Shown here: in pieces, positions 1-57,976 of the stretch
Layout: each line of letters opens with the position of its first letter
Position numbering within the stretch: position 1 is the stretch's first letter
IMG/VR virus record: IMGVR_UViG_3300030116_005659
Coordinates: 1 to 57,976 of that record
DNA from: a virus
Length of the DNA: 57,976 nt
Strand: one strand, 5' to 3'
Translations under genes and position numbers: made by a program
The notes under the pieces: generated by a model
Database searches by the model: none
What the model was told of the DNA's origin: nothing
What the model saw: the letters and a program-made list of their open reading frames with translations, nothing else

Positions 1-406
1 TCTTGCCGATTTCACTGCTGGTAAAATAAAAGGTTTTGAAAACCCTATGTTTAGAACTGTTCTTAGATTTAGTGACCCAGCTTTTCCAGAAACAGTTACA
101 CTAGGACAATTTCAACAAATTAAAAGAGATTTAAATGCAGCTTTACAGCAAGAAGGTAAAGGTCGTATGAATTTACTTATAAGAGATGCGAGAAATGCTA
201 TGGACATTGATCTGGATTCTGTAGCTAGTGAAGAAAATATTGGTAAGCTATTTAACAACGAAACATTTAAAACTAAATATGCAAATATTTTACAAAACAA
301 AGGTAAGGCTGCTGCTGATAAATTTAGAGACAATACACTTGAAACTGTAGGAACTTTTAAGAAAAGATTGGACTCTGCAAATGAATTTTATAGTAGAGTG
401 ATAAGT
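1..406. repeat. Left copy of the terminal direct repeat (contig end overlap)
   Basis: Bases 1-406 match 57571-57976 over the full length with only three differences: C at 43, 76 and 331 versus T at 57613, 57646 and 57901. All three are third-codon-position C/T changes in the same reading frame and are silent. This is what an assembler leaves when a circular or circularly permuted genome is sequenced from a mixed population. The unique genome is therefore 57570 bp. Confidence 0.95.
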
Positions 407-1843
407 CCATATAACGAGGGTATTCTACAGAAACTTGCAAAAAAATCAGATGCTAATTTGTTTACATCATTAGGTGAATTAAATGTAGCAGGTAATGCTG
501 TTATTGAACCTGAGAAATTATTTAGAGAAGTAGGTAATGTAGTATTTAGAGACGGAACAGATAGAACTATAAGAGAATTAAAAACTTTAGTTGGATATGA
601 TCAAGGCGAACAAGGTAAAAAATTATTTAATGCTATGAGAAGTCGTTTTGTGTTTGATGCTTACATAAAAAGTTTTACAGAACCAAGAACTTTTTTAGAG
701 GATGAATTAGTATCGAGAATAGGTAAAATGGGTGGTGATTCTGCTGTCGATTCGTTAATGTTAAAAAAAGATCCTAGATTAGCTAGTCAGGCAGCTGGTT
801 TTAGATCTGGACAAGTTCAAACATCAAAAACACCTGTTAATGAGATTATTGACATTAACTCTCTTGGTGATTTTAATTTTGCAAATTTTAAAAAAGAACT
901 TGGTTTAGGTGTGGATGATGAGCTGACTAAAAGAAGATTATATGAAATTTTTGGTGATGGTGACATAAAAAAAGGTATAGCTCATGTACAAGATATGGAT
1001 AAAGTTTTAGATGTTTTACAAGCTCACTATGGTAATGTACTTGGAGACACATCGACCTTCCTTGCCAGAAGAGCAGGTTTAGGTGGTATGGCAGCAATGA
1101 CTGGTGGTGTTGCTGGTTTTAGTATAGCTTCAGGTGGTGGTGGGGTAATAGCTGCTTTATTACCAACATATCTTTTGAGAAGGTTAGGTGGTTTTTTAAA
1201 CAATGCTGATAATACAAAAGCTTTACTTGATATTTATACAACGGGCGAGAGAAAAGACATGCTTATAAAAAATGTTGTAGACAGAAAAACTGGTGAGGTT
1301 GTTGGAGAAAGATATAGAACAAGCATGCTTGAGCCATTAGGTAAGGGACTATCTCCTAGAAAAAGACAATCTCTACAAAGAGTTTTACAATATCTAAATG
1401 AAGAAGAAGAAGATTTTCCAGGCACAAATCCAATGAAGGTGACTGGTGAAGACATTAGACAGCATCTGTTAAAAATAGAAGCAGAGAAAACGCCTGTAAT
1501 TATACCTGATGAACCTTTTGATCCTGCACAACTACCACCTAAAAATAAAGCTCATTTGTATCCTGAGGTCTATAGAATGGAAAAAATGGATGTTGCTGAA
1601 AGAAGTATGTATAATGATTACTTAAATGGTAACAGAAAAGCAGCCAGAGATTATAATGGTCTTATTCAACTTGAGATTGAAAACGCAGCTAGAACTGAAC
1701 CACCAGAAATTCAACAACCCGCTCAAGTTGCACAGGGTTTACCTCAAGTACCACCTATGGGACAGCAACAAACAGGGCCCACGTACCAACAATTATTTCC
1801 AAATGATGAATTAGGTGTTGGAATAGATATGAGGAATGCGTAA
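1..1843 (+). CDS. Large internal virion (ejection) protein, C-terminal part
   Basis: This is the 3' part of the gene that starts at 56279; the frame is open from base 2 and joins in frame across the end overlap to give about 1044 aa. The visible part is mostly charged and helical. A Gly/Ala-rich hydrophobic stretch near bases 1075-1200 could insert in a membrane, and the Pro/Gln-rich tail ends in GVGIDMRNA. It follows two other large helical proteins (52693-56282), as in podovirus internal core clusters. No lysozyme motif is visible. Assignment as an ejection protein rests on size, composition and gene order, not on a recognised domain. Confidence 0.7.
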   Translation, partial: LADFTAGKIKGFENPMFRTVLRFSDPAFPETVTLGQFQQIKRDLNAALQQEGKGRMNLLIRDARNAMDIDLDSVASEENIGKLFNNETFKTKYANILQNKGKAAADKFRDNTLETVGTFKKRLDSANEFYSRVISPYNEGILQKLAKKSDANLFTSLGELNVAGNAVIEPEKLFREVGNVVFRDGTDRTIRELKTLVGYDQGEQGKKLFNAMRSRFVFDAYIKSFTEPRTFLEDELVSRIGKMGGDSAVDSLMLKKDPRLASQAAGFRSGQVQTSKTPVNEIIDINSLGDFNFANFKKELGLGVDDELTKRRLYEIFGDGDIKKGIAHVQDMDKVLDVLQAHYGNVLGDTSTFLARRAGLGGMAAMTGGVAGFSIASGGGGVIAALLPTYLLRRLGGFLNNADNTKALLDIYTTGERKDMLIKNVVDRKTGEVVGERYRTSMLEPLGKGLSPRKRQSLQRVLQYLNEEEEDFPGTNPMKVTGEDIRQHLLKIEAEKTPVIIPDEPFDPAQLPPKNKAHLYPEVYRMEKMDVAERSMYNDYLNGNRKAARDYNGLIQLEIENAARTEPPEIQQPAQVAQGLPQVPPMGQQQTGPTYQQLFPNDELGVGIDMRNA

Positions 1844-2064
1844 TGCCTGAACCAAGAACAACTAAAGAACATATTATATCTTTGTATGGACACATTGAAG
1901 GTGTTAAAAAAGATGTAAGAACAATCAAAGAGAATCATTTGACACACATTCACGAAGACATTGATAAGCTTGGTGAAAAAGTAGACAAGTTGTTATTTTG
2001 GTTAATGAGTGGTATGCTCACTATAATCATTACAATAATAGGACTTGTGGCATGGATCCAATAA
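1843..2064 (+). CDS. XhlA-like small membrane protein, holin-associated candidate
   Basis: 73 aa with an ATG that shares a base with the upstream TAA (TAATG). Residues about 8-50 form a charged amphipathic helix with heptad spacing, followed by a single C-terminal transmembrane segment (LLFWLMSGMLTIIITIIGLV). This coiled coil plus C-terminal anchor layout is that of the haemolysin XhlA-like family found beside phage lysis genes, although the true lysis genes here lie near 34382-35041. It could instead be a membrane anchor acting during DNA ejection, given the internal virion protein next door. The next gene starts inside it. Confidence 0.55.
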   Translation: MPEPRTTKEHIISLYGHIEGVKKDVRTIKENHLTHIHEDIDKLGEKVDKLLFWLMSGMLTIIITIIGLVAWIQ

Positions 2065-2483
2065 GTATCGCAACAGCCGCTTTTGGGGCTATTAAATCTG
2101 GAATAGAAGTCGGGAAGGAATTAAACAGCCTTTCTGGTCACATCATAAAATTTGTTAAACAAATGAGTGATGTTGAAGAAGAACATAAAAAAGAAAAAAG
2201 CAAATGGTTTACATCTTCAAATGAAGAAGCCTTGCATACATATTTTGCTTTGAAACAAGTTCATGATATGGAAAATCAATTAAGAGAAATTTTTACATGG
2301 CATGGAGCTCCAGGTGCTTGGAGTGAATTCGTTGCTATTAGGACAGACATTAGAAAAAAGAAACTAGCAGCAGAGGCAAAACGTAAGGCTCAAAAGAGAC
2401 AATTTATGATAAATTGTTCGTATGCTTTACTTGCATTGACTTTAATAGGGTTTGCTGGATTTTTGATAATGATGCTAAATTAG
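2052..2483 (+). CDS. Tail-anchored membrane protein of unknown function
   Basis: The ATG at 2052 is chosen over an upstream in-frame TTG at 1998; it overlaps the end of the previous gene in another frame. The 143-aa product starts MDPISIATAAFGAIKSG, has a long charged central helix (residues about 35-115, with EEEHKKEKSKW) and ends in a single strong transmembrane segment with no cytoplasmic tail. The layout suggests a tail-anchored protein. Translational coupling with the XhlA-like protein suggests the two act together. I do not recognise the family with certainty; a spanin-like or holin-accessory role is possible. Confidence 0.6.
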   Translation: MDPISIATAAFGAIKSGIEVGKELNSLSGHIIKFVKQMSDVEEEHKKEKSKWFTSSNEEALHTYFALKQVHDMENQLREIFTWHGAPGAWSEFVAIRTDIRKKKLAAEAKRKAQKRQFMINCSYALLALTLIGFAGFLIMMLN

Positions 2484-2550
2484 GCTTAAATCTGGGAAAA
2501 AACGACCGATTTTAAGAGCCGTCAGCGCGTATCTTTTATATAAGATGACC

Positions 2551-2579
2551 TTTACTACCTGGCTAAAAAGCACTAAAAT
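2551..2579 (+). promoter_or_regulatory. Candidate sigma70-type promoter
   Basis: TTTACT at 2551-2556 and TAAAAT at 2574-2579 are separated by 17 bp and lie about 40 bp before the Lys/Met/Gly repeat gene in the 134-bp gap 2484-2617. A good ribosome site (AAGGAG) sits just before that gene's ATG. The match to consensus is only moderate. Confidence 0.3.
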
Positions 2580-2617
2580 ACATCTAGTTAACTAATAAAC
2601 CTTATAAGGAGATAATA

Positions 2618-2950
2618 ATGAAAAAAGGTATGAAATCTAAAGGCTATGCCAAAGGCGGAGCTAAAATGATGAAAGCTAAATCAGGTAAAATGATGAAAGC
2701 TATGGGCGGAAAAATGATGAAGTCCAAAGGTTACGCTAAAGGCGGAGCTAAAATGATGAAAGCTATGGGTGGTAAAATGGCAAAAGGCTATGCTAAAGGT
2801 GGAGCTAAAAAAGTTATGACAGCTTCTATGGGTATGGCAGCTATGAGATCAGCTGCGAAGGAAAAAGGCTACAAGTTAGTCAAAATGGAAGATAGCTCTT
2901 TTATGAAAAGAAGAAAAAATTTAGGTGGTCTAAAAAAGAAAAAATCATAA
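2618..2950 (+). CDS. Lys/Met/Gly-rich tandem-repeat protein
   Basis: 110 aa, extremely basic and very low in complexity. The word KGYAKGGAK occurs three times (bases 2639-2665, 2726-2752 and 2783-2809), alternating with KMMKA(M/K)GGKM blocks. The C-terminal third is different (AAMRSAAKEKGYKLVKMED) and may fold. AAGGAG lies 8 bases before the ATG. The composition resembles histone-H1-like tails, so DNA binding or condensation in the capsid is a reasonable guess, but no recognised domain supports it. Related KGG-containing tails occur in other proteins of this phage (34068, 36101, 37574). Confidence 0.75.
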   Translation: MKKGMKSKGYAKGGAKMMKAKSGKMMKAMGGKMMKSKGYAKGGAKMMKAMGGKMAKGYAKGGAKKVMTASMGMAAMRSAAKEKGYKLVKMEDSSFMKRRKNLGGLKKKKS

Positions 2951-2988
2951 ACTTCTTGCTTTACGGCTAGTAACACTTATTATGGGGT

Positions 2989-3666
2989 ATGGCATATCTT
3001 ATTAAAAACATACCCTATTTTAAGGTATGGGTAAGAAAAGAATTTACACACAATCACAGAAAATATCAGGGCGAGTACATTCATGCACTTGCATGTGCTG
3101 TCACCAGTATTCCTGATAGATGTTTAAGTTTTCAGGTCATTTTCACAGGCTGTGAAGACGAAGAGAATAGACTTGAAAATCCACATGGTGGAGCAATGTG
3201 GGCACGGATGCCTATCACGGCTCTTGTGGCAGATGAACCTTTGGATACTTTTCCTCCTCCCCTTCAAACTCATCTGGCACAACCATGGGATTGTTCAGCA
3301 CGTAACTTTGAGGTAATAAAATTTGATAGAACTTCAAGCAGTCCATGGCAATGTAAAATAGATGGAGAATTTTATACTGGCAAATATTATTTTACTGTTG
3401 ATTATACTGGATCAGAAATAGCTGATGATCCTGCTCAACACAAACAATCACACGTCATTGAATTAACAAGTGGTCCATGGAAGGGCTGTATTGTAGCTTT
3501 ACCTAATAATAGAGTAAGAGTTACATCACCAGCTATGTGGGTCACAGGTAAAGGAGCCCCTGATTTTATACCGAGTCAATGGACTCACAGTGCTGAAGGA
3601 CACGATAGCTATATGGATTGGGAAACTACTTTTAATAATCTGTATGCAGATAACGAAGAAGAATAA
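2989..3666 (+). CDS. Conserved hypothetical protein, soluble
   Basis: 225 aa, rich in Trp, His and aromatic residues, acidic at the C terminus (NLYADNEEE), with no signal peptide or membrane segment. Central segments such as PHGGAMWARMPITALVADEP and WKGCIVALPNNRVRV look like beta strands. I recall similar proteins in other marine phages but know no function. It starts 38 bases after the repeat gene and the nuclease gene begins inside its end, so it is likely cotranscribed with that gene. Confidence 0.7.
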   Translation: MAYLIKNIPYFKVWVRKEFTHNHRKYQGEYIHALACAVTSIPDRCLSFQVIFTGCEDEENRLENPHGGAMWARMPITALVADEPLDTFPPPLQTHLAQPWDCSARNFEVIKFDRTSSSPWQCKIDGEFYTGKYYFTVDYTGSEIADDPAQHKQSHVIELTSGPWKGCIVALPNNRVRVTSPAMWVTGKGAPDFIPSQWTHSAEGHDSYMDWETTFNNLYADNEEE

Positions 3667-4360
3667 ACAGTTTGAAGTATCCGGCTTTACTATAAATAAA
3701 AAGTACAGCTACAAAGAATATTCAAGAAATGATGAAGAATCAGGTAGAACTTACAATGTCGGTGAGTTTAAAATACCATCTGTCACAACTATTCTAAACA
3801 AAACACAAAGCGAAGAAAAAAGAAGATCGCTTGATGCATGGAGAGAACGTGTAGGATATCAAGAAGCTGCACGGATCACGGCCCAAGCATCTAAAAGAGG
3901 AACAGAAATGCATTATGTGTTAGAACAATATTTAAATGGAATAGGATATATTAACCTATCAAAAGAGGGTGCTTTACCTCGTATGATGGCACATACGATA
4001 GTTTCTAATCTTGACCAATTCAGTCAGGTATATGGTACAGAAGTAAGTTTGTTTTACAAAGATAAATGGGCAGGCATGACAGATGTAGTCGGTGTGTATG
4101 ATGACAAATCTACGATTGTTGATTTCAAACAAGCTAATAAACCAAAAAGAGAGGAATGGATTGAAGATTATTATTATCAGATAGCGGCGTATTCATTAGC
4201 TCATAAATTAAATTTTGGTCCTATTGAACAAGGTTTAATTTGTATATGCACAAAAGACTTGCAATATCAACAGTTTAAGATGAATGCAAATATGTTATCT
4301 GAATATGAAGATAAATGGATGGCCAGGGTAGAAAGATATTACAAAAAAAAGGGGATTTGA
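3644..4360 (+). CDS. PD-(D/E)XK (RecB/Cas4-like) exonuclease
   Basis: 238 aa from the ATG at 3644, which overlaps the upstream gene by 23 bases; a more upstream in-frame start at 3590 is possible but would overlap more. RecB-type nuclease motifs are in order: GTEMH (His about 90), a GMTDVVGVYDD strand with Asp about 147, IVDFKQA (Asp about 160, Lys about 162) and the QxxxY motif QIAAYSLA (Gln about 179, Tyr about 183). Such phage exonucleases process DNA ends in recombination or degrade host DNA. It is the last plus-strand gene before the converging helicase gene, and its stop codon lies in the terminator stem. Confidence 0.85.
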   Translation: MQITKKNKQFEVSGFTINKKYSYKEYSRNDEESGRTYNVGEFKIPSVTTILNKTQSEEKRRSLDAWRERVGYQEAARITAQASKRGTEMHYVLEQYLNGIGYINLSKEGALPRMMAHTIVSNLDQFSQVYGTEVSLFYKDKWAGMTDVVGVYDDKSTIVDFKQANKPKREEWIEDYYYQIAAYSLAHKLNFGPIEQGLICICTKDLQYQQFKMNANMLSEYEDKWMARVERYYKKKGI

Positions 4361-4381
4361 AATAAAACAAATCCCCTTTTT
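4347..4381. terminator. Bidirectional rho-independent terminator
   Basis: A perfect 12-bp stem (AAAAGGGGATTT at 4347-4358 with AAATCCCCTTTT at 4369-4380) has a 10-base loop. It is followed by T on the plus strand and, because of the run of A at 4342-4350, by a run of T on the minus strand as well. It sits between converging genes and so should stop both transcripts. The nuclease stop codon is inside the stem and loop. Confidence 0.85.
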
Positions 4382-4447
4382 GCTTATTGAGATAAGCCTG
4401 TCGCAAGTGTTTATAATAATAGTTTATTTATTTAATGCAAGTTTTTT

Positions 4448-5854
4448 TTATAAAAATTCTAATACTTCTTCACCTAACGTTTGAGCACTTATTTTAATTT
4501 TTTTGTTAAGAGCCTTGATAATAAATTCATCTATTGTATTTCTCACTATTAAATCAATATATGTAACATTATTTTTCTGCCCTATTCTGTGAGCACGATC
4601 TTCAGATTGCTGTCTTACTTCTAAATCATAACTATTGCTATAATAAATCACTGTGCTGGCTTTTGTTAGATTAAGACCATAGCCACCTGTGACTGGATTA
4701 CCTACAAAAAATCTAACGTTTTTGTTTTCTTGAAAGTTTTTAACAGCTGAGCTACGAGCCTCAACCGGCACATCTCCATAAATAGAAACTACAGACATTG
4801 ATCCATATTTATCCTGAAGTAGTTTTATAATTGTTTCAAGACTGTGTACATAGTTAGCCCAAATTATAATTTTTCCATCTGTCTCTTCTATAATATTTAT
4901 AAGTTCGTCAAGTTTTGGGTTACTTAATTCCTTTTTTACACCTTCATCGGATACGACATAGCCACAGCACACTTGATGCAACTTAATAATTTCTGTTAAT
5001 TTGTTTGTGTAAGACGCTTCTTGGTCTTCAAATATTGTACGCGCGTATAATTTCAAACTATCGTAAGCTTGTTTTTGATCACCTTTTAGATCAACATATC
5101 TTTTTGTATAAACTTTATCTGGTAAATCAAGGCACTCTTTTTTTTTAACACGAAAAGAAAAACTTTTCAATTTTTTTTCTAGCTCATCTAAATTATGAAA
5201 ATATAAAGGTAAAGATATCTGTCTACCAGTACCACCCACACCTATAGTTTTCATAACACAAAAACGTGCTCTAAAAGCATAGTAGTTTGAATATCCTAAG
5301 AGTTCTGGATTAAGAAAATTACACTGACTAAACAAATCAAGCGGAGACTTTGTTACCGGCGATCCTGTTAAAATTCTTTTAAAAGCAATTGGTTTACAAA
5401 TTTTTGTAAGAGCTTTTGTTCTTTTGGCTGATCTGTTTTTAATAGTGGTAGCTTCGTCCACTATCACCATCATGGTATCATGATACTCATCAATAATATC
5501 TTGAACGGCTTTGATGCCTGAGGTGCGAGAAAATGCTTCTATATTTATTAAAAAGAATGTTAGTTTGTTTGATTCTCTTACAAATTTTTTGTTTACTTTA
5601 TGGATGTGTATGGCTGTGTCGACAGGACTATGAGTGTTTATTTCGTCCTGCCAATTACGATAAACCGAGTTTGGTGCCACTACCAAAACGACATTAATTT
5701 TATTTTCTTTATAAAGATAACAGGCATTATCTATACTTACTTTTGTTTTACCTGTACCCATTTCCATAAAGTATGCATACAAGTGTTTATCAGCACCTTT
5801 TATTAGGGCTTGTCTTTGATGTTCATAAGGATTTGTTTTATATTGATACGCCAT
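4448..5854 (-). CDS. SNF2-family (SF2) DNA helicase/ATPase
   Basis: 468 aa. SF2/SNF2 motifs are in order: Walker A MGTGKTK (residues about 32-38), motif Ia VVAPNSVYRNW, motif II DEAT (133-136), motif III LTGSP (162-166), motif V GGYGLNLT and motif VI QSEDRAHRIGQ near residue 430. It is short for a SNF2 protein, close to the compact phage type, and has no extra nuclease domain. It probably remodels or unwinds DNA during replication or recombination. It is the only large minus-strand gene. The ATG follows GGAG without a spacer and lies 8 bp from the candidate -10 box, so its mRNA may be leaderless. Confidence 0.92.
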   Translation of the reverse strand: MAYQYKTNPYEHQRQALIKGADKHLYAYFMEMGTGKTKVSIDNACYLYKENKINVVLVVAPNSVYRNWQDEINTHSPVDTAIHIHKVNKKFVRESNKLTFFLINIEAFSRTSGIKAVQDIIDEYHDTMMVIVDEATTIKNRSAKRTKALTKICKPIAFKRILTGSPVTKSPLDLFSQCNFLNPELLGYSNYYAFRARFCVMKTIGVGGTGRQISLPLYFHNLDELEKKLKSFSFRVKKKECLDLPDKVYTKRYVDLKGDQKQAYDSLKLYARTIFEDQEASYTNKLTEIIKLHQVCCGYVVSDEGVKKELSNPKLDELINIIEETDGKIIIWANYVHSLETIIKLLQDKYGSMSVVSIYGDVPVEARSSAVKNFQENKNVRFFVGNPVTGGYGLNLTKASTVIYYSNSYDLEVRQQSEDRAHRIGQKNNVTYIDLIVRNTIDEFIIKALNKKIKISAQTLGEEVLEFL

Positions 5855-5862
5855 CTCCTAAC

Positions 5863-5890
5863 ATAATATAAAAAAAGTTTGACAAGTCAA
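5863..5890 (-). promoter_or_regulatory. Promoter for the SNF2 helicase gene
   Basis: On the minus strand, TTGACT (5890-5885) is followed after 16 bp by TATTAT (5868-5863). Transcription would begin within a few bases of the helicase ATG at 5854. The -35 overlaps that of the opposite promoter within the near-palindrome TTGACAAGTCAA (5879-5890). Confidence 0.55.
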
Positions 5891-5906
5891 ATAAAATATT
5901 TATAAA
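5879..5906 (+). promoter_or_regulatory. Sigma70-type promoter for the early replication operon
   Basis: TTGACA (5879-5884), a 16-bp spacer and TATAAA (5901-5906) give a near-consensus host-type promoter. A strong ribosome site AAGGAGG follows at 5919-5925, before the ATG at 5930. The operon it would drive runs through the SSB-like protein, primase, helicase and polymerase. No phage RNA polymerase is seen in the window, which fits use of host sigma70. Confidence 0.7.
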
Positions 5907-5929
5907 AGATAGTGTAGAAAGGAGGTCCT

Positions 5930-6475
5930 ATGGACTTAGAAGCAGAATCTACCCGTATCAAGGTAGACACTGGTGTCACTAATGACATCGCACAATCTTG
6001 CAATAAGTTATTGGAGCTTCAGGAACAAACTAAAAAATGTGAAGATCATCTTAAGAAACTTCATGAAGAAGAACGTTTGCTTTCTGAACAAGAAATTCCA
6101 AACTTAATGCAAAAAGCTGGCATATCAATGCTTAAATTAGCGGATGGTTCATCTGTTGAGGTAAAGCCTTTTTATACAGCAAAAATTCCTGTATCTAAAC
6201 AAGATGAGGCTTTTACATGGCTTCGTGATAATGGATATGGGGATATCATTAAAAATAATGTCACTGTTACTTTTGGTAAATCAGAAGACAATGCAGCTAG
6301 TAGTGTATTTCATGATCTAAAAGAAGCAGGACATAATGTAACTCAAAAAGAAAAAGTAGAACCTATGACTTTGAAAGCGTTTGTAAAAGAACAAATTCAG
6401 AATGGTCATAACTTACCTATGGATCTTTTTGGGGTATATGTTGCTAACAAGACAAATATAAAAGGAGAAAAATAA
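5930..6475 (+). CDS. Conserved phage protein with coiled coil, replication operon
   Basis: 181 aa with the best ribosome site of the region (AAGGAGG). Residues about 20-60 are a coiled coil (LLELQEQTKKCEDHLKKLHEEE). A middle beta region (MLKLADGSSVEVKPFYTAKIP) follows, then a conserved-looking end, TLKAFVKEQI...LPMDLFGVY. I recall this C-terminal motif in proteins upstream of phage SSB or primase genes, but no function is known to me. It is first in the operon and 2 bases before the SSB-like gene, so a role in single-strand handling or replication is likely by context. Confidence 0.75.
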   Translation: MDLEAESTRIKVDTGVTNDIAQSCNKLLELQEQTKKCEDHLKKLHEEERLLSEQEIPNLMQKAGISMLKLADGSSVEVKPFYTAKIPVSKQDEAFTWLRDNGYGDIIKNNVTVTFGKSEDNAASSVFHDLKEAGHNVTQKEKVEPMTLKAFVKEQIQNGHNLPMDLFGVYVANKTNIKGEK

Positions 6476-6477
6476 AT

Positions 6478-7278
6478 ATGAATCAAGTCGCAACTAAAAA
6501 AGAAAACGCAGTACAAACTGCATCTGCATTAGAAGAATTTGCAGGTCAAGGTGCTGAAAATATCACAGCGCGTGATACTAAGCTACCTATACTCAAAATT
6601 CTTTATGCTAACTCACCAGTGCTTGACGAAAGTGATGGTAAGTTTAATGAAAAAGCAAGACAAGGTGATATCTACAATGAAATCACTGGATCATTGTACA
6701 AGGGTAAAGATGGTATTTTAGTGGTACCATGTTTATATATTAACACCTTTAATGAATGGAAAGACAGGGGTGATTCTCCTGGCAGACCAATTGCAATTCA
6801 CACTGACCCATCAATACTACGTCAAACATCACGTGGTGATGATGGTAAAGATAGACTTGAAAATGGTAATTACATTGAAGATACTGGTAACCACTTTGTT
6901 TATATTGTAAATAAAGATTATGTGCCTATCGAGAGTGCTTTAATTACTATGAAATCTACACAAAAGAAAAAATCAAAACTGTGGAATTCTATGATTCAAT
7001 CAAGAAGGATGCAGGGTAAAAATGGTTTTTTCACTCCGCCTTCTTGGGCTACAACGTATAGACTTACAACTACCAAAGAATCTAATTCACAGAATTCTTG
7101 GTATGGTTGGGTTCTTGAGTTTGATAAAATTATAGCGGAACATGACAATACGTTAAAAGTTACTAGAGATTTTTATGAGGGTGCCAAATCTTCCGAAATT
7201 TTTGGTAAAGTTGACTTTGGTCAAGAGAATGCTATGAACGAATCGCCTAAAGAAAAAAGTGGAGATGTACCTTTCTAA
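6478..7278 (+). CDS. Probable single-stranded DNA-binding protein
   Basis: 266 aa. The product is soluble and ends in an acidic/polar tail finishing in GDVPF, the same kind of tip (D-hydrophobic-P-F) that SSB proteins use to bind replication partners. The body has beta-rich segments (DGILVVPCLYINTFNEW, HFVYIVNKDYVPIESALITM) and many Lys/Arg and aromatic residues (KKKSKLWNSMIQSRR), compatible with an OB-type fold. It sits between a coiled-coil protein and the primase, with a TAATG overlap to the primase. The fold is inferred; the tail and the position are the evidence. Confidence 0.7.
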   Translation: MNQVATKKENAVQTASALEEFAGQGAENITARDTKLPILKILYANSPVLDESDGKFNEKARQGDIYNEITGSLYKGKDGILVVPCLYINTFNEWKDRGDSPGRPIAIHTDPSILRQTSRGDDGKDRLENGNYIEDTGNHFVYIVNKDYVPIESALITMKSTQKKKSKLWNSMIQSRRMQGKNGFFTPPSWATTYRLTTTKESNSQNSWYGWVLEFDKIIAEHDNTLKVTRDFYEGAKSSEIFGKVDFGQENAMNESPKEKSGDVPF

Positions 7279-8858
7279 TGGAAGATAAGCTCTTTAATTT
7301 ATTTAAAGGTGACACTACTCAATTTTTATCGTCCTCACTTACAGGTGAGGGCGATGAAAGAGGCAAGAAGTCAGCTAACTATGTCACGAAACACGAACCA
7401 GTGACCAGCGACCTATGGCGTAAGCATCTTAATGGTTCATTACGTTTAGGTTTAAGACCCGAAAAAGACGGTAAATGTAAATGGGGTTGCATTGATGTTG
7501 ATCCAAATAACTATAAAGATTATTCAGAAAAAAAGTATGTAGAAATTATTAAAAAATATAAATTACCTTTTGTGCCTGTTAAGTCAAAATCAGGAGGTTT
7601 ACATATATTTGTATTCTTTAGTGATTTCGCGGATGTCGATAAGGTTGTTAAAAAATTATCTGAAATAAACCAACAGTATTTTTTAGCACAAGAGGTTTTT
7701 CCATGTAATAAAGCAGTGAATATGCCTTATCATAATGAGACAGCTACAATGGAGTATGCCTTCGATGACAACAATACACCTGTATTGGTAGGTAGATTTT
7801 ACGAGCTGGCAATGGAAAAAATGTTAGCTCCACAAGATTTTTATGGTTTAAAAGTTCAAGAATATGAGGCTGAGTCGCAGTGGAACAATTATCCTCCATG
7901 TGTTCAAAAATTAATACAAGAGGGTTGGAGTGGTAATAATAGAAATAATTTTTTATTTAATGTATTAGTTTTGGAATTAAAAAAAGACTCATCTTTATCT
8001 GTGCAGCAGCTTGAAAATATTGCCATAAATAGGAACAATCAAATATTCACAAAACCATTACCAGCATCAGAAGTTATTGCGCTAGCAAAGTCTGTGTCAA
8101 AAGGCAGCTATCAATTCCAATGTCCACCGAAACATCCTGAGTATCAACCGATTTGTAACAAAGATCTATGTAAGTCAAGAAGTTTAGGTATTGGTGATGC
8201 GGTCCCTGATATTATTGATAGTTTTGATAACATTAGATACATTCAGGATACAAAAAATATATGGTATGAGTTTGATTATAAAGGTCAACACATTACTGTC
8301 ACTCCAGATGATATGAAAGATGAAAAATCTTTTAGAGTGCGATTGTTAAGACATCGTGTGTATTGGTTGACATTACCTAAACCAAGAAAAGGCCCTAGCC
8401 CTTTTGAACTACTTATGAAGTCTATTGTCGAAAAAGCTGAGGAAAGCCAAGAGCATATATATGCGGACACTCTTGAAGAAGAAAGATATTCTGTCTTAAA
8501 AAACTTTTTTGAATCACACATTGAACAAGATAAATATGATAAACTTAAGGATGGGTATGTTGTTTTAGATAGTAAAACGAACACATGTTATTTTAAAAAA
8601 CTTACACTTGATAAATTTATAAAAAAGAATGCTGGTAAAATATTTAATACAACAGCAGATGCTTTGCGTTTATTAGGTTGTAGAAGAAAAGATTATCATG
8701 AGGGTGAAAAAAATGTTTGGTCAGTAGAAATGCCAGAGTTCGTAAACCATCAAGCGATAAAACCAAAAACAAGCAAAACCGAAAGTGAAATGGATGACAG
8801 TTACCACGAAAAATTCAGACCTGCACAAGCACAAGCTGATACACAACAAAACAATTAA
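7278..8858 (+). CDS. Archaeo-eukaryotic-type primase (AEP/PrimPol-like)
   Basis: 526 aa. The N-terminal third has AEP signatures: the metal-binding GCIDVDP (Asp73, Asp75) and SKSGGLHIFVF (Ser105-x3-His109), followed by FPCNKAVNMPY. This arrangement is close to primases of phage and TOTE-type systems. The middle has a Cys/His group (CPPKHPEYQPIC...DLCKS, around residues 280-298) that may bind zinc. The C-terminal half is unassigned and may be a helicase-interaction domain. It would make primers for the family A polymerase encoded downstream. The start is coupled to the SSB-like gene by TAATG. Confidence 0.85.
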   Translation: MEDKLFNLFKGDTTQFLSSSLTGEGDERGKKSANYVTKHEPVTSDLWRKHLNGSLRLGLRPEKDGKCKWGCIDVDPNNYKDYSEKKYVEIIKKYKLPFVPVKSKSGGLHIFVFFSDFADVDKVVKKLSEINQQYFLAQEVFPCNKAVNMPYHNETATMEYAFDDNNTPVLVGRFYELAMEKMLAPQDFYGLKVQEYEAESQWNNYPPCVQKLIQEGWSGNNRNNFLFNVLVLELKKDSSLSVQQLENIAINRNNQIFTKPLPASEVIALAKSVSKGSYQFQCPPKHPEYQPICNKDLCKSRSLGIGDAVPDIIDSFDNIRYIQDTKNIWYEFDYKGQHITVTPDDMKDEKSFRVRLLRHRVYWLTLPKPRKGPSPFELLMKSIVEKAEESQEHIYADTLEEERYSVLKNFFESHIEQDKYDKLKDGYVVLDSKTNTCYFKKLTLDKFIKKNAGKIFNTTADALRLLGCRRKDYHEGEKNVWSVEMPEFVNHQAIKPKTSKTESEMDDSYHEKFRPAQAQADTQQNN

Positions 8859-10416
8859 AATTTTTGGTCCACCTGGTACGGGTAAGACTTACACACTCAT
8901 AGAACGTGTTTTAAAAAAACATCTTGCAAAAGGTATTCACCCAAAGGATATTGCTTTTATTTCTTTTACTAACAAGGCTGTGAACACAGCACGAGACAGA
9001 GCACTTGCAACTTTTACAGAATACACAGAAGATGACTTTCAAAGGTTTAAAACATTACACAAATATTGTAGACGTTACTTTGAGGAAGAAGTGTTTGACC
9101 CAAAGAACTGTATGCTTGATTATGCTTTACAAGCTAGAATAATTAAAACATCTGACGCGCGTTTATCAGATGATAATTTTACATATAAAGATTGGTCTCT
9201 TGGTATTTACGACAAAGCCAGAAACATGATGACGGATCCAAAACTTGTATATAAAAGAGAATCTTATAAAAGGGATAGCTTAGATATTTTTTTAAGAAAG
9301 ATTGATACTTATGAAAATTACAAAAGAGAGAGCTTTATTGATTTTACAGACATGATCGAACGAGCTATTGATGAGGTTGACTTTCCCCCACTGGAGGTTT
9401 TGATACTAGATGAAGCTCAAGACTTCACACCTTTACAATGGTCGGTGTTATACAAAATGTGCTCAAGAGTAAAAAGAATTTACTTAGCCGGTGATGATGA
9501 TCAAGGTATTTATAAATGGAACGGAGCCGATCCTAAATATTTCACCACTTATTTTCCAGGGCGCAAAGTTATACTAAGAAAAACCAGAAGGTTCGGAGAA
9601 GCTATTCATCATTTCTCACAGATAATCAGACGTGGTATTTTAGATAGCGTAGAAAAAGAGTATGAGGCGTTAGAAAAAAAAGGTGTTGTAACTCGATATT
9701 TAAATTTCAATGAAGTTCCAGTAGGTAAACTGCCTGGCACTTGGTATATTTTAGGTAGAGTAAATACAACAGTAAACGAACTTAGAATGTGTGCTAAAGA
9801 TGCAGGTTTGTATTATGGTGATAATAAAGGTAGTCGTTCGTTTGATAACTCACAATGGATGGCTATAAAAGCCTGGACTAAGGTTTCAAAAGGTAAAAAA
9901 ATAAATAAAAAAGAAGCCGAGATAATGTTTAAGTACATAAGAGATATAAAGGATTTAAGTTACAGACGTGATAAATTTTGGAGTGACCTGCCTGACTACC
10001 AAGAATATGATTTTGAAGGATTAAAAGATTGGTGTGGCTTAGACTTGCCCGATGAAGCTAAGAAAAAACCATGGTGGGAGATATTACAACGTAACTTTAA
10101 ACCAGAACAAGTTACATATTTTATAAGATTATTGCAAAGATATGGAACTAGACAATTAAACACGGATCCGCAGATAATCATAGATACTATACATTCTGTT
10201 AAAGGTGGTGAAGCTGATAATGTGTTGATATATTCTAAAACAAATTGGCCTTCTGCGTTTATGAATAAAAATGTTGACGAAAAATCAGATGAAAAAAGGG
10301 TTTACTATACGGGCGTGACAAGGGCAAAAAACACTTTACATATTTTATCCACAGACTATAAATATAACTATCCAATTGGTTCTGATTATTTGGTTTACTT
10401 GCAGGAGAAAAAATGA
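8794..10416 (+). CDS. UvrD/Rep-like SF1 DNA helicase
   Basis: About 540 aa. Motifs are in order: Walker A GPPGTGKT, motif Ia SFTNKAV, motif II DEAQDF, motif III GDDDQGIYKWNGAD, a DTIHSVKGGEADNV motif V and VYYTGVTRAKNTLHIL motif VI. These define a UvrD-like 3'-5' helicase with a reduced 2B region. The first ATG is at 8794; a GTG at 8785 is also in frame, and either overlaps the primase gene by more than 60 bases. No DnaB-type helicase is visible in the genome, so this enzyme is a candidate replicative helicase. Confidence 0.9.
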   Translation: MTVTTKNSDLHKHKLIHNKTIKIFGPPGTGKTYTLIERVLKKHLAKGIHPKDIAFISFTNKAVNTARDRALATFTEYTEDDFQRFKTLHKYCRRYFEEEVFDPKNCMLDYALQARIIKTSDARLSDDNFTYKDWSLGIYDKARNMMTDPKLVYKRESYKRDSLDIFLRKIDTYENYKRESFIDFTDMIERAIDEVDFPPLEVLILDEAQDFTPLQWSVLYKMCSRVKRIYLAGDDDQGIYKWNGADPKYFTTYFPGRKVILRKTRRFGEAIHHFSQIIRRGILDSVEKEYEALEKKGVVTRYLNFNEVPVGKLPGTWYILGRVNTTVNELRMCAKDAGLYYGDNKGSRSFDNSQWMAIKAWTKVSKGKKINKKEAEIMFKYIRDIKDLSYRRDKFWSDLPDYQEYDFEGLKDWCGLDLPDEAKKKPWWEILQRNFKPEQVTYFIRLLQRYGTRQLNTDPQIIIDTIHSVKGGEADNVLIYSKTNWPSAFMNKNVDEKSDEKRVYYTGVTRAKNTLHILSTDYKYNYPIGSDYLVYLQEKK

Positions 10417-10739
10417 AAGATGAAATTTCATTACGATTAATAAAATTTTTTGAAAAATTTGGTAAACAATTTGCTAGTGAAGATTTAGAAAAGTTCAACG
10501 ATCTATGGAAAAGTTTCTATGAAACTGTTGATGATGAAGACAACATCTGGAGTAAAGGCGGCAAGCATTACAAAGACTTTAAAATTCAACCTTCAAAATT
10601 TATCAATGAAAACAACTTACTATTTGCAGAGGGCAATGTAATAAAGTATGTTTGTAGACATAAATTAAAAAACGGTAAAGAGGATATCCAGAAAGCAATT
10701 CATTATTTAGAGATGATAATCGAAAGAGACTATGACTAG
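10413..10739 (+). CDS. DUF3310 protein (T7 gp1.7-related nucleotide kinase family)
   Basis: 108 aa. The C-terminal half matches the DUF3310 pattern: KGGKHYKDFKIQPSKFI, then FAEGNVIKYVCRHKLKNG and EDIQKAIHYLEMII. DUF3310 forms the core of T7 gp1.7, a nucleotide kinase that acts on dTMP, so a role in dNTP supply is plausible. The N-terminal 45 residues are a separate helical segment. The ATG overlaps the helicase stop, and the polymerase gene overlaps its end, placing it firmly in the replication operon. Confidence 0.85.
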   Translation: MKDEISLRLIKFFEKFGKQFASEDLEKFNDLWKSFYETVDDEDNIWSKGGKHYKDFKIQPSKFINENNLLFAEGNVIKYVCRHKLKNGKEDIQKAIHYLEMIIERDYD

Positions 10740-12603
10740 CTTACAACTCACTTTTAATTTTAAAAAACACATTTGGTCAGCACCAAGTGATTATAAAGAT
10801 TTGTCTGAAGCTAAAGAAATTGCAATAGACTTAGAGACAAGAGATGATGGTATATCAAAAGGTCTTGGAGCAGGTTGGGCTACAGGAGCTGGTGAAATAA
10901 TTGGGTTTGCTGTAGCTACTGAAGGTTGGCAAGGTTATTATCCCTTTGGTCACTTTGGTGGTGGTAATTTAATAAAAGAGCAAGTCCTTAAATATATGCA
11001 TGATATATGCAGTTTACCTTGCGCTAAAATCTTTCATAATGCGCAGTATGATGTGGGATGGCTGCAAGCGTATGGAATCGATGTTAAAGGTGAGATAATT
11101 GATACCATGGTAGCCGGCGCCCTGATAGATGAGAATAGATATACTTATAAACTAAATGCTTTAGCCAAAGATTATATAGGAGAGTTAAAAGCTGAAACCG
11201 ATTTGCTAGAAGCTGCTAAGGCACATGGTGTTGATCCTAAGATGGAGATGTGGAAGCTGCCAGCTGAACATGTTGGTTATTACGCGGAACAAGATGCACG
11301 GCTCACGTACCTTTTGTGGCAAAGATTTAAGCATGAAATATTTCAACAAAATTTAGAAACAATTTGGGGTTTAGAAAAAAACTTGCTGCCGATTTTAATA
11401 CGTATGCGTAAAAAAGGTATACGAGTTGATATTGAACGCGCTGAAAAATTAAAGAAAGATTTTGAAGCTCGTGAACAGAAAGTTAATCTGCACATAAAAA
11501 ATTTAGTAGGTCAGGAAATTGATATTTGGGCAGCCAGACAAATAGGATTTGCCTTTGATAAATTAGGTATTGATTATCCAAAAACACCAAAGTCAGGAGA
11601 ACCTAGTTTTACACAAAATTGGTTAATGAATTCTAATCAAGAAATTTCTAAATTAATTGTTGAAGCTAGGGAGATAAACAAATTTCACAACACTTTTTTA
11701 AATTCAATTATGAAATACGAATACAAAGGTCGTATTCATGGAGAAATAAATCAACTGCGCACGGATACTGGTGGTACTGTATCAGGTCGATTAAGTATGT
11801 CGAACCCTAATTTACAGCAACTACCTGCAAGGAATAAGGATTTCGGTCCTTTGATCAGAGGCCTTTTTCTCCCTGAAGAAGGCTGTCAATGGGGCTCTTT
11901 TGATTATTCTCAACAAGAGCCTCGATTGGTTGTACATTATGCTGCAAGTATCGGTGAGGGTTATGAAGGTTCGCAAGAATTAGTCGAAGCGTATACTAAT
12001 GCTGATGCGGACTTTCATCAGACTGTCGCTGATCTTGTCGGCATAGATCGTAAGCAAGCGAAAACTATCGGGTTAGGTTTAATGTATGGCATGGGTAAAA
12101 ATAAATTAGCTAACATGTTAGGTGTATCTTTTGATGAAGCTAAAGAATTAATAAACAAGTATAATAAAAAAGCACCTTTTGTAAAAATGTTATCTGATAG
12201 ATGTATGCAAAAGGCAAATTCAGAGGGCGTAATTAGAACTAAACTTGGTCGTAAGTGTAGATTTGATATGTGGGAACCAAAAGATTTTGGTGTTCATAAT
12301 CCAGAGAAGTTTGAGAATGCTTCTGCAAAATATGGTGCTAGCAACATAAAAAGAGCTTTTACGTACAAATCACTAAACAGATTAATTCAAGGCAGTGCGG
12401 CAGATCAAACAAAACAGGCAATTGTATCTTGTGATCAGATTGGGTTTACACCCATCCTACAAATACATGATGAGCTTTGTTTTAACATTAGCGATTCAAG
12501 TGATGTGGACAAAATTAAGAGGGAGATGGAGGGTTGCGTGAAACTGAAAGTTCCAAGTGTTGTAGATGTAGCCTTAGGTAATGATTTTGGTGAGGCTACC
12601 TAG
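10732..12603 (+). CDS. Family A DNA polymerase with 3'-5' exonuclease domain
   Basis: 623 aa. Exonuclease motifs: IAIDLET (Asp33, Glu35), IFHNAQYD near 105 and YYAEQDA near 185. Polymerase motifs: A SFDYSQQEPR (Asp391), B RKQAKTIGLGLMYG (440-453) and C QIHDELCF (Asp580). In motif B the residue aligned with E. coli Pol I Phe762 is Leu448 (bases 12073-12075). It has no 5'-3' nuclease domain and no DnaJ-type insertion, unlike the polymerase described for phage HMO-2011. It is the main replicase. Its end overlaps a small minus-strand gene by 8 bases. Confidence 0.97.
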   Translation: MTSLQLTFNFKKHIWSAPSDYKDLSEAKEIAIDLETRDDGISKGLGAGWATGAGEIIGFAVATEGWQGYYPFGHFGGGNLIKEQVLKYMHDICSLPCAKIFHNAQYDVGWLQAYGIDVKGEIIDTMVAGALIDENRYTYKLNALAKDYIGELKAETDLLEAAKAHGVDPKMEMWKLPAEHVGYYAEQDARLTYLLWQRFKHEIFQQNLETIWGLEKNLLPILIRMRKKGIRVDIERAEKLKKDFEAREQKVNLHIKNLVGQEIDIWAARQIGFAFDKLGIDYPKTPKSGEPSFTQNWLMNSNQEISKLIVEAREINKFHNTFLNSIMKYEYKGRIHGEINQLRTDTGGTVSGRLSMSNPNLQQLPARNKDFGPLIRGLFLPEEGCQWGSFDYSQQEPRLVVHYAASIGEGYEGSQELVEAYTNADADFHQTVADLVGIDRKQAKTIGLGLMYGMGKNKLANMLGVSFDEAKELINKYNKKAPFVKMLSDRCMQKANSEGVIRTKLGRKCRFDMWEPKDFGVHNPEKFENASAKYGASNIKRAFTYKSLNRLIQGSAADQTKQAIVSCDQIGFTPILQIHDELCFNISDSSDVDKIKREMEGCVKLKVPSVVDVALGNDFGEAT

Positions 12604-12766
12604 TATTTATTTTAGCACGTAGAATATCTCTTTGTATAATTTTTGATTTTACATCAGTTATCTTTGATTCAAGAGATTTCATGTCAATAGTATACATACC
12701 TTTTGTAAGATAAATGTTATTCCATTGGTTTTCCAGTGCCATTTTTTCAGCTAACAAAGCGTCCAT
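12596..12766 (-). CDS. Small helical protein, unknown function
   Basis: 56 aa, starting at the ATG at 12766, which has a good AAGGAG 7 bases upstream on the minus strand and lies 18 bases after a strong -10 box. A longer in-frame reading to 12826 would begin upstream of the promoter and is rejected. The protein is one long charged helix (MDALLAEKMALENQWNN, then SLESKITDVKSKIIQRD), probably a coiled coil. It is convergent with and slightly overlaps the polymerase gene. A regulatory role is possible because it is transcribed alone, but nothing proves it. Confidence 0.65.
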   Translation of the reverse strand: MDALLAEKMALENQWNNIYLTKGMYTIDMKSLESKITDVKSKIIQRDILRAKINTR

Positions 12767-12784
12767 AATGTTCTCCTTATGTTT

Positions 12785-12813
12785 ATAATACAAATTATAT
12801 ACAAAAATGTCAA
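12785..12813 (-). promoter_or_regulatory. Strong promoter for the small minus-strand gene
   Basis: On the minus strand TTGACA (12813-12808), a 17-bp spacer and TATTAT (12790-12785) form a near-consensus promoter, immediately before AAGGAG and the ATG at 12766. Its -35 is the left half of the inverted repeat TGTCAA-N6-TTGACA (12808-12825). Confidence 0.75.
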
Positions 12814-12819
12814 TATTTC

Positions 12820-12846
12820 TTGACACCCATAGGAATTTCCTATAAG
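12820..12846 (+). promoter_or_regulatory. Promoter for the 12855-16418 operon
   Basis: TTGACA (12820-12825), a 15-bp spacer and TATAAG (12841-12846) lie just before the ATG at 12855. Only 8 bases separate the -10 box and the ATG and there is no ribosome site, so the first gene may be read from a leaderless mRNA. The -35 forms an inverted repeat with the opposite promoter's -35. Confidence 0.5.
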
Positions 12847-12854
12847 TTTAGGTT

Positions 12855-13082
12855 ATGTTGAAAAGTAATTCAAAAAAATTTAAAATGTGGGTAAAAAAGA
12901 TTGATGATATTCTAAAATCTGTCCCAAAAACTGATTACGAAGGTCAAGATATTAGAAATTGTCCAGAGTTTGATATTTATGTAGCCAGATTGTATGATTG
13001 TAATATTGATACAGTACAAGCTACTGAATTGATACACGATGAGTTGGAAACAAGACAGGATTTAGAGGATATTTTCAAATGA
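12855..13082 (+). CDS. Small acidic protein, unknown function
   Basis: 75 aa. The first ten residues are basic (MLKSNSKKFK), the rest is helical and acidic (FDIYVARLYDCNIDTVQATELIHDELETRQDLEDIF). There is no Shine-Dalgarno sequence before the ATG, which lies 8 bases after a -10 box. The stop overlaps the start of the PAPS-reductase-like gene (ATGA), so the two are translationally coupled. I do not recognise a family. Confidence 0.65.
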   Translation: MLKSNSKKFKMWVKKIDDILKSVPKTDYEGQDIRNCPEFDIYVARLYDCNIDTVQATELIHDELETRQDLEDIFK

Positions 13083-13924
13083 GTGACCCCTTTTTACTAG
13101 AAACACCTGGTGTTATAAATTTTTCTGGTGGTAGAACATCAGGTTATATGTTACGAAAGATATTAGATGCTTTTGATAACAAGCTGCCGGACGACTTACC
13201 AGTTTGTTTTGCTAACACCGGAAAAGAAATGCCACAAACACTTGATTTTGTACATGATTGCTCGACAAAATGGAACGTTCCTATCGTATGGATGGAGTGG
13301 GATAATGAATCAGAAAATCATTTAAAAATTGTTGATTATGAAACAGCATCAAGAGATGGTGAACCTTACGAAAAATTAATAGATAGTAAAAGATTTTTAC
13401 CTAACCCTGTTACAAGATATTGCACGTCTTATTTAAAGATCAAAACTATGCGTGCCTATTGCATGTTTCATTTGGGTTTTGAACATTGGATGTCTTATGT
13501 TGGTCTTAGATATGATGAGCCACATAGGGTAGCTAGACTGTCTAATCGTAATAAAAAAGAAAGATGGGAAACAGAAGCACCGCTACACGACGCACGGAAA
13601 ACAGTTCAAGATGTTTTTGACTTTTGGAAAGACAACGATTTTGATTTACGTTTACCAAACATTGGTGGTAAAACACCACAAGGTAATTGTGATCTATGTT
13701 TTTTAAAAGGCGCTAACACAATAAGAAATATAATGAAGTCAGATCCTAAATTAGCTGATTGGTGGATCGCTCAAGAAAGTAAAAAGATGGGCACTGGTAA
13801 TGATCGTGCTGCATACTTTCGTAAGGACAGACCAAGCTACGCTAAGTTATTACAAAACACCAAGGATCAATTAGAACTATTTGAATTTGACCAGGCTACT
13901 GACACCTGCTTTTGTCATGATTAG
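13079..13924 (+). CDS. PAPS-reductase-like PP-loop (adenine nucleotide alpha hydrolase) protein
   Basis: 281 aa. The N terminus has the PP-loop SGGRTSGYML (residues about 16-25), then ANTGKEMPQTLDFV and VGLRYDEPHRVARL, the pattern of the phosphoadenylylsulfate reductase family that also includes DndC-type enzymes. A CDLCFLKG cysteine pair (near residue 206) and a C-terminal CFC suggest a metal or Fe-S site. Phage members are common, but their substrate is generally unknown; thio-modification of DNA or RNA, or sulfur assimilation, are options. No DndD/E or cysteine desulfurase gene is present in the window. It is in an operon with a ribbon-helix-helix candidate. Confidence 0.82.
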   Translation: MSDPFLLETPGVINFSGGRTSGYMLRKILDAFDNKLPDDLPVCFANTGKEMPQTLDFVHDCSTKWNVPIVWMEWDNESENHLKIVDYETASRDGEPYEKLIDSKRFLPNPVTRYCTSYLKIKTMRAYCMFHLGFEHWMSYVGLRYDEPHRVARLSNRNKKERWETEAPLHDARKTVQDVFDFWKDNDFDLRLPNIGGKTPQGNCDLCFLKGANTIRNIMKSDPKLADWWIAQESKKMGTGNDRAAYFRKDRPSYAKLLQNTKDQLELFEFDQATDTCFCHD

Positions 13925-13936
13925 AAAGGAGATTTT

Positions 13937-14134
13937 ATGACAGACCCTAAACGTTGGAAAAGTATTGCAGTGCGTACTTCAAACTATCAATTATTGAAAG
14001 CTTTGTGTAAAAAGAAATTTAGAACACCTGGCGCATTTGTTGAAAAATTAATTACGGACTATATTACATTTCAAGCAAACAAAGAAAAAGTATCAGAAGA
14101 AAAATATAAAGAACTTTTATTGGAGGATAAATGA
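13937..14134 (+). CDS. Probable ribbon-helix-helix DNA-binding protein
   Basis: 65 aa with an AAGGAG ribosome site. The order beta strand (KSIAVRTS), helix (NYQLLKALCKKK), turn (RTPGAF) and helix (VEKLITDYITFQANK) fits a CopG/Arc-type ribbon-helix-helix dimer. It may act as a repressor of this operon or at the divergent promoters with TTGACA dyads, but the fold is inferred from pattern only. Its stop overlaps the start of the next gene (ATGA). Confidence 0.6.
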   Translation: MTDPKRWKSIAVRTSNYQLLKALCKKKFRTPGAFVEKLITDYITFQANKEKVSEEKYKELLLEDK

Positions 14135-14394
14135 CTGAAACTGAAAAACAAGAAGTAAGATGGGCGCCCTTTTTGGCTTTTATCGATACTAAAAAATATG
14201 GAACAGGTTATCTAGACATGTCATTAGCGCATGAAGATTATAGAAAAGGTATACACATATCAATACCCACGGACCTTGAACTCGTTACTGATTCAGAGTT
14301 TGAGTATAATGGTAAAAAAATGAAAGCATTGACAGTTCATAAATGTCCGCATTGGGACGATTCTGTGTATGTTTTTGCTAGAGAGGTCGAATGA
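14131..14394 (+). CDS. Small hypothetical protein
   Basis: 87 aa, soluble, with predicted beta strands (WAPFLAFIDTK, KGIHISIPTDLELV, MKALTVHKCPHW). It is coupled to both neighbours by ATGA overlaps. I do not recognise a family; the pattern suggests a small all-beta protein. HKCPHWDD could bind a metal but a single Cys with two His is weak evidence. Confidence 0.6.
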   Translation: MTETEKQEVRWAPFLAFIDTKKYGTGYLDMSLAHEDYRKGIHISIPTDLELVTDSEFEYNGKKMKALTVHKCPHWDDSVYVFAREVE

Positions 14395-14597
14395 AATGGA
14401 TTCTGATACTATTCCTATTTAGTGGGGAAGAAATTGTATACGGCGAATTAGAATCTTGTGACGTAAATAAAATCTGGAACAAAGTTGAAATGTTTGAGCA
14501 AGAAAATAACATAGATATTCAAGGTTGGGGCTGTTATGATGAGAAAACATTTATCATACGTCAAAAGGCTCGAGAAAGTTTAGGTATCGATGTTTGA
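14391..14597 (+). CDS. Small protein with hydrophobic N terminus
   Basis: 68 aa. The first ten residues are a short hydrophobic strand or weak signal (MKWILILFLFSGEE) followed by a mixed domain with two Cys (ESCDVN, GWGCYDE). The layout is close to that of the next gene product (short hydrophobic start, one or two Cys, charged end), so the two may be diverged relatives. No cleavage site is convincing. Start overlaps the previous stop (ATGA). Confidence 0.55.
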   Translation: MKWILILFLFSGEEIVYGELESCDVNKIWNKVEMFEQENNIDIQGWGCYDEKTFIIRQKARESLGIDV

Positions 14598-14832
14598 TTG
14601 GTTTATTGTTACGTTATGGTTTGAGCTCAATGATAAGTTGTATATGAAACATTACCCAAATCAATTAATAACTAATTGTAAATCAGCAGTAGTAGAACTG
14701 ATAGACGTATACGAAAAAGAATATCCATTTAGAAAGTTTCGTGCTGCAAAATGTAATAAAGCTAGCGACTGGGTAAGAAAATATAGATATAATGACTGGG
14801 ATAAATTTTTGTATAATAAGGAGGAAAAATGA
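14590..14832 (+). CDS. Small hypothetical protein
   Basis: 80 aa, basic (KFRAAKCNKASDWVRKYRYNDWDKF), beginning MFDWFIVTLWFELND. It overlaps the previous gene by 8 bases and the next by 4. The first part resembles the start of 14391-14597 and may be a small alpha/beta fold. Function unknown. Confidence 0.55.
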   Translation: MFDWFIVTLWFELNDKLYMKHYPNQLITNCKSAVVELIDVYEKEYPFRKFRAAKCNKASDWVRKYRYNDWDKFLYNKEEK

Positions 14833-15005
14833 CCAAACGAAAAGATATAATTTGTGAAGAATGTAAAGGTAATGGATATATCCGCACCGATCATAATAAA
14901 CCTATAACAGCTGAAAACACACATATTTGTTCTGCTTGTCAAGGTGAAGGATCAGTAGGTGATTGCAGGATTAGTTACGATGATGAAATACAATACTGGT
15001 GCTAA
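14829..15005 (+). CDS. DnaJ-type zinc-finger miniprotein
   Basis: 58 aa, too short for most ORF callers. It has two CxxCxGxG motifs, CEECKGNG (residues 9-16) and CSACQGEG (34-41), the zinc-binding repeats of the DnaJ central domain, and two more Cys near the end (GDC, YWC). The ATG overlaps the previous stop (ATGA) and follows AAGGAGG. It lacks a J domain, so it is not a full co-chaperone. It could be a zinc-stabilised adaptor for a phage enzyme. A DnaJ central domain is reported inside the HMO-2011 polymerase, whereas here it stands alone. Confidence 0.75.
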   Translation: MTKRKDIICEECKGNGYIRTDHNKPITAENTHICSACQGEGSVGDCRISYDDEIQYWC

Positions 15006-15006
15006 A

Positions 15007-15147
15007 ATGACTGAAAAAGAATTATTATTAAAATGTATTAAACACCCAAACTATGCGGTAAATACCTTAATGAATAAATATGGTCTTACTATGAGTCAAC
15101 TTCAAGAGATCAAAGAAAATGCCGCGCTACTACAAACCAGCAAATAG
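15007..15147 (+). CDS. Small helical hypothetical protein
   Basis: 46 aa from the ATG at 15007, one base after the previous stop; a longer in-frame reading from 14959 would overlap the zinc-finger gene and is rejected. The sequence (LLLKCIKHPNYAVNTLMNKYGLTMSQLQEIKEN) looks like a helix-turn-helix of the type that recognises DNA, but it is too short to be sure. The HNH gene starts inside its end. Confidence 0.5.
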   Translation: MTEKELLLKCIKHPNYAVNTLMNKYGLTMSQLQEIKENAALLQTSK

Positions 15148-15451
15148 TTTTACGAGTATCTCTAGTAAAGAGTTATTCATTAAAGATTCTCAGTATAGAA
15201 ATAGACATCGCCTTAAAACGCGCGTTTTAAAAACCGGTAAAATACCTTATCGTTGTTTTAAGTGCGGTAATAAAGGAAAATGGCAAGGAAAAAAATTAAC
15301 ACTTGTCTTAGACCATAAAAATGGTGTAAAACTAGATCATAGGCTCGAGAACCTTAGGTTCGTGTGCCCAAACTGCGATAGCCAGTTACCCACGTATAAA
15401 AGTAGAAATATCAAGTACCAAGAATCACGGAACAGGGGCCAGGATAGTTAA
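15119..15451 (+). CDS. HNH endonuclease
   Basis: 110 aa. The core is a zinc-bound HNH: CFKCG, then LTLVLDHKNGVKLDHRLENLRFVCPNC, with the catalytic DH pair, Asn in ENLRF and the CPNC knuckle. The N terminus is basic and probably contacts DNA. Such free-standing HNH enzymes in phages act as homing nucleases or assist packaging; here it lies in the middle of a small-gene operon and not near TerL. It overlaps the upstream gene by 29 bases. Confidence 0.88.
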   Translation: MPRYYKPANSFTSISSKELFIKDSQYRNRHRLKTRVLKTGKIPYRCFKCGNKGKWQGKKLTLVLDHKNGVKLDHRLENLRFVCPNCDSQLPTYKSRNIKYQESRNRGQDS

Positions 15452-15467
15452 TTAGAAAGGAGTTACT

Positions 15468-15713
15468 ATGGCTATTTGTAAACGTGTTTATGAAGAATTT
15501 AAAATCATGGCAGCTCGTTTAGATGAACGAGACTACGACAGAATTGTGCAATTAATGTATGAATTGTACATGGGAGCGAATCCTGGATATGATAATGATG
15601 ATATCTTGGGGCTTCTGCATGATGCCTCTATGGCAAAGAAAGACAAGGATATTAAAAGAAAACAAAAATTTAAGTTAATAAAGGGTAGTTTTAAAGATGA
15701 CGCAAAGATATAA
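15468..15713 (+). CDS. Small hypothetical protein
   Basis: 81 aa with a strong ribosome site (AAAGGAG). Helical and charged (FKIMAARLDERDYDRIVQLMYELYM) with a basic C-terminal tail (KKDKDIKRKQKFKLIKG). No recognised family. Its end overlaps the next gene by 17 bases. Confidence 0.6.
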   Translation: MAICKRVYEEFKIMAARLDERDYDRIVQLMYELYMGANPGYDNDDILGLLHDASMAKKDKDIKRKQKFKLIKGSFKDDAKI

Positions 15714-15951
15714 TACTAAAGTGGCTATTAATAAAAAATTTGATTGGGAAGCAATACTAGACACTGAAGTAAATGTCGAGTTAGTGGACCCTAATGGTAT
15801 GGATCCAGACGAGAGAACCGATTTTATTAACGGAATATATGTAGATTACAGAAAATTTAAGGAAGAATCTAAAAAAGATGTATCTTTGATGCCATTTAAA
15901 GAAAAATATCAAGATCTACTTGTTACTTTAATTAAAACTTATGGTCATTGA
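15697..15951 (+). CDS. Small hypothetical protein
   Basis: 84 aa, acidic in the middle (DPNGMDPDERTDFING) and helical at the end (FKEKYQDLLVTLIKTYGH). It overlaps its neighbours on both sides, indicating translational coupling. No recognised family. Confidence 0.55.
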   Translation: MTQRYNTKVAINKKFDWEAILDTEVNVELVDPNGMDPDERTDFINGIYVDYRKFKEESKKDVSLMPFKEKYQDLLVTLIKTYGH

Positions 15952-16418
15952 TGGGAGCCTCACCGCAATTGTATAGAATCATGGGTTTGAAGTTTACCCG
16001 TATATTTGTTAGCTCAGAAGATTTTTATCCTGAAGAAAAATTGTGGAGAGCTGTAGTCGTTAACGCTCTTGAAGATTGCTCTAACCTAAATTCTGATAGA
16101 AAGTCCAGTTTGCAAAAAATTTACGCCCATAATTGGATAACCGGCAATTCAAAAGATTTTAATGATGTTTGTAACTGGGGCAGAATTGATCCAGAAGATG
16201 TGCAGCAGTGTTACATAAGAGCTATAAAGCAAAAAAAAATTTATTTTAATGTGCGTCAAGTTATGTGGTGGCCCTATGACAAATTGTACAAAAAAATGTT
16301 AGTAGCTGAGCCTAATTCAAAAAGATTAATTAGAAAGAAATTAGATGAACTGCGTGACACAATTAATTTTACCGAAGACGTTTCTTGTTCGACAGTATTT
16401 GTTTCAGTTTTCGCATAG
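15951..16418 (+). CDS. Conserved hypothetical protein with N-terminal helical domain
   Basis: 155 aa from the ATG at 15951 that overlaps the previous TGA (TGATG). Residues about 20-105 (EEKLWRAVVVNALEDC, then KIYAHNWITGNSKDFNDVCNWGRIDPEDVQQCYIRAI) resemble a helical domain that I recall in other phage early regions, of unknown function. The last 50 bases overlap, tail to tail, the minus-strand membrane protein gene. Confidence 0.6.
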   Translation: MGASPQLYRIMGLKFTRIFVSSEDFYPEEKLWRAVVVNALEDCSNLNSDRKSSLQKIYAHNWITGNSKDFNDVCNWGRIDPEDVQQCYIRAIKQKKIYFNVRQVMWWPYDKLYKKMLVAEPNSKRLIRKKLDELRDTINFTEDVSCSTVFVSVFA

Positions 16419-16632
16419 TGCCCATAGTTTTTAGATTTCTGAAATGTGTCAATATCATTGCTGCGCTTAATAGCAGCATGGGATAATGAAACCCTAAAAA
16501 AGCCCACCAAACCCAAAATATCTGTGAAAAAAAACCAAACAATGGTGCGTACCAAGATTTACTACCATAAAAATAGATGCTTATAACAGCTGTGATTGCG
16601 CAGAATATTTCAAGAAGGGTAGTATACAACAT
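16369..16632 (-). CDS. Small multi-pass membrane protein
   Basis: 87 aa on the minus strand. Three hydrophobic stretches: residues about 3-22 (LLEIFCAITAVISIYFYG), 28-48 (YAPLFGFFSQIFWVWWAFLG) and 49-63 (FHYPMLLLSAAMILTH), then a basic tail (RNLKTMGTMRKLKQILSNKKR), giving a likely inside C terminus. The GF..Q.FW pattern resembles small membrane proteins common in phages, function unknown. Its own promoter lies at 16686-16713. It overlaps the convergent plus-strand gene by 50 bases. A superinfection-exclusion or lysis role is possible but not shown. Confidence 0.65.
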   Translation of the reverse strand: MLYTTLLEIFCAITAVISIYFYGSKSWYAPLFGFFSQIFWVWWAFLGFHYPMLLLSAAMILTHFRNLKTMGTMRKLKQILSNKKRLR

Positions 16633-16685
16633 TGCAGAAAGGCGTTTGTAATATTAACTCACATGTCATATACTACCTTAAAAAG

Positions 16686-16713
16686 ATAATATAAGCAAAC
16701 TCTCAAAAGTCAA
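16686..16713 (-). promoter_or_regulatory. Promoter for the minus-strand membrane protein gene
   Basis: On the minus strand TTGACT (16713-16708) and TATTAT (16691-16686) are spaced by 16 bp, giving a 5' leader of about 50 bases before the ATG at 16632. No strong ribosome site precedes that ATG. Confidence 0.55.
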
Positions 16714-16720
16714 GAAAAAA

Positions 16721-16763
16721 AGGGGGGTATGAATTTATGTGACAAATCTAACCAAACCCCCCT
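16721..16763 (-). terminator. Possible minus-strand terminator (G6/C6 hairpin)
   Basis: AGGGGGGT at 16721-16728 pairs perfectly with ACCCCCCT at 16756-16763 around a 27-base loop. Read on the minus strand, the stem is followed by a run of seven T. It would end a minus-strand transcript starting somewhere to the right, where no gene is seen. It could equally be a structural element. Confidence 0.35.
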
Positions 16764-16847
16764 GACTGATAAATCAGCTAACATTAATAATATACCCTAC
16801 AATGTCATTCTATACAAACTTTTTTTTAAAAAAGTTCAAAACATAGT

Positions 16848-16942
16848 AAATATTTTAGGAAACTAGGAAAAACAAGAGAAAACTAGGAAATATTGCAAAA
16901 TATTTTAGGAAAAAACTAGGAATAATTCCTAAAAACTAGGAA
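16848..16942 (+). repeat. Iteron-like array with AGGAA/ACTAGGAA repeats
   Basis: ACTAGGAA occurs at 16862, 16882, 16915 and 16935, giving intervals of 20, 33 and 20 bp (about two, three and two helical turns). Two copies are preceded by AAATATTTTAGGAAA (at about 16847 and 16898). The core AGGAA occurs six times in 86 bp on the same strand. AGGAATAATTCCT (16918-16930) makes one copy palindromic. The pattern fits binding sites for an initiator or a regulator. Confidence 0.7.
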
Positions 16943-16989
16943 TAGACCTTAGTTCTAATGGACAAAGTGCTGCAATTTCTTTTTTAAAA

Positions 16990-17017
16990 TTTACTTTCTA
17001 TGTAAATACATTATACT
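16990..17017 (+). promoter_or_regulatory. Possible promoter upstream of terS
   Basis: TTTACT (16990-16995) and TATACT (17012-17017) with a 16-bp spacer lie about 75 bp before the TerS-like gene. A second -10-like TATAAT lies near 17051 without a good -35. Confidence 0.4.
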
Positions 17018-17091
17018 ATTTTGTATGAATTATGATGAAAAATTTACTTATAATGGCTACAGTCCATTCATTTATAAAAAGGTAAAAAAAG

Positions 17092-17592
17092 ATGCCCCAA
17101 AAAAGCAAACAGTTAAGAACTGTAGATGACTTAACAACAAAGCAAAAAACATTCATAGATATTCTTGTTGACAATTGGGGACAGATTACTAAGACAGACG
17201 CCCTGATAAAAGCTGGATATAGTTCTAAAAGTAAGGATGCTGCTATGGTATTAGCGTCCAGATTGACAAATCCTAATTTAAACCCACACGTGTGTAGATA
17301 TTTAGAAATAAAATTACAGCAAGAGCAAGAGAAGTATGAAAAAGATAAATTGAGAAGGTATAAAATATTTGAAAGGTTGCGAAACGGAGCTGAAATTAAA
17401 GGTCAATACACTGGAGCTATAAATGCTGAGTTTAGATCAGGCCAGCTGGCAGGACAATTTGTAGATAAAAAAGAAATTGCACATACAACACTAGAGGGAA
17501 TGTCACGCGATCAACTTGAAAAAAGACTTGAGGAATTAGAAAACAAAATAAATGATAATGCTAATATTATAGATGTAACACCAGAAAAATGA
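17092..17592 (+). CDS. terS: Terminase small subunit-like protein
   Basis: 166 aa. Residues 13-75 match the terminase small subunit pattern: LTTKQKTFIDILVDN, then DALIKAGYSSKSKDAAMVLASRLT with the helix-turn-helix, then a coiled coil (EIKLQQEQEKYEKDK) and a C-terminal acidic helix (SRDQLEKRLEELENKIND). TerS binds the packaging site and activates TerL. Unusually, TerL is about 3.5 kb downstream with nine small genes in between. The GC-rich repeat patches and iterons around this gene are candidates for its recognition site. Confidence 0.8.
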   Translation: MPQKSKQLRTVDDLTTKQKTFIDILVDNWGQITKTDALIKAGYSSKSKDAAMVLASRLTNPNLNPHVCRYLEIKLQQEQEKYEKDKLRRYKIFERLRNGAEIKGQYTGAINAEFRSGQLAGQFVDKKEIAHTTLEGMSRDQLEKRLEELENKINDNANIIDVTPEK

Positions 17593-17744
17593 ATTGTTGG
17601 CATTGTAATACAGAATTAAAATGGGAAAATGATTATAACATTGAAGATGAAAACGATGATTATGGTATGGAAACTCATCTAAGTTGTCCCGAATGTGGTG
17701 CCTTTGTGTCCGTATATTTACCTAAACAAAATACAAAAGATTAG
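17589..17744 (+). CDS. Zinc-ribbon miniprotein
   Basis: 51 aa, too short for most callers. The ATG overlaps the terS stop (ATGA). Two knuckles, CWHC (residues 3-6) and CPEC (33-36), form a zinc ribbon around an acidic loop (NIEDENDDYG). The stop lies 2 bases before the VRR-NUC start, so terS, this gene and the nuclease form one operon. Partner and function are unknown; such ribbons commonly bind nucleic acid or polymerase. Confidence 0.7.
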   Translation: MNCWHCNTELKWENDYNIEDENDDYGMETHLSCPECGAFVSVYLPKQNTKD

Positions 17745-17746
17745 CC

Positions 17747-18154
17747 TTGAAAGAGTCACTACTTTGGAGGTACATTAACCTGATTCAAAAGACTGAACCA
17801 ACATGGCATTTAGTCAGAATAGAATCAAGCACAATCAACGGAATCCCTGATGTTAACGGCATAATTGATGGTAAAGAATTTTGGGTAGAATTAAAAGCAA
17901 ATGATGCTAAGAATGCAGGGCTTTCTAAATTTCAGATTAACTTTCATTTGAAACGTATCAAACTTGGTGGCAGATGTTTTATTCTGAATGCGTCCCCCTC
18001 GAAGAGGTGCCTCGAACTTCTCGTGGTTCGTGAGCCTGGAATCCCGATTCCCGTTTCCCGTTTCCCGTTTCACAAAAAACACATTCGTGATTTGTTGTTG
18101 TTAGCAGCTGACCCCGCGGGCGCAGCGGAATTAGATCCATCAGCTACCTCTTGA
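17747..18154 (+). CDS. VRR-NUC nuclease
   Basis: 135 aa, apparently starting at a TTG 2 bases after the zinc-ribbon stop; there is no in-frame ATG. The VRR-NUC core is clear: GIPDVNGIIDGKEFWVELKA (Asp, Glu-x-Lys) then LSKFQINFHLKRIKLGGRCFIL. Stand-alone VRR-NUC proteins resolve branched DNA and are common phage recombination or packaging nucleases. The last 45 codons run into a GC-richer stretch with a CCCGTTTC triplicate (18048-18071) that is unlike the gene's own base use, so the natural C terminus may have been extended by a repeat insertion. Confidence 0.85.
   Translation: MKESLLWRYINLIQKTEPTWHLVRIESSTINGIPDVNGIIDGKEFWVELKANDAKNAGLSKFQINFHLKRIKLGGRCFILNASPSKRCLELLVVREPGIPIPVSRFPFHKKHIRDLLLLAADPAGAAELDPSATS
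18048..18071 (+). repeat. Tandem CCCGTTT repeats in the VRR-NUC 3' end
   Basis: TTCCCGTTTCCCGTTTCCCGTTTC is a 7-bp tandem (CCCGTTT times three). The same word returns singly at 18230, doubly at 18923-18940 and as CCCGTTCCCGTTT near 19928, all between terS and terL. Confidence 0.7.
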
Positions 18155-18274
18155 AACATGCAGTTTTCTTGGGTTTTTTGATTTCCTGCCATCCAGTCCT
18201 GATCCAGGACACAGCTTCTCGGATCTGGATTCCCGTTTCAAAATACCGAAAAACTGGGACTTTTTATATATTCG

Positions 18275-18300
18275 TTTCTCCGCTGCGCGCAGCGGGGAAA
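18275..18300. repeat. 26-bp GC-rich palindrome
   Basis: The 16-bp core CCGCTGCGCGCAGCGG is a perfect palindrome, extended by TTTCT/GGAAA arms with one C/T mismatch. It lies in a GC-rich patch between terS and terL and would form a cruciform or bind a dimeric protein. Confidence 0.7.
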
Positions 18301-18312
18301 ACATCACACAAG

Positions 18313-18336
18313 AAGCCCAGTTTTCTGGGCTTTTTT
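18313..18336 (+). terminator. Rho-independent terminator after the terS operon
   Basis: AAGCCCAG (18313-18320), loop TTTT and CTGGGCTT (18325-18332) followed by TTTT. It closes the terS/zinc ribbon/VRR-NUC operon. Confidence 0.85.
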
Positions 18337-18446
18337 AAATCCATCGGCGGTGCGTGATGAAACAGTGTCCTGAAACACGCAGTCACTGGGGACTTTTTTC
18401 GTGCGCGGCCAGCTCACAAAAAACAGGCGCAGCCTGTAGAATTTTA

Positions 18447-18474
18447 TTGACAGCAGCACATGCTCTTATATACT
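18447..18474 (+). promoter_or_regulatory. Sigma70-type promoter
   Basis: TTGACA (18447-18452), 16-bp spacer and TATACT (18469-18474), about 45 bases before the gene at 18519. A second TATAAT-like word follows near 18504. Confidence 0.65.
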
Positions 18475-18518
18475 AGGGTTGTAATATTAACTTTAACTTT
18501 TATAATATAGGTGTTTAT

Positions 18519-18815
18519 ATGAAGAAAAAAAAATCAACAAAATTCAAAGCTGAAGAAATGCACAAGGCATACGTAGAAATGATGGTTAAGTATGGCGAGA
18601 TGCATGAAAGGTATAGTCCTGAAGCTTTAATCAAAGGAGGGTTGTTCGCGGCACTTGAGGGTGTTTTCGAATGCGCTCCATCTAGAGAAGCGGCTAGCGA
18701 TACAATTATTTCTATGGTACGTATGATTACTCAAAAGCTAGATGATGAAAAAGAGGCAGAAGAAAAGTTTGAAAAGAAAGTGGTAAACTTTCCTGCAAGT
18801 CAAGGAGTACATTAA
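18519..18815 (+). CDS. Small helical hypothetical protein
   Basis: 98 aa, starting with a Lys run (MKKKKSTKFK) followed by amphipathic helices (EEMHKAYVEMMVKYGEMHERY, then SMVRMITQKLDDEKEAEEKFEKK). No membrane segment and no recognised family. It has its own promoter, and its end carries the AAGGAG that could serve the hydrophobic peptide immediately downstream. Confidence 0.6.
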   Translation: MKKKKSTKFKAEEMHKAYVEMMVKYGEMHERYSPEALIKGGLFAALEGVFECAPSREAASDTIISMVRMITQKLDDEKEAEEKFEKKVVNFPASQGVH

Positions 18816-18917
18816 TTGTATTACTTTATGTTCCTCGTGGTGTTATTTGTTTTAATGCCACGAGTAATGTCTTATTTATGTGTGGGCATACTCATTTGGT
18901 TATGCTGGATCTTTTGA
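18816..18917 (+). CDS. Possible 33-aa hydrophobic membrane peptide
   Basis: A TTG directly after the upstream TAA, with AGGAG 8 bases before it, opens a frame for a strongly hydrophobic peptide: YYFMFLVVLFVLM, a PR turn, then VGILIWLCWIF and stop. It could span the membrane once or twice. The last residues, LCWIF, are the same as those of the membrane peptide in the lysis block (34382-34495). TTG start and small size make it a candidate only. Confidence 0.4.
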   Translation: MYYFMFLVVLFVLMPRVMSYLCVGILIWLCWIF

Positions 18918-19116
18918 CATGCCGTTTCCCGTTTCTCGTTTCGTAAGGATCTTGGACCGTATTTGTAGTTTCAACGGCCCTGCAGCGCAGCGCCGTGATG
19001 GCGGATGGACTGGTGTACAAAAAAATTAAATAGGACAAAAAAAGTTTTGCGAATATGTAAAAAATTGTTATAATAATAATGAACCATTTTATTAACTCAT
19101 TAGAAAGGACGAAAAA
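18918..19116. other. GC-rich intergenic repeat patch with promoter
   Basis: Begins with CCGTTTCCCGTTTCTCGTTTC (18922-18942) and contains GCAGCGCAGCGCCG (18983-18996), matching words in the patch at 18155-18518 and at 19919-20000. The right part is AT-rich and holds the promoter of the next gene. No gene seen. Confidence 0.6.
19047..19074 (+). promoter_or_regulatory. Sigma70-type promoter
   Basis: TTGCGA (19047-19052), 16 bp and TATAAT (19069-19074) about 42 bases before the ATG at 19117, which has AAAGGA upstream. Confidence 0.55.
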
Positions 19117-19713
19117 ATGGGATTTGATATATACGGCTTACAGCCAAAACTTAAAAGCAAAAGACCAAAACAAATTAATTGGAATACAGCAACCGAAGAA
19201 GAAAAAGATAATTTCTTCAAAGCTAACCAAAAATTTGAAGAAGAAAACCCTGGTGTTTATTTCCGTAATAATGTGTGGTGGTGGAGACCATTAGCGGAAC
19301 TTATACACGATAAATGTGGCGAATATCTTTCTGAAGAACAAAGAAAGAGTTTGCACCATAATGATGGCACTACATACACTAAGGTACAAGCGATTAAAAT
19401 TGCTAACAAGTTAAGCGATTTAATTAAATCTGGATATTGTGATGACTTGCAGAAATCTATCGAGAAGAATAGTAAAATTGCAAGAGAGCATAATAAAAAA
19501 ATGGAGGCGAGATTGAAAGAAGTTCAAGACGCAGTCAAAAGAAATTTTCCTGATGATAACTTTGTGCCACGAGATTATCCTGAACCATATAAGACACAAT
19601 GGCAAGAAGTCTATGCTACTAGAAGTTGGGACGATAGCTATCCATTCGATGTGGAAAATGTCAAGGAGTTCATAAAATTTGCGAGGTACTCAGGAGGTTT
19701 TAGAATATGTTAA
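19117..19713 (+). CDS. Conserved phage protein (MGFDIYGL family), function unknown
   Basis: 198 aa, with AAAGGA before the ATG. It starts MGFDIYGLQPK and has GVYFRNNVWWWRPLAELIHD, a pattern I recall in many phage and a few bacterial proteins of unknown function. The middle is a long charged helix (SIEKNSKIAREHNKKMEARLKE) and the end has VENVKEFIKFARYSGGFRIC. No catalytic motif. It overlaps the next gene by 7 bases. Confidence 0.75.
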   Translation: MGFDIYGLQPKLKSKRPKQINWNTATEEEKDNFFKANQKFEEENPGVYFRNNVWWWRPLAELIHDKCGEYLSEEQRKSLHHNDGTTYTKVQAIKIANKLSDLIKSGYCDDLQKSIEKNSKIAREHNKKMEARLKEVQDAVKRNFPDDNFVPRDYPEPYKTQWQEVYATRSWDDSYPFDVENVKEFIKFARYSGGFRIC

Positions 19714-19910
19714 AAACAAAAGGTGATACATTCGTAGAACTAAACTTACAAGAAATGAATGACTTGCTATACATACTCAGTATGTATAGCAAGGAAGAAG
19801 AACGACATTGGCAAGAGGAGGGCAAGCCAAAAAATCATGTCTATCATTCATTTAAAAGATTAAGAAAATTATTCCCTATGGATAAACAAGTAAACATAGT
19901 CACAGATTAA
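19707..19910 (+). CDS. Small hypothetical protein
   Basis: 67 aa, helical and charged (LNLQEMNDLLYILSMYSKEEERHWQEEG, HSFKRLRKLF). Coupled to the MGFDIYGL protein by a 7-base overlap, with AGGAGG in the end of that gene serving as its ribosome site. No recognised family. Confidence 0.6.
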   Translation: MLKTKGDTFVELNLQEMNDLLYILSMYSKEEERHWQEEGKPKNHVYHSFKRLRKLFPMDKQVNIVTD

Positions 19911-19918
19911 ACAGTTCC

Positions 19919-20006
19919 TTCCCCTGTCCCGTTCCCGTTTGTGCCAAAAATAAACGGGTTCGGGACTTTCGTAAAAGTTCGCCGCGGGCGCCAGGCGAAA
20001 AAATTT
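19919..20006 (+). other. Two successive hairpins in a GC-rich patch
   Basis: GTCCCG-TT-CCCGTTT (19926-19940) pairs with AAACGGG-TT-CGGGAC (19952-19966), then TTCGCC (19978-19983) pairs with GGCGAA (19994-19999). They follow the stop at 19910 and may terminate the operon. No long T run follows, so termination is not certain. The first stem contains the CCCGTTT word shared with other patches of this region. Confidence 0.55.
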
Positions 20007-20109
20007 TTATTAAAAAAAATAAAAATGAAGTAAAAAAATTGTTTTTTTTTCTTTAAAAAAAATGTATACTGAAAGAGTAATAATAACTCATTTTAAGGAA
20101 GGTACACAA

Positions 20110-20457
20110 ATGAAAAAAATTACAAAAATAAAAACTTCTAAAGAGGAACAAACTCTTAAGAAATATTTGTTGACTGTGAATAAAATTTCACAATTAACTA
20201 AAGTAAGAAAAGAATTAATGAATACTATCATTAATGACATTCTTAATGTTGATGTAGAAAATTCTAAAAAATCTTTACATCATAAGACTATTGGAAATGT
20301 TGATATTGTTTTAAAACTATCTAATAGTTATTCCATTAATCAGTCTGAAATTGCAAAAGTAATTCCAGAAATATTAACTAGCGAAAAAAGTAAATCAAAG
20401 TATCACAAAAAAAATTCTGTGAGAAAAGATTTAATTGTTGAGGTTAATAATGACTAG
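20110..20457 (+). CDS. Small basic hypothetical protein
   Basis: 115 aa from the ATG at 20110, which follows AAGGAAGG; a longer reading from 20062 would start inside the -10-like TATACT and is rejected. The protein is Lys-rich with helices (EEQTLKKYLLTVNKISQLTKVRKELMNTIIND) and a basic C-terminal part (SEKSKSKYHKKNSVRKD). It probably binds nucleic acid, but no family is recognised. Codon use is very AT-rich. Confidence 0.6.
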   Translation: MKKITKIKTSKEEQTLKKYLLTVNKISQLTKVRKELMNTIINDILNVDVENSKKSLHHKTIGNVDIVLKLSNSYSINQSEIAKVIPEILTSEKSKSKYHKKNSVRKDLIVEVNND

Positions 20458-20716
20458 AGTAAGAGATATTATTTCCTTAATGAACAATGAAGTATCCCTT
20501 AATAATGGGGATACTTCTATCACCGAAAACACTAATAATAATGAAGTTAATTCTATGGAGACTAGACATAGACTTAACAATATGCTTATTGCTAAAATTC
20601 TTGAAGATAGAATTGTTGAACATTGTTCTAAATATCAGAATGAACAATCTCAAGATTTGATGAATGATATTCAACAGGACTTACAAGCAGTAAGACTTCA
20701 AATATTAGGTAGGTAG
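20450..20716 (+). CDS. Small hypothetical protein
   Basis: 88 aa from the ATG at 20450 (overlaps the previous stop; the in-frame TTG at 20435 is less likely). It has an Asn/Thr-rich linker (NNGDTSITENTNNNEVNS) between two helices. No recognised family. Confidence 0.6.
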   Translation: MTRVRDIISLMNNEVSLNNGDTSITENTNNNEVNSMETRHRLNNMLIAKILEDRIVEHCSKYQNEQSQDLMNDIQQDLQAVRLQILGR

Positions 20717-20718
20717 TT

Positions 20719-20907
20719 ATGACTGATAATAAAGTAAAAAATTACAAGTACGCATATAAATTTATGCGTACTGCTTTAGAAAATAAAATTGATATTGCAG
20801 GATATTTAGACGATGAACAATCTAAAGATATTCGAGAGAATTTGGATAGTGAAATTGTTTATAATGCATTAGATTTTTTAAAAGATAATTATTTTAATAA
20901 AGTATAA
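20719..20907 (+). CDS. Small acidic hypothetical protein
   Basis: 62 aa, 2 bases after the previous stop. Helical, with YKYAYKFMRTALENKIDIAGYLDD and EIVYNALDFLKDNYF. The last gene before a strong terminator. No recognised family. Confidence 0.6.
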   Translation: MTDNKVKNYKYAYKFMRTALENKIDIAGYLDDEQSKDIRENLDSEIVYNALDFLKDNYFNKV

Positions 20908-20927
20908 TTTATATACTTTCCTAACTT

Positions 20928-20964
20928 AAAACGGCATGAGAAATTTCCCATGCCGTTTTTTTTT
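20928..20964 (+). terminator. Strong rho-independent terminator before terL
   Basis: AAAACGGCATG (20928-20938) pairs perfectly with CATGCCGTTTT (20949-20959), loop of 10, followed by a T run to 20964. It separates the small-gene operon from the packaging genes. The following 115 bases (20965-21079) have no gene; CCACG...CGTGG near 21036 makes a weak hairpin. Confidence 0.9.
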
Positions 20965-21079
20965 GTCAAATTTACAAGGCTCAATTCACGTTTAGACATA
21001 AATTTAAATTGTCGTTTTAAAATCTCGTTAGAAAAACCACGACAGCACTCGACGTGGCGGCTTTAGTCAAGATACATAA

Positions 21080-22591
21080 ATGTATACAGAACACAAAACT
21101 TTAGTTATAATATCGCCCATGAAACCATCAGTAATGCCTACTGAAAAGTTGAGGCTCAAAGTAGAACAGCTGTGGATACAGCACATAAAACTTTGTCAGG
21201 ATAATTTTTTATATTTTGTTCAAGAGGTATGGCCAGACTTTATATGTAGAAAAGAAAAAGACAAGAATAAATGGGGACATCACCAGATAATCGCTAATGA
21301 GTTTACAAACATAGCTTATGAAAAAAAAGGGAGGCTCATTATAAATATGCCCCCTAGACATACTAAATCTGAATTTGCTTCCGTATATTTTCCAGCATGG
21401 ATCATCGGTAAGTACCCGAAAATGAAAATAATGCAAGTGTCTCACAACACAGAACTTGCAGTAAGATTCGGTTCTAAGGTTCGAAACATAATTGATTCTA
21501 AAGAGTACAAACAAATATTCGGTGACGTAAAACTCAGGGAGGACTCCAAAGCAAAAGGTAGATGGGAAACTAATCATGGTGGCGAATACTATGCAGCTGG
21601 CGTCGGTGCGTCCATCACGGGTCGTGGTGCGGATTTACTGATTATTGATGACCCACACACGGAACAAGACTCAATGTCTGATTCTGCTATGGAACGTGCT
21701 TTTGATTGGTATACCTCCGGACCAAGACAACGTTTACAACCTGGAGGCTCAATTTTGCTTGTAATGACAAGGTGGGCAGAAGATGATTTAACAGGTAGAT
21801 TATTGAAGGCTCAAACGGAACCTAAAGCAGATACATGGCGTCAAATTTCATTTCCAGCGATCCTCGACTCAGGGAACCCAGTCTGGCCTGAGTATTGGAA
21901 CTTAGAAGAATTAGAAAAGATCAAAGCATCTGTGCCTATACGAAACTGGTCTGCACAGTATATGCAGAATCCTACCAGTGAGGAAGGTGCAATTATAAAA
22001 CGAGAATGGTGGCAAGCATGGAAAGGGCACATACCTAATTTGATGCATGTGATACAGAGTTATGATACAGCGTTTAGTAAAAAAGAAACAGCTGACTATT
22101 CTGCAATTACAACGTGGGGTATTTTTTTTCCAGAAGAAGGAGGCTCACCACATATAATTTTACTTGATGCCTTACGGGGTAAATTTGATTTTCCAGAATT
22201 AAAGGCTGTAGCGATGTCGACATACAAGTATTGGGAACCTGAAACAATTGTTATCGAGCAGAAAGCGAGTGGTGAACCTTTGACACAAGAGTTTAGAAAA
22301 ATGGGTATACCTGTTGTTCCTTTTGTTCCGACACGTGGTAATGATAAACATACGCGCGTAAATGTTGTGGCACCAATTTTTGAATCAGGACAAGTATGGT
22401 TTCCATTTGGTGAAAAATTTGCGTATGATGTTATTGACGAATGTGCTGCGTTTCCAAATGGTGCTAATGATGATTTTGTTGATTCAACAACACAAGCGTT
22501 ACTAAGGTATCGTCAAGGCAACTTTGTTGCGTTATACTCAGACTATGTAGATAACGAGGATAGACCTCCAAAAGAATACAGGTATTACTAA
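21080..22591 (+). CDS. terL: Terminase large subunit
   Basis: 503 aa from the ATG at 21080; an ATG at 21119 is also possible (7 bases after a TATAAT). The ATPase domain has a non-classical Walker A NMPPRHTKSE (residues 89-98), Walker B LLIIDDPH (187-193) with GRGADLLIIDD, and coupling motif MTRW. The RNase H-like nuclease domain has SYDTAF (near 330), ETIVIEQKASG and NDDFVDS. It cuts and translocates genome DNA into the capsid. The stop overlaps the start of the next gene. The MPPRHTKSE type of Walker A is common in terminases of podoviruses and siphoviruses. Confidence 0.97.
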   Translation: MYTEHKTLVIISPMKPSVMPTEKLRLKVEQLWIQHIKLCQDNFLYFVQEVWPDFICRKEKDKNKWGHHQIIANEFTNIAYEKKGRLIINMPPRHTKSEFASVYFPAWIIGKYPKMKIMQVSHNTELAVRFGSKVRNIIDSKEYKQIFGDVKLREDSKAKGRWETNHGGEYYAAGVGASITGRGADLLIIDDPHTEQDSMSDSAMERAFDWYTSGPRQRLQPGGSILLVMTRWAEDDLTGRLLKAQTEPKADTWRQISFPAILDSGNPVWPEYWNLEELEKIKASVPIRNWSAQYMQNPTSEEGAIIKREWWQAWKGHIPNLMHVIQSYDTAFSKKETADYSAITTWGIFFPEEGGSPHIILLDALRGKFDFPELKAVAMSTYKYWEPETIVIEQKASGEPLTQEFRKMGIPVVPFVPTRGNDKHTRVNVVAPIFESGQVWFPFGEKFAYDVIDECAAFPNGANDDFVDSTTQALLRYRQGNFVALYSDYVDNEDRPPKEYRYY

Positions 22592-24774
22592 TGGCGATAA
22601 AAGGAATAATTTCATTACTTAAAAAAGGTAAAGCTGCTGTAGATGAATTCTACGGCACAAAACCAAAACAAACTGAAGTAGCTGAAGAAGTTACCATGGA
22701 CGTTGATCCGATAACTCAGACTACTTTACCAGCAATCAGTAAACAAGAACAAGGGCTCACGACCCTTTCAGCCAGAGGTCGTGCTGAAGTTGAAGATCCA
22801 GAATTAGTTGATCTTTACAAGCGTCAACAAAAGGTTGCTACAAACTCTCCTCTGAGTAATGGTGATTTTGCTATGAAAATAAATCAACCAGGTGGAGCAG
22901 GTGATTATGGTTCATCGTTGTACGACATTGTAGCTACAGATCCAAATGTAAAAAAAATGCCTGCACAGTATTGGATGAATGTTTTAAATCCTATAAAGGA
23001 TCATGGTAAATATAAAATGCCTGGTTACCAAAGTGTGGTGCGAAATATTACAAGGGATGAGTTAGAAGATACAAACATACTCAGATTTGATGATTCAGGT
23101 AAAGCTGTTGGTGGTTTATTAAAAGCAGCAGCTGATGCTAATCAATCTATTTCAAAACAAACGTTATTTAGATTTATAAGAGAAAACCCTCTCAACAATT
23201 TTAAGTACACAGTTAAACAAATTGATCCTAAAATTCAGGATGAGATTAATGATTTGAATAAATTAAAAGTAAGTATTTATGAAGATGTTATTAAACTTGG
23301 ACAAACTAAACCAGAGGTTTTAAAAAAAGCATCTATACCCGTAGAATACTTAGAAGATGGTTTAAAAGACGCGCAAAAATATAGCAGTAGCTCTAATTTT
23401 GCTGTTGCAGCACAAGGCGTGAGGATTGAAAATTTAACAAATTTTTCTAAAGGAAGTCCTTTAGTAACGGGAATTAGAAACCTGGTTGAAAAGAGTTTTA
23501 GTAAAGATGTACCCTCTGACTTACCAAACAAAATCAAAGCGTATCAACAGGCACATAAAGAAGTTCAAGGATTGATGAATATGTCTAATTTGCAAATGCC
23601 TTCTTATGCGAGTCAAGGTAGTTACAGGATTACAGGATCGGATCACTATGTTGAAACATTTGTGGACATAGACAAATTACCACGAGACTTACAAGGTGTG
23701 GGTCATTCAGGTTTAGGTAATAAAAACACCATAGGACACGCGCGTTACTCTATAAACAATATGCTGAACCCAACCACAAATCAGGTAGATGATAAAAAAG
23801 TTGCCTTAATTGGAGAGATACAATCGGACGTATCTAAACAATTTAGAAATTCAATACGTGCACAGAAACAAAGATCAATGCCTATGGGCAGACAAGAAAT
23901 AGATGCAATTCTTGATGAGGCAGCTGATGATGTAGCACAAAACCAAAAAAGATTACAAGACTTTGTTACAGACCCACAAAACTTTTATAAACTTGATCCA
24001 CAAAAAATAAGAAAAGAAGTAACAGATGCAAAAGCACGTGTTGAGACCTTTCAAGCTATGAAAGATGCAAACGTGACCAATCGTGAAAGTTATGATTACA
24101 TGCCTCTAATTACGGGTGGTAAAAAAGACAGAGAAAACTATGCACGTTTCTTTGTAAAAGGTATTATTAAACAAGCACCAAAACTTGATGAAAAAGTTGA
24201 GTGGGTAGCAGGACAACCCACAACTTTAGCAATGGCAACAAAAATGAGTGACAGATCATTTGGACCTAAACTACAAGGGTATGTCGGAGACTTTGAATTT
24301 TATGGAACACCCACAGGCAAAATGGGTATGAAGGGTGTCAAAGCTGCAATAAAAAATCCACCTGAGGGTGTAGACAGGGCTGTACAAACAAATGAAAAGG
24401 CAGACTCAATTATGGCAAAAGTTTTTAAAGAAATTGCTAAACAATACGACACAGAATATAAATTAATCAAAGTGGCTAAAAGTAATCCTGCCAAACCATA
24501 TAAAATAATTTCAAAGCTTAACAACCAACACATGCTATATGACAAAGATGATGATGTGTCAGTGGAAGCAGCTTTTAGAACAGCAAGCGAAGCTCAGGAA
24601 TATTTTCAAAGATATAGATTTGGAAGCGGTGCTACTGTTGAACGAATGGATCCTGGCGATTCAAGAAATTATTTTACTACATACGCTATAAAGATTAATG
24701 ATAATTTAAGAAACAGTAGATTTAAACTGTATAAGAAAACAGGTGGGCTAGTCGTAGACATTTTTAAATGGTAA
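22591..24774 (+). CDS. Large protein with polyvalent-protein-like domain
   Basis: 727 aa, unusual between TerL and portal. The middle has HSGLGNKNTIGHARYSIN, then KVALIGEIQSDVSKQ, which resembles the 'AHIRF...VLFIEEIQSDW' core of large polyvalent phage proteins. The following part (ENYARFFVKGIIKQAPKLDEKVEWVAG) and the end (YAIKINDNLRNSRFKLYKKTGGL) also match the order seen there. Polyvalent proteins are thought to enter the host with the DNA and act on host defence. Its enzymatic role is not known. The N-terminal 300 residues are unassigned. The start overlaps the TerL stop. Confidence 0.7.
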   Translation: MAIKGIISLLKKGKAAVDEFYGTKPKQTEVAEEVTMDVDPITQTTLPAISKQEQGLTTLSARGRAEVEDPELVDLYKRQQKVATNSPLSNGDFAMKINQPGGAGDYGSSLYDIVATDPNVKKMPAQYWMNVLNPIKDHGKYKMPGYQSVVRNITRDELEDTNILRFDDSGKAVGGLLKAAADANQSISKQTLFRFIRENPLNNFKYTVKQIDPKIQDEINDLNKLKVSIYEDVIKLGQTKPEVLKKASIPVEYLEDGLKDAQKYSSSSNFAVAAQGVRIENLTNFSKGSPLVTGIRNLVEKSFSKDVPSDLPNKIKAYQQAHKEVQGLMNMSNLQMPSYASQGSYRITGSDHYVETFVDIDKLPRDLQGVGHSGLGNKNTIGHARYSINNMLNPTTNQVDDKKVALIGEIQSDVSKQFRNSIRAQKQRSMPMGRQEIDAILDEAADDVAQNQKRLQDFVTDPQNFYKLDPQKIRKEVTDAKARVETFQAMKDANVTNRESYDYMPLITGGKKDRENYARFFVKGIIKQAPKLDEKVEWVAGQPTTLAMATKMSDRSFGPKLQGYVGDFEFYGTPTGKMGMKGVKAAIKNPPEGVDRAVQTNEKADSIMAKVFKEIAKQYDTEYKLIKVAKSNPAKPYKIISKLNNQHMLYDKDDDVSVEAAFRTASEAQEYFQRYRFGSGATVERMDPGDSRNYFTTYAIKINDNLRNSRFKLYKKTGGLVVDIFKW

Positions 24775-24782
24775 TATAACGC

Positions 24783-25091
24783 ATGGCAATAGATAAAAAA
24801 AGAATAAGAGATTCAGTTAAAGAACAAATGGCACTTGATATGCTTGGTGATGCCAACCCATTTGAATCAGGAGAAGATGTTATAACTGAACTTGATCCGC
24901 CTGATTTAATAGCTGACATTGAAGCAAAAGATGCAGCTAGAAAAAGAGCAGATATGCAAAAAGAACGTATGTTTACAATGCCTGATCCTGATAATATAAG
25001 TTCAAGAATCAGGGGTATGGGAAAAAAAGAAGGTGACTTTGTTGAAGTACCTGTTAAACTTGCAAGAACAAAAAAAACTAGGTTGTACTAA
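24783..25091 (+). CDS. Small protein upstream of portal
   Basis: 102 aa, acidic in the first half (NPFESGEDVITELDPPDLIADIEAKD), basic at the end (VPVKLARTKKTRLY). It overlaps the portal start by one base (TAATG). No recognised family; the position suggests a role in portal or head assembly. Confidence 0.6.
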   Translation: MAIDKKRIRDSVKEQMALDMLGDANPFESGEDVITELDPPDLIADIEAKDAARKRADMQKERMFTMPDPDNISSRIRGMGKKEGDFVEVPVKLARTKKTRLY

Positions 25092-27424
25092 TGGATGAAG
25101 AAGATAATTTAGACCAGCAGGTCGAACTTGAACCTGTTGAAGTTGAGATTCAAGAGCCAAGTGATGAAATGGAAATGGCTGCGGAAGAGGCTCAAGCAGA
25201 ACAAGAATTTTATAAAAATATTGCTGAAGATTTAGATGAAAGAATTTTAGGTTCTCTAGCTTCACAATTAATTACAGATTATAGAAAAGATAAAGAATCA
25301 AGAAGTGATTGGGAAAAAGGGTATACCTCTGGACTTGATCTACTTGGTTTTAAATATAGTGATGAGTCACAACCTTTCAGAGGTGCTTCTAGTGTAACAC
25401 ATCCTTTACTTGCTGAATCTGTAACACAGTTTCAAGCTCAGGCTTACAAAGAATTATTACCTTCTGAGGGTCCTGTGAACACACAAATTGTTGGTGAAAG
25501 AAATCCACAAAGAGAAGAACAGGCAGGACGTATAAAAGAATTTATGAATTATATGTTGATGGAACAGATGGAGGAATACACTCCTGAGTTTGATCAACTT
25601 TTATTTTATTTACCTTTAGCAGGATCAGCTTTTAAAAAAGTTTATTATGATGAAATTATGCAGCGTGCTGTAAGTAAGTTTGTACCTGCTGAAGATTTGA
25701 TTGTTCCTTATTATGCATCTGATTTAAAAGATGCAGAGAGAGTAACGCACGTAATTAAAATGTCAGAGAATGACATTCTAAAAAAACAAAAAAGCGGTTT
25801 TTACAGAGATGTTAAAATATTACCATCTCAAATGGACGATGATGTCCAAAACAAGTACGAAGAGTTAGAAGGTGTTTCTAAACAGGGTGACTCTGATTAT
25901 CAGTTTAATATTTTAGAAATGCATGTAGATTTAGACCCTGAGGATCTTGCTGGAGAGAGTGACGACAAAAATGTTAAAGTTCCATACATCGTAACAATTG
26001 ATGAGGGCTCACATGAAATATTAAGTATCTATAGAAACTATGCCCCTAATGATGAATTGTTTAGAAGAAAAGATTTTTTTGTTCATTATAAATTTTTACC
26101 GGGACTAGGCTTCTACGGTTTTGGTCTGATACACATGATTGGTGGTTTGAGCAAAACTGCGACAGCGGCATTGCGACAATTGTTGGATGCAGGTACTCTA
26201 AGTAACTTGCCAGCTGGCTTTAAATCGAGAGGATTAAGAATTAGGGACGATGAACAACCTTTTCAACCTGGTGAATTTAGGGATGTTGATGCACCAGGCG
26301 GAAACATTAAGGATCAATTTCAAATTTTACCATTTAAAGAGCCAAGTGGCACACTTTTTCAACTTTTAGGCTTTGTTGTACAAGCAGGACAGCGTTTTGC
26401 AGCGATTGCAGACATGCAAATTGGTGAAGATAAGCAAAATAGGGCTGTCGGAACTACTTTAGCTCTCTTGGAACGTGGCTCAAGGGTCATGAGTGCCATT
26501 CACAAGCGTCTGTATTATGCGATGCGTCAAGAATTTAGGCTTTTACATAATGTTTTTGCTACATATTTGCCTCCAATTTACCCTTACGCCGTATATGGAG
26601 GCGATAGACTTGTAAAATTAGCTGATTTTACTGATGAAGTTGATGTAATTCCTGTTGCAGACCCTAATGTTTTCTCTTTGTCACAAAGAATTACACTCGC
26701 TAGTCAACAATTACAGATTGCTCAGTCAAATCCACAGATGCATGACATGAGAGAGGCTTATAGACGTGTATATGAAGCACTTGGAACCAAACAAATTGAT
26801 ACTTTGTTAAAACCGGAACCTGCACCAACACCAAAGGACCCGGCTATCGAGAATTTAGAGGCACTTCAGATGAAAGTGCCAAGAGCTTTTCCATTTCAAA
26901 ACCATGATGCTCATATTTTAGCTCATGCTAACTTTATAAAGTCAAGAATGGTGCAGGCTAACCCGATGGTATATGCTTTATTACAAGGACATATATCTGA
27001 GCATATATCATACAAAGCACGCGCTGTTGTAATGGCTATGGTCATGGCTGATGAAAACTTACAAAAGCTAAAAGAGGAGAACATGGAAGCTTTCCAAATG
27101 GAAACAGAATCTTTAATTGCTCTACAAATTGCAGCTTTAACAAAAGAATTAGTTGATGCTGAAGGCGGTAGTCAAGATCCACTTGTTGCGTTGAAATCAA
27201 GAGAATTAGATTTAAAAGCTATGGATATGCAAAGAAAAGCAGCTGAAACTCAACAAGATCAACAAAGAAAACTGTATGAGTTTGAACAACGTATTGATTT
27301 AGATAAAATGAAAAGAGAGGATGCTGAAGTTGCATCACAAGAAAGAATTAGAGTAGCTGATGAGAAACTAGACCTAACTGAAAGAAAAATAGAAAATGAG
27401 GAAAATAAAAATGAAAAAACTTAA
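25091..27424 (+). CDS. Portal protein (P22-like, large)
   Basis: 777 aa. The N terminus is acidic, then SRSDWEKGYTSGLDLLGFKY, FRGASSVTHPLLAESVTQFQAQAYKELLP and FDQLLFYLPLAGSAFKKVYYD, the pattern of large podovirus portals. FYGFGLIHMIGGLSKTATAALRQLLDAG is the stem/wing region and the C-terminal 110 residues are a coiled coil (LYEFEQRIDLDKMKREDAEVA) that would form the barrel. The dodecamer is the DNA channel and docking site for the terminase. Size is like P22 gp1 rather than T7 gp8. Confidence 0.93.
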   Translation: MDEEDNLDQQVELEPVEVEIQEPSDEMEMAAEEAQAEQEFYKNIAEDLDERILGSLASQLITDYRKDKESRSDWEKGYTSGLDLLGFKYSDESQPFRGASSVTHPLLAESVTQFQAQAYKELLPSEGPVNTQIVGERNPQREEQAGRIKEFMNYMLMEQMEEYTPEFDQLLFYLPLAGSAFKKVYYDEIMQRAVSKFVPAEDLIVPYYASDLKDAERVTHVIKMSENDILKKQKSGFYRDVKILPSQMDDDVQNKYEELEGVSKQGDSDYQFNILEMHVDLDPEDLAGESDDKNVKVPYIVTIDEGSHEILSIYRNYAPNDELFRRKDFFVHYKFLPGLGFYGFGLIHMIGGLSKTATAALRQLLDAGTLSNLPAGFKSRGLRIRDDEQPFQPGEFRDVDAPGGNIKDQFQILPFKEPSGTLFQLLGFVVQAGQRFAAIADMQIGEDKQNRAVGTTLALLERGSRVMSAIHKRLYYAMRQEFRLLHNVFATYLPPIYPYAVYGGDRLVKLADFTDEVDVIPVADPNVFSLSQRITLASQQLQIAQSNPQMHDMREAYRRVYEALGTKQIDTLLKPEPAPTPKDPAIENLEALQMKVPRAFPFQNHDAHILAHANFIKSRMVQANPMVYALLQGHISEHISYKARAVVMAMVMADENLQKLKEENMEAFQMETESLIALQIAALTKELVDAEGGSQDPLVALKSRELDLKAMDMQRKAAETQQDQQRKLYEFEQRIDLDKMKREDAEVASQERIRVADEKLDLTERKIENEENKNEKT

Positions 27425-27743
27425 CATAGGCGGTTATATGAATATGGTGAAACTTTTAGATTCTGTTGTTTTCCCTACAGCTATTAAAGTTAAGTTAGCA
27501 ACTGAAAACGAAAAAAGAAGAAAACAGGCAGCTAAAAAGCTAGAAAAACAAAAACAAGTTGCACAAGCTTACGATTACTTAGGACAAGAGTATGGACCTC
27601 CTCCAGAAAAAGGACCACAACCTCAGGGGATGAAAACAGGTGAGTTTGCTGGCTGTCCGTACCGAGAAAACGGAGTCAAGAGTGATATCAAAGGAATTTC
27701 TGATATTCAAGTCAAAGGTAAAAAGTTTGTAGGTGTCAGATAA
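27411..27743 (+). CDS. Small basic protein downstream of portal
   Basis: 110 aa, ATG at 27411 preceded by GAGG in the end of the portal gene; an in-frame ATG at 27396 is possible. Lys-rich coiled helix (NEKRRKQAAKKLEKQKQVAQAYDYLGQ), then a Pro/Gly-rich linker (GPPPEKGPQPQGM) and an end ISDIQVKGKKFVGVR. It may be a head-assembly chaperone or portal partner; no family is recognised. Confidence 0.6.
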   Translation: MKKLNIGGYMNMVKLLDSVVFPTAIKVKLATENEKRRKQAAKKLEKQKQVAQAYDYLGQEYGPPPEKGPQPQGMKTGEFAGCPYRENGVKSDIKGISDIQVKGKKFVGVR

Positions 27744-27769
27744 ACTTGAAAAATTGGTAAATATAATTA

Positions 27770-27797
27770 TTGTTTTGTGTATTATAGAAATTATGAT
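27770..27797 (+). promoter_or_regulatory. Possible promoter for the methyltransferase gene
   Basis: TTGTTT (27770-27775) and TATGAT (27792-27797), 16-bp spacer, in the 96-bp gap before 27840. Moderate match; the gene after it lacks a clear ribosome site. Confidence 0.3.
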
Positions 27798-27839
27798 ACA
27801 TTCTGTAGAAGTAATAATTGATACACTACCATACATAAA

Positions 27840-28439
27840 ATGATTATAAAAGGCGACTCCTCAGAATACCATTTACTCACTAAACACATAGGTAAACTTA
27901 AAATAGATAGAGTCACTTTGACTTGTGAGATTGGTCTAAGAGAAGGTTTAGGTTCCAAGATTATTATGGATGCCGTTAGAGATCATAAACCACCCCTTTA
28001 TAAGCATGTTGCTGTTGATCCGTACAATAATTTAAGTTATCAGCATACTGATGATGAGAAAGAGACCAGTGCTGATTATACAGAAGACATGAAACAAAGA
28101 ATTGTTTCTTATTTTTATCAAAACTATCAAGAGTTTGATTTTTATCACATGACAGATGAGTATTATTTTGAAACCATGAAAGACGGGCATCAGTTCTCAA
28201 TTAATGGTAACTGTATGATATATGGCTTATACAAAGTTGTTCACCTTGATGGACCACATACAACACATGCTGTCTTAGAAGAATTAAAGTTTTTTATTCC
28301 ACGTATAGATGAAGAGGGTTTAATAATTATAGATGATTACACACGCCTTAAGATGGGTATTGTGGATATGCTCCTGAAGACTTATAATTTTAATGTTGCT
28401 GAAGAAGGCGACAATAAAATTATTTACAAAAAGGAGTAG
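27840..28439 (+). CDS. Class I methyltransferase-like protein (Methyltransf_24 type)
   Basis: 199 aa. The C-terminal half carries VVHLDGPHTTHAVLEELKFFIPRIDEEGLIIIDDY, the strand-4/5 pattern (DG-H...DL...L..GG...DDY) of Methyltransf_24 SAM enzymes. The N-terminal SAM loop looks like LTCEIGLREGLGSKIIMDAV (GLREG in place of the usual GxGxG). The substrate is unknown; sugars or small molecules are typical. It sits alone between portal and holin genes, so it looks like an accessory (moron) gene. Confidence 0.75.
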   Translation: MIIKGDSSEYHLLTKHIGKLKIDRVTLTCEIGLREGLGSKIIMDAVRDHKPPLYKHVAVDPYNNLSYQHTDDEKETSADYTEDMKQRIVSYFYQNYQEFDFYHMTDEYYFETMKDGHQFSINGNCMIYGLYKVVHLDGPHTTHAVLEELKFFIPRIDEEGLIIIDDYTRLKMGIVDMLLKTYNFNVAEEGDNKIIYKKE

Positions 28440-28441
28440 AT

Positions 28442-28810
28442 ATGTTTCAAGCCATATTAGGTCCAGTCGCCAAGTTAGCTTCAACTTGGATCGAAGGACG
28501 TCAAAAAAAAGCTGAACTTAAATCAAAAGTTGAGTTAACTAAACTAGAAGCAACTAAGACAAGAATAGAGAAAGAAGGAACTTGGGACGAAAAACAAGCA
28601 GATGCTGCAGCGGATTCCTGGAAAGACGAAGCCTGGACCCTTGCGTTCATAGCCATAATTTTTGCCTCCTTCGTACCTTCTTTGCAACCGTACATGAAAG
28701 AAGGATTTGTTTTTCTAAAAAACGATTGTCCTGAATGGCTCAGCTGGGGAATTTTAGCTTCGATTGCAGGATCATTCGGGTTGAAGAGTATTGCCAAGTT
28801 CAAAAAATAG
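28442..28810 (+). CDS. Holin, GTA-holin/3TM-like
   Basis: 122 aa. The N-terminal 60 residues are an amphipathic helix (GRQKKAELKSKVELTKLEATKTRIEKE). DSWKDEAWTLAFIAIIFASFVP then SWGILASIAGSFGLKSIAKFKK gives two or three transmembrane segments. The SWKDE...F.P...P.W.....I.a..FG.K pattern resembles the three-segment holins described for gene transfer agents and marine phages. It lies 2 bases after the methyltransferase stop, with AAGGAG upstream. It is far from the endolysin gene (34583). Confidence 0.7.
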   Translation: MFQAILGPVAKLASTWIEGRQKKAELKSKVELTKLEATKTRIEKEGTWDEKQADAAADSWKDEAWTLAFIAIIFASFVPSLQPYMKEGFVFLKNDCPEWLSWGILASIAGSFGLKSIAKFKK

Positions 28811-28818
28811 ATTAAAAT
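28791..28818 (+). promoter_or_regulatory. Possible promoter for the PqqA-like gene
   Basis: TTGCCA (28791-28796), 16-bp spacer, TAAAAT (28813-28818), straddling the end of the holin gene. It would give a leader of about 50 bases before the ATG at 28876. Confidence 0.35.
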
Positions 28819-28875
28819 ATGTTTAGTGGACTGCGGTCACGAGGACAACCAGCACTTTAATTTTAGGAGATAATT

Positions 28876-28950
28876 ATGTGGTCTAAACCTGTAATTACAG
28901 AAATTTCTGTTGGTCTTGAGATTAACAGTTATGCCTGTGCTGAAAAATAA
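28876..28950 (+). CDS. pqqA: PqqA-like PQQ precursor peptide
   Basis: 24-aa peptide, with TAGGAG 7-8 bases before the ATG. It starts MWSKPVITEIS and continues VGLEINSY, ending ACAEK. The central Glu15-x3-Tyr19 is the pair that PqqE crosslinks to build pyrroloquinoline quinone. The N-terminal MW-[S/K]-P and the SVGLE core match PqqA, and the order IVSEICVGMEVTSY recalled from Methylobacterium PqqA aligns nearly position by position. No PqqB, C, D or E is present, so maturation would rely on the host. A hairpin follows directly, so it may be a short, abundant transcript. Length and motif make chance resemblance unlikely, but the peptide is short. Confidence 0.8.
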   Translation: MWSKPVITEISVGLEINSYACAEK

Positions 28951-28976
28951 AGTGATGGGGACCTAGTCCCCTCACT
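28951..28976 (+). terminator. Hairpin after the PqqA-like gene
   Basis: AGTGA-T-GGGGAC (28951-28962) pairs with GTCCCC-TCACT (28966-28976), one bulged T and a 3-base loop. The stem starts at the base after the stop codon. Only ATTT follows, so it may terminate weakly or protect the mRNA end. Confidence 0.6.
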
Positions 28977-28991
28977 ATTTAGGAAAGTAAT

Positions 28992-29114
28992 ATGTTATTA
29001 ACTAAAAAATTAATTAAATTTAACAATCTTATTGTAAAAATACCTTCTGCTACAAAAAGGGTTTGGGACTTATCTGAAAACAGGTGGGGTTACAAACTTG
29101 TCAGAAATATTTAA
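28992..29114 (+). CDS. Small basic peptide gene
   Basis: 40 aa from an ATG with AGGAAAG upstream: a helical basic sequence (LLTKKLIKFNNLIVKI, then KRVWDLSENRWGYKLV). No recognised family. It is too small to assign; its interest is its position directly after the PqqA-like gene and its hairpin. Confidence 0.45.
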   Translation: MLLTKKLIKFNNLIVKIPSATKRVWDLSENRWGYKLVRNI

Positions 29115-29188
29115 GATAAAAGATTGTAGTGGTGAAAGGTTTCCAAAAAAAAGACGTATACTAGAGTATAAGTCACCAGTAGTATGTT

Positions 29189-29311
29189 ATGGTAAAAAGG
29201 TTTCACAAAGTCGAAATAATAATTGCAAAAAAGACAAAGAGAAGGTATAACAAAAAGGGACTTACACATAGAAAGAAACTTGGACCGAAGTCTCATTTAA
29301 GACATGCTTGA
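29189..29311 (+). CDS. Possible small basic protein, start uncertain
   Basis: 40 aa (MVKRFHKVEIIIAKK, then KKGLTHRKKLGPKSHLRHA) with a basic tail and no good ribosome site. In another frame, from a TTG at about 29096, there is an open stretch containing FPKKRRILEYKSPVVCYGKKV that overlaps this one. The pair could be one basic protein split by a frameshift, or only one may be real. The end overlaps the gene at 29304. Confidence 0.35.
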   Translation: MVKRFHKVEIIIAKKTKRRYNKKGLTHRKKLGPKSHLRHA

Positions 29312-29510
29312 TATTGACACAATACAAACAATTCGACATTACATAAAAAAAGAAATTCAACAAACTAAAGACCATATATGTTATGGTATAGACAAACTAG
29401 ATCAACTACATTATGCTAAGGGCAAGCTCAACGGATTAGAATCGTTGCTTCAGGATCTTAAAGACCTGCAAAATAGAGAGGATAGTGTAGATGACATTGA
29501 TCAAACCTAA
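29304..29510 (+). CDS. Small helical protein upstream of the co-chaperonin
   Basis: 68 aa, two helices (DTIQTIRHYIKKEIQQTKDHI and KGKLNGLESLLQDLKDLQN), probably a helical hairpin dimer. Overlaps the GroES-like gene by 20 bases. I recall similar proteins before head genes of marine phages; function unknown. Confidence 0.65.
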   Translation: MLDIDTIQTIRHYIKKEIQQTKDHICYGIDKLDQLHYAKGKLNGLESLLQDLKDLQNREDSVDDIDQT

Positions 29511-29925
29511 TACTAAGTTAGTCACACCTGCTAAAGATGATGACGACGAACCCTTAGTTCCGAAGGGTGCAAAAGAAACGGAAGAATATCTTAAATTATT
29601 ACCAAAACCAGTAGGATACAGACTTTTGATAAGACCTTATCAACCTAAGGCTAAAACAAAAGGTGGTCTTTATCTAACTGAAAAAACTCTTGAAACTCAA
29701 CAAATGACAACAGTCGTTGGACTTGTCGTCAAAATGGGTGACCTTTGTTACAAAGATAAGGAGAAGTTTCCGACTGGACCTTGGTGTAAAGAGGGACAGT
29801 TTATTGTTTATGGACGATATGCTGGCGCTCGATTTAAAACAAAATATGGTGAACATCGCATTTTGAATGACGACGAGATCATAGGAACTATTAATAAACC
29901 CGAGGATATCCTCGCATTATTCTAA
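29491..29925 (+). CDS. GroES-like co-chaperonin
   Basis: 144 aa. After a charged N-terminal extension, PVGYRLLIRPYQPKAKTKGGLYLTE aligns with the GroES start and mobile loop (GroES GGIVL, here GGLYL). EDILALF and DDEIIGTI fit the end of the fold, with an inserted stretch KDKEKFPTGPWCKEGQFIVYGRYAGARF corresponding to the conserved GDxVlfgkyaG strand. Phage Cpn10 proteins (like T4 gp31) let the host GroEL fold the major capsid protein, and here the gene is just upstream of scaffold and capsid genes. It is larger than host GroES (about 97 aa). Confidence 0.85.
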   Translation: MTLIKPNTKLVTPAKDDDDEPLVPKGAKETEEYLKLLPKPVGYRLLIRPYQPKAKTKGGLYLTEKTLETQQMTTVVGLVVKMGDLCYKDKEKFPTGPWCKEGQFIVYGRYAGARFKTKYGEHRILNDDEIIGTINKPEDILALF

Positions 29926-29934
29926 GGAGTAATC

Positions 29935-30840
29935 ATGACTGAAGATAATAAAGTCGAACTAGATACAGATGATGTTCAAGAAGAAACATTATCTATAAAA
30001 GAACAGCCTAAAGAAGAAAAACCAGAACAGGTTGAAGTTGATTTAGGTTATACAGACCCAATAAAAGCAGACACAAAAGCAACTGTAAAAGAAGAGACTA
30101 AACCTGCTGAAGATAATTTATCAGATTTGTCAGAAGGTGTTCAAAAAAGAATTGATAAACTTACAAGAAAGTATAGAGAAGCTGAAAGAAGAGAAAAAGC
30201 AGCTTTAGATTATGCTAAAGGTTTACAAAAAAAAATGAGTGAGGTCGAATCGGCTGCTAAGTTGAACGATAAAAATTACACTCAAGAATTTGAAACGAGA
30301 GTTGATTCTCAACGAGAGCAAGTAAAGCAAAGTCTGAAAAAAGCTATTGAGGAAAATGATGCTGATAAAATTATGGAATATAATGATCAGCTTACTCAAC
30401 TATCGGTTGAAAAAGAAAAAGCTAGAATAAAAAAAGAACAATACGAAAAAGAAGAAAAAGAACAGCCACAACAAGTGCAACAGCCACAACCACAACAACT
30501 GCAACAAGCACCTTCTCCAAAAGCAAAAGAGTGGGCTGAGGAGAATACATGGTTTGGTAATGATCAAGTAATGACAGATGCGGCATTCTCCATACATCAA
30601 CAATTAGTGAGTGAGGGGTTTGACGCGGAGTCCGATGACTATTACAATGAAGTTAACAAACGAATTAGGGATTACTTTCCTCAAAAGTTTGCAACTGAAC
30701 AAAAACCCGTCCAAACTGTTGCCTCTGCGGGGCGTAAACAGCAGGGACGCAAGTCTGTGAAACTCACTCGATCACAGGTGGCTATTGCCAAAAAATTAGG
30801 AGTGCCACTAGAAGAATACGCAAAACACGTGAAGGAGTAA
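29935..30840 (+). CDS. Scaffolding protein
   Basis: 301 aa, very acidic and charged. Long coiled coil from about 70 to 180 (VQKRIDKLTRKYREAERREKAALDYAKG...), a Gln/Pro linker (QPQQVQQPQPQQLQQ), then AEENTWFGNDQVMTDAAFSIHQQLVSEGFD and a basic C-terminal helix (SRSQVAIAKKLG type: LTRSQVAIAKKLGVPLEEY) that would bind capsid subunits. The layout and the position before the capsid gene are those of podovirus scaffolds such as T7 gp9. Confidence 0.85.
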   Translation: MTEDNKVELDTDDVQEETLSIKEQPKEEKPEQVEVDLGYTDPIKADTKATVKEETKPAEDNLSDLSEGVQKRIDKLTRKYREAERREKAALDYAKGLQKKMSEVESAAKLNDKNYTQEFETRVDSQREQVKQSLKKAIEENDADKIMEYNDQLTQLSVEKEKARIKKEQYEKEEKEQPQQVQQPQPQQLQQAPSPKAKEWAEENTWFGNDQVMTDAAFSIHQQLVSEGFDAESDDYYNEVNKRIRDYFPQKFATEQKPVQTVASAGRKQQGRKSVKLTRSQVAIAKKLGVPLEEYAKHVKE

Positions 30841-30847
30841 AAGTATT

Positions 30848-31318
30848 ATGAATGAAATTAAAAAAACCTCACGCGCGTCACAAGATAATAAGCCATTAAG
30901 GAATAAACCTTGGACGCCACCATCAAGTCTGGATGCACCCCCTGCACCACAGGGTTTTGTACACAGATGGATAAGAACCGAACTGATGGGTCAAGAGGAT
31001 ACAGGTAATGTATCTAAAAAACTCAGAGAGGGTTGGGAATTTGTGAGATCAGAGGAAATACAAAATAAACTCGGGGATCACAGTTATCCAGTGATACAAA
31101 AAGGACAATATCAGGGGTTAATCGGGGTTGGTGGCCTTGTGTTGGCAAGGATACCTGAAGAAATTGTTGAGCAACGCAAGCAGTATTTTAAAAATCTTAC
31201 TGCTGATCAAGTTAAATCTGTTGATCAAGATATTCTAAGGGAGCAACGACCAGAGATGCCTGTTAATATTAGCAGACAATCTCGTGTAACTTTTGGTGGT
31301 GGTCGTAAATCAGAATAA
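30848..31318 (+). CDS. Conserved head-region protein
   Basis: 156 aa, Pro-rich start (KPWTPPSSLDAPPAPQGFVHRWIRTELMG), then a compact domain with REGWEFVRSEEI and YQGLIGVGGLVLARIPEEIVEQRKQYF. I recall this family next to capsid genes in marine phages, without a known function. It follows the scaffold by 7 bases with AGGAG in its end, so it is likely a capsid assembly partner. Confidence 0.7.
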   Translation: MNEIKKTSRASQDNKPLRNKPWTPPSSLDAPPAPQGFVHRWIRTELMGQEDTGNVSKKLREGWEFVRSEEIQNKLGDHSYPVIQKGQYQGLIGVGGLVLARIPEEIVEQRKQYFKNLTADQVKSVDQDILREQRPEMPVNISRQSRVTFGGGRKSE

Positions 31319-31372
31319 TTTTTTGATAAAAGCCATCGCTGTAATATTAATGCTTATTTAAGGAGAATCTAA

Positions 31373-31972
31373 ATGGCAAATGTAAGTGAAAAATTTGGTC
31401 TAAGACCTTATAAATCTCTTAATGGTGCTCCATGGAACGGTGCTCAGAATAGGTATACTATTGCAGCCAACTACGGAACAGCTATCTTCCAAGGCGACTT
31501 GGTTGTACCAACTGCTGCAGGTAACATTGAACGTTATGATGTGACTGCAAGCTCAGGAGCTGTAAAACCTATTGGTGTGTTTAATGGTGTATTTTACACT
31601 GACCCAACTACGAGCAAACCAACGTTTGGTAACTATTATCCTGGTAGTATAAACGCTAGTGATATTGTTGCTAATGTAATTGATGACCCTAACACGTTAT
31701 TTTTAATTGATTCAGATGAAGCTTTTACAAGAGCAGGTCTGTTTATTGGTTATAAAACTACTAACGTAACAGGGAACACAGTAACCGGTATATCTAAAGT
31801 ACAACTTGATACAAGTACAGCAGACTCAACGAATGCTATACCTCTTCAAGCTGTAGATATATGCCAAGATGTTAACAATGAGGACACAACTGCTGCTAAC
31901 GCAAACATTGTTGTCCGTATTCAAAACCATTTTCTGAATCCACCAGCTGCTGCTGGGGATACAGGGGTATAA
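31373..31972 (+). CDS. Capsid decoration/stabilisation-like protein
   Basis: 199 aa with AAGGAG before the ATG. Beta-rich, Thr/Asn/Gly-rich, starts KFGLRPYKSLNGAPWNGAQN and has GTAIFQGDLVVPTAAGN. The family is typical of marine phages and is always next to the capsid gene. A decoration or capsid-stabilising role is inferred from this position. No catalytic motif. Confidence 0.7.
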   Translation: MANVSEKFGLRPYKSLNGAPWNGAQNRYTIAANYGTAIFQGDLVVPTAAGNIERYDVTASSGAVKPIGVFNGVFYTDPTTSKPTFGNYYPGSINASDIVANVIDDPNTLFLIDSDEAFTRAGLFIGYKTTNVTGNTVTGISKVQLDTSTADSTNAIPLQAVDICQDVNNEDTTAANANIVVRIQNHFLNPPAAAGDTGV

Positions 31973-31984
31973 GGGAGATATTAT

Positions 31985-32896
31985 ATGGCTATTTCAAGAT
32001 CACAACTGGTCAAAGAGCTAGAGCCTGGTTTAAATGCTCTCTTTGGCTTAGAATATAATCGTTACGAAAACGAACATGCAGAAATTTTCGTTGCAGAAGC
32101 ATCGGATAGAGCTTTTGAAGAAGAAGTAATGCTAAGCGGTTTCGGTAGTGCTCCAGTAAAAGAAGAGGGTTCAGGCGTCGCATTCGACCAAGCAACTGAA
32201 TCTTTCACTGCGAGATATACTCATGAAACAATCGCAATGGCATTTGCTATTACTGAAGAAGCAATTGAAGATAATCTGTACGACAGATTAGCTGCAAGAT
32301 ACACAAGAGCACTTGCTCGTTCAATGTCCAACACCAAACAAGTTAAAGCTGCAAACGTACTTAACAATGCGTTTAACTCTAACTTTGCTGGTGGTGATGG
32401 TGTTGAACTATGTTCGACTGCTCATCCAATCGCTACTGGTGGTACGTTCGCAAACGAACTATCAACAGCTGCCGATTTATCTGAAACATCACTAGAGCAA
32501 TCATTAATTGATATTGCTGCTTTCGTTGATGAAAGAGGACTTAAAATTGCAATGCAAGGTGTTAAACTGATTATTCCAAAAGAACTTCAGTTTACTGCTG
32601 AAAGAATTTTAAGATCACCTCAGAGAGTTGGTACTGCTGATAATGACATCAACGCTATGGCTTCTATGGGCATGATCCCACAAGGTTATAGAGTTAATCA
32701 TTATCTAACAGATACTGATGCTTTCTTCATCATGACTGATGCTCCTAATGGACTTAAACAGTTTGTTAGAAGCCCAATCAAAACTGCAATTGAAGGTGAC
32801 TTTGATACTGGTAACGTCAGATTTAAAGCAAGAGAAAGATATTCTTTTGGTTTCTCTGATCCAAGAGGTATTTTTGGTTCACCTGGCGCTGCATAG
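31985..32896 (+). CDS. Major capsid protein (HK97 fold)
   Basis: 303 aa with AGGGAG upstream. MAISRSQLVKELEPGLNALFGLEY start, a beta-rich middle (GVAFDQATESFTARYTHETIAMAFAITEEAIEDNLYD), then LKIAMQGVKLIIPKEL and the conserved C-terminal ITDAPNGLKQFVRSPIK type (FFIMTDAPNGLKQF) with VRFKARERYSFGFSDPRGIFGS, as in Mu-like major capsid proteins. Length fits an HK97-fold shell subunit without a long delta domain. A strong terminator follows, so the transcript ends after it. Confidence 0.92.
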   Translation: MAISRSQLVKELEPGLNALFGLEYNRYENEHAEIFVAEASDRAFEEEVMLSGFGSAPVKEEGSGVAFDQATESFTARYTHETIAMAFAITEEAIEDNLYDRLAARYTRALARSMSNTKQVKAANVLNNAFNSNFAGGDGVELCSTAHPIATGGTFANELSTAADLSETSLEQSLIDIAAFVDERGLKIAMQGVKLIIPKELQFTAERILRSPQRVGTADNDINAMASMGMIPQGYRVNHYLTDTDAFFIMTDAPNGLKQFVRSPIKTAIEGDFDTGNVRFKARERYSFGFSDPRGIFGSPGAA

Positions 32897-32920
32897 TTTC
32901 AGTGGTGAAATAAATTAAAG

Positions 32921-32949
32921 AAGGGGACTTACGAGTCCCCTTTTTTTTT
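32921..32949 (+). terminator. Strong terminator after the capsid gene
   Basis: AAGGGGACT (32921-32929), loop TACG and AGTCCCCTT (32934-32942) followed by a T run to 32949. It would end the head operon and set the capsid gene as the last and probably most stable message. Confidence 0.9.
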
Positions 32950-32980
32950 GTATAATATAAAAACCAAGATTATATAAACT

Positions 32981-33022
32981 AGATATAGACTGACTTGGCA
33001 GACACCCTAGAGGACTATATCT
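32981..33022 (+). promoter_or_regulatory. Inverted repeat in the leader of the minor capsid gene
   Basis: AGATATAG (32981-32988) pairs perfectly with CTATATCT (33015-33022) around 26 bases, followed by TTTTT. It lies in the 143-bp gap between the capsid terminator and the next ATG at 33041 (AGGAGA upstream), so it may be a leader structure or attenuator. Promoter boxes (TATAAT at 32951-32956) have no good -35. Confidence 0.35.
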
Positions 33023-33040
33023 TTTTAACTAGGAGAAAAA

Positions 33041-33757
33041 ATGGCAGTACATTTTACAGGACCTATTTTGTTTGCGGGTAAAGACGGGACAAAAAAATGG
33101 TTTGAAAACTTACCAATAGACAGAAACCCTGACTACGTGGCTTACATGGACGACTTTGACAGAATCGGATTTGATTCAAACACAGGTCATAGATGGACAG
33201 TTGTAAAAGACTCAGGAGCTTCTGTAGCAATTGTTGCAGATACAGTAAATGGTGAAGTAGCACTTACTTCAGCAGGAACTACTGATAATGATGGTGCTTC
33301 AATTCAAAAAAATGAAATTTTTGCAGTACAATCAGGTAAAGATCTATGGTTTGAAACTAAAGCAAAACTATCTGATGCAGATCAAATGGATTTTTGTGCA
33401 GGTTTTACAGTTAATTTTGCGACAAACCCAGAGGCAATGTTGTCTGCAGCTGACAGAATTTGTTTCCAAGTAGATGATGGCGATGCTTCTATTCTTTGCA
33501 AAACAGAAAAAGATGGTACAGAAACATCTACTGATTCAGGTATTGATTTTGCTGACGACACTTTTGCAACACTAAGTATTAGAGTTCAAAGCACGGGTAA
33601 AGTTGACTTCTTTGTTAACAGAAGTTTAGTTGCAACACATACAACTAACATTCCTGATGATGAAAACTTAACTATTGCAGCTATGTCAATATCTGGTGAT
33701 GCTACAGGAACTAAAGCTACTACTTTAGATTATATGTTTGCAGCAGCAGACAGATAG
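33041..33757 (+). CDS. Minor capsid protein with lectin-like beta fold
   Basis: 238 aa. DDFDRIGFDSNTGHRWTVV, then DGASIQKNEIFAVQSGKDLWFETKAKLSDADQMDFCAGFTV and FATLSIRVQSTGKVDFFVNRSLVATH form a beta-sandwich pattern like laminin-G/concanavalin domains. Such proteins are common right after marine phage capsid genes and are likely capsid fibres or decoration. No enzymatic residues seen. Confidence 0.65.
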   Translation: MAVHFTGPILFAGKDGTKKWFENLPIDRNPDYVAYMDDFDRIGFDSNTGHRWTVVKDSGASVAIVADTVNGEVALTSAGTTDNDGASIQKNEIFAVQSGKDLWFETKAKLSDADQMDFCAGFTVNFATNPEAMLSAADRICFQVDDGDASILCKTEKDGTETSTDSGIDFADDTFATLSIRVQSTGKVDFFVNRSLVATHTTNIPDDENLTIAAMSISGDATGTKATTLDYMFAAADR

Positions 33758-33766
33758 GAGTAAATT

Positions 33767-34075
33767 ATGAACTCTGATGTAGGTGCAAAAACGTTAACAT
33801 CAACAGGTACGATTCAATCTGGTAGAACTAGACTATTATCAATATATTATGTTGGTCATGCTTCAGCAGGTACTCTTACGTTTAAAGATGGAGGAGCAAG
33901 TGGTACACAAAAATTAGTTATCACAACACCAGCTAGTAGTGCAGCAGATCAATATCAAATTGATATCCCTCTTGATGGTATTGTTTTTAAAACAGATATG
34001 CATTTAACAATTTCCAACGTTACTTCAGTAACTGTGTTTGTAACACCAGTAACTGCTGATACTGACAATGGATAA
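33767..34075 (+). CDS. Small beta-rich virion protein
   Basis: 102 aa, Thr/Ser-rich, all-beta (KTLTSTGTIQSGRTRLLSIYYVGHA, then DIPLDGIVFKTDMHLTISNVTSVTVFV). A family of this type follows capsid genes in many marine phages. Overlaps the next gene by 8 bases. The role is likely structural. Confidence 0.65.
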   Translation: MNSDVGAKTLTSTGTIQSGRTRLLSIYYVGHASAGTLTFKDGGASGTQKLVITTPASSAADQYQIDIPLDGIVFKTDMHLTISNVTSVTVFVTPVTADTDNG

Positions 34076-34388
34076 TAGTTACTATGATGATTTAGACCTT
34101 TTTGGTTTAGCGAAAGGTGGTATGCCTCCTCGTAATAAAAAAAACTATAGGTCTACAAAATCAGGTGCGGGAATGACTGAAGCTGGGGTGAAAGCGTATA
34201 GACGTTTAAACCCCGGCTCTAAGTTAAAAACTGCTGTTACTGGTAAAGTCAAAAAAGGTAGCAAAGCAGCTAAACGTAGAAAGTCATACTGTTCTAGAAG
34301 TAAGGGGCAGATGAAAATGCATAATATTAATTGTCAAAAAACGCCAAACAAAAGAATTTGTCAGGCGAGAAGGAGATGGAAATGTTAG
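34068..34388 (+). CDS. Basic Cys-rich protein (DUF6321-like)
   Basis: 106 aa. GLAKGGMPPRN start, then LKTAVTGKVKKGSKAAKRRKSYCSRSKGQMKM and NCQKTPNKRICQARRRWKC. The LKTAVT...AKRRKSFCARS pattern is that of DUF6321, widespread in marine phages; four Cys could bind zinc. The strong positive charge suggests DNA or RNA binding. It is one of three related basic proteins (with 35140 and 35814) around the lysis genes. Confidence 0.7.
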   Translation: MDNSYYDDLDLFGLAKGGMPPRNKKNYRSTKSGAGMTEAGVKAYRRLNPGSKLKTAVTGKVKKGSKAAKRRKSYCSRSKGQMKMHNINCQKTPNKRICQARRRWKC

Positions 34389-34495
34389 ATAAAGTAAAAG
34401 AAAAAATAGAATTAATTAAAAACTTGTATATTGATAACAAAGACTATATAGTAGTTGTATTATGCGTGCTTTTGAGCCTTTGTTGGATTTTTTAG
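34382..34495 (+). CDS. Small single-pass membrane peptide, lysis block
   Basis: 37 aa, ATG overlapping the previous stop. A charged helix (MLDKVKEKIELIKNLYIDNKD) is followed by one transmembrane segment (YIVVVLCVLLSLCWIF) at the very end. This is a pinholin- or spanin-like layout, and the following gene starts inside it. Its C-terminal LCWIF also ends the peptide at 18816. Confidence 0.65.
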   Translation: MLDKVKEKIELIKNLYIDNKDYIVVVLCVLLSLCWIF

Positions 34496-34653
34496 TAACT
34501 TCTATATTATTTTCAGGATTTATATTATTTTTAGCAATATGGGGATTATGGACGGTTATGTCACTTTTCATAAATAAATGTCATGCAACTTACAGAAAAT
34601 TTTTCACTAGCAGAGTTAACGAAGTCACAGACAGCAACACGTCTGGGGTTTGA
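34462..34653 (+). CDS. Small membrane protein, holin candidate
   Basis: 63 aa. One or two transmembrane segments (LLDFLVTSILFSGFILFLAIWGLWTVMSLFI) followed by a basic tail (KCHATYRKFFTSRVNEV). It overlaps the previous membrane peptide and the endolysin gene, which is the usual arrangement of a holin. GTA-type holin at 28442 is a second holin candidate. Confidence 0.65.
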   Translation: MRAFEPLLDFLVTSILFSGFILFLAIWGLWTVMSLFINKCHATYRKFFTSRVNEVTDSNTSGV

Positions 34654-35041
34654 AAACAAACCAAATCAAAATCAGGTTTTGGCATTAACTAAACTATGCG
34701 AGAATGTTCTTCAACCCATACGTAATAAATTCGAAAAGCCAGTAATAATTTCTTCTGGTTTTAGATCAGCTCGTTTGAGTGAAGCTATTGGCTCTTCAGG
34801 CAAATCTCAACATTGTAAAGGTGAGGCTGCGGACATAGAAATATTTGGTTTAGATAACAAAACACTCGCTAGTTGGATTCATGCGAATATTAAGTATGAT
34901 CAGTTAATACTTGAGTTTTATAAACCTTCAGACCCACAAAGTGGATGGGTGCATGTATCATACACTGATGAGTGTCGTAAACAATTTTTAAAAGCATATA
35001 AAGATGCGAAAGGAAAGACGAGGTATATACCATGGCAATAA
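34583..35041 (+). CDS. Endolysin, M15-type peptidase
   Basis: 152 aa. MQLTENFSLAELTKSQTA start, ISSGFRSARLSEAIGSSGKSQHCKGEAADIEIFG (zinc ligands His about 76 and Asp about 83) and GWVHVSY (His about 115), the arrangement of peptidase M15 (L-Ala-D-Glu or D-Ala-D-Ala endopeptidase type). It cuts the peptide links of peptidoglycan at lysis. No signal peptide, so it needs the holin. The ATG overlaps the membrane gene by 71 bases. Confidence 0.88.
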   Translation: MQLTENFSLAELTKSQTATRLGFENKPNQNQVLALTKLCENVLQPIRNKFEKPVIISSGFRSARLSEAIGSSGKSQHCKGEAADIEIFGLDNKTLASWIHANIKYDQLILEFYKPSDPQSGWVHVSYTDECRKQFLKAYKDAKGKTRYIPWQ

Positions 35042-35136
35042 CAAGATCACAAATGAAAAAACAAATAGAAACACCTCCTGGCAAAAAGAGAAAAATAGTG
35101 AGGGGTAGAAATAATTCTAAAAAAAGGGTAGTATAA
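35032..35136 (+). CDS. Small basic peptide
   Basis: 34 aa, overlapping the endolysin stop: MAITRSQMKKQIETPPGKKRKIVRGR then NNSKKRVV. Strongly basic with a PPGKKRK linker. Similar short peptides occur in other marine phages. Function unknown. Confidence 0.55.
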   Translation: MAITRSQMKKQIETPPGKKRKIVRGRNNSKKRVV

Positions 35137-35139
35137 GTT

Positions 35140-35814
35140 ATGACAAAATTATGCCCGAGAGGGAAAGCAGCAGCAAAAAGAAAATTTAAGGTCTATCCAA
35201 GTGCCTATGCAAATGCTTATGCATCAAAGATTTGTGCCGGTAAAATAAAAGACCCCAGTGGTGTAAAACGAAAAGATTTTAAAGGACCAAAGCCAGCAGC
35301 TCTTGGCACCTTTATTGGACCTGTGGTTAGAGGAGCCTTAGGACTAGGTAAAAAAGCAATAAAAAAAATAGCAGAGAAAAGGGCAGAAAAGAGTTTTTTT
35401 AAACAACTGAAAAAAGAAGGTTACGAATCTGATCCGGCAAAACAAACAAGAAAAAATAAAATGAGTACAATTGTTGGAAAAGCACGCAACCAAAAAAAAC
35501 CTGAACTGGATGACAAGTTGGGAGCAGCAGTTGGACCAACATATGTGGGCTCAAGTATTGTTGCAGTCAAAGGTAAAGAATTTGCAGACTCAATCTCTGA
35601 AGATATTGCAAAAGCAAAAAGAAAAAACAAACCGAAAACAGCTACCTTTATGAGAAAGAGTAAAAAATATCAACAAAAGACTGCTAATTTTGCAGATGGT
35701 GGTTTCAACAAAGTTGGTATGCACGATGTTATGGGTTCACCTATATCTGTTGATGTTGATGACGATAATCTAACAAATTCCTCAGCTACGGCATATTACA
35801 AAGATTTGTTGTAA
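35140..35814 (+). CDS. Basic protein with LCPRGKAAAK(R)KF-VYPSAYAN domain
   Basis: 225-codon frame, 224 aa. The N terminus has LCPRGKAAAKRKFKVYPSAYANAYASKICAG, a motif known from marine phages and giant viruses. The middle is Lys-rich (KKAIKKIAEKRAEKSFFKQLKK) and the end is more acidic (VDVDDDNLTNSSATAYYKDLL). The domain is probably DNA-binding and present in virions; the rest is low complexity. Sixteen C-terminal residues resemble the end of the next gene product (TYYNDIL). Confidence 0.65.
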   Translation: MTKLCPRGKAAAKRKFKVYPSAYANAYASKICAGKIKDPSGVKRKDFKGPKPAALGTFIGPVVRGALGLGKKAIKKIAEKRAEKSFFKQLKKEGYESDPAKQTRKNKMSTIVGKARNQKKPELDDKLGAAVGPTYVGSSIVAVKGKEFADSISEDIAKAKRKNKPKTATFMRKSKKYQQKTANFADGGFNKVGMHDVMGSPISVDVDDDNLTNSSATAYYKDLL

Positions 35815-36104
35815 TGGGCGGTCTAAAAAAGTGGTTTTCCGAAAAATGGGTTGATATTGGCTCAAAGAAAAAGGATGGGTCTTACGCTAAGTGTGGAAGA
35901 AGTAAATTAAAAGAAGACAAAAAAAGAAAATACCCAAAATGTGTTCCTTTAGCTAAAGCTAGAAGAATGTCAGAATCACAAAGAAGGAGCGCGGTAAAAA
36001 GAAAAAGAGCAAAAGCACAAGGTGTGGGTGGGAAACCTACTAATGTAAAAACCTTTGCAAGTAAGGGCATGTTGATTCAAACCTATTATAACGATATACT
36101 ATGA
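35814..36104 (+). CDS. Basic small protein (DUF5872-like)
   Basis: 96 aa. GLKKWFSEKWVDIGSKKKDGSYAKCGRS, RKYPKCVPLAKARRM and SESQRRSAVKRKRAKAQG match the DUF5872 pattern of marine phage and giant virus proteins; CGRS and YPKC Cys could bind a metal. The end, MLIQTYYNDIL, resembles that of the preceding protein. Overlaps both neighbours (TAATGGG and ATGA). Likely nucleic-acid-binding. Confidence 0.7.
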   Translation: MGGLKKWFSEKWVDIGSKKKDGSYAKCGRSKLKEDKKRKYPKCVPLAKARRMSESQRRSAVKRKRAKAQGVGGKPTNVKTFASKGMLIQTYYNDIL

Positions 36105-36874
36105 CTATGAAAAAAACAGATAAAAAAAGTTCTTTTGGTATGTTGTCTGTAAAAGCAGGCATTGATAACAACCCAAACCCTACACATGCTGATAAAATTG
36201 CTGGCGCAAAAATGAAATCTAAAAAAGCAAAAAAAGGGAAGATGTTTAGAAATGGTGGTAATGTTCTTGTACCTTTCATTGATTATAAGAGCATAGCTGG
36301 AATGGGTGACAAACCTAAATCAACAAAAAAAATAAAAGAAATAAAGGAAAAAAATAAAAAAGTTGCTGATGATACTTTTAAAGGTGAAAAACCACCAATA
36401 AGGTATACATCAAAAAAAATTAAATCTAAAGCAAAAAAAACAACGGGCTTACCAGTTCCTGCCATAACAAACCCTAGATATTCAGATGCAGACGCGCTAA
36501 GATCTTATGAACAAAGCGAAACTCCAAAACCCAAAAAGACAATACGCAAACAAAACGGGGCTCCTACTTTTCCTGCAATTACAACAGTACCTGGCGCTAC
36601 TAGCTCTATTATGAAAAGAACAACTGAGGAAACTCCAAGAGCGAGAACAAGAAGAGAGATGAAAGAACAAAGTGGGCGTATAAGAACAAGACAACGTGAA
36701 AATAGAAAACAATTTTCTGATTTTTTTAGTGGGTTACTTGGTTCTTTAGGTTCACAAAAAGCCTACCCATCTGTTTTAGATGATATAGCTGAACCTTACA
36801 GAAGAAAAAAAGGTGGGCCACTAGGTGTTAAAATGGCAAAAGGTGGTTTTAAAAAGAAAACACCAATTTACTAG
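36101..36874 (+). CDS. Lys-rich protein with KGG tail
   Basis: 257 aa, disordered and highly basic. N-terminal KAGIDNNPNPTHADKIAGAK and KGKMFRNGGNVLVPFIDYKSIAGMG, Pro/Lys linkers (PSTKKIKEIKEKNKKV type), and an end YRRKKGGPLGVKMAKGGFKKKTPIY. Similar MAKGG...KKTP tails recur in related phages. Likely virion-associated; no fold is recognised. Confidence 0.65.
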   Translation: MTMKKTDKKSSFGMLSVKAGIDNNPNPTHADKIAGAKMKSKKAKKGKMFRNGGNVLVPFIDYKSIAGMGDKPKSTKKIKEIKEKNKKVADDTFKGEKPPIRYTSKKIKSKAKKTTGLPVPAITNPRYSDADALRSYEQSETPKPKKTIRKQNGAPTFPAITTVPGATSSIMKRTTEETPRARTRREMKEQSGRIRTRQRENRKQFSDFFSGLLGSLGSQKAYPSVLDDIAEPYRRKKGGPLGVKMAKGGFKKKTPIY

Positions 36875-36883
36875 AGATGTATA

Positions 36884-37573
36884 ATGGCAACTTCAGGAAC
36901 AACTTCATTTGATCTCAATATTGATGATATCATTCAAGAGGCGTACGAAAGATGCGGAGGACGCACTAATAGTGGGTATGATTTAAAATCGGCAAGGCGA
37001 AGTTTAAATATTCTTTTCAGCGAATGGGGAAACCGAGGTGTTCATTTATGGAAGGTCGCCCTTCAAGAGCAGTTACTGACAAACGGGACAGCGACATACA
37101 CAGCACCGACAAATGCGAACGACATTCTAGAAGCGTATGTAAGCACAACTACGGGTCAATCTACCACTACCAACGATGTTTCTCTAACAAAGATTAGCAG
37201 AAGTGAATATGCTGCTCTACCAAACAAAGGTTCTAAAGGGCAGCCTAGTCAGTATTATGTTGATAGACAAACCACCCCAACTATAACACTTTATCAAACA
37301 CCAGATGCTTCAACATACACATATTTAAAATATTATTATCTTAAACGAATAGAAGATTCTGGAGCTTACACAAATACAGCTGATGTTGTTTTTAGGTTCA
37401 TACCTTGCATGGTAGCAGGTTTAGCGTATTATATAAGTATGAAAGTAAATCCACAGCTTACACAACAAAACAAATTGATATACGAAGATGAACTTTCCAG
37501 AGCATTGAATGAAGATGGACAAAGAACATCAGTGTATATTACTCCACAAACATATTATCCACAGGGGTTTTAA
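36884..37573 (+). CDS. Head-tail adaptor (connector) protein
   Basis: 229 aa. FDLNIDDIIQEAYERCGGRTNSGYDLKSARRSLNILFSEWGNRGVHLWKV is the helical N-terminal domain of podovirus adaptors; the middle is beta (EYAALPNKGSKGQPSQYYVDRQTTPTITLYQTPD) and the end again helical (DELSRALNEDGQRTS). The layout matches T7 gp11/P22 gp4-like connectors that extend the portal. A second adaptor-like protein is at 39334. Confidence 0.82.
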   Translation: MATSGTTSFDLNIDDIIQEAYERCGGRTNSGYDLKSARRSLNILFSEWGNRGVHLWKVALQEQLLTNGTATYTAPTNANDILEAYVSTTTGQSTTTNDVSLTKISRSEYAALPNKGSKGQPSQYYVDRQTTPTITLYQTPDASTYTYLKYYYLKRIEDSGAYTNTADVVFRFIPCMVAGLAYYISMKVNPQLTQQNKLIYEDELSRALNEDGQRTSVYITPQTYYPQGF

Positions 37574-38638
37574 ATGAAAGGTATGAGATTACATAGAAAA
37601 CAAGGTGGCGGTTTCATGACTGCACTTGAACAAACAAGACCTGATTTATACAAAACAATATCAAATTATAGGTCTAGGTTAGATGAAGACAAACAAAAAA
37701 TATTTGATAAAAGAGGTCAGATTCAATATGCTGCGTCACTAAACATGCCAGAAGAAATGAGAAAAGATTATTATGCAAGTATTGAAAAAGAATACGCTAA
37801 ACCAACTGAAGATCAATTCAAAGCTTTAGATAAATCTCTTGAATCAAAAACCTTTGTACCAACGTATAGATATTATAAACCACAGGCAACCACAACCACT
37901 AAAAGTGCTGACGAACCATTTGGTCCAACAACAGGGTATTATAGAAATCTTCAAAAAGAAATTGATGAAAAACAAAAATTTTTAGATGACTTGAAATTCA
38001 CAGAGACTAGAACCAGAACAGTTCCTCAATATGAAATGACAACTCTTCCTCCTGGATATGGATTAGCTGGTGGAAGACCAGCCCAAACTAAAATGGTCAC
38101 TGAATTACCTAAAGATGCTAGATTAACACAAGGAAATTATGGTGCACAGTTTTATCAAGCTCCAATGAAAGGTGCAAATTTTTATCAAGCAAATACAAAC
38201 CCGACATATAGAAGAGTAGGTAGTAAAAAAATTACAGAAAAATTTGAAAGACAAGCTAAAGCAGGAGACCCTGAATATGACAAGGCTTTTGCAGAATTAG
38301 GTAGACTTCAAACACGACACAAATATAGAAATCTTTACAGCACACCTAGTAAGTCTCAAATGACAGGTTCAAATATTTATGAAAAACTTGGAATGACTGG
38401 AACACCTACTTCAAAATTTGGTATGTTTGGCGTTCCTATGCCTACACCAACAACCCCTTTCGCTCAACCCATACCTTCGAGAGGGGGAGGGTTTGGTAAA
38501 CAACCCATAGTCACAGGGACTCCTTTCAATCAACCTATACCTTCAACTACTAACCCCACAATGCAGATGAATAAAGGTGGTGAAATAAAAGGAAAAGGCA
38601 AAGCTGTTCGAGGTTTTAAATTTGGAGGAATTAAATAA
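37574..38638 (+). CDS. Pro/Thr-rich virion-associated protein with KGG tail
   Basis: 354 aa, low complexity. N terminus helical (FMTALEQTRPDLYKTISNYRSRLDEDKQKIFDKR), then Tyr/Pro/Thr-rich repeats (YRYYKPQATTTTKS, PFAQPIPSRGGGFGKQPI, PFNQPIPSTTNPTM) and an end MNKGGEIKGKGKAVRGFKF-GGIK. It has no enzyme motif. Position between adaptor genes suggests a neck or tail accessory. Two PF(A/N)QPIPS repeats are visible near residues 295-325. Confidence 0.6.
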   Translation: MKGMRLHRKQGGGFMTALEQTRPDLYKTISNYRSRLDEDKQKIFDKRGQIQYAASLNMPEEMRKDYYASIEKEYAKPTEDQFKALDKSLESKTFVPTYRYYKPQATTTTKSADEPFGPTTGYYRNLQKEIDEKQKFLDDLKFTETRTRTVPQYEMTTLPPGYGLAGGRPAQTKMVTELPKDARLTQGNYGAQFYQAPMKGANFYQANTNPTYRRVGSKKITEKFERQAKAGDPEYDKAFAELGRLQTRHKYRNLYSTPSKSQMTGSNIYEKLGMTGTPTSKFGMFGVPMPTPTTPFAQPIPSRGGGFGKQPIVTGTPFNQPIPSTTNPTMQMNKGGEIKGKGKAVRGFKFGGIK

Positions 38639-39330
38639 TGGGATACGCTAGAGGTAAATATGCTCAAGCAATTTCAGACCGCTCTGGCATGGCTTTTCCA
38701 TACAATGAGATGGTTAAAGAATGGAATGGTTCTTTTGTTCATAAATCTGAATTTGAGGCAAAACATCCTCAGATAAGAAGAAAACATATTAAAGCTGATG
38801 CAATAGCATTAGCAAATGCAAGACCAAGAACACCTGATAATACAGGTGATTTTCTTTTATATATTACAAATGGTTTGCTCACAAATCCTGGTATGAGACC
38901 CACTGATGGTCAAGGTATTTTAGGCACAGAACTTACAAGCTATAGTGCAACAATGTCATTAGGAACTGTTAGTATTGTAAGCACAGATACTTTAACGACA
39001 CTGACCACAACCGTTGCGAATGTAAGTGGCAGTAATTATTATTTTATAGATGGTGTTCAGCAGAAAACCTTATCTTTCACTAGAGGTCAAACTTATAAAT
39101 TTGATCAGTCGGCTAGCACAAATGACAACCACCCACTAAGGCTTTCAACCACAAGTAACGGGACGCATGCCGGAGGTTCACCATACACAACAGGGGTGAC
39201 TACAAGTGGAGTGCCAGGTACGTCAGGTGCTTATACGCAAATAACTGTGGCAGGTGATGCACCAGATACTTTATACTACTACTGTTCTAATCATTCAGGT
39301 ATGGGTGGTACAATAAATATTTCAGGGTAA
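38638..39330 (+). CDS. Virion protein with C-terminal cupredoxin-like domain
   Basis: 230 aa. Residues 1-65 (YARGKYAQAISDRSGMAFPYNEMVKEWNG...) are a domain I recall in marine phage neck and tail proteins. Residues about 130-230 look like a cupredoxin: YYFIDGVQQKTLSFTRGQTYKF, NDNHPLRLS (His165) and YYYCSNHSGMGG (Cys216, His219, Met222). These are the four ligands of a type 1 copper site, with the C-x2-H-x2-M spacing of amicyanin. It may stabilise the fold with copper, or bind a surface. Start overlaps the upstream stop by one base. Confidence 0.72.
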   Translation: MGYARGKYAQAISDRSGMAFPYNEMVKEWNGSFVHKSEFEAKHPQIRRKHIKADAIALANARPRTPDNTGDFLLYITNGLLTNPGMRPTDGQGILGTELTSYSATMSLGTVSIVSTDTLTTLTTTVANVSGSNYYFIDGVQQKTLSFTRGQTYKFDQSASTNDNHPLRLSTTSNGTHAGGSPYTTGVTTSGVPGTSGAYTQITVAGDAPDTLYYYCSNHSGMGGTINISG

Positions 39331-39333
39331 ATT

Positions 39334-39984
39334 ATGGCAATAACTAATTCAAATTTTTTAACACAAGTACGTAATTATACAGAAGTGGATTCAAATGTTT
39401 TAACAGATAATCTTTTAGATGAATTTATAAGACATGTCGAGGTTGATATTGCAGGTAAAGTTGATTATGACGATTTAAGAAAATACTCAACTTCCAATAC
39501 GATTACTTCACAAAGATATCTTACAATGCCTTCAGATTTAATTTATTTAAGGTCTGTACAAGTAACAAATTCTGGAGTACGGACTTTTTTAGAAAAAAGA
39601 GATACGAGTTTTATATCAGAATATAATTCATCAGATGCAACAGGAGTTCCTAAATATTACGCGAATTGGGATGATTTAACAATTGTAATGGCGCCTGTAC
39701 CTAATGCCGAATACACAGTTCAGATTAATTATATAATAGACCCACCACATTTTGATTCATCTAACAATACTTATCTATCGACTTACCAAGAAGCTATGTT
39801 ACTCAATGGTGTTTTGAGTGAATGTTTCAGGTATTTAAAAGGACCAGCAGAGCTATACAAAGTGTACTTAGATAAGTATAATGAAGATGTTCAAGCATTT
39901 GCATTACAGCAAATGGGACAACGTAGAAGAGGACAGTATGAAGAAGGCGTTCCAAGATTGCCCATACCGTCACCTTCACCTTAA
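39334..39984 (+). CDS. Second adaptor/tail tube-like protein
   Basis: 216 aa. N-terminal helical domain (FLTQVRNYTEVDSNVLTDNLLDEFIRHVEVDIAGKV), beta middle (YLTMPSDLIYLRSVQVTNSG, DDLTIVMAPVPNAEYTVQINYI) and helical end (ELYKVYLDKYNEDVQAFALQQMGQRRRGQ). This order is that of phage adaptor proteins that sit between portal and tail tube. It is distinct from the 36884 gene, so the neck may have two rings. Confidence 0.75.
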   Translation: MAITNSNFLTQVRNYTEVDSNVLTDNLLDEFIRHVEVDIAGKVDYDDLRKYSTSNTITSQRYLTMPSDLIYLRSVQVTNSGVRTFLEKRDTSFISEYNSSDATGVPKYYANWDDLTIVMAPVPNAEYTVQINYIIDPPHFDSSNNTYLSTYQEAMLLNGVLSECFRYLKGPAELYKVYLDKYNEDVQAFALQQMGQRRRGQYEEGVPRLPIPSPSP

Positions 39985-40001
39985 TTTTATGGAGTAATAA
40001 T

Positions 40002-40439
40002 ATGGCTATAACAACAAGTGTATTAACAAATTCGTTTAAGAAAGAGTTGCTTGAAGGAACACATAACTTCAAACAAACTGGAGGAAACAGTTTTAAATTA
40101 GCTTTGTACACCGCCTCTGCTGTTCTTGGTAAATCAACTACCAGTTACACAACAGATGGTGAGGTATCGGCTTCTGGTCAATACGTTGCTAGTGGTAAAG
40201 CTTTAGTTAATGGTGGAACATCAGTTGCTACTAATACTGCAATAGTTGATTTTGCTGATAGATCTTACACTGGTGTAACTTTGACTGCAAAAGGAGCTTT
40301 GATATATAATGATACTGCATCAGGAGATCCTGCTGTAGCTGTTTTAGATTTTGGTTCTGAAAAAACTGCAACTTCTGGAACGTTTACCATTCAGTTTCCT
40401 GCATTTACCACATCAGCTGCAATTATAAGAATTAGCTAG
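40002..40439 (+). CDS. Small beta-rich structural protein
   Basis: 145 aa, ATGGAG then ATG. TTSVLTNSFKKELLEGTHNFKQ start followed by repeated beta strands with Gly/Thr/Ser (SFKLALYTASAVLG, AIVDFADRSYTGVTLTAKGALIYND). This family is common in marine phages next to tail genes; probable tail or head fibre. No catalytic motif. Confidence 0.65.
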   Translation: MAITTSVLTNSFKKELLEGTHNFKQTGGNSFKLALYTASAVLGKSTTSYTTDGEVSASGQYVASGKALVNGGTSVATNTAIVDFADRSYTGVTLTAKGALIYNDTASGDPAVAVLDFGSEKTATSGTFTIQFPAFTTSAAIIRIS

Positions 40440-40445
40440 GTTAGA

Positions 40446-40886
40446 ATGTCTAGCACTTGGGGTTCGTATACTTGGGGACAAGGTAACTGGGGAGAAAACG
40501 CCGATACTGACGTAACGTTAAGTGGTCTTACACTTACATCTGCTGTTGGTAACGCTGAATTAGCTAGTGTAGGAGAAGCCGTAAGCCTTCTTTTAACTTC
40601 TTCTATAGGCACTCCTTCAATTACAGGTGACGCTCTAGTTACACTTACTGGACTAAGTAGCACTTTATCTTTTGGATCTTTTTCGGCTACACCTGGACAA
40701 GAAGTAGCGTTAACTGGATTAAGTTTAAGTATTACATTAGGAGATGCAGATGATGTAATAAGTTCTCCAATATTAGTAACAGGTTTTAATTTAACAAGTG
40801 GTTTAGGAAGTGTCGCTGTAACAGGTTGGGCAGAAGTTAACAGAGGCTCGACTTCAACTTGGACAGAGGTTGATAAAGCTGCGTAA
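40446..40886 (+). CDS. Beta-repeat structural protein
   Basis: 146 aa. SSTWGSYTWGQGNWGENADTDV start, then repeats of the type LTGL(S/T)L...G.A (TLSGLTLTSAVGNA, TLTGLSSTLSFGS, ALTGLSLSITLGDA, VTGFNLTSGLGSV), at about 33-residue spacing. An extended beta solenoid or a fibre is likely. Confidence 0.65.
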   Translation: MSSTWGSYTWGQGNWGENADTDVTLSGLTLTSAVGNAELASVGEAVSLLLTSSIGTPSITGDALVTLTGLSSTLSFGSFSATPGQEVALTGLSLSITLGDADDVISSPILVTGFNLTSGLGSVAVTGWAEVNRGSTSTWTEVDKAA

Positions 40887-40915
40887 GTCGCTTATAATAC
40901 ATTAAAAGGATAATT

Positions 40916-41965
40916 ATGGTTTCATACACAAACAGTTTAGGAATTGAGCTTCAGGTCACAGGTACTAATTCAGGAACTTGGGGTACAAAAACAAATAACA
41001 ATTTTGAATTATTTGAACAAGCTATTGCTGGCTATCAAGATGTTTCGATTGCAGGTGGTGCACAAACAACAGCTTTATTAATGTCGGATGCGACAATATC
41101 CAATGCTCGAAACGCAGTTATAAAATTATCAGGAACAATAACAGGTAATCAAATTGTAACTATTCCGAACAGTATAGAAAAAGTTTACATAATATCAAAC
41201 GAGACTTCGGGTGCACACACAGTTCAATTCAAAACTGTAAGTGGCACTGGCTACACTTTTGCAGCAGCCGATAAAACAAAACGAGTTTTATATTCGGATG
41301 GAACTAATATTGTTGATACAGGAATTGTTACAACGGCATCAACAGATACTTTATCTAACAAAACCTTTTCAGGCACAATAACAAATTCAGGAACAATTGT
41401 TGGTGGTGGTGTTAGTGCTGTAACTTTAACTAAGCCTAAATTTGCAGATGCTGGTTTTATTGCAGATTCAAACGGAAACGAACAAATAATATTTCAAGAA
41501 ACAGCTAGTGCTGTAAATGAATTAGAAATTACAAACGCAGCTACGGGAAATGATGTAGGACTTGCAGTAAGTGGTGGTGATACGAATGTAGGTTTAGCTT
41601 TTACCGCTAAAGGTAATGGTAAGTTTAAATTTAACGATGCGGCTTATTTTCCAGAAGCCACATTAACAGATGGTGCAACAATAAATTGGGATGTGCAAGC
41701 AGCACCAGTTGCAAAGGTAACTTTAGGTGGAAATAGAACTTTTGCTGCACCTACAAATGGTTCAACAGGACAGTTTGTATCACTCTTAATAATTCAGGAT
41801 GGAACAGGAACTCGTGAACCAACATTTAATGCAGTATTTGAATTTACTGGAGACACTGCTCCAACATTAACCACCACTGCTGCAAAAGGTGATCTTTTTG
41901 TATTCTATTATAATGGTTCAAAGTTTCTTGAAGTAGGAAGAAATTTAAATTTAACACTTAGTTAG
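40916..41965 (+). CDS. Tail fibre-type protein
   Basis: 349 aa. Starts SYTNSLGIELQVTGTNSGTWGTKTNNNFELFEQAI, the start used by many marine phage fibres; a Gly/Thr-rich beta body follows (TLSNKTFSGTITNSGTIVGGGV, ATGNDVGLAVSGGDTNVGLAF) and a compact C-terminal domain (FVFYYNGSKFLEVGR). Trimeric fibre likely. Follows the beta-repeat gene by 30 bases with AAGGATAATT upstream. Confidence 0.7.
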   Translation: MVSYTNSLGIELQVTGTNSGTWGTKTNNNFELFEQAIAGYQDVSIAGGAQTTALLMSDATISNARNAVIKLSGTITGNQIVTIPNSIEKVYIISNETSGAHTVQFKTVSGTGYTFAAADKTKRVLYSDGTNIVDTGIVTTASTDTLSNKTFSGTITNSGTIVGGGVSAVTLTKPKFADAGFIADSNGNEQIIFQETASAVNELEITNAATGNDVGLAVSGGDTNVGLAFTAKGNGKFKFNDAAYFPEATLTDGATINWDVQAAPVAKVTLGGNRTFAAPTNGSTGQFVSLLIIQDGTGTREPTFNAVFEFTGDTAPTLTTTAAKGDLFVFYYNGSKFLEVGRNLNLTLS

Positions 41966-41973
41966 GAAATATT

Positions 41974-42606
41974 ATGTGGGCACAAGTAAAAAATGGACAG
42001 GTTATAAAAATTTTTAACGGAGCACAAGCTTTTAAAATTGGTGATTATCAATATTCAAGTGGTGTTTTCTCAAAATGGAGTAAATCAGAGTTAGCAGAAA
42101 TAGGTGTATACCCTGTTCAACAAGACAGAACAAATTACAAAAATACAGAATACCATAGAAATACTACCCATACTTATACTGTGGATGACAAAAATAAAGT
42201 TGTAAAAATGACTTGGGGCAAAGCTACTGCACACAGTTTGGTTGATGTAGAGGTCAAAGATGAGGATGGAAAAAATATTTTAGATGCAGATGGTAATAAA
42301 ATTATTAATGAGGGTCTTAAAACAGTAAAGAAAAAACAAATAAATGATGAAGCTCAAAGTATTTTAAATAATACCGATTGGTATGTTATTAAAGCCAGCG
42401 AAGTGTCTGATTACACTCTACCAACAAATATAGCAAAATTTAGAGCAGCAGTTAGAACGAAATGTAATGCAATGCAAACACAAATTGATAATGCAAGTGA
42501 TGTTGATGCTCTAAAAACTCTTTATGAATATACAAATACTGGAACAGAAGAAAGTCCAGATATGACAAGACCTTTAGGGGAGTTTCCAAAGCTGGAGGAT
42601 TTCTAA
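41974..42606 (+). CDS. Tail fibre assembly/attachment-type protein
   Basis: 210 aa. MWAQVKNGQVIKIFNGAQAFKIGDYQYSSGVFSKWSKSELAEIGVYPV at the start; the C-terminal part is helical (IAKFRAAVRTKCNAMQTQIDNASDVDALKTLYEY). The WAQVKNGQV... start and DVDAL.T end resemble tail-associated proteins of marine phages (DUF4376-like end). It probably links fibres to the tail. Confidence 0.65.
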   Translation: MWAQVKNGQVIKIFNGAQAFKIGDYQYSSGVFSKWSKSELAEIGVYPVQQDRTNYKNTEYHRNTTHTYTVDDKNKVVKMTWGKATAHSLVDVEVKDEDGKNILDADGNKIINEGLKTVKKKQINDEAQSILNNTDWYVIKASEVSDYTLPTNIAKFRAAVRTKCNAMQTQIDNASDVDALKTLYEYTNTGTEESPDMTRPLGEFPKLEDF

Positions 42607-44022
42607 ATGCCATTCATTTTAGGAGCCAACAGCGCAGCAGATACTGTTCACTCAGTGAGCCAATCAATTAGGTTTAACTCTGCTGATGATGCATATATGG
42701 CACGAACTCCATCTAGTGCTGGAAATAGAAGAACTTGGACATTTAGTTGTTGGCTTAAAAGAGGTAATATAACTTCAACAATGCAGCTATTCAATGCTGG
42801 TGCTGATGATAGTAATAACAGTAGATTTCAAATTAACAGTGATGATGTTATTTCATATGTTCACGCAGATTCAGGGTCAGTAACAGATCAAGTAAAAACA
42901 AGTATGAAAATTAGAGATACCGCTGCTTGGTACAATATCCAGCTTGTTGCTGATACAACGCATCCTGTTGACGAAGAAAGATTACGAATTTTTGTAAACG
43001 GACGAAGAATAACTGATTTGTCTATAACCGATTACCCTACTAAAGACTTTGATACAGATATAAATAACACTGAAGCTCATAATATTGGTAGATTATTTAG
43101 TGACACTCAACATCTTGATGGTTACCTTGCAGAAATTGTATTAGTTGATGGACAAGCACTATACCCTTCTAGTTTTGGTGAATTTAATAGTTCTGGTTTA
43201 TGGATTCCCAAAAATGTAAGTGGTTTGACATTTGGTACTAATGGTTTTTACATCAATGGAAGTGATGCAAGTGGAACTCCTGTGAAATTAGGAGATGATG
43301 AAGCGGGTAGTAATAATTACACTACAAGTGGGATGGAAGCAAATGACCAAAGAGCTGATACACCTACCAATAATCAGATTACATTTAATTTTTTAAATAA
43401 TCAAAGAAGTGGAGGAACATTATCTGAGGGTAATTTAAGATATGTTGGTCCAGGGACGAGAACACTTATTGGTTTAACAGCTAATGTACCGAGCACTGGT
43501 AAATGGGCAGTTGCATATACAGTTGACCAAGTAAGCACTACAGCAGGTTGGCAAATAGGATTATCATTTGCTGATGATGATGACTTTGGTGATGCGGCAG
43601 GGTCAAATGAAGATTTAGATATAGTAAGAATACAACCTAGTAGTTCAAATGCAGAAGTAAATGATAGAATTAACAATAGTTATATTAGTCCAAGTCCAGC
43701 TGTACCACTTTCAACAAGTGATGAATTTTGGGTTGTAGTTGATATGAATACAGGTAATATATTTTTAGGTATATATGATGCTAGTGATACGACTATGAAA
43801 TTTATAGCAGCCGATGGTGGCACAGATGGAGACCCTGCAAATGGTACTAATCCAACTTTAACAGCTACCACAACACAAATGCCAAGAGATAATGTTTTAT
43901 TTTCTGTTTGTTCAAAACAAACAAGTCAATTTATTAATTTAAAAAAATCATCAGAATTATCTGGAACAACACCAACAGGTTTTACATATTTTGAAAATGT
44001 AAAGGATTTAATAGGGAGTTAA
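42607..44022 (+). CDS. Receptor-binding protein with LamG-like domain
   Basis: 471 aa. SIRFNSADDAYMARTPSSAGNRRTWTFSCWLKRGN to HLDGYLAEIVLVDGQALYPSSFGEF is a LamG/concanavalin-type domain (residues about 20-210), followed by a SPRY-like part (GKWAVAYTVDQVSTTAGWQIG, DEFWVVVDMNTGNIFLGIYD). It likely binds a host surface sugar. Same modules as the next, larger protein, so the pair arose by duplication. Confidence 0.75.
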   Translation: MPFILGANSAADTVHSVSQSIRFNSADDAYMARTPSSAGNRRTWTFSCWLKRGNITSTMQLFNAGADDSNNSRFQINSDDVISYVHADSGSVTDQVKTSMKIRDTAAWYNIQLVADTTHPVDEERLRIFVNGRRITDLSITDYPTKDFDTDINNTEAHNIGRLFSDTQHLDGYLAEIVLVDGQALYPSSFGEFNSSGLWIPKNVSGLTFGTNGFYINGSDASGTPVKLGDDEAGSNNYTTSGMEANDQRADTPTNNQITFNFLNNQRSGGTLSEGNLRYVGPGTRTLIGLTANVPSTGKWAVAYTVDQVSTTAGWQIGLSFADDDDFGDAAGSNEDLDIVRIQPSSSNAEVNDRINNSYISPSPAVPLSTSDEFWVVVDMNTGNIFLGIYDASDTTMKFIAADGGTDGDPANGTNPTLTATTTQMPRDNVLFSVCSKQTSQFINLKKSSELSGTTPTGFTYFENVKDLIGS

Positions 44023-44023
44023 T

Positions 44024-46480
44024 ATGGCAGAACCAACGATACCAAATGGCGAAGAATATTTCTTTCCAATTATTTACGAAGGGAATGGTACTGGGCAAAG
44101 GGTCGGTAAGTTCGTACCTTTTACTGATAATGGTACAATTGCTAATAGTGTTATATTTAATGATGGGGATAGTGCTTACTTAGATAGAACTTTTGGTTCT
44201 GGTAATCAAAAAATATGGACATTTAGTTTTTGGGTGAAAAGATGCACACTAGGTGCGAGTCAAAGAATAATATCAAGAAGAACTGGGGGAGGTTCCACTG
44301 CTGCAACTATGGGTTTTAATTCATCTGACCAATTTAATTTTTATGACCCTTCAAATGGTGGTGAATATATAACTAATAGAACTTTTGAAGATACAAGTAA
44401 ATTCTATCATTTTTTAATACGATATGAAGCATCCAATGGAACAGCAGGCGATAGATTACAAATTTATGTAGATGGTGATTTGCAAACTTTTGGAACAACT
44501 GGATCAATAACTGATACTAATGGAAACTTTAACGCAAACGTAGTACACGCTATAGGTAAATATCAATATAATAACTCAGAATATTTTGACGGATATTTAG
44601 CAGAAGTAAATTGGATTGATGGCACAAACTATGGACCAGAAACCTTTGGCGTCACCGACACCTCAACCGGACGCTGGGTCCCCAAGACACTAAGTGGTAT
44701 CACTTATGGTACGAATGGTTTTCGTTTAACTTTTCAAAACAATAGTGCTGCTGCAAATTTAGGTTATGACTATCAAACGAGTGATAGATCCACAACTAAC
44801 GATTTTAGTGTAACTAATTTAGCCACCACAGACCAGACCACAGATAGTCCCACTCAAAATCACAACACATTTGCTGATGTTACTTCTGGTGCATCTTTGA
44901 GTGAGGGTAATTTAACAGTCAGTACAGGAACATCAGGTGGATTTGCACAAGCAGTAGCACAACCGAGTTTTGGGGTAAATACTGGCAAATGGTATTGGGA
45001 GGTAAAAATCACAACTGTTGGTGCTGGATTATGGGGTTGGAAAGATGACGGAAGTGCGGGAGGCTCTCAAGCTAGTACTACTGGTACACAAGGTAGTGGT
45101 AATTTTTCTGGTGCCTTATCAACTGGTGCTTCTGGACAATATTCTGCTGGGTCTTGGTTTGTTGACCACGAATACACTAAAGAAGTAAATTATACAACAG
45201 TTGAAGCAAATGATGTTTTAATGTTTGCTATGGATTTAGATAATGGAAAAGGGTTCGTCGGAAAAGCTGTTTCAGGCTCTGGAGGTACGACAGGTTGGTT
45301 TAACAGTGGAAATCCAGCTACTGGTGTAGGTGATGTTGGTGGTTGTCACAGAGCAAATGGAATAAATAAATTCTATCCTTGTGCGGTTAGGTCTGATTCT
45401 AATAGTGTTGGAGAATATAATTTTGGACAAAGAACTTTTGCAGCAACCCCGCCAGATGGATTTTCTGCTATACAACAAGACAACTTACCAGAAACATCTA
45501 GAGGTGTAAGTGGATTAGTGTGGGCTAAATCACGAGATAACACTGGTGCTACCTTACCAAGTCAACTTGTAGATAGTAGTAGAGGAGTAGGTAAAAGATT
45601 GATTTCTAGTGGAACAAATACGGAAGCATTTGATTCAAATCATTTAACTAAATTTTTAAAAGGTGGTTATGCAACTGGTGATATTAATGTTTTAAATACT
45701 GCCGATGATTCTATGGTAGCTTGGAATTGGGTAGCAAATGCGGGGACAACAGAATCTATAAGTGCTACAGGAGATATTGACATAGCCTCAACCGTACAGA
45801 AAAACACGACAGCAGGCTTCTCAATCGTACAATGGACTGGTAATAATGCTTCAACGGCAGGTATAGGGCACGGACTTTCTGCAGCACCAGAATGGATATT
45901 AATTAAAAATATGTCTGATACAACGGATTGGTGGGTTTATCATCATAAATTTACCGCTGATCAAAATGCAAAATTAAATGATACCATTAAACCAGGTAGT
46001 TTCGTAACTGGTAAATTTGATTATAGTGAAATTGATGCAACTAAATTTGAAGTCGCAAGTGGGGGTACTAATGCAAATTCTGTTAATGGGTCTGGCGATA
46101 GCATGATTGCGTACTGCTGGCATGGCGTTGATGGCTTTAGTAAATTTGGAAAATACAATGGAAACGGACATGCAAATGGTCCGTTTATTTATACAGGATT
46201 TTTGCCAGCGTGGATAATGTTCAAAGAAATAGGAAATAATCAAAACTGGCCAATTTGGGATGGTGCAAGGTTTATTTCAAATCCAACTAATAATTCTTTG
46301 TTTGCTGATTTAACGCAAGGTGATAATGGTTCATCAATAGATTTAGACGTATTATCAAATGGTTTTAAACCTAGAACTACTAATACTCAAATTAACAGAA
46401 GTACTGGCGTTTATGCGTACATGGCCTTCGCTAAAAACCCCTTCAATGGCGATGGGACTAGCTTTGTGACTGCGAGGTAA
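44024..46480 (+). CDS. Large receptor-binding protein with LamG- and SPRY-like domains
   Basis: 818 aa. SVIFNDGDSAYLDRTFGSGNQKIWTFSFWVKR to YFDGYLAEVNWIDGTNYGPETFG is LamG-like; TGKWYWEVKITTVGAGLWGWKDDGS and NDVLMFAMDLDNGKGFVGKA fit SPRY; the C-terminal SIVQWTGNNASTAGIGHGLSAAPEWILIKNMSDTTDWWVYH matches a domain (DUF7483-like) of marine phage tail fibres. Host-recognition protein, 2 bases after its paralogue. Confidence 0.78.
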   Translation: MAEPTIPNGEEYFFPIIYEGNGTGQRVGKFVPFTDNGTIANSVIFNDGDSAYLDRTFGSGNQKIWTFSFWVKRCTLGASQRIISRRTGGGSTAATMGFNSSDQFNFYDPSNGGEYITNRTFEDTSKFYHFLIRYEASNGTAGDRLQIYVDGDLQTFGTTGSITDTNGNFNANVVHAIGKYQYNNSEYFDGYLAEVNWIDGTNYGPETFGVTDTSTGRWVPKTLSGITYGTNGFRLTFQNNSAAANLGYDYQTSDRSTTNDFSVTNLATTDQTTDSPTQNHNTFADVTSGASLSEGNLTVSTGTSGGFAQAVAQPSFGVNTGKWYWEVKITTVGAGLWGWKDDGSAGGSQASTTGTQGSGNFSGALSTGASGQYSAGSWFVDHEYTKEVNYTTVEANDVLMFAMDLDNGKGFVGKAVSGSGGTTGWFNSGNPATGVGDVGGCHRANGINKFYPCAVRSDSNSVGEYNFGQRTFAATPPDGFSAIQQDNLPETSRGVSGLVWAKSRDNTGATLPSQLVDSSRGVGKRLISSGTNTEAFDSNHLTKFLKGGYATGDINVLNTADDSMVAWNWVANAGTTESISATGDIDIASTVQKNTTAGFSIVQWTGNNASTAGIGHGLSAAPEWILIKNMSDTTDWWVYHHKFTADQNAKLNDTIKPGSFVTGKFDYSEIDATKFEVASGGTNANSVNGSGDSMIAYCWHGVDGFSKFGKYNGNGHANGPFIYTGFLPAWIMFKEIGNNQNWPIWDGARFISNPTNNSLFADLTQGDNGSSIDLDVLSNGFKPRTTNTQINRSTGVYAYMAFAKNPFNGDGTSFVTAR

Positions 46481-46481
46481 A

Positions 46482-48401
46482 ATGCCTTTAATAAAGATTC
46501 CATTCAAACCAGGGTTTAATAAACAAATGACAAAAACCACTGCTGAATATCAGTGGACAGATGGTGATTTTGTTAGATTTCGTTATGGAGAACCAGAAAA
46601 AATTGGTGGGTGGACACAACCCATAGTAAACACCTTACCGGGTGTAGCAAGAGGTATACACAACTGGGTTGCCTTAGACGGCAACAAATATATTGCAATA
46701 GGAACTACTAAAGGTTTGTTCTTATATTATGAGGGAGCCTTCTATGATATTTCACCGCTCGGAACAGCCTTAACATCTTGTACAATTACAACAACAAATG
46801 GCTCGGCTACAGTAACAATAAATAAAACTGGGCATGAGTTAAAAGTTGGAGAGTATGTTGTTTTTTCAAGTGTTACTTTACCGGGATCTGGGACTGGGTT
46901 TGCAACTGCTGATTTCACAACAAATCCTTTTGAAGTTATCTCTGTTCCAAGTGCGAATACTTTTACAATTACTATGTCAGCTAATGAATCTGGATCTGGT
47001 ATTACAGCAGCTGGCTCAGCTACGGTGACTCCTTATGAAGAAATTGGTCCTTTAATTCAGACACAAGGTTTTGGTTGGGGTACTGGGACTTGGAGTGGAA
47101 GCCAAAATTGGGGCGAGGCAAGTAGCACGGATGACACTGTGCTTGAACCGGGAAATTGGTCATTAGACAATTATGGTGAAATTCTTATAGCCACAGTTCG
47201 TAACGGAAGAACATTTGAATGGAATCCTTCAGCTTCAAACGCTTTGACTACAAGAGCAACTTTTGTAACTTCAAATCCGACAGCCTCAGTGCAAACTATT
47301 GTATCAGATACAGACAGACATTTAATTCATTTAGGCACTGAAACCACTATAGGCACAGTTGCATCACAAGACAAAATGTTCATACGTTTTTCAGATCAAG
47401 AGGACAGAACAACATATGCTGCTACCTCTACAAACACAGCAGGAACTTTTCAGTTAGACTCTGGATCAAAAATTGTAGGAGCTGTACGAGCTAAAGATGT
47501 TACTTTTATTGTAACAGATACTTCAGCTTATATTATGCAATTTGTGGGTCCTCCTTTTACATTTTCTATTAGACAGGTCGGTACAAACTGTGGAGCCATG
47601 TCACAACATTCAATAGTGCATGTAGATGGTGTAGTGTACTGGATGGGACGAACTGGGGGTTTCTTTGTATATGACGGAGGTGGTGTAAAAAAAATACCAT
47701 GTTCTGTTGAAGATTTTGTGTTTACCACACAATCCAGCGATGATTTAGGTTTTAATTTTCAACAAAATGAAATTATCTTTGCAGGATATAATTCTTTATT
47801 CACAGAGATAAATTGGTTCTATCCAAAATTTGGGTCTGATGTAATTGATAGATGTGTAACTCTAAATTACAGAGAGGGTGTTTGGACAACTAGCTCACTT
47901 GCAAGAACAACTTATGTAGATAAAATTACTTTTGATAATCCTTATGCAACTGAATTTAATTCAACAGCTGTTCCTAACTTTTCTATTAATGGTATTACAA
48001 ATACTGCAGGTGCAACCACTTTTTATGAACATGAAACAGGAACTGATCAAGTAGATAGTGCTGGTGGCAGAACAGCTATACCCGCCTTTATTGAGTCGGG
48101 TGATTTTAGTTTAGACTTTGAGGGAACACAAGGTGAGTTTTTTATTAAGATAAGACGTTTTATACCAGACTTTGCTAAGATAGATGGTAACGCAAAAATA
48201 TCATTGTTATTAAAAGACTTTCCAGCAGAAACAGAGACATCATCAAGTTTAGGACCTTTTACAATAACATCATCTACAAATAAAATTGACACAAGAGCAC
48301 GAGGACGTTTTGCAGCTTTGAAAATAGAGAATGAAAGTATAAACGAAAGCTGGCGTTTTGGTTCTTTCCGTGCTGATGTCCAGCCAGATGGAAGGAGATA
48401 A
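46482..48401 (+). CDS. Tail nozzle/hub-like protein
   Basis: 639 aa. PFKPGFNKQMTKTTAEYQWTDGDFVRFRYGEPEKIGGW at the start; the body is beta-rich with repeats (WGTGTWSGSQNWGEASSTDDTV, IVTDTSAYIMQFVGPPFTFSIRQVGTNCGAMSQHSIVHVDGVVYWMGRTGGFFVYDGGGV) that suggest a beta propeller. The type resembles the tail tubular protein B/nozzle (T7 gp12, P22 gp10) in podoviruses, to which fibres attach. It sits between fibres and small tail proteins. Confidence 0.72.
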   Translation: MPLIKIPFKPGFNKQMTKTTAEYQWTDGDFVRFRYGEPEKIGGWTQPIVNTLPGVARGIHNWVALDGNKYIAIGTTKGLFLYYEGAFYDISPLGTALTSCTITTTNGSATVTINKTGHELKVGEYVVFSSVTLPGSGTGFATADFTTNPFEVISVPSANTFTITMSANESGSGITAAGSATVTPYEEIGPLIQTQGFGWGTGTWSGSQNWGEASSTDDTVLEPGNWSLDNYGEILIATVRNGRTFEWNPSASNALTTRATFVTSNPTASVQTIVSDTDRHLIHLGTETTIGTVASQDKMFIRFSDQEDRTTYAATSTNTAGTFQLDSGSKIVGAVRAKDVTFIVTDTSAYIMQFVGPPFTFSIRQVGTNCGAMSQHSIVHVDGVVYWMGRTGGFFVYDGGGVKKIPCSVEDFVFTTQSSDDLGFNFQQNEIIFAGYNSLFTEINWFYPKFGSDVIDRCVTLNYREGVWTTSSLARTTYVDKITFDNPYATEFNSTAVPNFSINGITNTAGATTFYEHETGTDQVDSAGGRTAIPAFIESGDFSLDFEGTQGEFFIKIRRFIPDFAKIDGNAKISLLLKDFPAETETSSSLGPFTITSSTNKIDTRARGRFAALKIENESINESWRFGSFRADVQPDGRR

Positions 48402-48404
48402 ACA

Positions 48405-48692
48405 ATGACAAAAAGAGACCCTAAAGTAGGCACTGGTAAAAAACCAAAAAAAAGTGGCAGAAGACTTTATACCGATGAAAACCCTAAAGACACTGTTAGT
48501 ATTAAATTTGCTACACCAACTGATGCAAGAAAAACAGTAGCTAAAGTAAAAAAAATAAATAAACCGTATGCAAGAAAAATACAAATACTGACAGTAATGG
48601 AACAACGTGCTAAAGTAATGGGAAAAAATCAGGTTGTTAGTATTGCTAAAAAAGCAAAAGAATCTTTAAAAAAAGCGAGGAAAATTGGCTAA
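48405..48692 (+). CDS. Conserved basic protein
   Basis: 95 aa. TKRDPKVGTGKKPKKSGRRLYTDENPKDTVSIKFATPTDARKTV and ARKIQILTVMEQRAKVMGKNQVV. I recall the TKRDPK.GTGKKPKGSGRRLYTDENPKDTV family from marine phages, often in this location. Its role is unknown; strong basicity suggests DNA binding or packing. Confidence 0.7.
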   Translation: MTKRDPKVGTGKKPKKSGRRLYTDENPKDTVSIKFATPTDARKTVAKVKKINKPYARKIQILTVMEQRAKVMGKNQVVSIAKKAKESLKKARKIG

Positions 48693-48849
48693 AATAAATT
48701 TACTTATACCACAACTTAATGAAGAATATGTTATGGAAAATCAAAGACAAATGTCTTACAGTATTGAAACGTTAGTCAATCAACTAAATTTTTCATATCA
48801 AAATGAATTAAAAAAAGAACAAGATGCATTTAACTTTTTTATGAGCTAA
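48685..48849 (+). CDS. Small tail-region protein
   Basis: 54 aa, TTG start overlapping the previous stop, with GAGG upstream: MAKINLLIPQLNEEYVMENQRQMSYSIETLVNQLNFSYQNELKKEQDAFNFFMS in three pieces shows the PQLNEEY, LVNQLNFSYQ and AFNFF words found in a small marine phage family. It ends in the TAATG of the next gene. The function is unknown. Confidence 0.6.
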   Translation: MAKINLLIPQLNEEYVMENQRQMSYSIETLVNQLNFSYQNELKKEQDAFNFFMS

Positions 48850-49190
48850 TGACAATACGATATAAAAATCAAGGGTTTTCGCTAACAACAACTGACACGG
48901 TGAGTGTCTTAACATCACCGACAAGTGGACGTTGTTTAGTAAAACAAATACAAGTTCATAATGGTGCTAGCGGTGTAGTAAATTTAGCAACACAGGTAAC
49001 CGACACAAGTGCATCAGGAACATTTAGAATTGATAATGCTGCCATAGCCGCTAATACAACACGACAAGTCATATCTCAAACGTTAGTATTAGAGGAAGGT
49101 GATATACTAAAGATGACAGCAAGCACAGCTAATGAAATACAAGGTATAATATCTTACGCTCTTATTGATCGCTCTCAAGAAAATGGTTGA
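48849..49190 (+). CDS. Small beta-rich virion protein
   Basis: 113 aa. IRYKNQGFSLTTTDTVSVL, RCLVKQIQVHNGASGVVNLATQVTDTS, VLEEGDILKMTASTANEIQGIISY: a beta-sandwich like those of phage tail or head decorations. Overlaps upstream by one base (TAATG). Confidence 0.65.
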   Translation: MTIRYKNQGFSLTTTDTVSVLTSPTSGRCLVKQIQVHNGASGVVNLATQVTDTSASGTFRIDNAAIAANTTRQVISQTLVLEEGDILKMTASTANEIQGIISYALIDRSQENG

Positions 49191-49271
49191 TTTAATTTTT
49201 TAATTATGTAAATTTAAATACATGACAACATATATAATAGTAAATTTAGTTCTTTATTTGATTTTTTAGTT

Positions 49272-49460
49272 ATGACAAAAGTAATACATTGTGAATCAAA
49301 AACTAAGATCACAAACAAAAGAACTGGTAAAGAATATGCATCAGAAAAAGAAGCCAAATTCGATGTCGAGGACAAACTGTCTGCAACAACTGAAGAAGAC
49401 ATTCAAAGGGACGTTACAATTATCGTTCCGCAGTTGGATATTGAAGGAGGAACAGATTGA
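49272..49460 (+). CDS. Small charged protein before the glycosyltransferases
   Basis: 62 aa. MTKVIHCESKTKITNKRTGKEYASEKEAKFDVEDKLSATTEEDIQRDVTII. Charged, soluble, and its end carries the ribosome site AAGGAGG for the next gene. The 81-bp gap before it (49191-49271) is AT-rich with a TATAAT near 49233. No family is recognised. Confidence 0.6.
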   Translation: MTKVIHCESKTKITNKRTGKEYASEKEAKFDVEDKLSATTEEDIQRDVTIIVPQLDIEGGTD

Positions 49461-50386
49461 ATCCGTTGGGAGGAACTGAACTTCAACACAACTTTTTACA
49501 TAAACATGTTAAAAAAGAGTTGTTAGAAGGTGTTCAAATCTGTTTATCTGTTCCTGAAAAAACACCGCTATCTAAAGATAAAGTAAATATCTTATGGCAA
49601 AAAAATGCCCCAAACCAACCTAATATTGAGCCTTGGTTTAAAAATAAAGAAAACCACACAAAGTACGATTGGTATGTATTTAATTCACATTGGAATTACG
49701 AACAGTTTAGAAAAAGTTTTAATCTACCAACTGACAGGTGTCATGTAATCAAAAATGGTGTGACAAGTTTTCCAAAAACAAATAATTTTAACGAAGGAGA
49801 TCGTTTAAGAATTATACATCATAACACGCCCTGGAGAGGTTTAAATGTATTATTGGGTGCTATGCAGTATCTTGAAGGTGAAAACATTGAGCTTGATGTA
49901 TATAGTAGTTGTGAAATATATGGAGATGAGTTTAAAAAAGATAATGACCATAATTATCAAGAGTTGTATGATCAAGCTAGAAAGTTGCCGAATGTAAATT
50001 ATATTGGTTATAGACCAAATGATTTTATATTGAGTAAATTACCAAATTATCACCTGTATGTGTATCCAAGTATATGGGAAGAAACGTCCTGTATTTCTTT
50101 GTTAGAGTCTATGGCTGCTGGCTTATACTGTGTCGTGACTAATTACGGTGCTATTTACGAAACAGGGTCAGAGTTTCCTATATATATCAACTATGAAACA
50201 AATTTTAACAATCTTGCTTTTCAATTTGCAGAAGCTATTAAAGTAGCACGAGACACGCTCCACGAACCTATGATAAGAAAACATTTGTCTTTACAACAAG
50301 CCTTTGTAAAAAGATTTTATTGTTGGGAAAAGAAGGCACATGAATGGACTAATTTTCTTACAGGTGTTTTAAATGCAAAACAATAA
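49457..50386 (+). CDS. Glycosyltransferase, GT-B (GT4-like)
   Basis: 309 aa from a TTG (49457) that overlaps the previous stop and has AAGGAGG 6 bases upstream, so the rare start is credible. WYVFNSHWNYEQFRKSF, RLRIIHHNTPWRGLNVLLGAM, YPSIWEETSCISLLESMAAGLYCVVTNYGA is the GT4 donor site with the E-x7-E pattern (EETSCISLLESMAAG). It would transfer a sugar, perhaps to phage or host surface or DNA. Coupled to the next gene. Confidence 0.82.
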   Translation: MNPLGGTELQHNFLHKHVKKELLEGVQICLSVPEKTPLSKDKVNILWQKNAPNQPNIEPWFKNKENHTKYDWYVFNSHWNYEQFRKSFNLPTDRCHVIKNGVTSFPKTNNFNEGDRLRIIHHNTPWRGLNVLLGAMQYLEGENIELDVYSSCEIYGDEFKKDNDHNYQELYDQARKLPNVNYIGYRPNDFILSKLPNYHLYVYPSIWEETSCISLLESMAAGLYCVVTNYGAIYETGSEFPIYINYETNFNNLAFQFAEAIKVARDTLHEPMIRKHLSLQQAFVKRFYCWEKKAHEWTNFLTGVLNAKQ

Positions 50387-51203
50387 ACCGATTTGGATAA
50401 AAAAACCTAAAAATAGAGATAATTATAAAACTAAACTTTTTGTAGCTACACCTGTTCACAGTGAAGTATCCATACATTTTACACAAACAATGCTTGAGCT
50501 ACAAAAAGAATGTATGAAAAGAGATATACTTGTAACATTTCAATTAATGAAATCTTCGCTAGTTACACAAGGACGTAATTTATGTGTCAGTGCTTTCTTA
50601 CAAACAGATTATACACATCTTTTATTTGTTGACTCTGATATTGCTTTCGATGTTGACAGCATATTTAAAATGATAAATAAGGACAAAGAAATAATTTCAC
50701 AACCCTACCCTATTAAAACAGCCAAGTGGGAAAATTTAATTACTAAAATTGAGGGCGGACTAATTAAAGAACCTAAACATTGTCAGTTTCATATAAATCA
50801 ATATCCAATACTTTTAGAAGATGAAGAACATGACGTAAAATGTAAAGAAGGTGTAATTGAAGTTACACATGCACCGACCGGTTGTATGTTAATACAAAGA
50901 CAAGTTTTTGATAAATTAATAAAAGCTTACCCAAATATGGATATTGTGCAAAAAACTGTAATAGATGGTGAGTTTAAAGATAGACCACATTTCTATGCTT
51001 TTTTTGATACTTATTATGATCCAGAAAATAAAAGATATTACGGAGAAGACTTTGCTTTCTGTCGTTTATGGAAAAATATAGGTGGTAAATTGTATTGTTA
51101 CATACTGGATTATATAACTCACGTAGGTGAGTTTCAGTATACAGGACGTTTGTATGATGAGATGACTAAGCAGGTGGTTGAAAAACCCGCACAATCAGAG
51201 TAA
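50373..51203 (+). CDS. Glycosyltransferase, GT-A-like
   Basis: 276 aa. Starts in the end of the GT-B gene. KLFVATPVHSEVSIHFTQTM, LLFVDSDIAFDVDSI (DxD metal site), ITHAPTGCMLIQRQVF-type acceptor region (VTHAPTGCMLIQRQVF) and YYGEDFAFCRLWKNIGG (EDF) fit a GT-A enzyme related to anp1/GT2-like proteins. With the GT-B gene it forms a two-enzyme sugar-transfer unit. Confidence 0.78.
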   Translation: MQNNKPIWIKKPKNRDNYKTKLFVATPVHSEVSIHFTQTMLELQKECMKRDILVTFQLMKSSLVTQGRNLCVSAFLQTDYTHLLFVDSDIAFDVDSIFKMINKDKEIISQPYPIKTAKWENLITKIEGGLIKEPKHCQFHINQYPILLEDEEHDVKCKEGVIEVTHAPTGCMLIQRQVFDKLIKAYPNMDIVQKTVIDGEFKDRPHFYAFFDTYYDPENKRYYGEDFAFCRLWKNIGGKLYCYILDYITHVGEFQYTGRLYDEMTKQVVEKPAQSE

Positions 51204-51235
51204 AATAAATGCTAGTAATTACTTAGGAGTTATAT

Positions 51236-52312
51236 ATGAGTTTAATGGTACCACTGTTATTGGGAACCGCTGCTTTCGGGATAGCAAAACTTGCCGGTGC
51301 ATCAACAAAAACATCTTTATTAGCGGGTCTAGGAACCTTTGGTGGCTTAGCTGCATTTCAATCAATGGCACCTCAAACTTATTCATCAATTTTTGGTAAA
51401 GCAGGTTTATCAGGAAGTAAAGCCGCAGCAGGTGGTGGGTTGACCGCACAAGGCACTGGTATGGATGCAGCATTTAAAGCTGCAGTTGGTTCTTCTACTC
51501 CAGAATTAGCCTCAACAGCCGCTACTACAAGTGGATTGGCTGGAGGAACACCCATAGTTACATCAACTCCGGCAGCAGCTAATTTTATACCAGGAGGTCA
51601 GCTAGAGGCTGCTTTTGGTACAGGAACTTCTGTAGCGACAGATTTAGCAGCCGGAGCTCCAGCAGTAGCGGACGTAGCCGCAGCTCCAACATTAGCAAGT
51701 CAAGCTGGTAATTTTATTAAAGAAAATCCAGGTTTGTCTTTAGCAGGAGGTGTAGCAGCAGCAAATCTACTTGGTTCAGCTATGGCAGAAGATCCCATGA
51801 CAGTACAACAAGCTGGACAGGCATATCCAGAGTCTGATTACAAGGCAGCTAAAGCCAGACAAGATGCTGCAATAGAAGGGATGGCGGGACGTTACGATTA
51901 CGATTTAGATCCTGATAGAGATAGAGGGGATATTTACAATCCTGTAAATCCAATTTATGCAAATCAAGGTGGTTTGATTTCTTTTAAAAATTTTGCAGAG
52001 GGTGGTATAAATTATCTACCAAGCAAATCGGATCATGATGAAAATGACTCAAATAATTATGTAAGAGCCATGGGCTATGTAGAAGATGGCTCAGGTAATG
52101 GTGACAAAGATGAGGACACTATGTTAGCACAACTTGCTGATGGTGAATTTGTGTCAAGAGCTGATGCAATTTTGGGCGCGGGAATCATGTCAGGAGCAAA
52201 CCCAAAAGATATGAAAGATATGAGAAGTAAAGGAGCAAAGTTTTTTTATAATCAACAGGATCAATTAAAAAGAATTTATGACATTGTAAACGATGGAAAT
52301 AAAACAAGTTAG
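51236..52312 (+). CDS. Virion protein with hydrophobic Gly/Ala domain
   Basis: 358 aa, TTAGGAG upstream. Gly/Ala-rich N-terminal half with a hydrophobic start (SLMVPLLLGTAAFGIAKLAGAS) and GLSLAGGVAAANLLGSAM could cross a membrane; the C-terminal half is charged with YANQGGLISFKNFAEGGINYLPS and MLAQLADGEFVSRADAILGAG. I recall the ADGEFV... motif in tail proteins. Probably an ejection protein that helps DNA cross the membrane. Confidence 0.65.
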   Translation: MSLMVPLLLGTAAFGIAKLAGASTKTSLLAGLGTFGGLAAFQSMAPQTYSSIFGKAGLSGSKAAAGGGLTAQGTGMDAAFKAAVGSSTPELASTAATTSGLAGGTPIVTSTPAAANFIPGGQLEAAFGTGTSVATDLAAGAPAVADVAAAPTLASQAGNFIKENPGLSLAGGVAAANLLGSAMAEDPMTVQQAGQAYPESDYKAAKARQDAAIEGMAGRYDYDLDPDRDRGDIYNPVNPIYANQGGLISFKNFAEGGINYLPSKSDHDENDSNNYVRAMGYVEDGSGNGDKDEDTMLAQLADGEFVSRADAILGAGIMSGANPKDMKDMRSKGAKFFYNQQDQLKRIYDIVNDGNKTS

Positions 52313-52709
52313 TGTAGAGTGTGTGGATGTTTTTTGGGATAAAGTAAAAGGGTGGCTAAAGGGTTTATTAGAAGACACTGATGGTCGACATACTCTTGAA
52401 ACTACATACGATCTCTTAAAACAAGGAACAATGACCATGTTTCTTATAATCCACGATAAAAAGATTACAGCTGTGGTAGTTACACAAAAAGTTTATTATC
52501 CAGCAAAAGAGGTTTTGTGTTTTTTATTTGTAGGAGGCACTAAAGTTTGTAAATATTTAAAACAACTTGAGGATTTTATGAAAGAATATGCAAGAAGTTT
52601 AGGGTTAGACACAGTTGAGTGTTTTGGTAGAAAAGGATGGATGAAAGTTATGAAAAAACAAAAAATGACAATGAAATTATCAGGATATACTTATGAATTT
52701 TTTGCTTAA
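52293..52709 (+). CDS. GNAT-like T7 gp13-type internal virion protein
   Basis: 138 aa. MEIKQVSVECVDVFWDKVKGWLKGLLEDTDGRHTL, TMTMFLIIHDKKITAVVVTQ, TVECFGRKGWMKVMKKQKM. The order of strands and the FGRKGWMK end resemble GNAT-like proteins and T7 gp13 (internal virion protein A). A catalytic function is not shown. Overlaps both neighbours. Confidence 0.7.
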   Translation: MEIKQVSVECVDVFWDKVKGWLKGLLEDTDGRHTLETTYDLLKQGTMTMFLIIHDKKITAVVVTQKVYYPAKEVLCFLFVGGTKVCKYLKQLEDFMKEYARSLGLDTVECFGRKGWMKVMKKQKMTMKLSGYTYEFFA

Positions 52710-53775
52710 AATAATACCTAATAAAATAAAAATTTGGTTACTAAATGTTTTATATAAAGATATAGCAGGTAAAGGTGTTGATGGTGACACTGAACTTGCG
52801 CATATCAACAAAGATGAAGCTCGATTATTAAAACTTGCAGGTGGCTCAGGAACTGTTAATGAATGCACAGGCTTAAAAGAGTATAAAAAAGGCGGTGGAG
52901 GTGGAGGTGCCCCTGCAGCACCAGCTCAACCAGCTAATACGACACAAACAACATTTTCAAGAGAAGCTCCTGAAATAGAGGCAAGAAAATTAGCTTTGTA
53001 TGATGAGGCTATCGAGTTATCTAAAGTTCCAATACGTATTCCTGAATACGAAATTGCAGGTGCTTCACCTTTACAACAACGAGCATTTCAAACTATAGGC
53101 ACAGCAGGTATTGGTGCCGATGCTTTGGGTGAAGGCATATTATCTACATTAGGAGCTCAGCAAACAGCTATGCAGCAACCTGATATAGATGCTTTCATGA
53201 ATCCTTACCAAAGGTATGTAATTGATGAAATAAACAGGCAAGCAAAAATTTCTGAAAATAGATTGTCAGCAGAAGCTGTTGCTGGTGGTGCTTTCGGTGG
53301 TGGTAGAGAAGGTGTGCAAAGAGCAGAACAAGAAAGAGGAAGATTAGCACAGATCGGTCAAGCTCAAGCAGCAGGTTTTGGTACAGCTTTATCAGCAGCT
53401 CAAAGACAACAACAATTTCAAACTCAGGCACAACAAGCCACTGGTGCGCAATTAGCAAACCTAGGTGCACAACAACAACAAATGGCTTTGACGGAAGCTC
53501 AAGCTCAACTTACTGGTGGTCAAGCGCAGAGAGATATTGCACAACAAGCCTTAACAGCTCAAAGACAAACAGAAATTGCAAGAGCATATGAACCGTTTCA
53601 AAGAATAGAGTTTCAAAAAGGTATTATGACAGCCCTTCCAACAGCTGCTTCACAAGTAACAGCGGGCACAGGTCCTGGAGTGAATCCTCTAGCTCAAGCA
53701 GCAGGTGCAGGTCTACAAGCTTATGCTGCTTATAACATATTTGGTGGAACAGGCATTGGCGGGGGAACTAAATAA
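52693..53775 (+). CDS. Internal virion protein with Gln/Ala coiled body
   Basis: 360 aa. DTELAHINKDEARLLKLAGGSGTVNECTGLKEY is a start known from marine phage internal proteins, followed by a Gly/Pro/Ala linker (KKGGGGGGAPAAPAQPA) and a long Ala/Gln-rich helix (AQAAGFGTALSAAQRQQQFQTQAQQATGAQL). It ends in YAAYNIFGGTGIGGGTK. Helical, amphipathic, with a likely role in genome ejection. Overlaps the previous gene by 17 bases. Confidence 0.72.
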   Translation: MNFLLKIIPNKIKIWLLNVLYKDIAGKGVDGDTELAHINKDEARLLKLAGGSGTVNECTGLKEYKKGGGGGGAPAAPAQPANTTQTTFSREAPEIEARKLALYDEAIELSKVPIRIPEYEIAGASPLQQRAFQTIGTAGIGADALGEGILSTLGAQQTAMQQPDIDAFMNPYQRYVIDEINRQAKISENRLSAEAVAGGAFGGGREGVQRAEQERGRLAQIGQAQAAGFGTALSAAQRQQQFQTQAQQATGAQLANLGAQQQQMALTEAQAQLTGGQAQRDIAQQALTAQRQTEIARAYEPFQRIEFQKGIMTALPTAASQVTAGTGPGVNPLAQAAGAGLQAYAAYNIFGGTGIGGGTK

Positions 53776-56282
53776 TGGTAGACAAAGTTTTACATAGAAA
53801 ATTGTTTAGACAAAAAGCTTTGCGAGCAGGTAAGGTAGAACCTGTTAGGGCTGTAGTAGGTGGAATCGCAGCAGGAACTCCTGCTGCTTTGAGTTTAGCA
53901 GCACGAGTTGGTCCTTTTCTTGCCAGACAAGTTAAAAAACTTGTGTCTCCAAGAGCTAAAAGAGGAGTAATAGGTGCCTTAGAAACATCTGAAGTGCCTT
54001 ATGGTGCTTATCAAGTAGGTGAAGGCATGCTGTCTGAAGAAGGTGACATGGGTGATGTTGCTGGAGGTTTAGCTTTTTTAGGAGCAGGTTCAGGAACATT
54101 TCTTCCAGGCGCTAGAAGATTAGCTAGTGCTTTTGGTAAAAAAGATACAAGAGGTATTAGTAGACTAAGAAGAAGAGCAGAACAAACACCATATTTAGGA
54201 AAAGTGTTAGAAAAGACACGTAAAAATCCAGGTAAATCTTTCTTGGGTGCTGCTGGTATAGCAGGTGCTGGAGAGGTTTTAGGTTCTCCATTATCAGAAG
54301 AAGAATTAAAAACTCAACAAATACTTGAACAAGATCAACTTGATAATTTAAAAAAACAACAAGAAATTAGACAACAACAACAAGAGAAAGTTCAAGAAGG
54401 ACAAACAAGAAAAGCTGATCCAAACTTTCAAGGAGATGTTGGTCCTTTTACTTCAGGTGGTCCACCTGGTGAATTAAAATCTAATTTAGCAATTGAAGAT
54501 GAGAGAATACGAAGAGCTAAAACAATTGAAGATAATGATAGTGATTCTGATGTTGCTGGTAAATTAAACGAATCTGGTAAAGAAGCTATAGGTAAAACAA
54601 AACAAACTTTTGATAACACTAATCCCAGAAGACTTTCATCAGTTTCTGAAATTGCAAGACAACTTAAAAAAGAATATCAAGTAGCATTTGACGATATTAC
54701 CGCAGCAAGAGAAAAATTAAGTCAAAGAGAAAAACAAAACTTTGATGAGTATTTACAAAAATTTAAAGAATATAGTGGTGCTGACAATAACAACAGAGCC
54801 ATGTATTTATTATGGAAAATGGGTAGTGGTTTAGCTAATGCAAAAACATCAAACAGAGGTTTTCTTGGTTTACTTGAAGCAGCTAATCAAGCAGGTGGAG
54901 AAGTAATGGAAACTGCTTTTGCTTTAAATCAGGAAGATAAAAAATTAAGACAAAGTTTAGCAGCTAATTTCTTAGATTATGAAAGAACTTTTGAAGAACA
55001 ACAAAGACTTGAAGGCAAAGCTTTAGATAAAGAACAAAGATTATTAACACAAAGCATACTTGGAACAGCCATTGATTTAGATCAAAAAGCTCAAGATAGA
55101 CAAATAGATGTATTTAAAGCTCAGTTAGACGCACAAAAGACTATAGCAAAAAACAGTAAGATAAAAGAAAGAAATTTGTATCTTTCGCTTAATAACCCAG
55201 ATCACCCAGACCAATTTGGTGGAATTGTAGATGTGCCTGCTGTTCAATTAGAAGACGGAACTTTAGGTGTAGAAATAAACAACCAGATTTTTGCTTTAAA
55301 TAGTCCAGAAGTACAACAAGTTTATGGACGTTTTGGTAAAAGAGGAGGTAATGAAAAGGGTGATTATGCAATACGTCAATTCGATGGTGGTAAGGCAGAT
55401 GAGGTTTTAAGTGGTATACAATACACAGGTGAGGGTATAAATATTATCAACGATGTTTTAGAAATAAGACCAACACTTGAAAAACAGGGAATCAATATAG
55501 ATGAGGTAGTAGGTGCTGGTGGTGCTTTAAGAGAGAAAGGTATTAAAGTTGTCAATTTCTTAAAAGGTCTTCCACAAGCTGTAGGTATAGATGTTTTTGG
55601 GAGAGAGGGTCCTACTGCTAATGATATCTTACAAAAATCAGGTAGCTCAGATGTTTTAGGATACATATCAAAAGGTAGAATGAGTGGTGACCCTGAACAA
55701 ATGACAATGATAGGGTTTGCTACAGAACGATCAAAAAATAAAAATGATCCAATTACAGCTCAAGAATTGCAAGAGTCTATGGCTAGAGATTATAAAAACT
55801 CAACAAGTCCAGCAAATATGAACGCACTTGCAAAAGAAGTTTACGGAACATCATTTGATAATTTGATTGATGATTCTGATAGTACAGCAGATACCAAAAA
55901 AATTACTATTGCAAAATTAGCTGTGTATCAACACAAATTGAAATATTTAATTGCAAATGCTTTAAAAGCACAAGATAGATTGACACGTGCTGATATTGAT
56001 GACGCAGAAGGACAAACGTCTATTATTGATCTGTTTAAAGATTTTAGAACAGTAGAGGCTCAAATGTTAACGCAAAAACAAATTCTTGAAAATAACTTTA
56101 CTAACCAATTACAAAGATATAGAGGATTTGGTGGTACAGCTGCTGATATTTTAGCCAATCCAAATCTGCAAGGTCTAAAAGTTGTTACATCTAGACAAAT
56201 GCCAGGACAGCAAGCAGCTACTGTAGAACGTGAAATTGATGGAGATGCAGCTTCAGCTAACTTATTGGAAACACAAAAATGA
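53775..56282 (+). CDS. Large internal virion protein
   Basis: 835 aa, starts MVDKVLHRKLFRQKALRAGK; an Ala/Gly-rich, hydrophobic N-terminal third (GGIAAGTPAALSLAARVGPFLARQ, FLGAGSGTFLPGARR), a coiled-coil middle (QQEIRQQQQEKVQEGQTRK; SVSEIARQLKKEYQVAFDDITAAREKLSQREK), and a long helical rest. Fits a podovirus core/ejection protein. Overlaps neighbours at both ends (TAATGG, ATGA). Confidence 0.75.
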   Translation: MVDKVLHRKLFRQKALRAGKVEPVRAVVGGIAAGTPAALSLAARVGPFLARQVKKLVSPRAKRGVIGALETSEVPYGAYQVGEGMLSEEGDMGDVAGGLAFLGAGSGTFLPGARRLASAFGKKDTRGISRLRRRAEQTPYLGKVLEKTRKNPGKSFLGAAGIAGAGEVLGSPLSEEELKTQQILEQDQLDNLKKQQEIRQQQQEKVQEGQTRKADPNFQGDVGPFTSGGPPGELKSNLAIEDERIRRAKTIEDNDSDSDVAGKLNESGKEAIGKTKQTFDNTNPRRLSSVSEIARQLKKEYQVAFDDITAAREKLSQREKQNFDEYLQKFKEYSGADNNNRAMYLLWKMGSGLANAKTSNRGFLGLLEAANQAGGEVMETAFALNQEDKKLRQSLAANFLDYERTFEEQQRLEGKALDKEQRLLTQSILGTAIDLDQKAQDRQIDVFKAQLDAQKTIAKNSKIKERNLYLSLNNPDHPDQFGGIVDVPAVQLEDGTLGVEINNQIFALNSPEVQQVYGRFGKRGGNEKGDYAIRQFDGGKADEVLSGIQYTGEGINIINDVLEIRPTLEKQGINIDEVVGAGGALREKGIKVVNFLKGLPQAVGIDVFGREGPTANDILQKSGSSDVLGYISKGRMSGDPEQMTMIGFATERSKNKNDPITAQELQESMARDYKNSTSPANMNALAKEVYGTSFDNLIDDSDSTADTKKITIAKLAVYQHKLKYLIANALKAQDRLTRADIDDAEGQTSIIDLFKDFRTVEAQMLTQKQILENNFTNQLQRYRGFGGTAADILANPNLQGLKVVTSRQMPGQQAATVEREIDGDAASANLLETQK

Positions 56283-57976
56283 GTTTAAAACAATTACAGA
56301 ACATGCTTGATAATAAAGCGTTTGATCCTTTAAAATTATCAAACGACCAAGTTAATCAAATGGACCAGCTTTTTGAATCGGGTCAGCTTAAAGGTTATAA
56401 AAACACTAGAGAGTTGATGGAAGAACGAAAAAGTGCAGCTGAACAACTAGCGATTGAAGCAGAAAGAGCTGACAGACCGATTGAAACTTTTACAAGAGAA
56501 AATTTACCTGTATTTGGTGAGGTCAATAGAACTACCTTTGAAAGTGTGGGAGATATATTTGGTTCAATAATGGGTTATGTAAAAGACCGTGATAAATTAA
56601 AAAAATATTTTACAGACAATAATTACAGACAAAGATTTGGTATTGCTTATCCTACTAGATTTTTAGATTCTGTAGCAGCTATGAAAGCGACAGCTGCAAA
56701 GGTTGCAAAGAAATCAGCACCAGGACGTGCTTTTTTTTCTTTAACTGGCTTTTTAAATAGAGTTGAAGATAGTGGAAAAAATTTACTTAAAACTGGTAAA
56801 AGATTACAAAAATATGGTGTCGCACAACCTTTAAAAACGGAGGCTAAATCTATTGGTTTGGGTGCTGCGGGTGCAGCTGTAGGTAGTGCTACTTATGACA
56901 TAGCTGATTTTGCTGCTGAATTAACGGCAAACTCACAGGTTGATTTATCAACTATTAGTGATAATGATTTAGACTCAATGAGTTTACCAGAGCGGCTTGT
57001 AACCAAAAGTCTTGATGCAGGTGTTACATCTCTTGCATGGGGAGCTGGAGCCACTGGACTATTTGGTATGACAGGTAGACTGATACGATCTTTCGGTAAA
57101 GGTCTGACAGGTACGGGTAACCCTCAAGCAAAAATTTTAGCAGCACAAGCATCTAAAAAAGGATTACCTCTTTCACTTGCTGCTGTAGCTGACGAAGATT
57201 CGACTTTTGGTAAACTAGCAGGTGGGTTTGGTAAAGTGTTTGGTGTTTTACCTTTTGTTAACTCACGAATTATTCAGGAGAATAAAAAGTTTCAACAAAA
57301 AGTTGTACAATATTATGGTGATTATTTAGCTACACTAGGTCCAATTGGTTATGCTGATTTATTAGGTAAAGAATTTCAAGACACAGTAAAAAAACAACAT
57401 GCCAAATATTTAACCATGACTGATGCTGTGTATAAAAATTTAGAAAATATCATAAAACCAATGAGTGACATAAAATTTGTACCAACAAAAAATTTGAAAA
57501 AAATGTCAAAAGAGCTAAAAGATGAATATATAGCTAACACACCTGGTGGCCGTGAGGTCTTTGAAAGAGATCTTGCCGATTTCACTGCTGGTAAAATAAA
57601 AGGTTTTGAAAATCCTATGTTTAGAACTGTTCTTAGATTTAGTGATCCAGCTTTTCCAGAAACAGTTACACTAGGACAATTTCAACAAATTAAAAGAGAT
57701 TTAAATGCAGCTTTACAGCAAGAAGGTAAAGGTCGTATGAATTTACTTATAAGAGATGCGAGAAATGCTATGGACATTGATCTGGATTCTGTAGCTAGTG
57801 AAGAAAATATTGGTAAGCTATTTAACAACGAAACATTTAAAACTAAATATGCAAATATTTTACAAAACAAAGGTAAGGCTGCTGCTGATAAATTTAGAGA
57901 TAATACACTTGAAACTGTAGGAACTTTTAAGAAAAGATTGGACTCTGCAAATGAATTTTATAGTAGAGTGATAAGT
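56279..57976 (+). CDS. Large internal virion (ejection) protein, N-terminal part
   Basis: ATG overlaps the stop of the previous gene (ATGA). Open to the window edge (566 codons), and continues in frame into bases 407-1843 because 57571-57976 repeats 1-406, for a total of 1044 aa. It begins MSLKQLQNMLDNKAFD and has Gly/Ala-rich hydrophobic stretches (GLGAAGAAVGSATYDIADFA, SLAWGAGATGLFGMTG) and long charged helices. No lysozyme or protease motif. Size and position suggest the last and largest core protein. Confidence 0.72.
   Translation, partial: MSLKQLQNMLDNKAFDPLKLSNDQVNQMDQLFESGQLKGYKNTRELMEERKSAAEQLAIEAERADRPIETFTRENLPVFGEVNRTTFESVGDIFGSIMGYVKDRDKLKKYFTDNNYRQRFGIAYPTRFLDSVAAMKATAAKVAKKSAPGRAFFSLTGFLNRVEDSGKNLLKTGKRLQKYGVAQPLKTEAKSIGLGAAGAAVGSATYDIADFAAELTANSQVDLSTISDNDLDSMSLPERLVTKSLDAGVTSLAWGAGATGLFGMTGRLIRSFGKGLTGTGNPQAKILAAQASKKGLPLSLAAVADEDSTFGKLAGGFGKVFGVLPFVNSRIIQENKKFQQKVVQYYGDYLATLGPIGYADLLGKEFQDTVKKQHAKYLTMTDAVYKNLENIIKPMSDIKFVPTKNLKKMSKELKDEYIANTPGGREVFERDLADFTAGKIKGFENPMFRTVLRFSDPAFPETVTLGQFQQIKRDLNAALQQEGKGRMNLLIRDARNAMDIDLDSVASEENIGKLFNNETFKTKYANILQNKGKAAADKFRDNTLETVGTFKKRLDSANEFYSRVIS
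57571..57976. repeat. Right copy of the terminal direct repeat
   Basis: Same 406 bases as 1-406, with T instead of C at 57613, 57646 and 57901. It lies inside the large internal virion protein gene, so it is not a biological terminal repeat with its own function. Confidence 0.95.

What the first reader, a model, noticed from the sequence alone, without database searches (positions are those of the whole stretch)
28876..28950. A pqqA-like gene in a phage genome without any other pqq gene
The 24-aa product has the Glu-x3-Tyr pair, MW start and VGLE core of PqqA, the peptide that is turned into the redox cofactor PQQ. It has a proper ribosome site, a candidate promoter (28791-28818) and a hairpin after the stop. 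Established knowledge: PqqA is the substrate of PqqE/PqqD, and PQQ serves methanol and other dehydrogenases. Inference: the phage may boost host PQQ production in infected methylotrophic or alcohol-using cells, or the peptide may have another use. A pqqA gene alone in a phage seems unusual to me.
Basis: partly seen in the sequence, partly recalled or inferred. Interest (0 to 1): 0.9.

Follow-up and report, generated by a model that had tools for sequence, protein, structure and literature searches.

The report
Phages carry a stand-alone PQQ-precursor gene
This ocean virus carries a tiny gene for the peptide that bacteria turn into the redox helper PQQ, and many other water viruses, including several grown in the laboratory, carry the same overlooked gene, so viruses may be feeding the alcohol-burning metabolism of the cells they infect.

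Summary
Window 28876-28950 encodes a PqqA peptide over the curated cut-offs of PF08042 and TIGR02107; no PqqB-E or PQQ dehydrogenase is in the window. It is no oddity: 308 IMG/VR loci (283 distinct contexts) with such an ORF were seen. Nine isolated phages of methylotrophs (P19250A, MEP301, Venkman, MEP401, MEP402, four Melnitz) carry it, unannotated or under a reverse-strand ORF in the six examined. Scans that left the Glu and Tyr codons open found both kept in every copy; selection is purifying. The window's subtype also has a new, covarying RNA hairpin in front. A scan for that hairpin alone gave 85 distinct contexts, 82 followed by pqqA. By PqqA type the likely hosts are HIMB59 (AEGEAN-169) alphaproteobacteria, which show one PqqE gene and up to five pqqA copies. 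Best reading: the phage supplies the consumable substrate of the host's PQQ enzymes. That function is inferred, not shown. An earlier metagenomic report of a phage pqqA exists (Lake Baikal, PMC7678222).

The parts
28876..28950 (+). pqqA: 24-aa PQQ precursor peptide MWSKPVITEISVGLEINSYACAEK
   Evidence: PF08042 and TIGR02107 over cut-off; E and Y kept in relatives; pN/pS far below 1
28865..28869 (+). ribosome binding site AGGAG
   Evidence: read; core site in 227 of 236 viral copies against 1 of 236 in the control stretch
28823..28858 (+). structured leader RNA: hairpin (pairs 28825-28856) of 4+3+3 pairs with a GA bulge and a CG/AAC internal loop
   Evidence: 36-sequence alignment, 8 of 10 pairs with changes on both sides; same structure by RNAalifold; anchor-only test on loci not fetched through the leader: 50 of 50 with all five free pairs; single hit in the window, E 2.4e-12
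28813..28818 (+). -10-like hexamer TAAAAT, 6 nt before the first pair of the leader hairpin
   Evidence: enriched near this distance in relatives, 44 of 78 against 3 of 78
28951..28976 (+). hairpin directly after the stop codon
   Evidence: -16.7 kcal/mol, z -3.35; z<-2 in 112 of 198 viral and 75 of 104 bacterial pqqA 3' flanks against 9 of 189 controls
28442..28810 (+). upstream neighbour, phrog_2524 family (unknown function), used to find relatives
25091..27424 (+). portal protein (phrog_1216); used for the phage tree
29491..29925 (+). GroES-like co-chaperonin downstream; pqqA lies between portal and GroES in 44 of 49 loci that show both

Best explanation
The window is a phage that carries a self-contained pqqA cassette: leader hairpin, ribosome site, 24-codon gene, 3' hairpin. 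SHOWN by comparison: it encodes a real, selected PqqA peptide with the two residues that become PQQ; the phages examined carry this gene without the rest of the pathway; bacteria with the matching PqqA type have a complete pqqABCDE operon next to a PQQ alcohol dehydrogenase gene, and most have extra pqqA copies. INFERRED: during infection the cassette makes a short mRNA and much PqqA peptide, which host PqqD/PqqE and PqqB/C turn into PQQ. More PQQ keeps periplasmic XoxF-type dehydrogenases loaded and electrons flowing during virion production, much as cyanophages supply the short-lived D1 protein.
For: Profiles (ten further peptides, nine viral and one HIMB59, all over cut-off). E and Y kept at all alpha (144, of which 120 came from the scan with open codons) and beta (120) sites. 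pN/pS 0.21 and 0.08. Lone pqqA: 0 of 237 viral loci with other pqq genes in the stretch held; PqqE over cut-off in 0 of 51 whole viral records, the window and 50 long ones that I chose. PqqA in phages isolated on methylotrophs (six ORFs read and intact). One of 51 records also holds a PQQ alcohol dehydrogenase. PqqA type follows phage clade: 2 changes among three types on the portal tree, the minimum. HIMB59 order: PqqA in 31 of 32 genomes, 79 matches, at least 2 in 25; PqqE over cut-off in 21 of 32, one place each; PQQ alcohol dehydrogenase over cut-off in 20 of 32; in L448 PqqB, C, D, E, the dehydrogenase and a MoxJ-type protein all pass their NCBIfam cut-offs beside pqqA. Methylophilaceae keep 3-12 pqqA copies but, with one exception, one pqqBCDE set (PMC4109929, passages). 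PMC7936290 cites a G. oxydans study in which single genes were overexpressed to raise PQQ, pqqA ranking second (passages).
Against: No expression or biochemistry could be tested. The host of this phage is inferred: cultured relatives HTVC023P and HTVC027P infect SAR11 strain HTCC1062 and show no pqqA in the 14-kb stretches examined. Close relatives lack the cassette cleanly (L019, L022, L013), so it is not essential. The study cited ranks pqqB, not pqqA, first. Only MEP301 and Venkman among the six isolates read have a strong 3' hairpin, and none of them has the leader, so the cassette anatomy is not shared by all carriers.
Confidence: 0.75

Rival explanations
1. Decoy: phage PqqA occupies PqqD/PqqE to lower PQQ or divert a radical-SAM enzyme, for example to slow the host or to stop a competitor.
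For: It would also need only the peptide and tight conservation of the recognition part.
Against: A decoy need not keep the Glu and Tyr that become PQQ, yet all 144 alpha and 120 beta sites keep both. One record pairs pqqA with a full PQQ dehydrogenase and a formate-dehydrogenase-like subunit, which points to use of PQQ.
Confidence: 0.08
2. Precursor of another modified peptide: the gene is a PqqA relative processed by some other enzyme into a signal or toxin.
For: It stands alone; a second RiPP model (StsA) matches one variant far below its cut-off.
Against: TIGR02107 is an equivalog model and all eleven peptides tested pass it. Phage peptides match the PqqA subtype of bacteria that hold pqqBCDE. 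No PqqE-like enzyme over cut-off in 51 records (two weak radical-SAM matches).
Confidence: 0.05
3. Not viral: host DNA in mis-sorted contigs.
For: Two 'Acinetobacter phage' records are hit; the one examined holds pqqB, C and D beside pqqA and looks bacterial.
Against: The window has portal, terminase, capsid, DNA polymerase and GroES. Synteny between portal and GroES in 44 of 49 loci. Isolated phages carry the gene. No pqqBCDE in 237 loci.
Confidence: 0.01
4. Neutral passenger cassette that spreads by recombination without helping the phage.
For: Clean presence and absence between near relatives; several gains or losses on the tree.
Against: Purifying selection, kept ribosome sites, a dedicated leader RNA in the window's subtype and occurrence in several phage groups.
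Confidence: 0.11

Closest known systems
Lake Baikal virus VP_266 pqqA (PMC7678222; passages read)
   Same: A phage-borne pqqA reported as an auxiliary metabolic gene
   Different: There beside a phage methanol dehydrogenase and linked to methylotrophs; here alone, of the HIMB59 PqqA type, between portal and GroES, with a leader RNA
Bacterial PqqA (PF08042, TIGR02107), including extra copies in Methylophilaceae (PMC4109929, passages) and HIMB59 genomes
   Same: Same peptide family, Glu and Tyr, frequent 3' hairpin
   Different: In a virus, with a leader hairpin that was not found before any of the 79 HIMB59 pqqA matches
Cyanophage psbA (recalled)
   Same: Phage supplies one fast-consumed part of a host energy system
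   Different: A peptide substrate of a cofactor pathway, not a photosystem protein
Viral pqqA, pqqE and pqqD listed in reservoir sediments (PMC13188868, passages)
   Same: pqq genes called in viral contigs
   Different: The passages read give a list only, no sequence or gene context for pqqA

Membership tests
PqqA (PF08042 / TIGR02107) | Profile score over curated cut-off | tested here: met
   29.3 against 21.1 bits and 36.4 against 20 bits
PqqA (PF08042 / TIGR02107) | Glu-x3-Tyr pair that forms PQQ, kept in relatives | tested here: met
   all 144 alpha and 120 beta sites; 120 of each come from scans with the two codons open
PqqA (PF08042 / TIGR02107) | Selected as a peptide, with a ribosome site | tested here: met
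   ribosome sites 227 of 236; pN/pS 0.21 and 0.08; translation itself not tested
PqqA (PF08042 / TIGR02107) | Substrate of PqqE with PqqD | not testable with these tools
   needs biochemistry
pqq operon member | pqqBCDE next to it | tested here: not met
   none in the window or in the stretches held of 237 viral loci; so it is pqqA but not an operon. Solitary pqqA also occurs in bacteria
Phage auxiliary metabolic gene | Host-type metabolic gene inside a genuine viral genome | tested here: met
   structural genes; isolates
Phage auxiliary metabolic gene | Changes host metabolism during infection | not testable with these tools
   needs infection experiments
Known RNA families (Rfam 15) for the leader | Match to a described family | tested here: not met
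   28600-29200: two chance-level matches, both far below gathering scores

The most novel reading that the evidence does not exclude
Phages of abundant, mostly uncultured PQQ-using marine bacteria share a portable pqqA module run by its own new cis-acting RNA, a 36-nt 5' hairpin with a conserved CG/AAC internal loop. It is a dedicated genetic switch or stabiliser with which viruses control the host's PQQ supply. Since one HIMB59 genome has the same RNA in front of rpoH, it may respond to a host factor tied to heat shock or stress.
Probability: 0.5. Interest if true: 0.85.

Novelty: new variant of a known kind. Interest (0 to 1): 0.75.

Why it matters
It would mean that viruses of many aquatic PQQ-users, including phages already in culture, supply a cofactor precursor and so steer oxidation of methanol and other alcohols in the sea and in lakes. 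The gene is so short that it is easily missed: in five of the six isolate regions examined there is no feature under it, and in the Melnitz record the only feature is a reverse-strand ORF. Cultured pairs such as Venkman with H5P1 make the idea directly testable. The leader RNA is a structured element with strong covariation and an almost exclusive link to one viral gene.

Tried and rejected
PHROGs has no family for the three peptides tried and no PDB sequence matches the window peptide. tblastn of two alpha-type peptides against INPHARED found nothing; the beta type did. I considered misbinned host DNA: likely for the Acinetobacter records (one of two examined), not for the rest. I considered that the 3' hairpin is a terminator: not for the window, although some relatives show a T-run behind theirs; by type z<-2 holds in 49 of 106 alpha and 56 of 85 beta flanks. 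A fold of the window leader alone is no better than shuffles (z 0.63); the case for the leader rests on covariation. The 36 leader sequences of alignment A1 were picked from 51 by a script that demanded pairing in the middle and inner helices; 15 were left out (13 near-copies, L420 cut by a contig end, L522 a chance hit). So only the outer helix is independent, and two rows (L140, L373) are misaligned there by their shorter bulge. The test was repeated without the pairing demand. The frequency (75 of 83 INSY) is inflated by loci fetched through the leader itself; one search leaves them out (48 of 56 INSY, 2 of 70 INCY, 0 of 138 others). (83 of 87) likewise mixed in loci fetched through pqqA; one search counts only loci of the leader scan (82 of 85). 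A scan of 385 alphaproteobacterial genomes with the leader model gave one genome with two weak hits that look like coding sequence, judged chance (that mode scored only 17 candidates per genome). Whether other Methylophilales phages named (MEP431-434 and others) carry pqqA was not tested. Three rows marked 'none_seen' in the portal tree (L141, L357, L407) do hold pqqA: L141 is, and all three come from pattern scans that require the PqqA core; so at most 11 of 14 lack it.

Searches for prior print: (one library of openly licensed PMC papers). Papers seen as passages only: PMC7678222, PMC11118758, PMC13188868, PMC9004378, PMC9602057, PMC4109929, PMC7936290, PMC9851590, PMC4869267, PMC10848612, PMC10308909, PMC10734472, PMC8024684, PMC8163748. 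The papers on P19250A, MEP401 and MEP402 were not read. Recalled, from no call: the psbA comparison, that PqqA is consumed one for one, that default gene callers drop very short genes, and that 5' hairpins can stabilise mRNA.

Full report
OBSERVATION. The 75-nt gene at 28876-28950 encodes MWSKPVITEISVGLEINSYACAEK and passes the curated cut-offs of PF08042 (29.3 against 21.1 bits) and TIGR02107 (36.4 against 20 bits). The record is an IMG/VR virus of 57,976 bases with one PqqA match. Its genes are those of a tailed phage: terminase, portal, capsid, family A DNA polymerase, helicases, GroES. Its portal is nearest, among the phages searched, to Pelagibacter phage HTVC023P (65% identity).

HOW WIDESPREAD. 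Starting from the neighbouring gene (28442-28810), not from pqqA, 80 viral loci were kept; 24 of the 80 hold pqqA next to it (whose count of 26 also has the window's own locus and one false ORF; some loci end too early to tell). With the other scans, 308 viral loci with a PqqA ORF were seen, in 283 distinct contexts (a few loci come from one contig). Three main types appear: INSYACAE., INCYACAE. and the beta type ..TEMRFGFEVTMYVMNK.

ISOLATED PHAGES. tblastn with a beta-type peptide hit 12 phage records: Methylophilaceae phage P19250A (100%), MEP301 and Venkman (91%), MEP401 and MEP402 (83%), four Melnitz records (73%), all nine with Methylophilales or Methylophilaceae hosts, an environmental podovirus (96%), and two 'Acinetobacter phage' records. 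In P19250A, MEP301, Venkman, MEP401 and MEP402 no feature is annotated at the place; in the one Melnitz record opened the feature is a hypothetical ORF on the other strand. These six ORFs and the podovirus one are intact and have a purine-rich ribosome-site-like stretch upstream; the other three Melnitz records were seen only as hits. Only MEP301 and Venkman of the six show a strong 3' hairpin (-16.9 and -14.7 kcal/mol), and none has the leader described below. The text of the MEP301 and Venkman papers has no 'pqq'; the Melnitz paper has PQQ only in its growth medium. The Acinetobacter record examined holds pqqB, C and D and looks bacterial.

SELECTION. pN/pS is 0.21 over 96 distinct alpha genes and 0.08 over 107 distinct beta genes; in the core codons 0.10 and 0.016. 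The search patterns fixed part of the core at the amino-acid level, so these ratios are biased low. The set found through the neighbour gene was retrieved without that bias (24 loci, 8 distinct genes with the window) and gives pS 0.240, pN 0.010, although its copies too were recognised by a core motif.

ALONE, BY RULE. None of 237 viral loci with pqqA (1.92 Mb held, one of them the window's own) holds PqqB, C, D, E, XoxF or XoxJ at E<=1e-6, while 50 of 108 bacterial pqqA loci have pqqB, C or E nearby. The query proteins, from L448, pass the NCBIfam cut-offs for PqqB, PqqC, PqqD, PqqE, the PQQ methanol/ethanol dehydrogenase family and a MoxJ-type protein. Over 51 whole viral records (the window and 50 long ones that I chose) PqqE over cut-off is in 0 (two weak radical-SAM matches) and a PQQ alcohol dehydrogenase is in 1. 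That record, G054, carries the dehydrogenase directly followed by a molybdopterin oxidoreductase that looks like a formate dehydrogenase subunit, with Hsp70, Cpn60 and ribonucleotide reductase.

POSITION AND LINEAGE. pqqA lies between portal and GroES in 44 of 49 loci that show both; the five exceptions are beta-type loci. On a quick portal tree of 73 rows the three PqqA types need only 2 changes, the minimum, so type follows phage clade; presence itself was gained or lost several times (at most 11 rows lack it after correction; some branches are long). L013 and L004 show clean absence and presence of the cassette between the same flanks.

HOST. The INSYACAEK type belongs to the order of G003, whose record title names HIMB59-MED-G10. 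Of 13 genomes reached through bacterial pqqA loci, seven were reached through this type; six of them fall in that order, and the seventh (L213, a 'Maricaulis' assembly) holds it on a contig of this phage group. In the order 31 of 32 genomes have PqqA (79 matches; 25 genomes have two to five), 21 have PqqE over cut-off at one place each, and 20 have a PQQ alcohol dehydrogenase over cut-off; many of these genomes are incomplete. L448 shows pqqABCDE next to the dehydrogenase; further copies stand alone elsewhere in the loci read. One of the 32 genomes contains a phage contig of the window's group, without pqqA on it (portal 56-60%, capsid 73%). Two HIMB59 papers searched do not mention PQQ. The host remains an inference.

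CASSETTE ANATOMY. Ribosome sites: 227 of 236 against 1 of 236. A stable hairpin behind the stop: z<-2 in 112 of 198 viral and 75 of 104 bacterial copies against 9 of 189 controls; the window's is -16.7 kcal/mol, z -3.35.

A NEW LEADER RNA. Window 28823-28858 holds GUGGACUGCGGUC-ACGAG-GACAACCAGCAC. They give 85 distinct contexts, and pqqA starts 19-32 nt behind 82; among loci first seen in that scan it is 60 of 63. The three others are one contig that ends inside pqqA and two GC-rich chance matches. In 36 aligned sequences 8 of 10 pairs change on both sides with pairing kept, 96.9% of cells pair, and the covariation score is 0.328 against 0.142 in shuffles and at most 0.066 when slid; RNAalifold finds the same structure. 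Because those sequences were picked partly by pairing, the test was repeated with only GCG and AACC as anchors: 77 of 77 have all five free pairs standard, or 50 of 50 when loci fetched through the leader are left out. A natural control: seven bacterial pqqA upstream regions of 112 show the same anchors. Two, L213 and L257, have all five pairs and match the model; the other five have 2 or 3 of five pairs and no significant model match. L213 is a contig of this phage group; L257 shows only a weak polymerase match to the window, so its phage nature is likely but not shown. Without the loci fetched through it, the leader precedes 48 of 56 INSY, 2 of 70 INCY and 0 of 138 other viral pqqA. In the 32 HIMB59 genomes it occurs once, in front of an rpoH gene (TIGR02392 over cut-off), and before none of the 79 pqqA matches (in some genomes only 150 candidates were scored). 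It has no match in Rfam. A -10-like box sits 3-10 nt before it in 44 of 78 contexts against 3 of 78 in a control stretch and 8.6 expected from shuffles, so the transcript probably starts at the hairpin. Loci with the element fall into four groups linked by shared genes. Its role (stability, translation control, ligand or protein binding) is open; the folding energy of the single window sequence is not remarkable.

MECHANISM. Bacteria multiply pqqA alone: Methylophilaceae have 3-12 copies and, with one exception, one pqqBCDE set (PMC4109929); the methanol-using production strain of PMC9851590 has five. PMC7936290 cites single-gene overexpression in G. [quoted passage not shown] A phage that supplies pqqA alone fits this logic. 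Conversion of the phage peptide and an effect on PQQ are not shown.

NOVELTY. One earlier report of a phage pqqA, with a methanol dehydrogenase, is PMC7678222; PMC13188868 lists pqqA, pqqE and pqqD among viral genes. In the searches made I found no report of pqqA in cultured methylotroph phages, of HIMB59-type phage pqqA, or of the leader RNA; most subscription journals are not in that library. Filed as a new variant of a known kind: a phage auxiliary gene that supplies a RiPP-type precursor alone.

Noticed in passing
L628 573-1466 (-) and its upstream part (G014:C2:10944-10981): The leader RNA of phage pqqA also stands in front of an rpoH gene in one of 32 HIMB59 genomes.
   Followed up: partly
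L543 9990-14784 (record G054, 72 kb): A viral record with pqqA also carries a PQQ alcohol dehydrogenase directly followed by a formate-dehydrogenase-like molybdopterin oxidoreductase, with Hsp70 and Cpn60.
   Followed up: partly
L016, L031, L033, L034, directly after pqqA: In several relatives a gene with a signal-peptide-like start (MGALxLPLL..) follows pqqA and begins inside the hairpin.
   Followed up: no
L449-L453, L455-L457 (HIMB59 genomes): HIMB59 genomes carry extra solitary pqqA copies, often identical peptides, away from the pqq operon.
   Followed up: partly
L213, L257: Contigs filed under Maricaulis and Flavobacteriaceae assemblies: L213 is a phage contig of the window's group; L257 carries the phage-type leader and pqqA and is probably phage.
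   Followed up: partly
L542 (CAKLQF020000010.1): A record named Acinetobacter phage MD-2021a carries pqqB, C and D and polyphosphate kinase; it looks like a bacterial contig.
   Followed up: no
window 13079-13924 and 49457-50386: A PAPS-reductase-like gene and a glycosyltransferase gene, other possible host-modifying genes.
   Followed up: no

Follow-up and report, generated by a model that had tools for sequence, protein, structure and literature searches.

A predicted cupredoxin domain with a putative type 1 copper site in a putative virion protein of a marine phage

One open reading frame in the window, by which is meant the whole stretch of viral DNA that was analysed (57,976 nucleotides; IMG/VR virus record IMGVR_UViG_3300030116_005659), encodes a putative virion protein in two parts. 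According to structural models, the C-terminal part (residues 116-230) almost certainly adopts a cupredoxin fold, and type 1 copper binding by this domain is probable; there are no copper-binding data, and the ligand geometry is unmeasured. Both fold and site are already known. What is new is their proposed use in the virion, their spread among marine phages, and the presence of His-Pro at the first ligand. No description of this domain in phage particles was recognised in those parts of the open-licence literature that were accessible.

Gene and genomic context

The open reading frame lies where the original prediction had placed it (38638..39330, + strand, like the parts of the protein and the two flanking adaptor genes given below), runs intact from ATG to TAA and encodes 230 amino acids plus stop. 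It is under purifying selection, with dN/dS about 0.07 against one related locus (L001) and about 0.01 against another (L317). The terminase encoded in the window shares 74% identity with the one from Pelagibacter phage HTVC023P, which groups the virus with the HTVC023P-type pelagiphages; these have been described as podoviruses of SAR11 (PMC9599517).

Portal and major head genes lie upstream of the gene. It is flanked by two genes for SU10-type adaptor (neck) proteins of Pfam family PF24175, namely copy 1 at 36884..37573 (E=1.1e-9) and, directly downstream, copy 2 at 39334..39984 (E=1.8e-17), with one more ORF in between on the upstream side. The occurrence of two such paralogues in a single genome, with an interposed ORF of unknown family, is an observation in its own right. 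Elsewhere in the window (42607-46480), each of two adjacent structural genes contains a Laminin_G_3 lectin-like domain, and the second additionally contains DUF7483.

The original prediction regarded the product as a virion protein. At the level of the family, this is supported by fusions to T7-type and other tail fibres, by the position of the gene between neck-adaptor genes, and by mass spectrometry of purified P-SS2 virions, in which the relative gp080 was found with an average of 9 peptides (PMC2784084, Table 2). Gp080 is a degenerate stand-alone relative that has lost the Cys and both His; hence, there is at least one lineage in which the fold can be used in the absence of copper. It is highly likely that the domain is exposed on the virion, with its presence and position in this particular particle being inferred.

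Cupredoxins usually work as electron carriers, and this usual role in electron transfer is the argument for a soluble protein that serves the infected cell, like cyanophage plastocyanin (petE), and is no part of the virion. Such a function is very improbable here: the N-terminal module of the ORF, MGYARGKYAQAISDRSG, does not resemble a signal peptide, the gene is surrounded by neck genes, and relatives are fused to tail fibres.

Domain architecture and predicted fold

The N-terminal module (residues 1-52, AISDRSG...EMVKEWNG...KHPQ; 38638..38793) corresponds to PHROG 28581 and is modelled with pLDDT about 70-84 for residues 11-50. It is common to relatives that have no cupredoxin domain in the corresponding gene, and is probably a virion anchor, although this role is inferred. 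A low-confidence linker follows (residues 53-115; 38794..38982); its pLDDT of under 50 suggests that it is probably disordered. The cupredoxin domain (38983..39327) completes the protein.

AlphaFold2 was supplied with sequences from the window and related loci, without those from annotated phage records. For the full protein (38 sequences), residues 116-230 are predicted with confidence (pLDDT mostly 93-97) and the N-terminal module with moderate confidence; for the domain alone (85 diverse sequences), pLDDT is 97.2 and pTM 0.89. With either model, all 50 best Foldseek matches in the PDB are copper proteins with cupredoxin domains; they include nitrite reductase (type 1 domain), rusticyanin, pseudoazurin, plastocyanin, amicyanin, AcoP and multicopper oxidases; near the foot of the best 50 for the domain model, two chains of nitrous oxide reductase appear. 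The Foldseek matches have only modest E-values (3.3e-4 and 3.7e-4 at best), and the TM-scores against pseudoazurin, plastocyanin and amicyanin are about 0.5-0.6, which points to a distant branch of the cupredoxins. AlphaFold2 and Foldseek thus agree on a beta sandwich, which had previously been a guess, and assign it to the cupredoxin Greek-key type; the comparison with amicyanin and plastocyanin could have refuted the proposal by returning another fold, and did not.

The relationship is also visible in sequence profiles. A single full-length sequence finds no match in Pfam or the PDB, and plastocyanin is reached solely by the family profile, for which it is the top PDB match (E=0.0018), aligned over its full length with the four ligands in register. 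The family profile also aligns without gaps to the CTLHPWM stretch of three-domain NirK. Against PF00127 (Copper-bind), the window copy scores 12.9 bits, below the gathering cut-off of 21.2 bits, and a distant copy (in L102) scores 24.4 bits, above it. The amicyanin model TIGR02657 of NCBIfam does not match the window copy; it matches five of 85 relatives (best E=3.8e-4).

Two further resemblances may be recorded. Pithovirus and Marseillevirus proteins that are predicted as 'beta-sandwich' (BFVD A0A481Z6J5 and A0A481YVH3) match the model in structure, and one copy (L235:1974-2255) scores above the Pfam cut-off of PF25489 (At5g54830-like domain, E=2.1e-7), which hints at a tie to a eukaryotic protein domain.

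An immunoglobulin V-type domain carrying a fortuitous YYC-x2-H-x2-M word was considered as well, with antibody light chains among the weak profile matches and a PF07686 note on protein PHM1_104 of P-HM1 in its favour. This identity was rejected and retains virtually no credence. No immunoglobulin occurs among the 50 best Foldseek matches; the 96 intact copies contain exactly one cysteine each, which rules out the disulfide between the B and F strands of an immunoglobulin; and conserved His, His and Met residues would be meaningless in such a domain.

The predicted copper site and its conservation

The four predicted ligands are found exactly where the original prediction had placed them. His165 (39130..39132) aligns with the first His ligand of plastocyanin; Cys216 (39283..39285), the sole cysteine of the domain, would provide the thiolate, His219 (39292..39294) the second imidazole ligand, and Met222 (39301..39303) the axial one. 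The last three fit the C-x2-H-x2-M spacing of amicyanin, again as proposed. Words similar to CSNHSGMGG, which the original prediction had mentioned for marine phage proteins, do occur there, with matches in 73 phage records and at least 600 in IMG/VR.

Copies of the domain were collected from IMG/VR, phage records and the window, giving 129 that are non-redundant at 80%. The C-terminal motif is complete in 102; the other 27 end ahead of it in the profile alignment and were left out of the ligand count, and several of them look like fully degenerate paralogues within the same cyanophage proteins. All of His-Cys-His-Met are retained in 96 of the 102 complete phage copies, at a mean pairwise identity of 40%. 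The five most conserved columns (n=102) are Tyr214 (39277..39279; 99%), Met222 (97%), Cys216 (96%), His219 (95%) and His165 (95%), followed by a sixth at 85%. Judged from this alignment, the pattern of conserved ligands and Tyr is far beyond chance, and a lack of ligand conservation among homologues, which would have refuted the proposal, was not encountered. Bias from the search pattern does not account for these phage counts, since 86 of the 92 copies that can be retrieved without a metal-motif pattern also keep all four ligands. The corresponding figure for genome-contig copies (75/76) is not used as evidence: one of the two search anchors was itself a Cys-His pattern, which biases the count.

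Four copies, including P-SS2 gp080, lack the Cys, and in each of them both His ligands are gone too. A Fisher value of 1.2e-6 for this joint loss overstates its significance, as the four derive from only about two lineages.

Loss of ligands bears on whether the domain could be a mere relic, i.e. a module for adhesion or oligomerisation whose cupredoxin-like site is metal-free in the particle. The persistence of P-SS2-like and cyanophage copies after ligand loss would be in keeping with this. Nevertheless, a relic is improbable, given that 96 of 102 phage copies keep all four ligands, that these outrank all residues but one, and that ligands were lost jointly, whereas a relic would decay residue by residue.

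The second co-ordination sphere

In the canonical state, as found in amicyanin, Asn follows the first His and Pro occupies Cys+2. The profile alignment shows the same for plastocyanin, with His-Asn at the first-His loop and Cys-x-Pro-His at the other. The phage domain differs at both positions. Pro166 (39133..39135) replaces the Asn that follows the first His in azurin and plastocyanin, and Pro is found here in 85 of 96 intact phage copies and in 71 of 76 genome-contig copies. At Cys+2, where plastocyanin has Pro, the window copy has Asn218 (39289..39291), and none of the 96 intact phage copies has Pro.

Proline is unable to donate a hydrogen bond from its backbone amide. Asn47 of azurin, next after the first His, bonds the sulfur of the copper-bound Cys through its backbone amide; in the Phe114Pro variant of azurin, one such hydrogen bond is lost and the potential drops by about 90 mV (PMC12071310). 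Phe114 is the counterpart of the proposed Cys+2 amide donor in the phage domain. As Pro after the first His cannot donate, the bond to the Cys sulfur must come from Cys+2 if the ligand assignment is right, instead of from the residue after His165. This is an inference drawn from sequence, and the geometry has not been measured. Having His-Pro in place of His-Asn could also perturb the copper site. To our knowledge, a second-sphere proline that has left the Cys loop and sits on the first-His loop instead has no precedent among characterised blue copper proteins.

The likeness to known systems is partial. Amicyanin and plastocyanin (PF00127) have the predicted fold and all four ligands in common with the phage domain, and amicyanin also has its C-x2-H-x2-M loop; however, these proteins are soluble carriers, whereas the phage domain sits in a virion and linker architecture, and their type of site is not matched at the two second-sphere positions. 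The extra cupredoxin of three-domain copper nitrite reductases (2dv6, 9cck) is another close system: 2dv6 is the best Foldseek match, and CTLHPWMKG in 9cck has a C-x2-H-x2-M loop without Pro at Cys+2, like the phage domain. The phage protein has neither the catalytic trimer nor the nitrite reductase domains of these enzymes.

Distribution and modularity

In the phage collection, the domain is found in cyanophages, pelagiphages, Methylophilales phages and roseophages, where the proteins that carry it are tail-fibre, virion structural, gp9-connector or hypothetical ones. Its PHROG matches include tail fibres and gp9 connectors, and it lies far from the anchor in the fibre proteins of cyanophages. 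Synechococcus phage S-TIM5 and Pelagibacter phage Baldr are examples of isolates with an intact copy. Protein PHM1_104 of P-HM1 (L093), annotated as immunoglobulin V-set (PF07686), contains copies of the single-cysteine domain, and its annotation may be a misreading.

Among HTVC023P-type relatives, the N-terminal module can occur without the cupredoxin domain. At 12 pelagiphage loci, the domain is missing from the corresponding gene and is instead N-terminal in an ORF about 1.1 kb downstream; at 19 further loci with the N-terminal module only, no copy was found within the available stretch. HTVC023P and HTVC027P are among the many relatives of the latter kind without a copy nearby, so the domain is not essential in every pelagiphage. 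Taken at the level of gene arrangement, these comparisons indicate that in HTVC023P-type pelagiphages the domain is modular and exchanged between neighbouring genes.

Seven loci in SAR11 genomes (L351, L353, L354, L360, L362, L365 and L374), which are probably prophages or co-sorted phage, each contain a tail-fibre gene of T7 type. The encoded proteins begin with a T7 tail-fibre N-terminus and carry the domain towards the other end, at residues about 450-650. This N-terminus (PF03906) was identified by a Pfam match in L353 (E=1.7e-36) and by similarity in the other six.

Homologous domains also occur in cells. SAR86 bacteria and Marine Group II archaea encode lipoproteins that end in such a domain (L344:5293-6315, L336, L330, L363, L368 and L373); several are on long contigs and hence probably chromosomal. 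Like the phage copies, they have all four ligands and mostly His-Pro. They differ in being cellular, in their lipobox signal and in their partners, which are collagen-like or cadherin regions in some, the archaeal ones having collagen-like repeats. In a quick tree that combined phage with cellular copies, short alignments and sampling left the direction of transfer undecidable. The pattern of occurrence, as far as gene content can tell, is that of exposed, exchangeable surface domains.

These lipoproteins could be redox partners, which, together with the type 1 ligand set, would suit a redox step served by copper, in which the domain, at the host surface, senses or passes on an electron to trigger ejection or to disarm oxidants. 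This carries even less weight than a relic, since neither a partner domain nor an enzyme is fused to the domain or encoded next to it, and the residue preceding the Cys is variable.

A possible role on the virion

The explanation preferred here, contact of an exposed, copper-loaded domain with the host surface, can be outlined as follows. The protein would be a neck or tail component of the HTVC023P-type pelagiphage particle, anchored by its short N-terminal module and bearing the 115-residue cupredoxin at the end of a flexible linker. The cupredoxin would hold one copper ion through His165, Cys216, His219 and the axial Met222. Since assembly takes place in a reducing, copper-poor cytoplasm, the domain is expected to be in its apo form inside the cell, and would take up copper from seawater after lysis. 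The bound metal would fix the ligand loops, and the loaded domain would then contact the host surface. The timing of metalation and the tight copper affinity that is expected derive from general knowledge of cupredoxins. As a whole, this explanation is evenly poised between being right and being wrong; that adhesion is the main role falls slightly short of even, with the adhesive role, the copper occupancy and the time of loading all inferred.

The main rival, ranked second behind host-surface contact, is that copper or another soft metal acts as a structural staple, which rigidifies a small beta-sandwich decoration domain in seawater without any part in host recognition. Constraint is strongest at the ligand columns whereas the remaining surface varies, the lone cysteine excludes a stabilising disulfide, and the domain has been inserted into many different virion proteins, all of which would fit. 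Yet degenerate copies without ligands persist, one of them in virions, so that the fold as such probably does not depend on the metal; a purely structural function thus remains possible but doubtful. Strong joint conservation of the ligands implies that the metal matters, and the survival of ligand-less copies implies that it is unnecessary for folding as such, which together lean towards a binding role and hence towards host-surface contact.

A metal in an exposed tail protein of marine phages has been proposed before, for tail fibres with iron-binding HxH motifs (the 'Trojan horse' or 'Ferrojan horse' idea; PMC11705849). The phage cupredoxin domain differs in the metal expected, copper in place of iron, and in its motif; HxH was sought in all 230 residues of the window protein and is absent.

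Implications

In its most general form, the proposal is that several unrelated types of marine phage display genuine type 1 copper centres on the particle surface, with the proline moved to the first-His loop. Seawater would supply the copper once the cell has lysed, and the centres would serve to engage the host surface, for instance the copper-handling machinery there. This is speculative and, on present evidence, unlikely to hold in full. A large phage-borne domain family whose copper site stays complete in tail fibres, baseplate connectors and neck proteins would be a new use of the cupredoxin, and a domain that dozens of genomes now list under 'hypothetical', 'tail fiber' or 'immunoglobulin' would gain a name that conveys function. 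It would suggest that abundant phages of cyanobacteria and of SAR11, the most numerous bacteria in the ocean, carry copper, and the iron 'Trojan horse' idea would gain a second metal. If virions do have copper centres loaded from seawater, they would constitute a biological copper ligand in the ocean.
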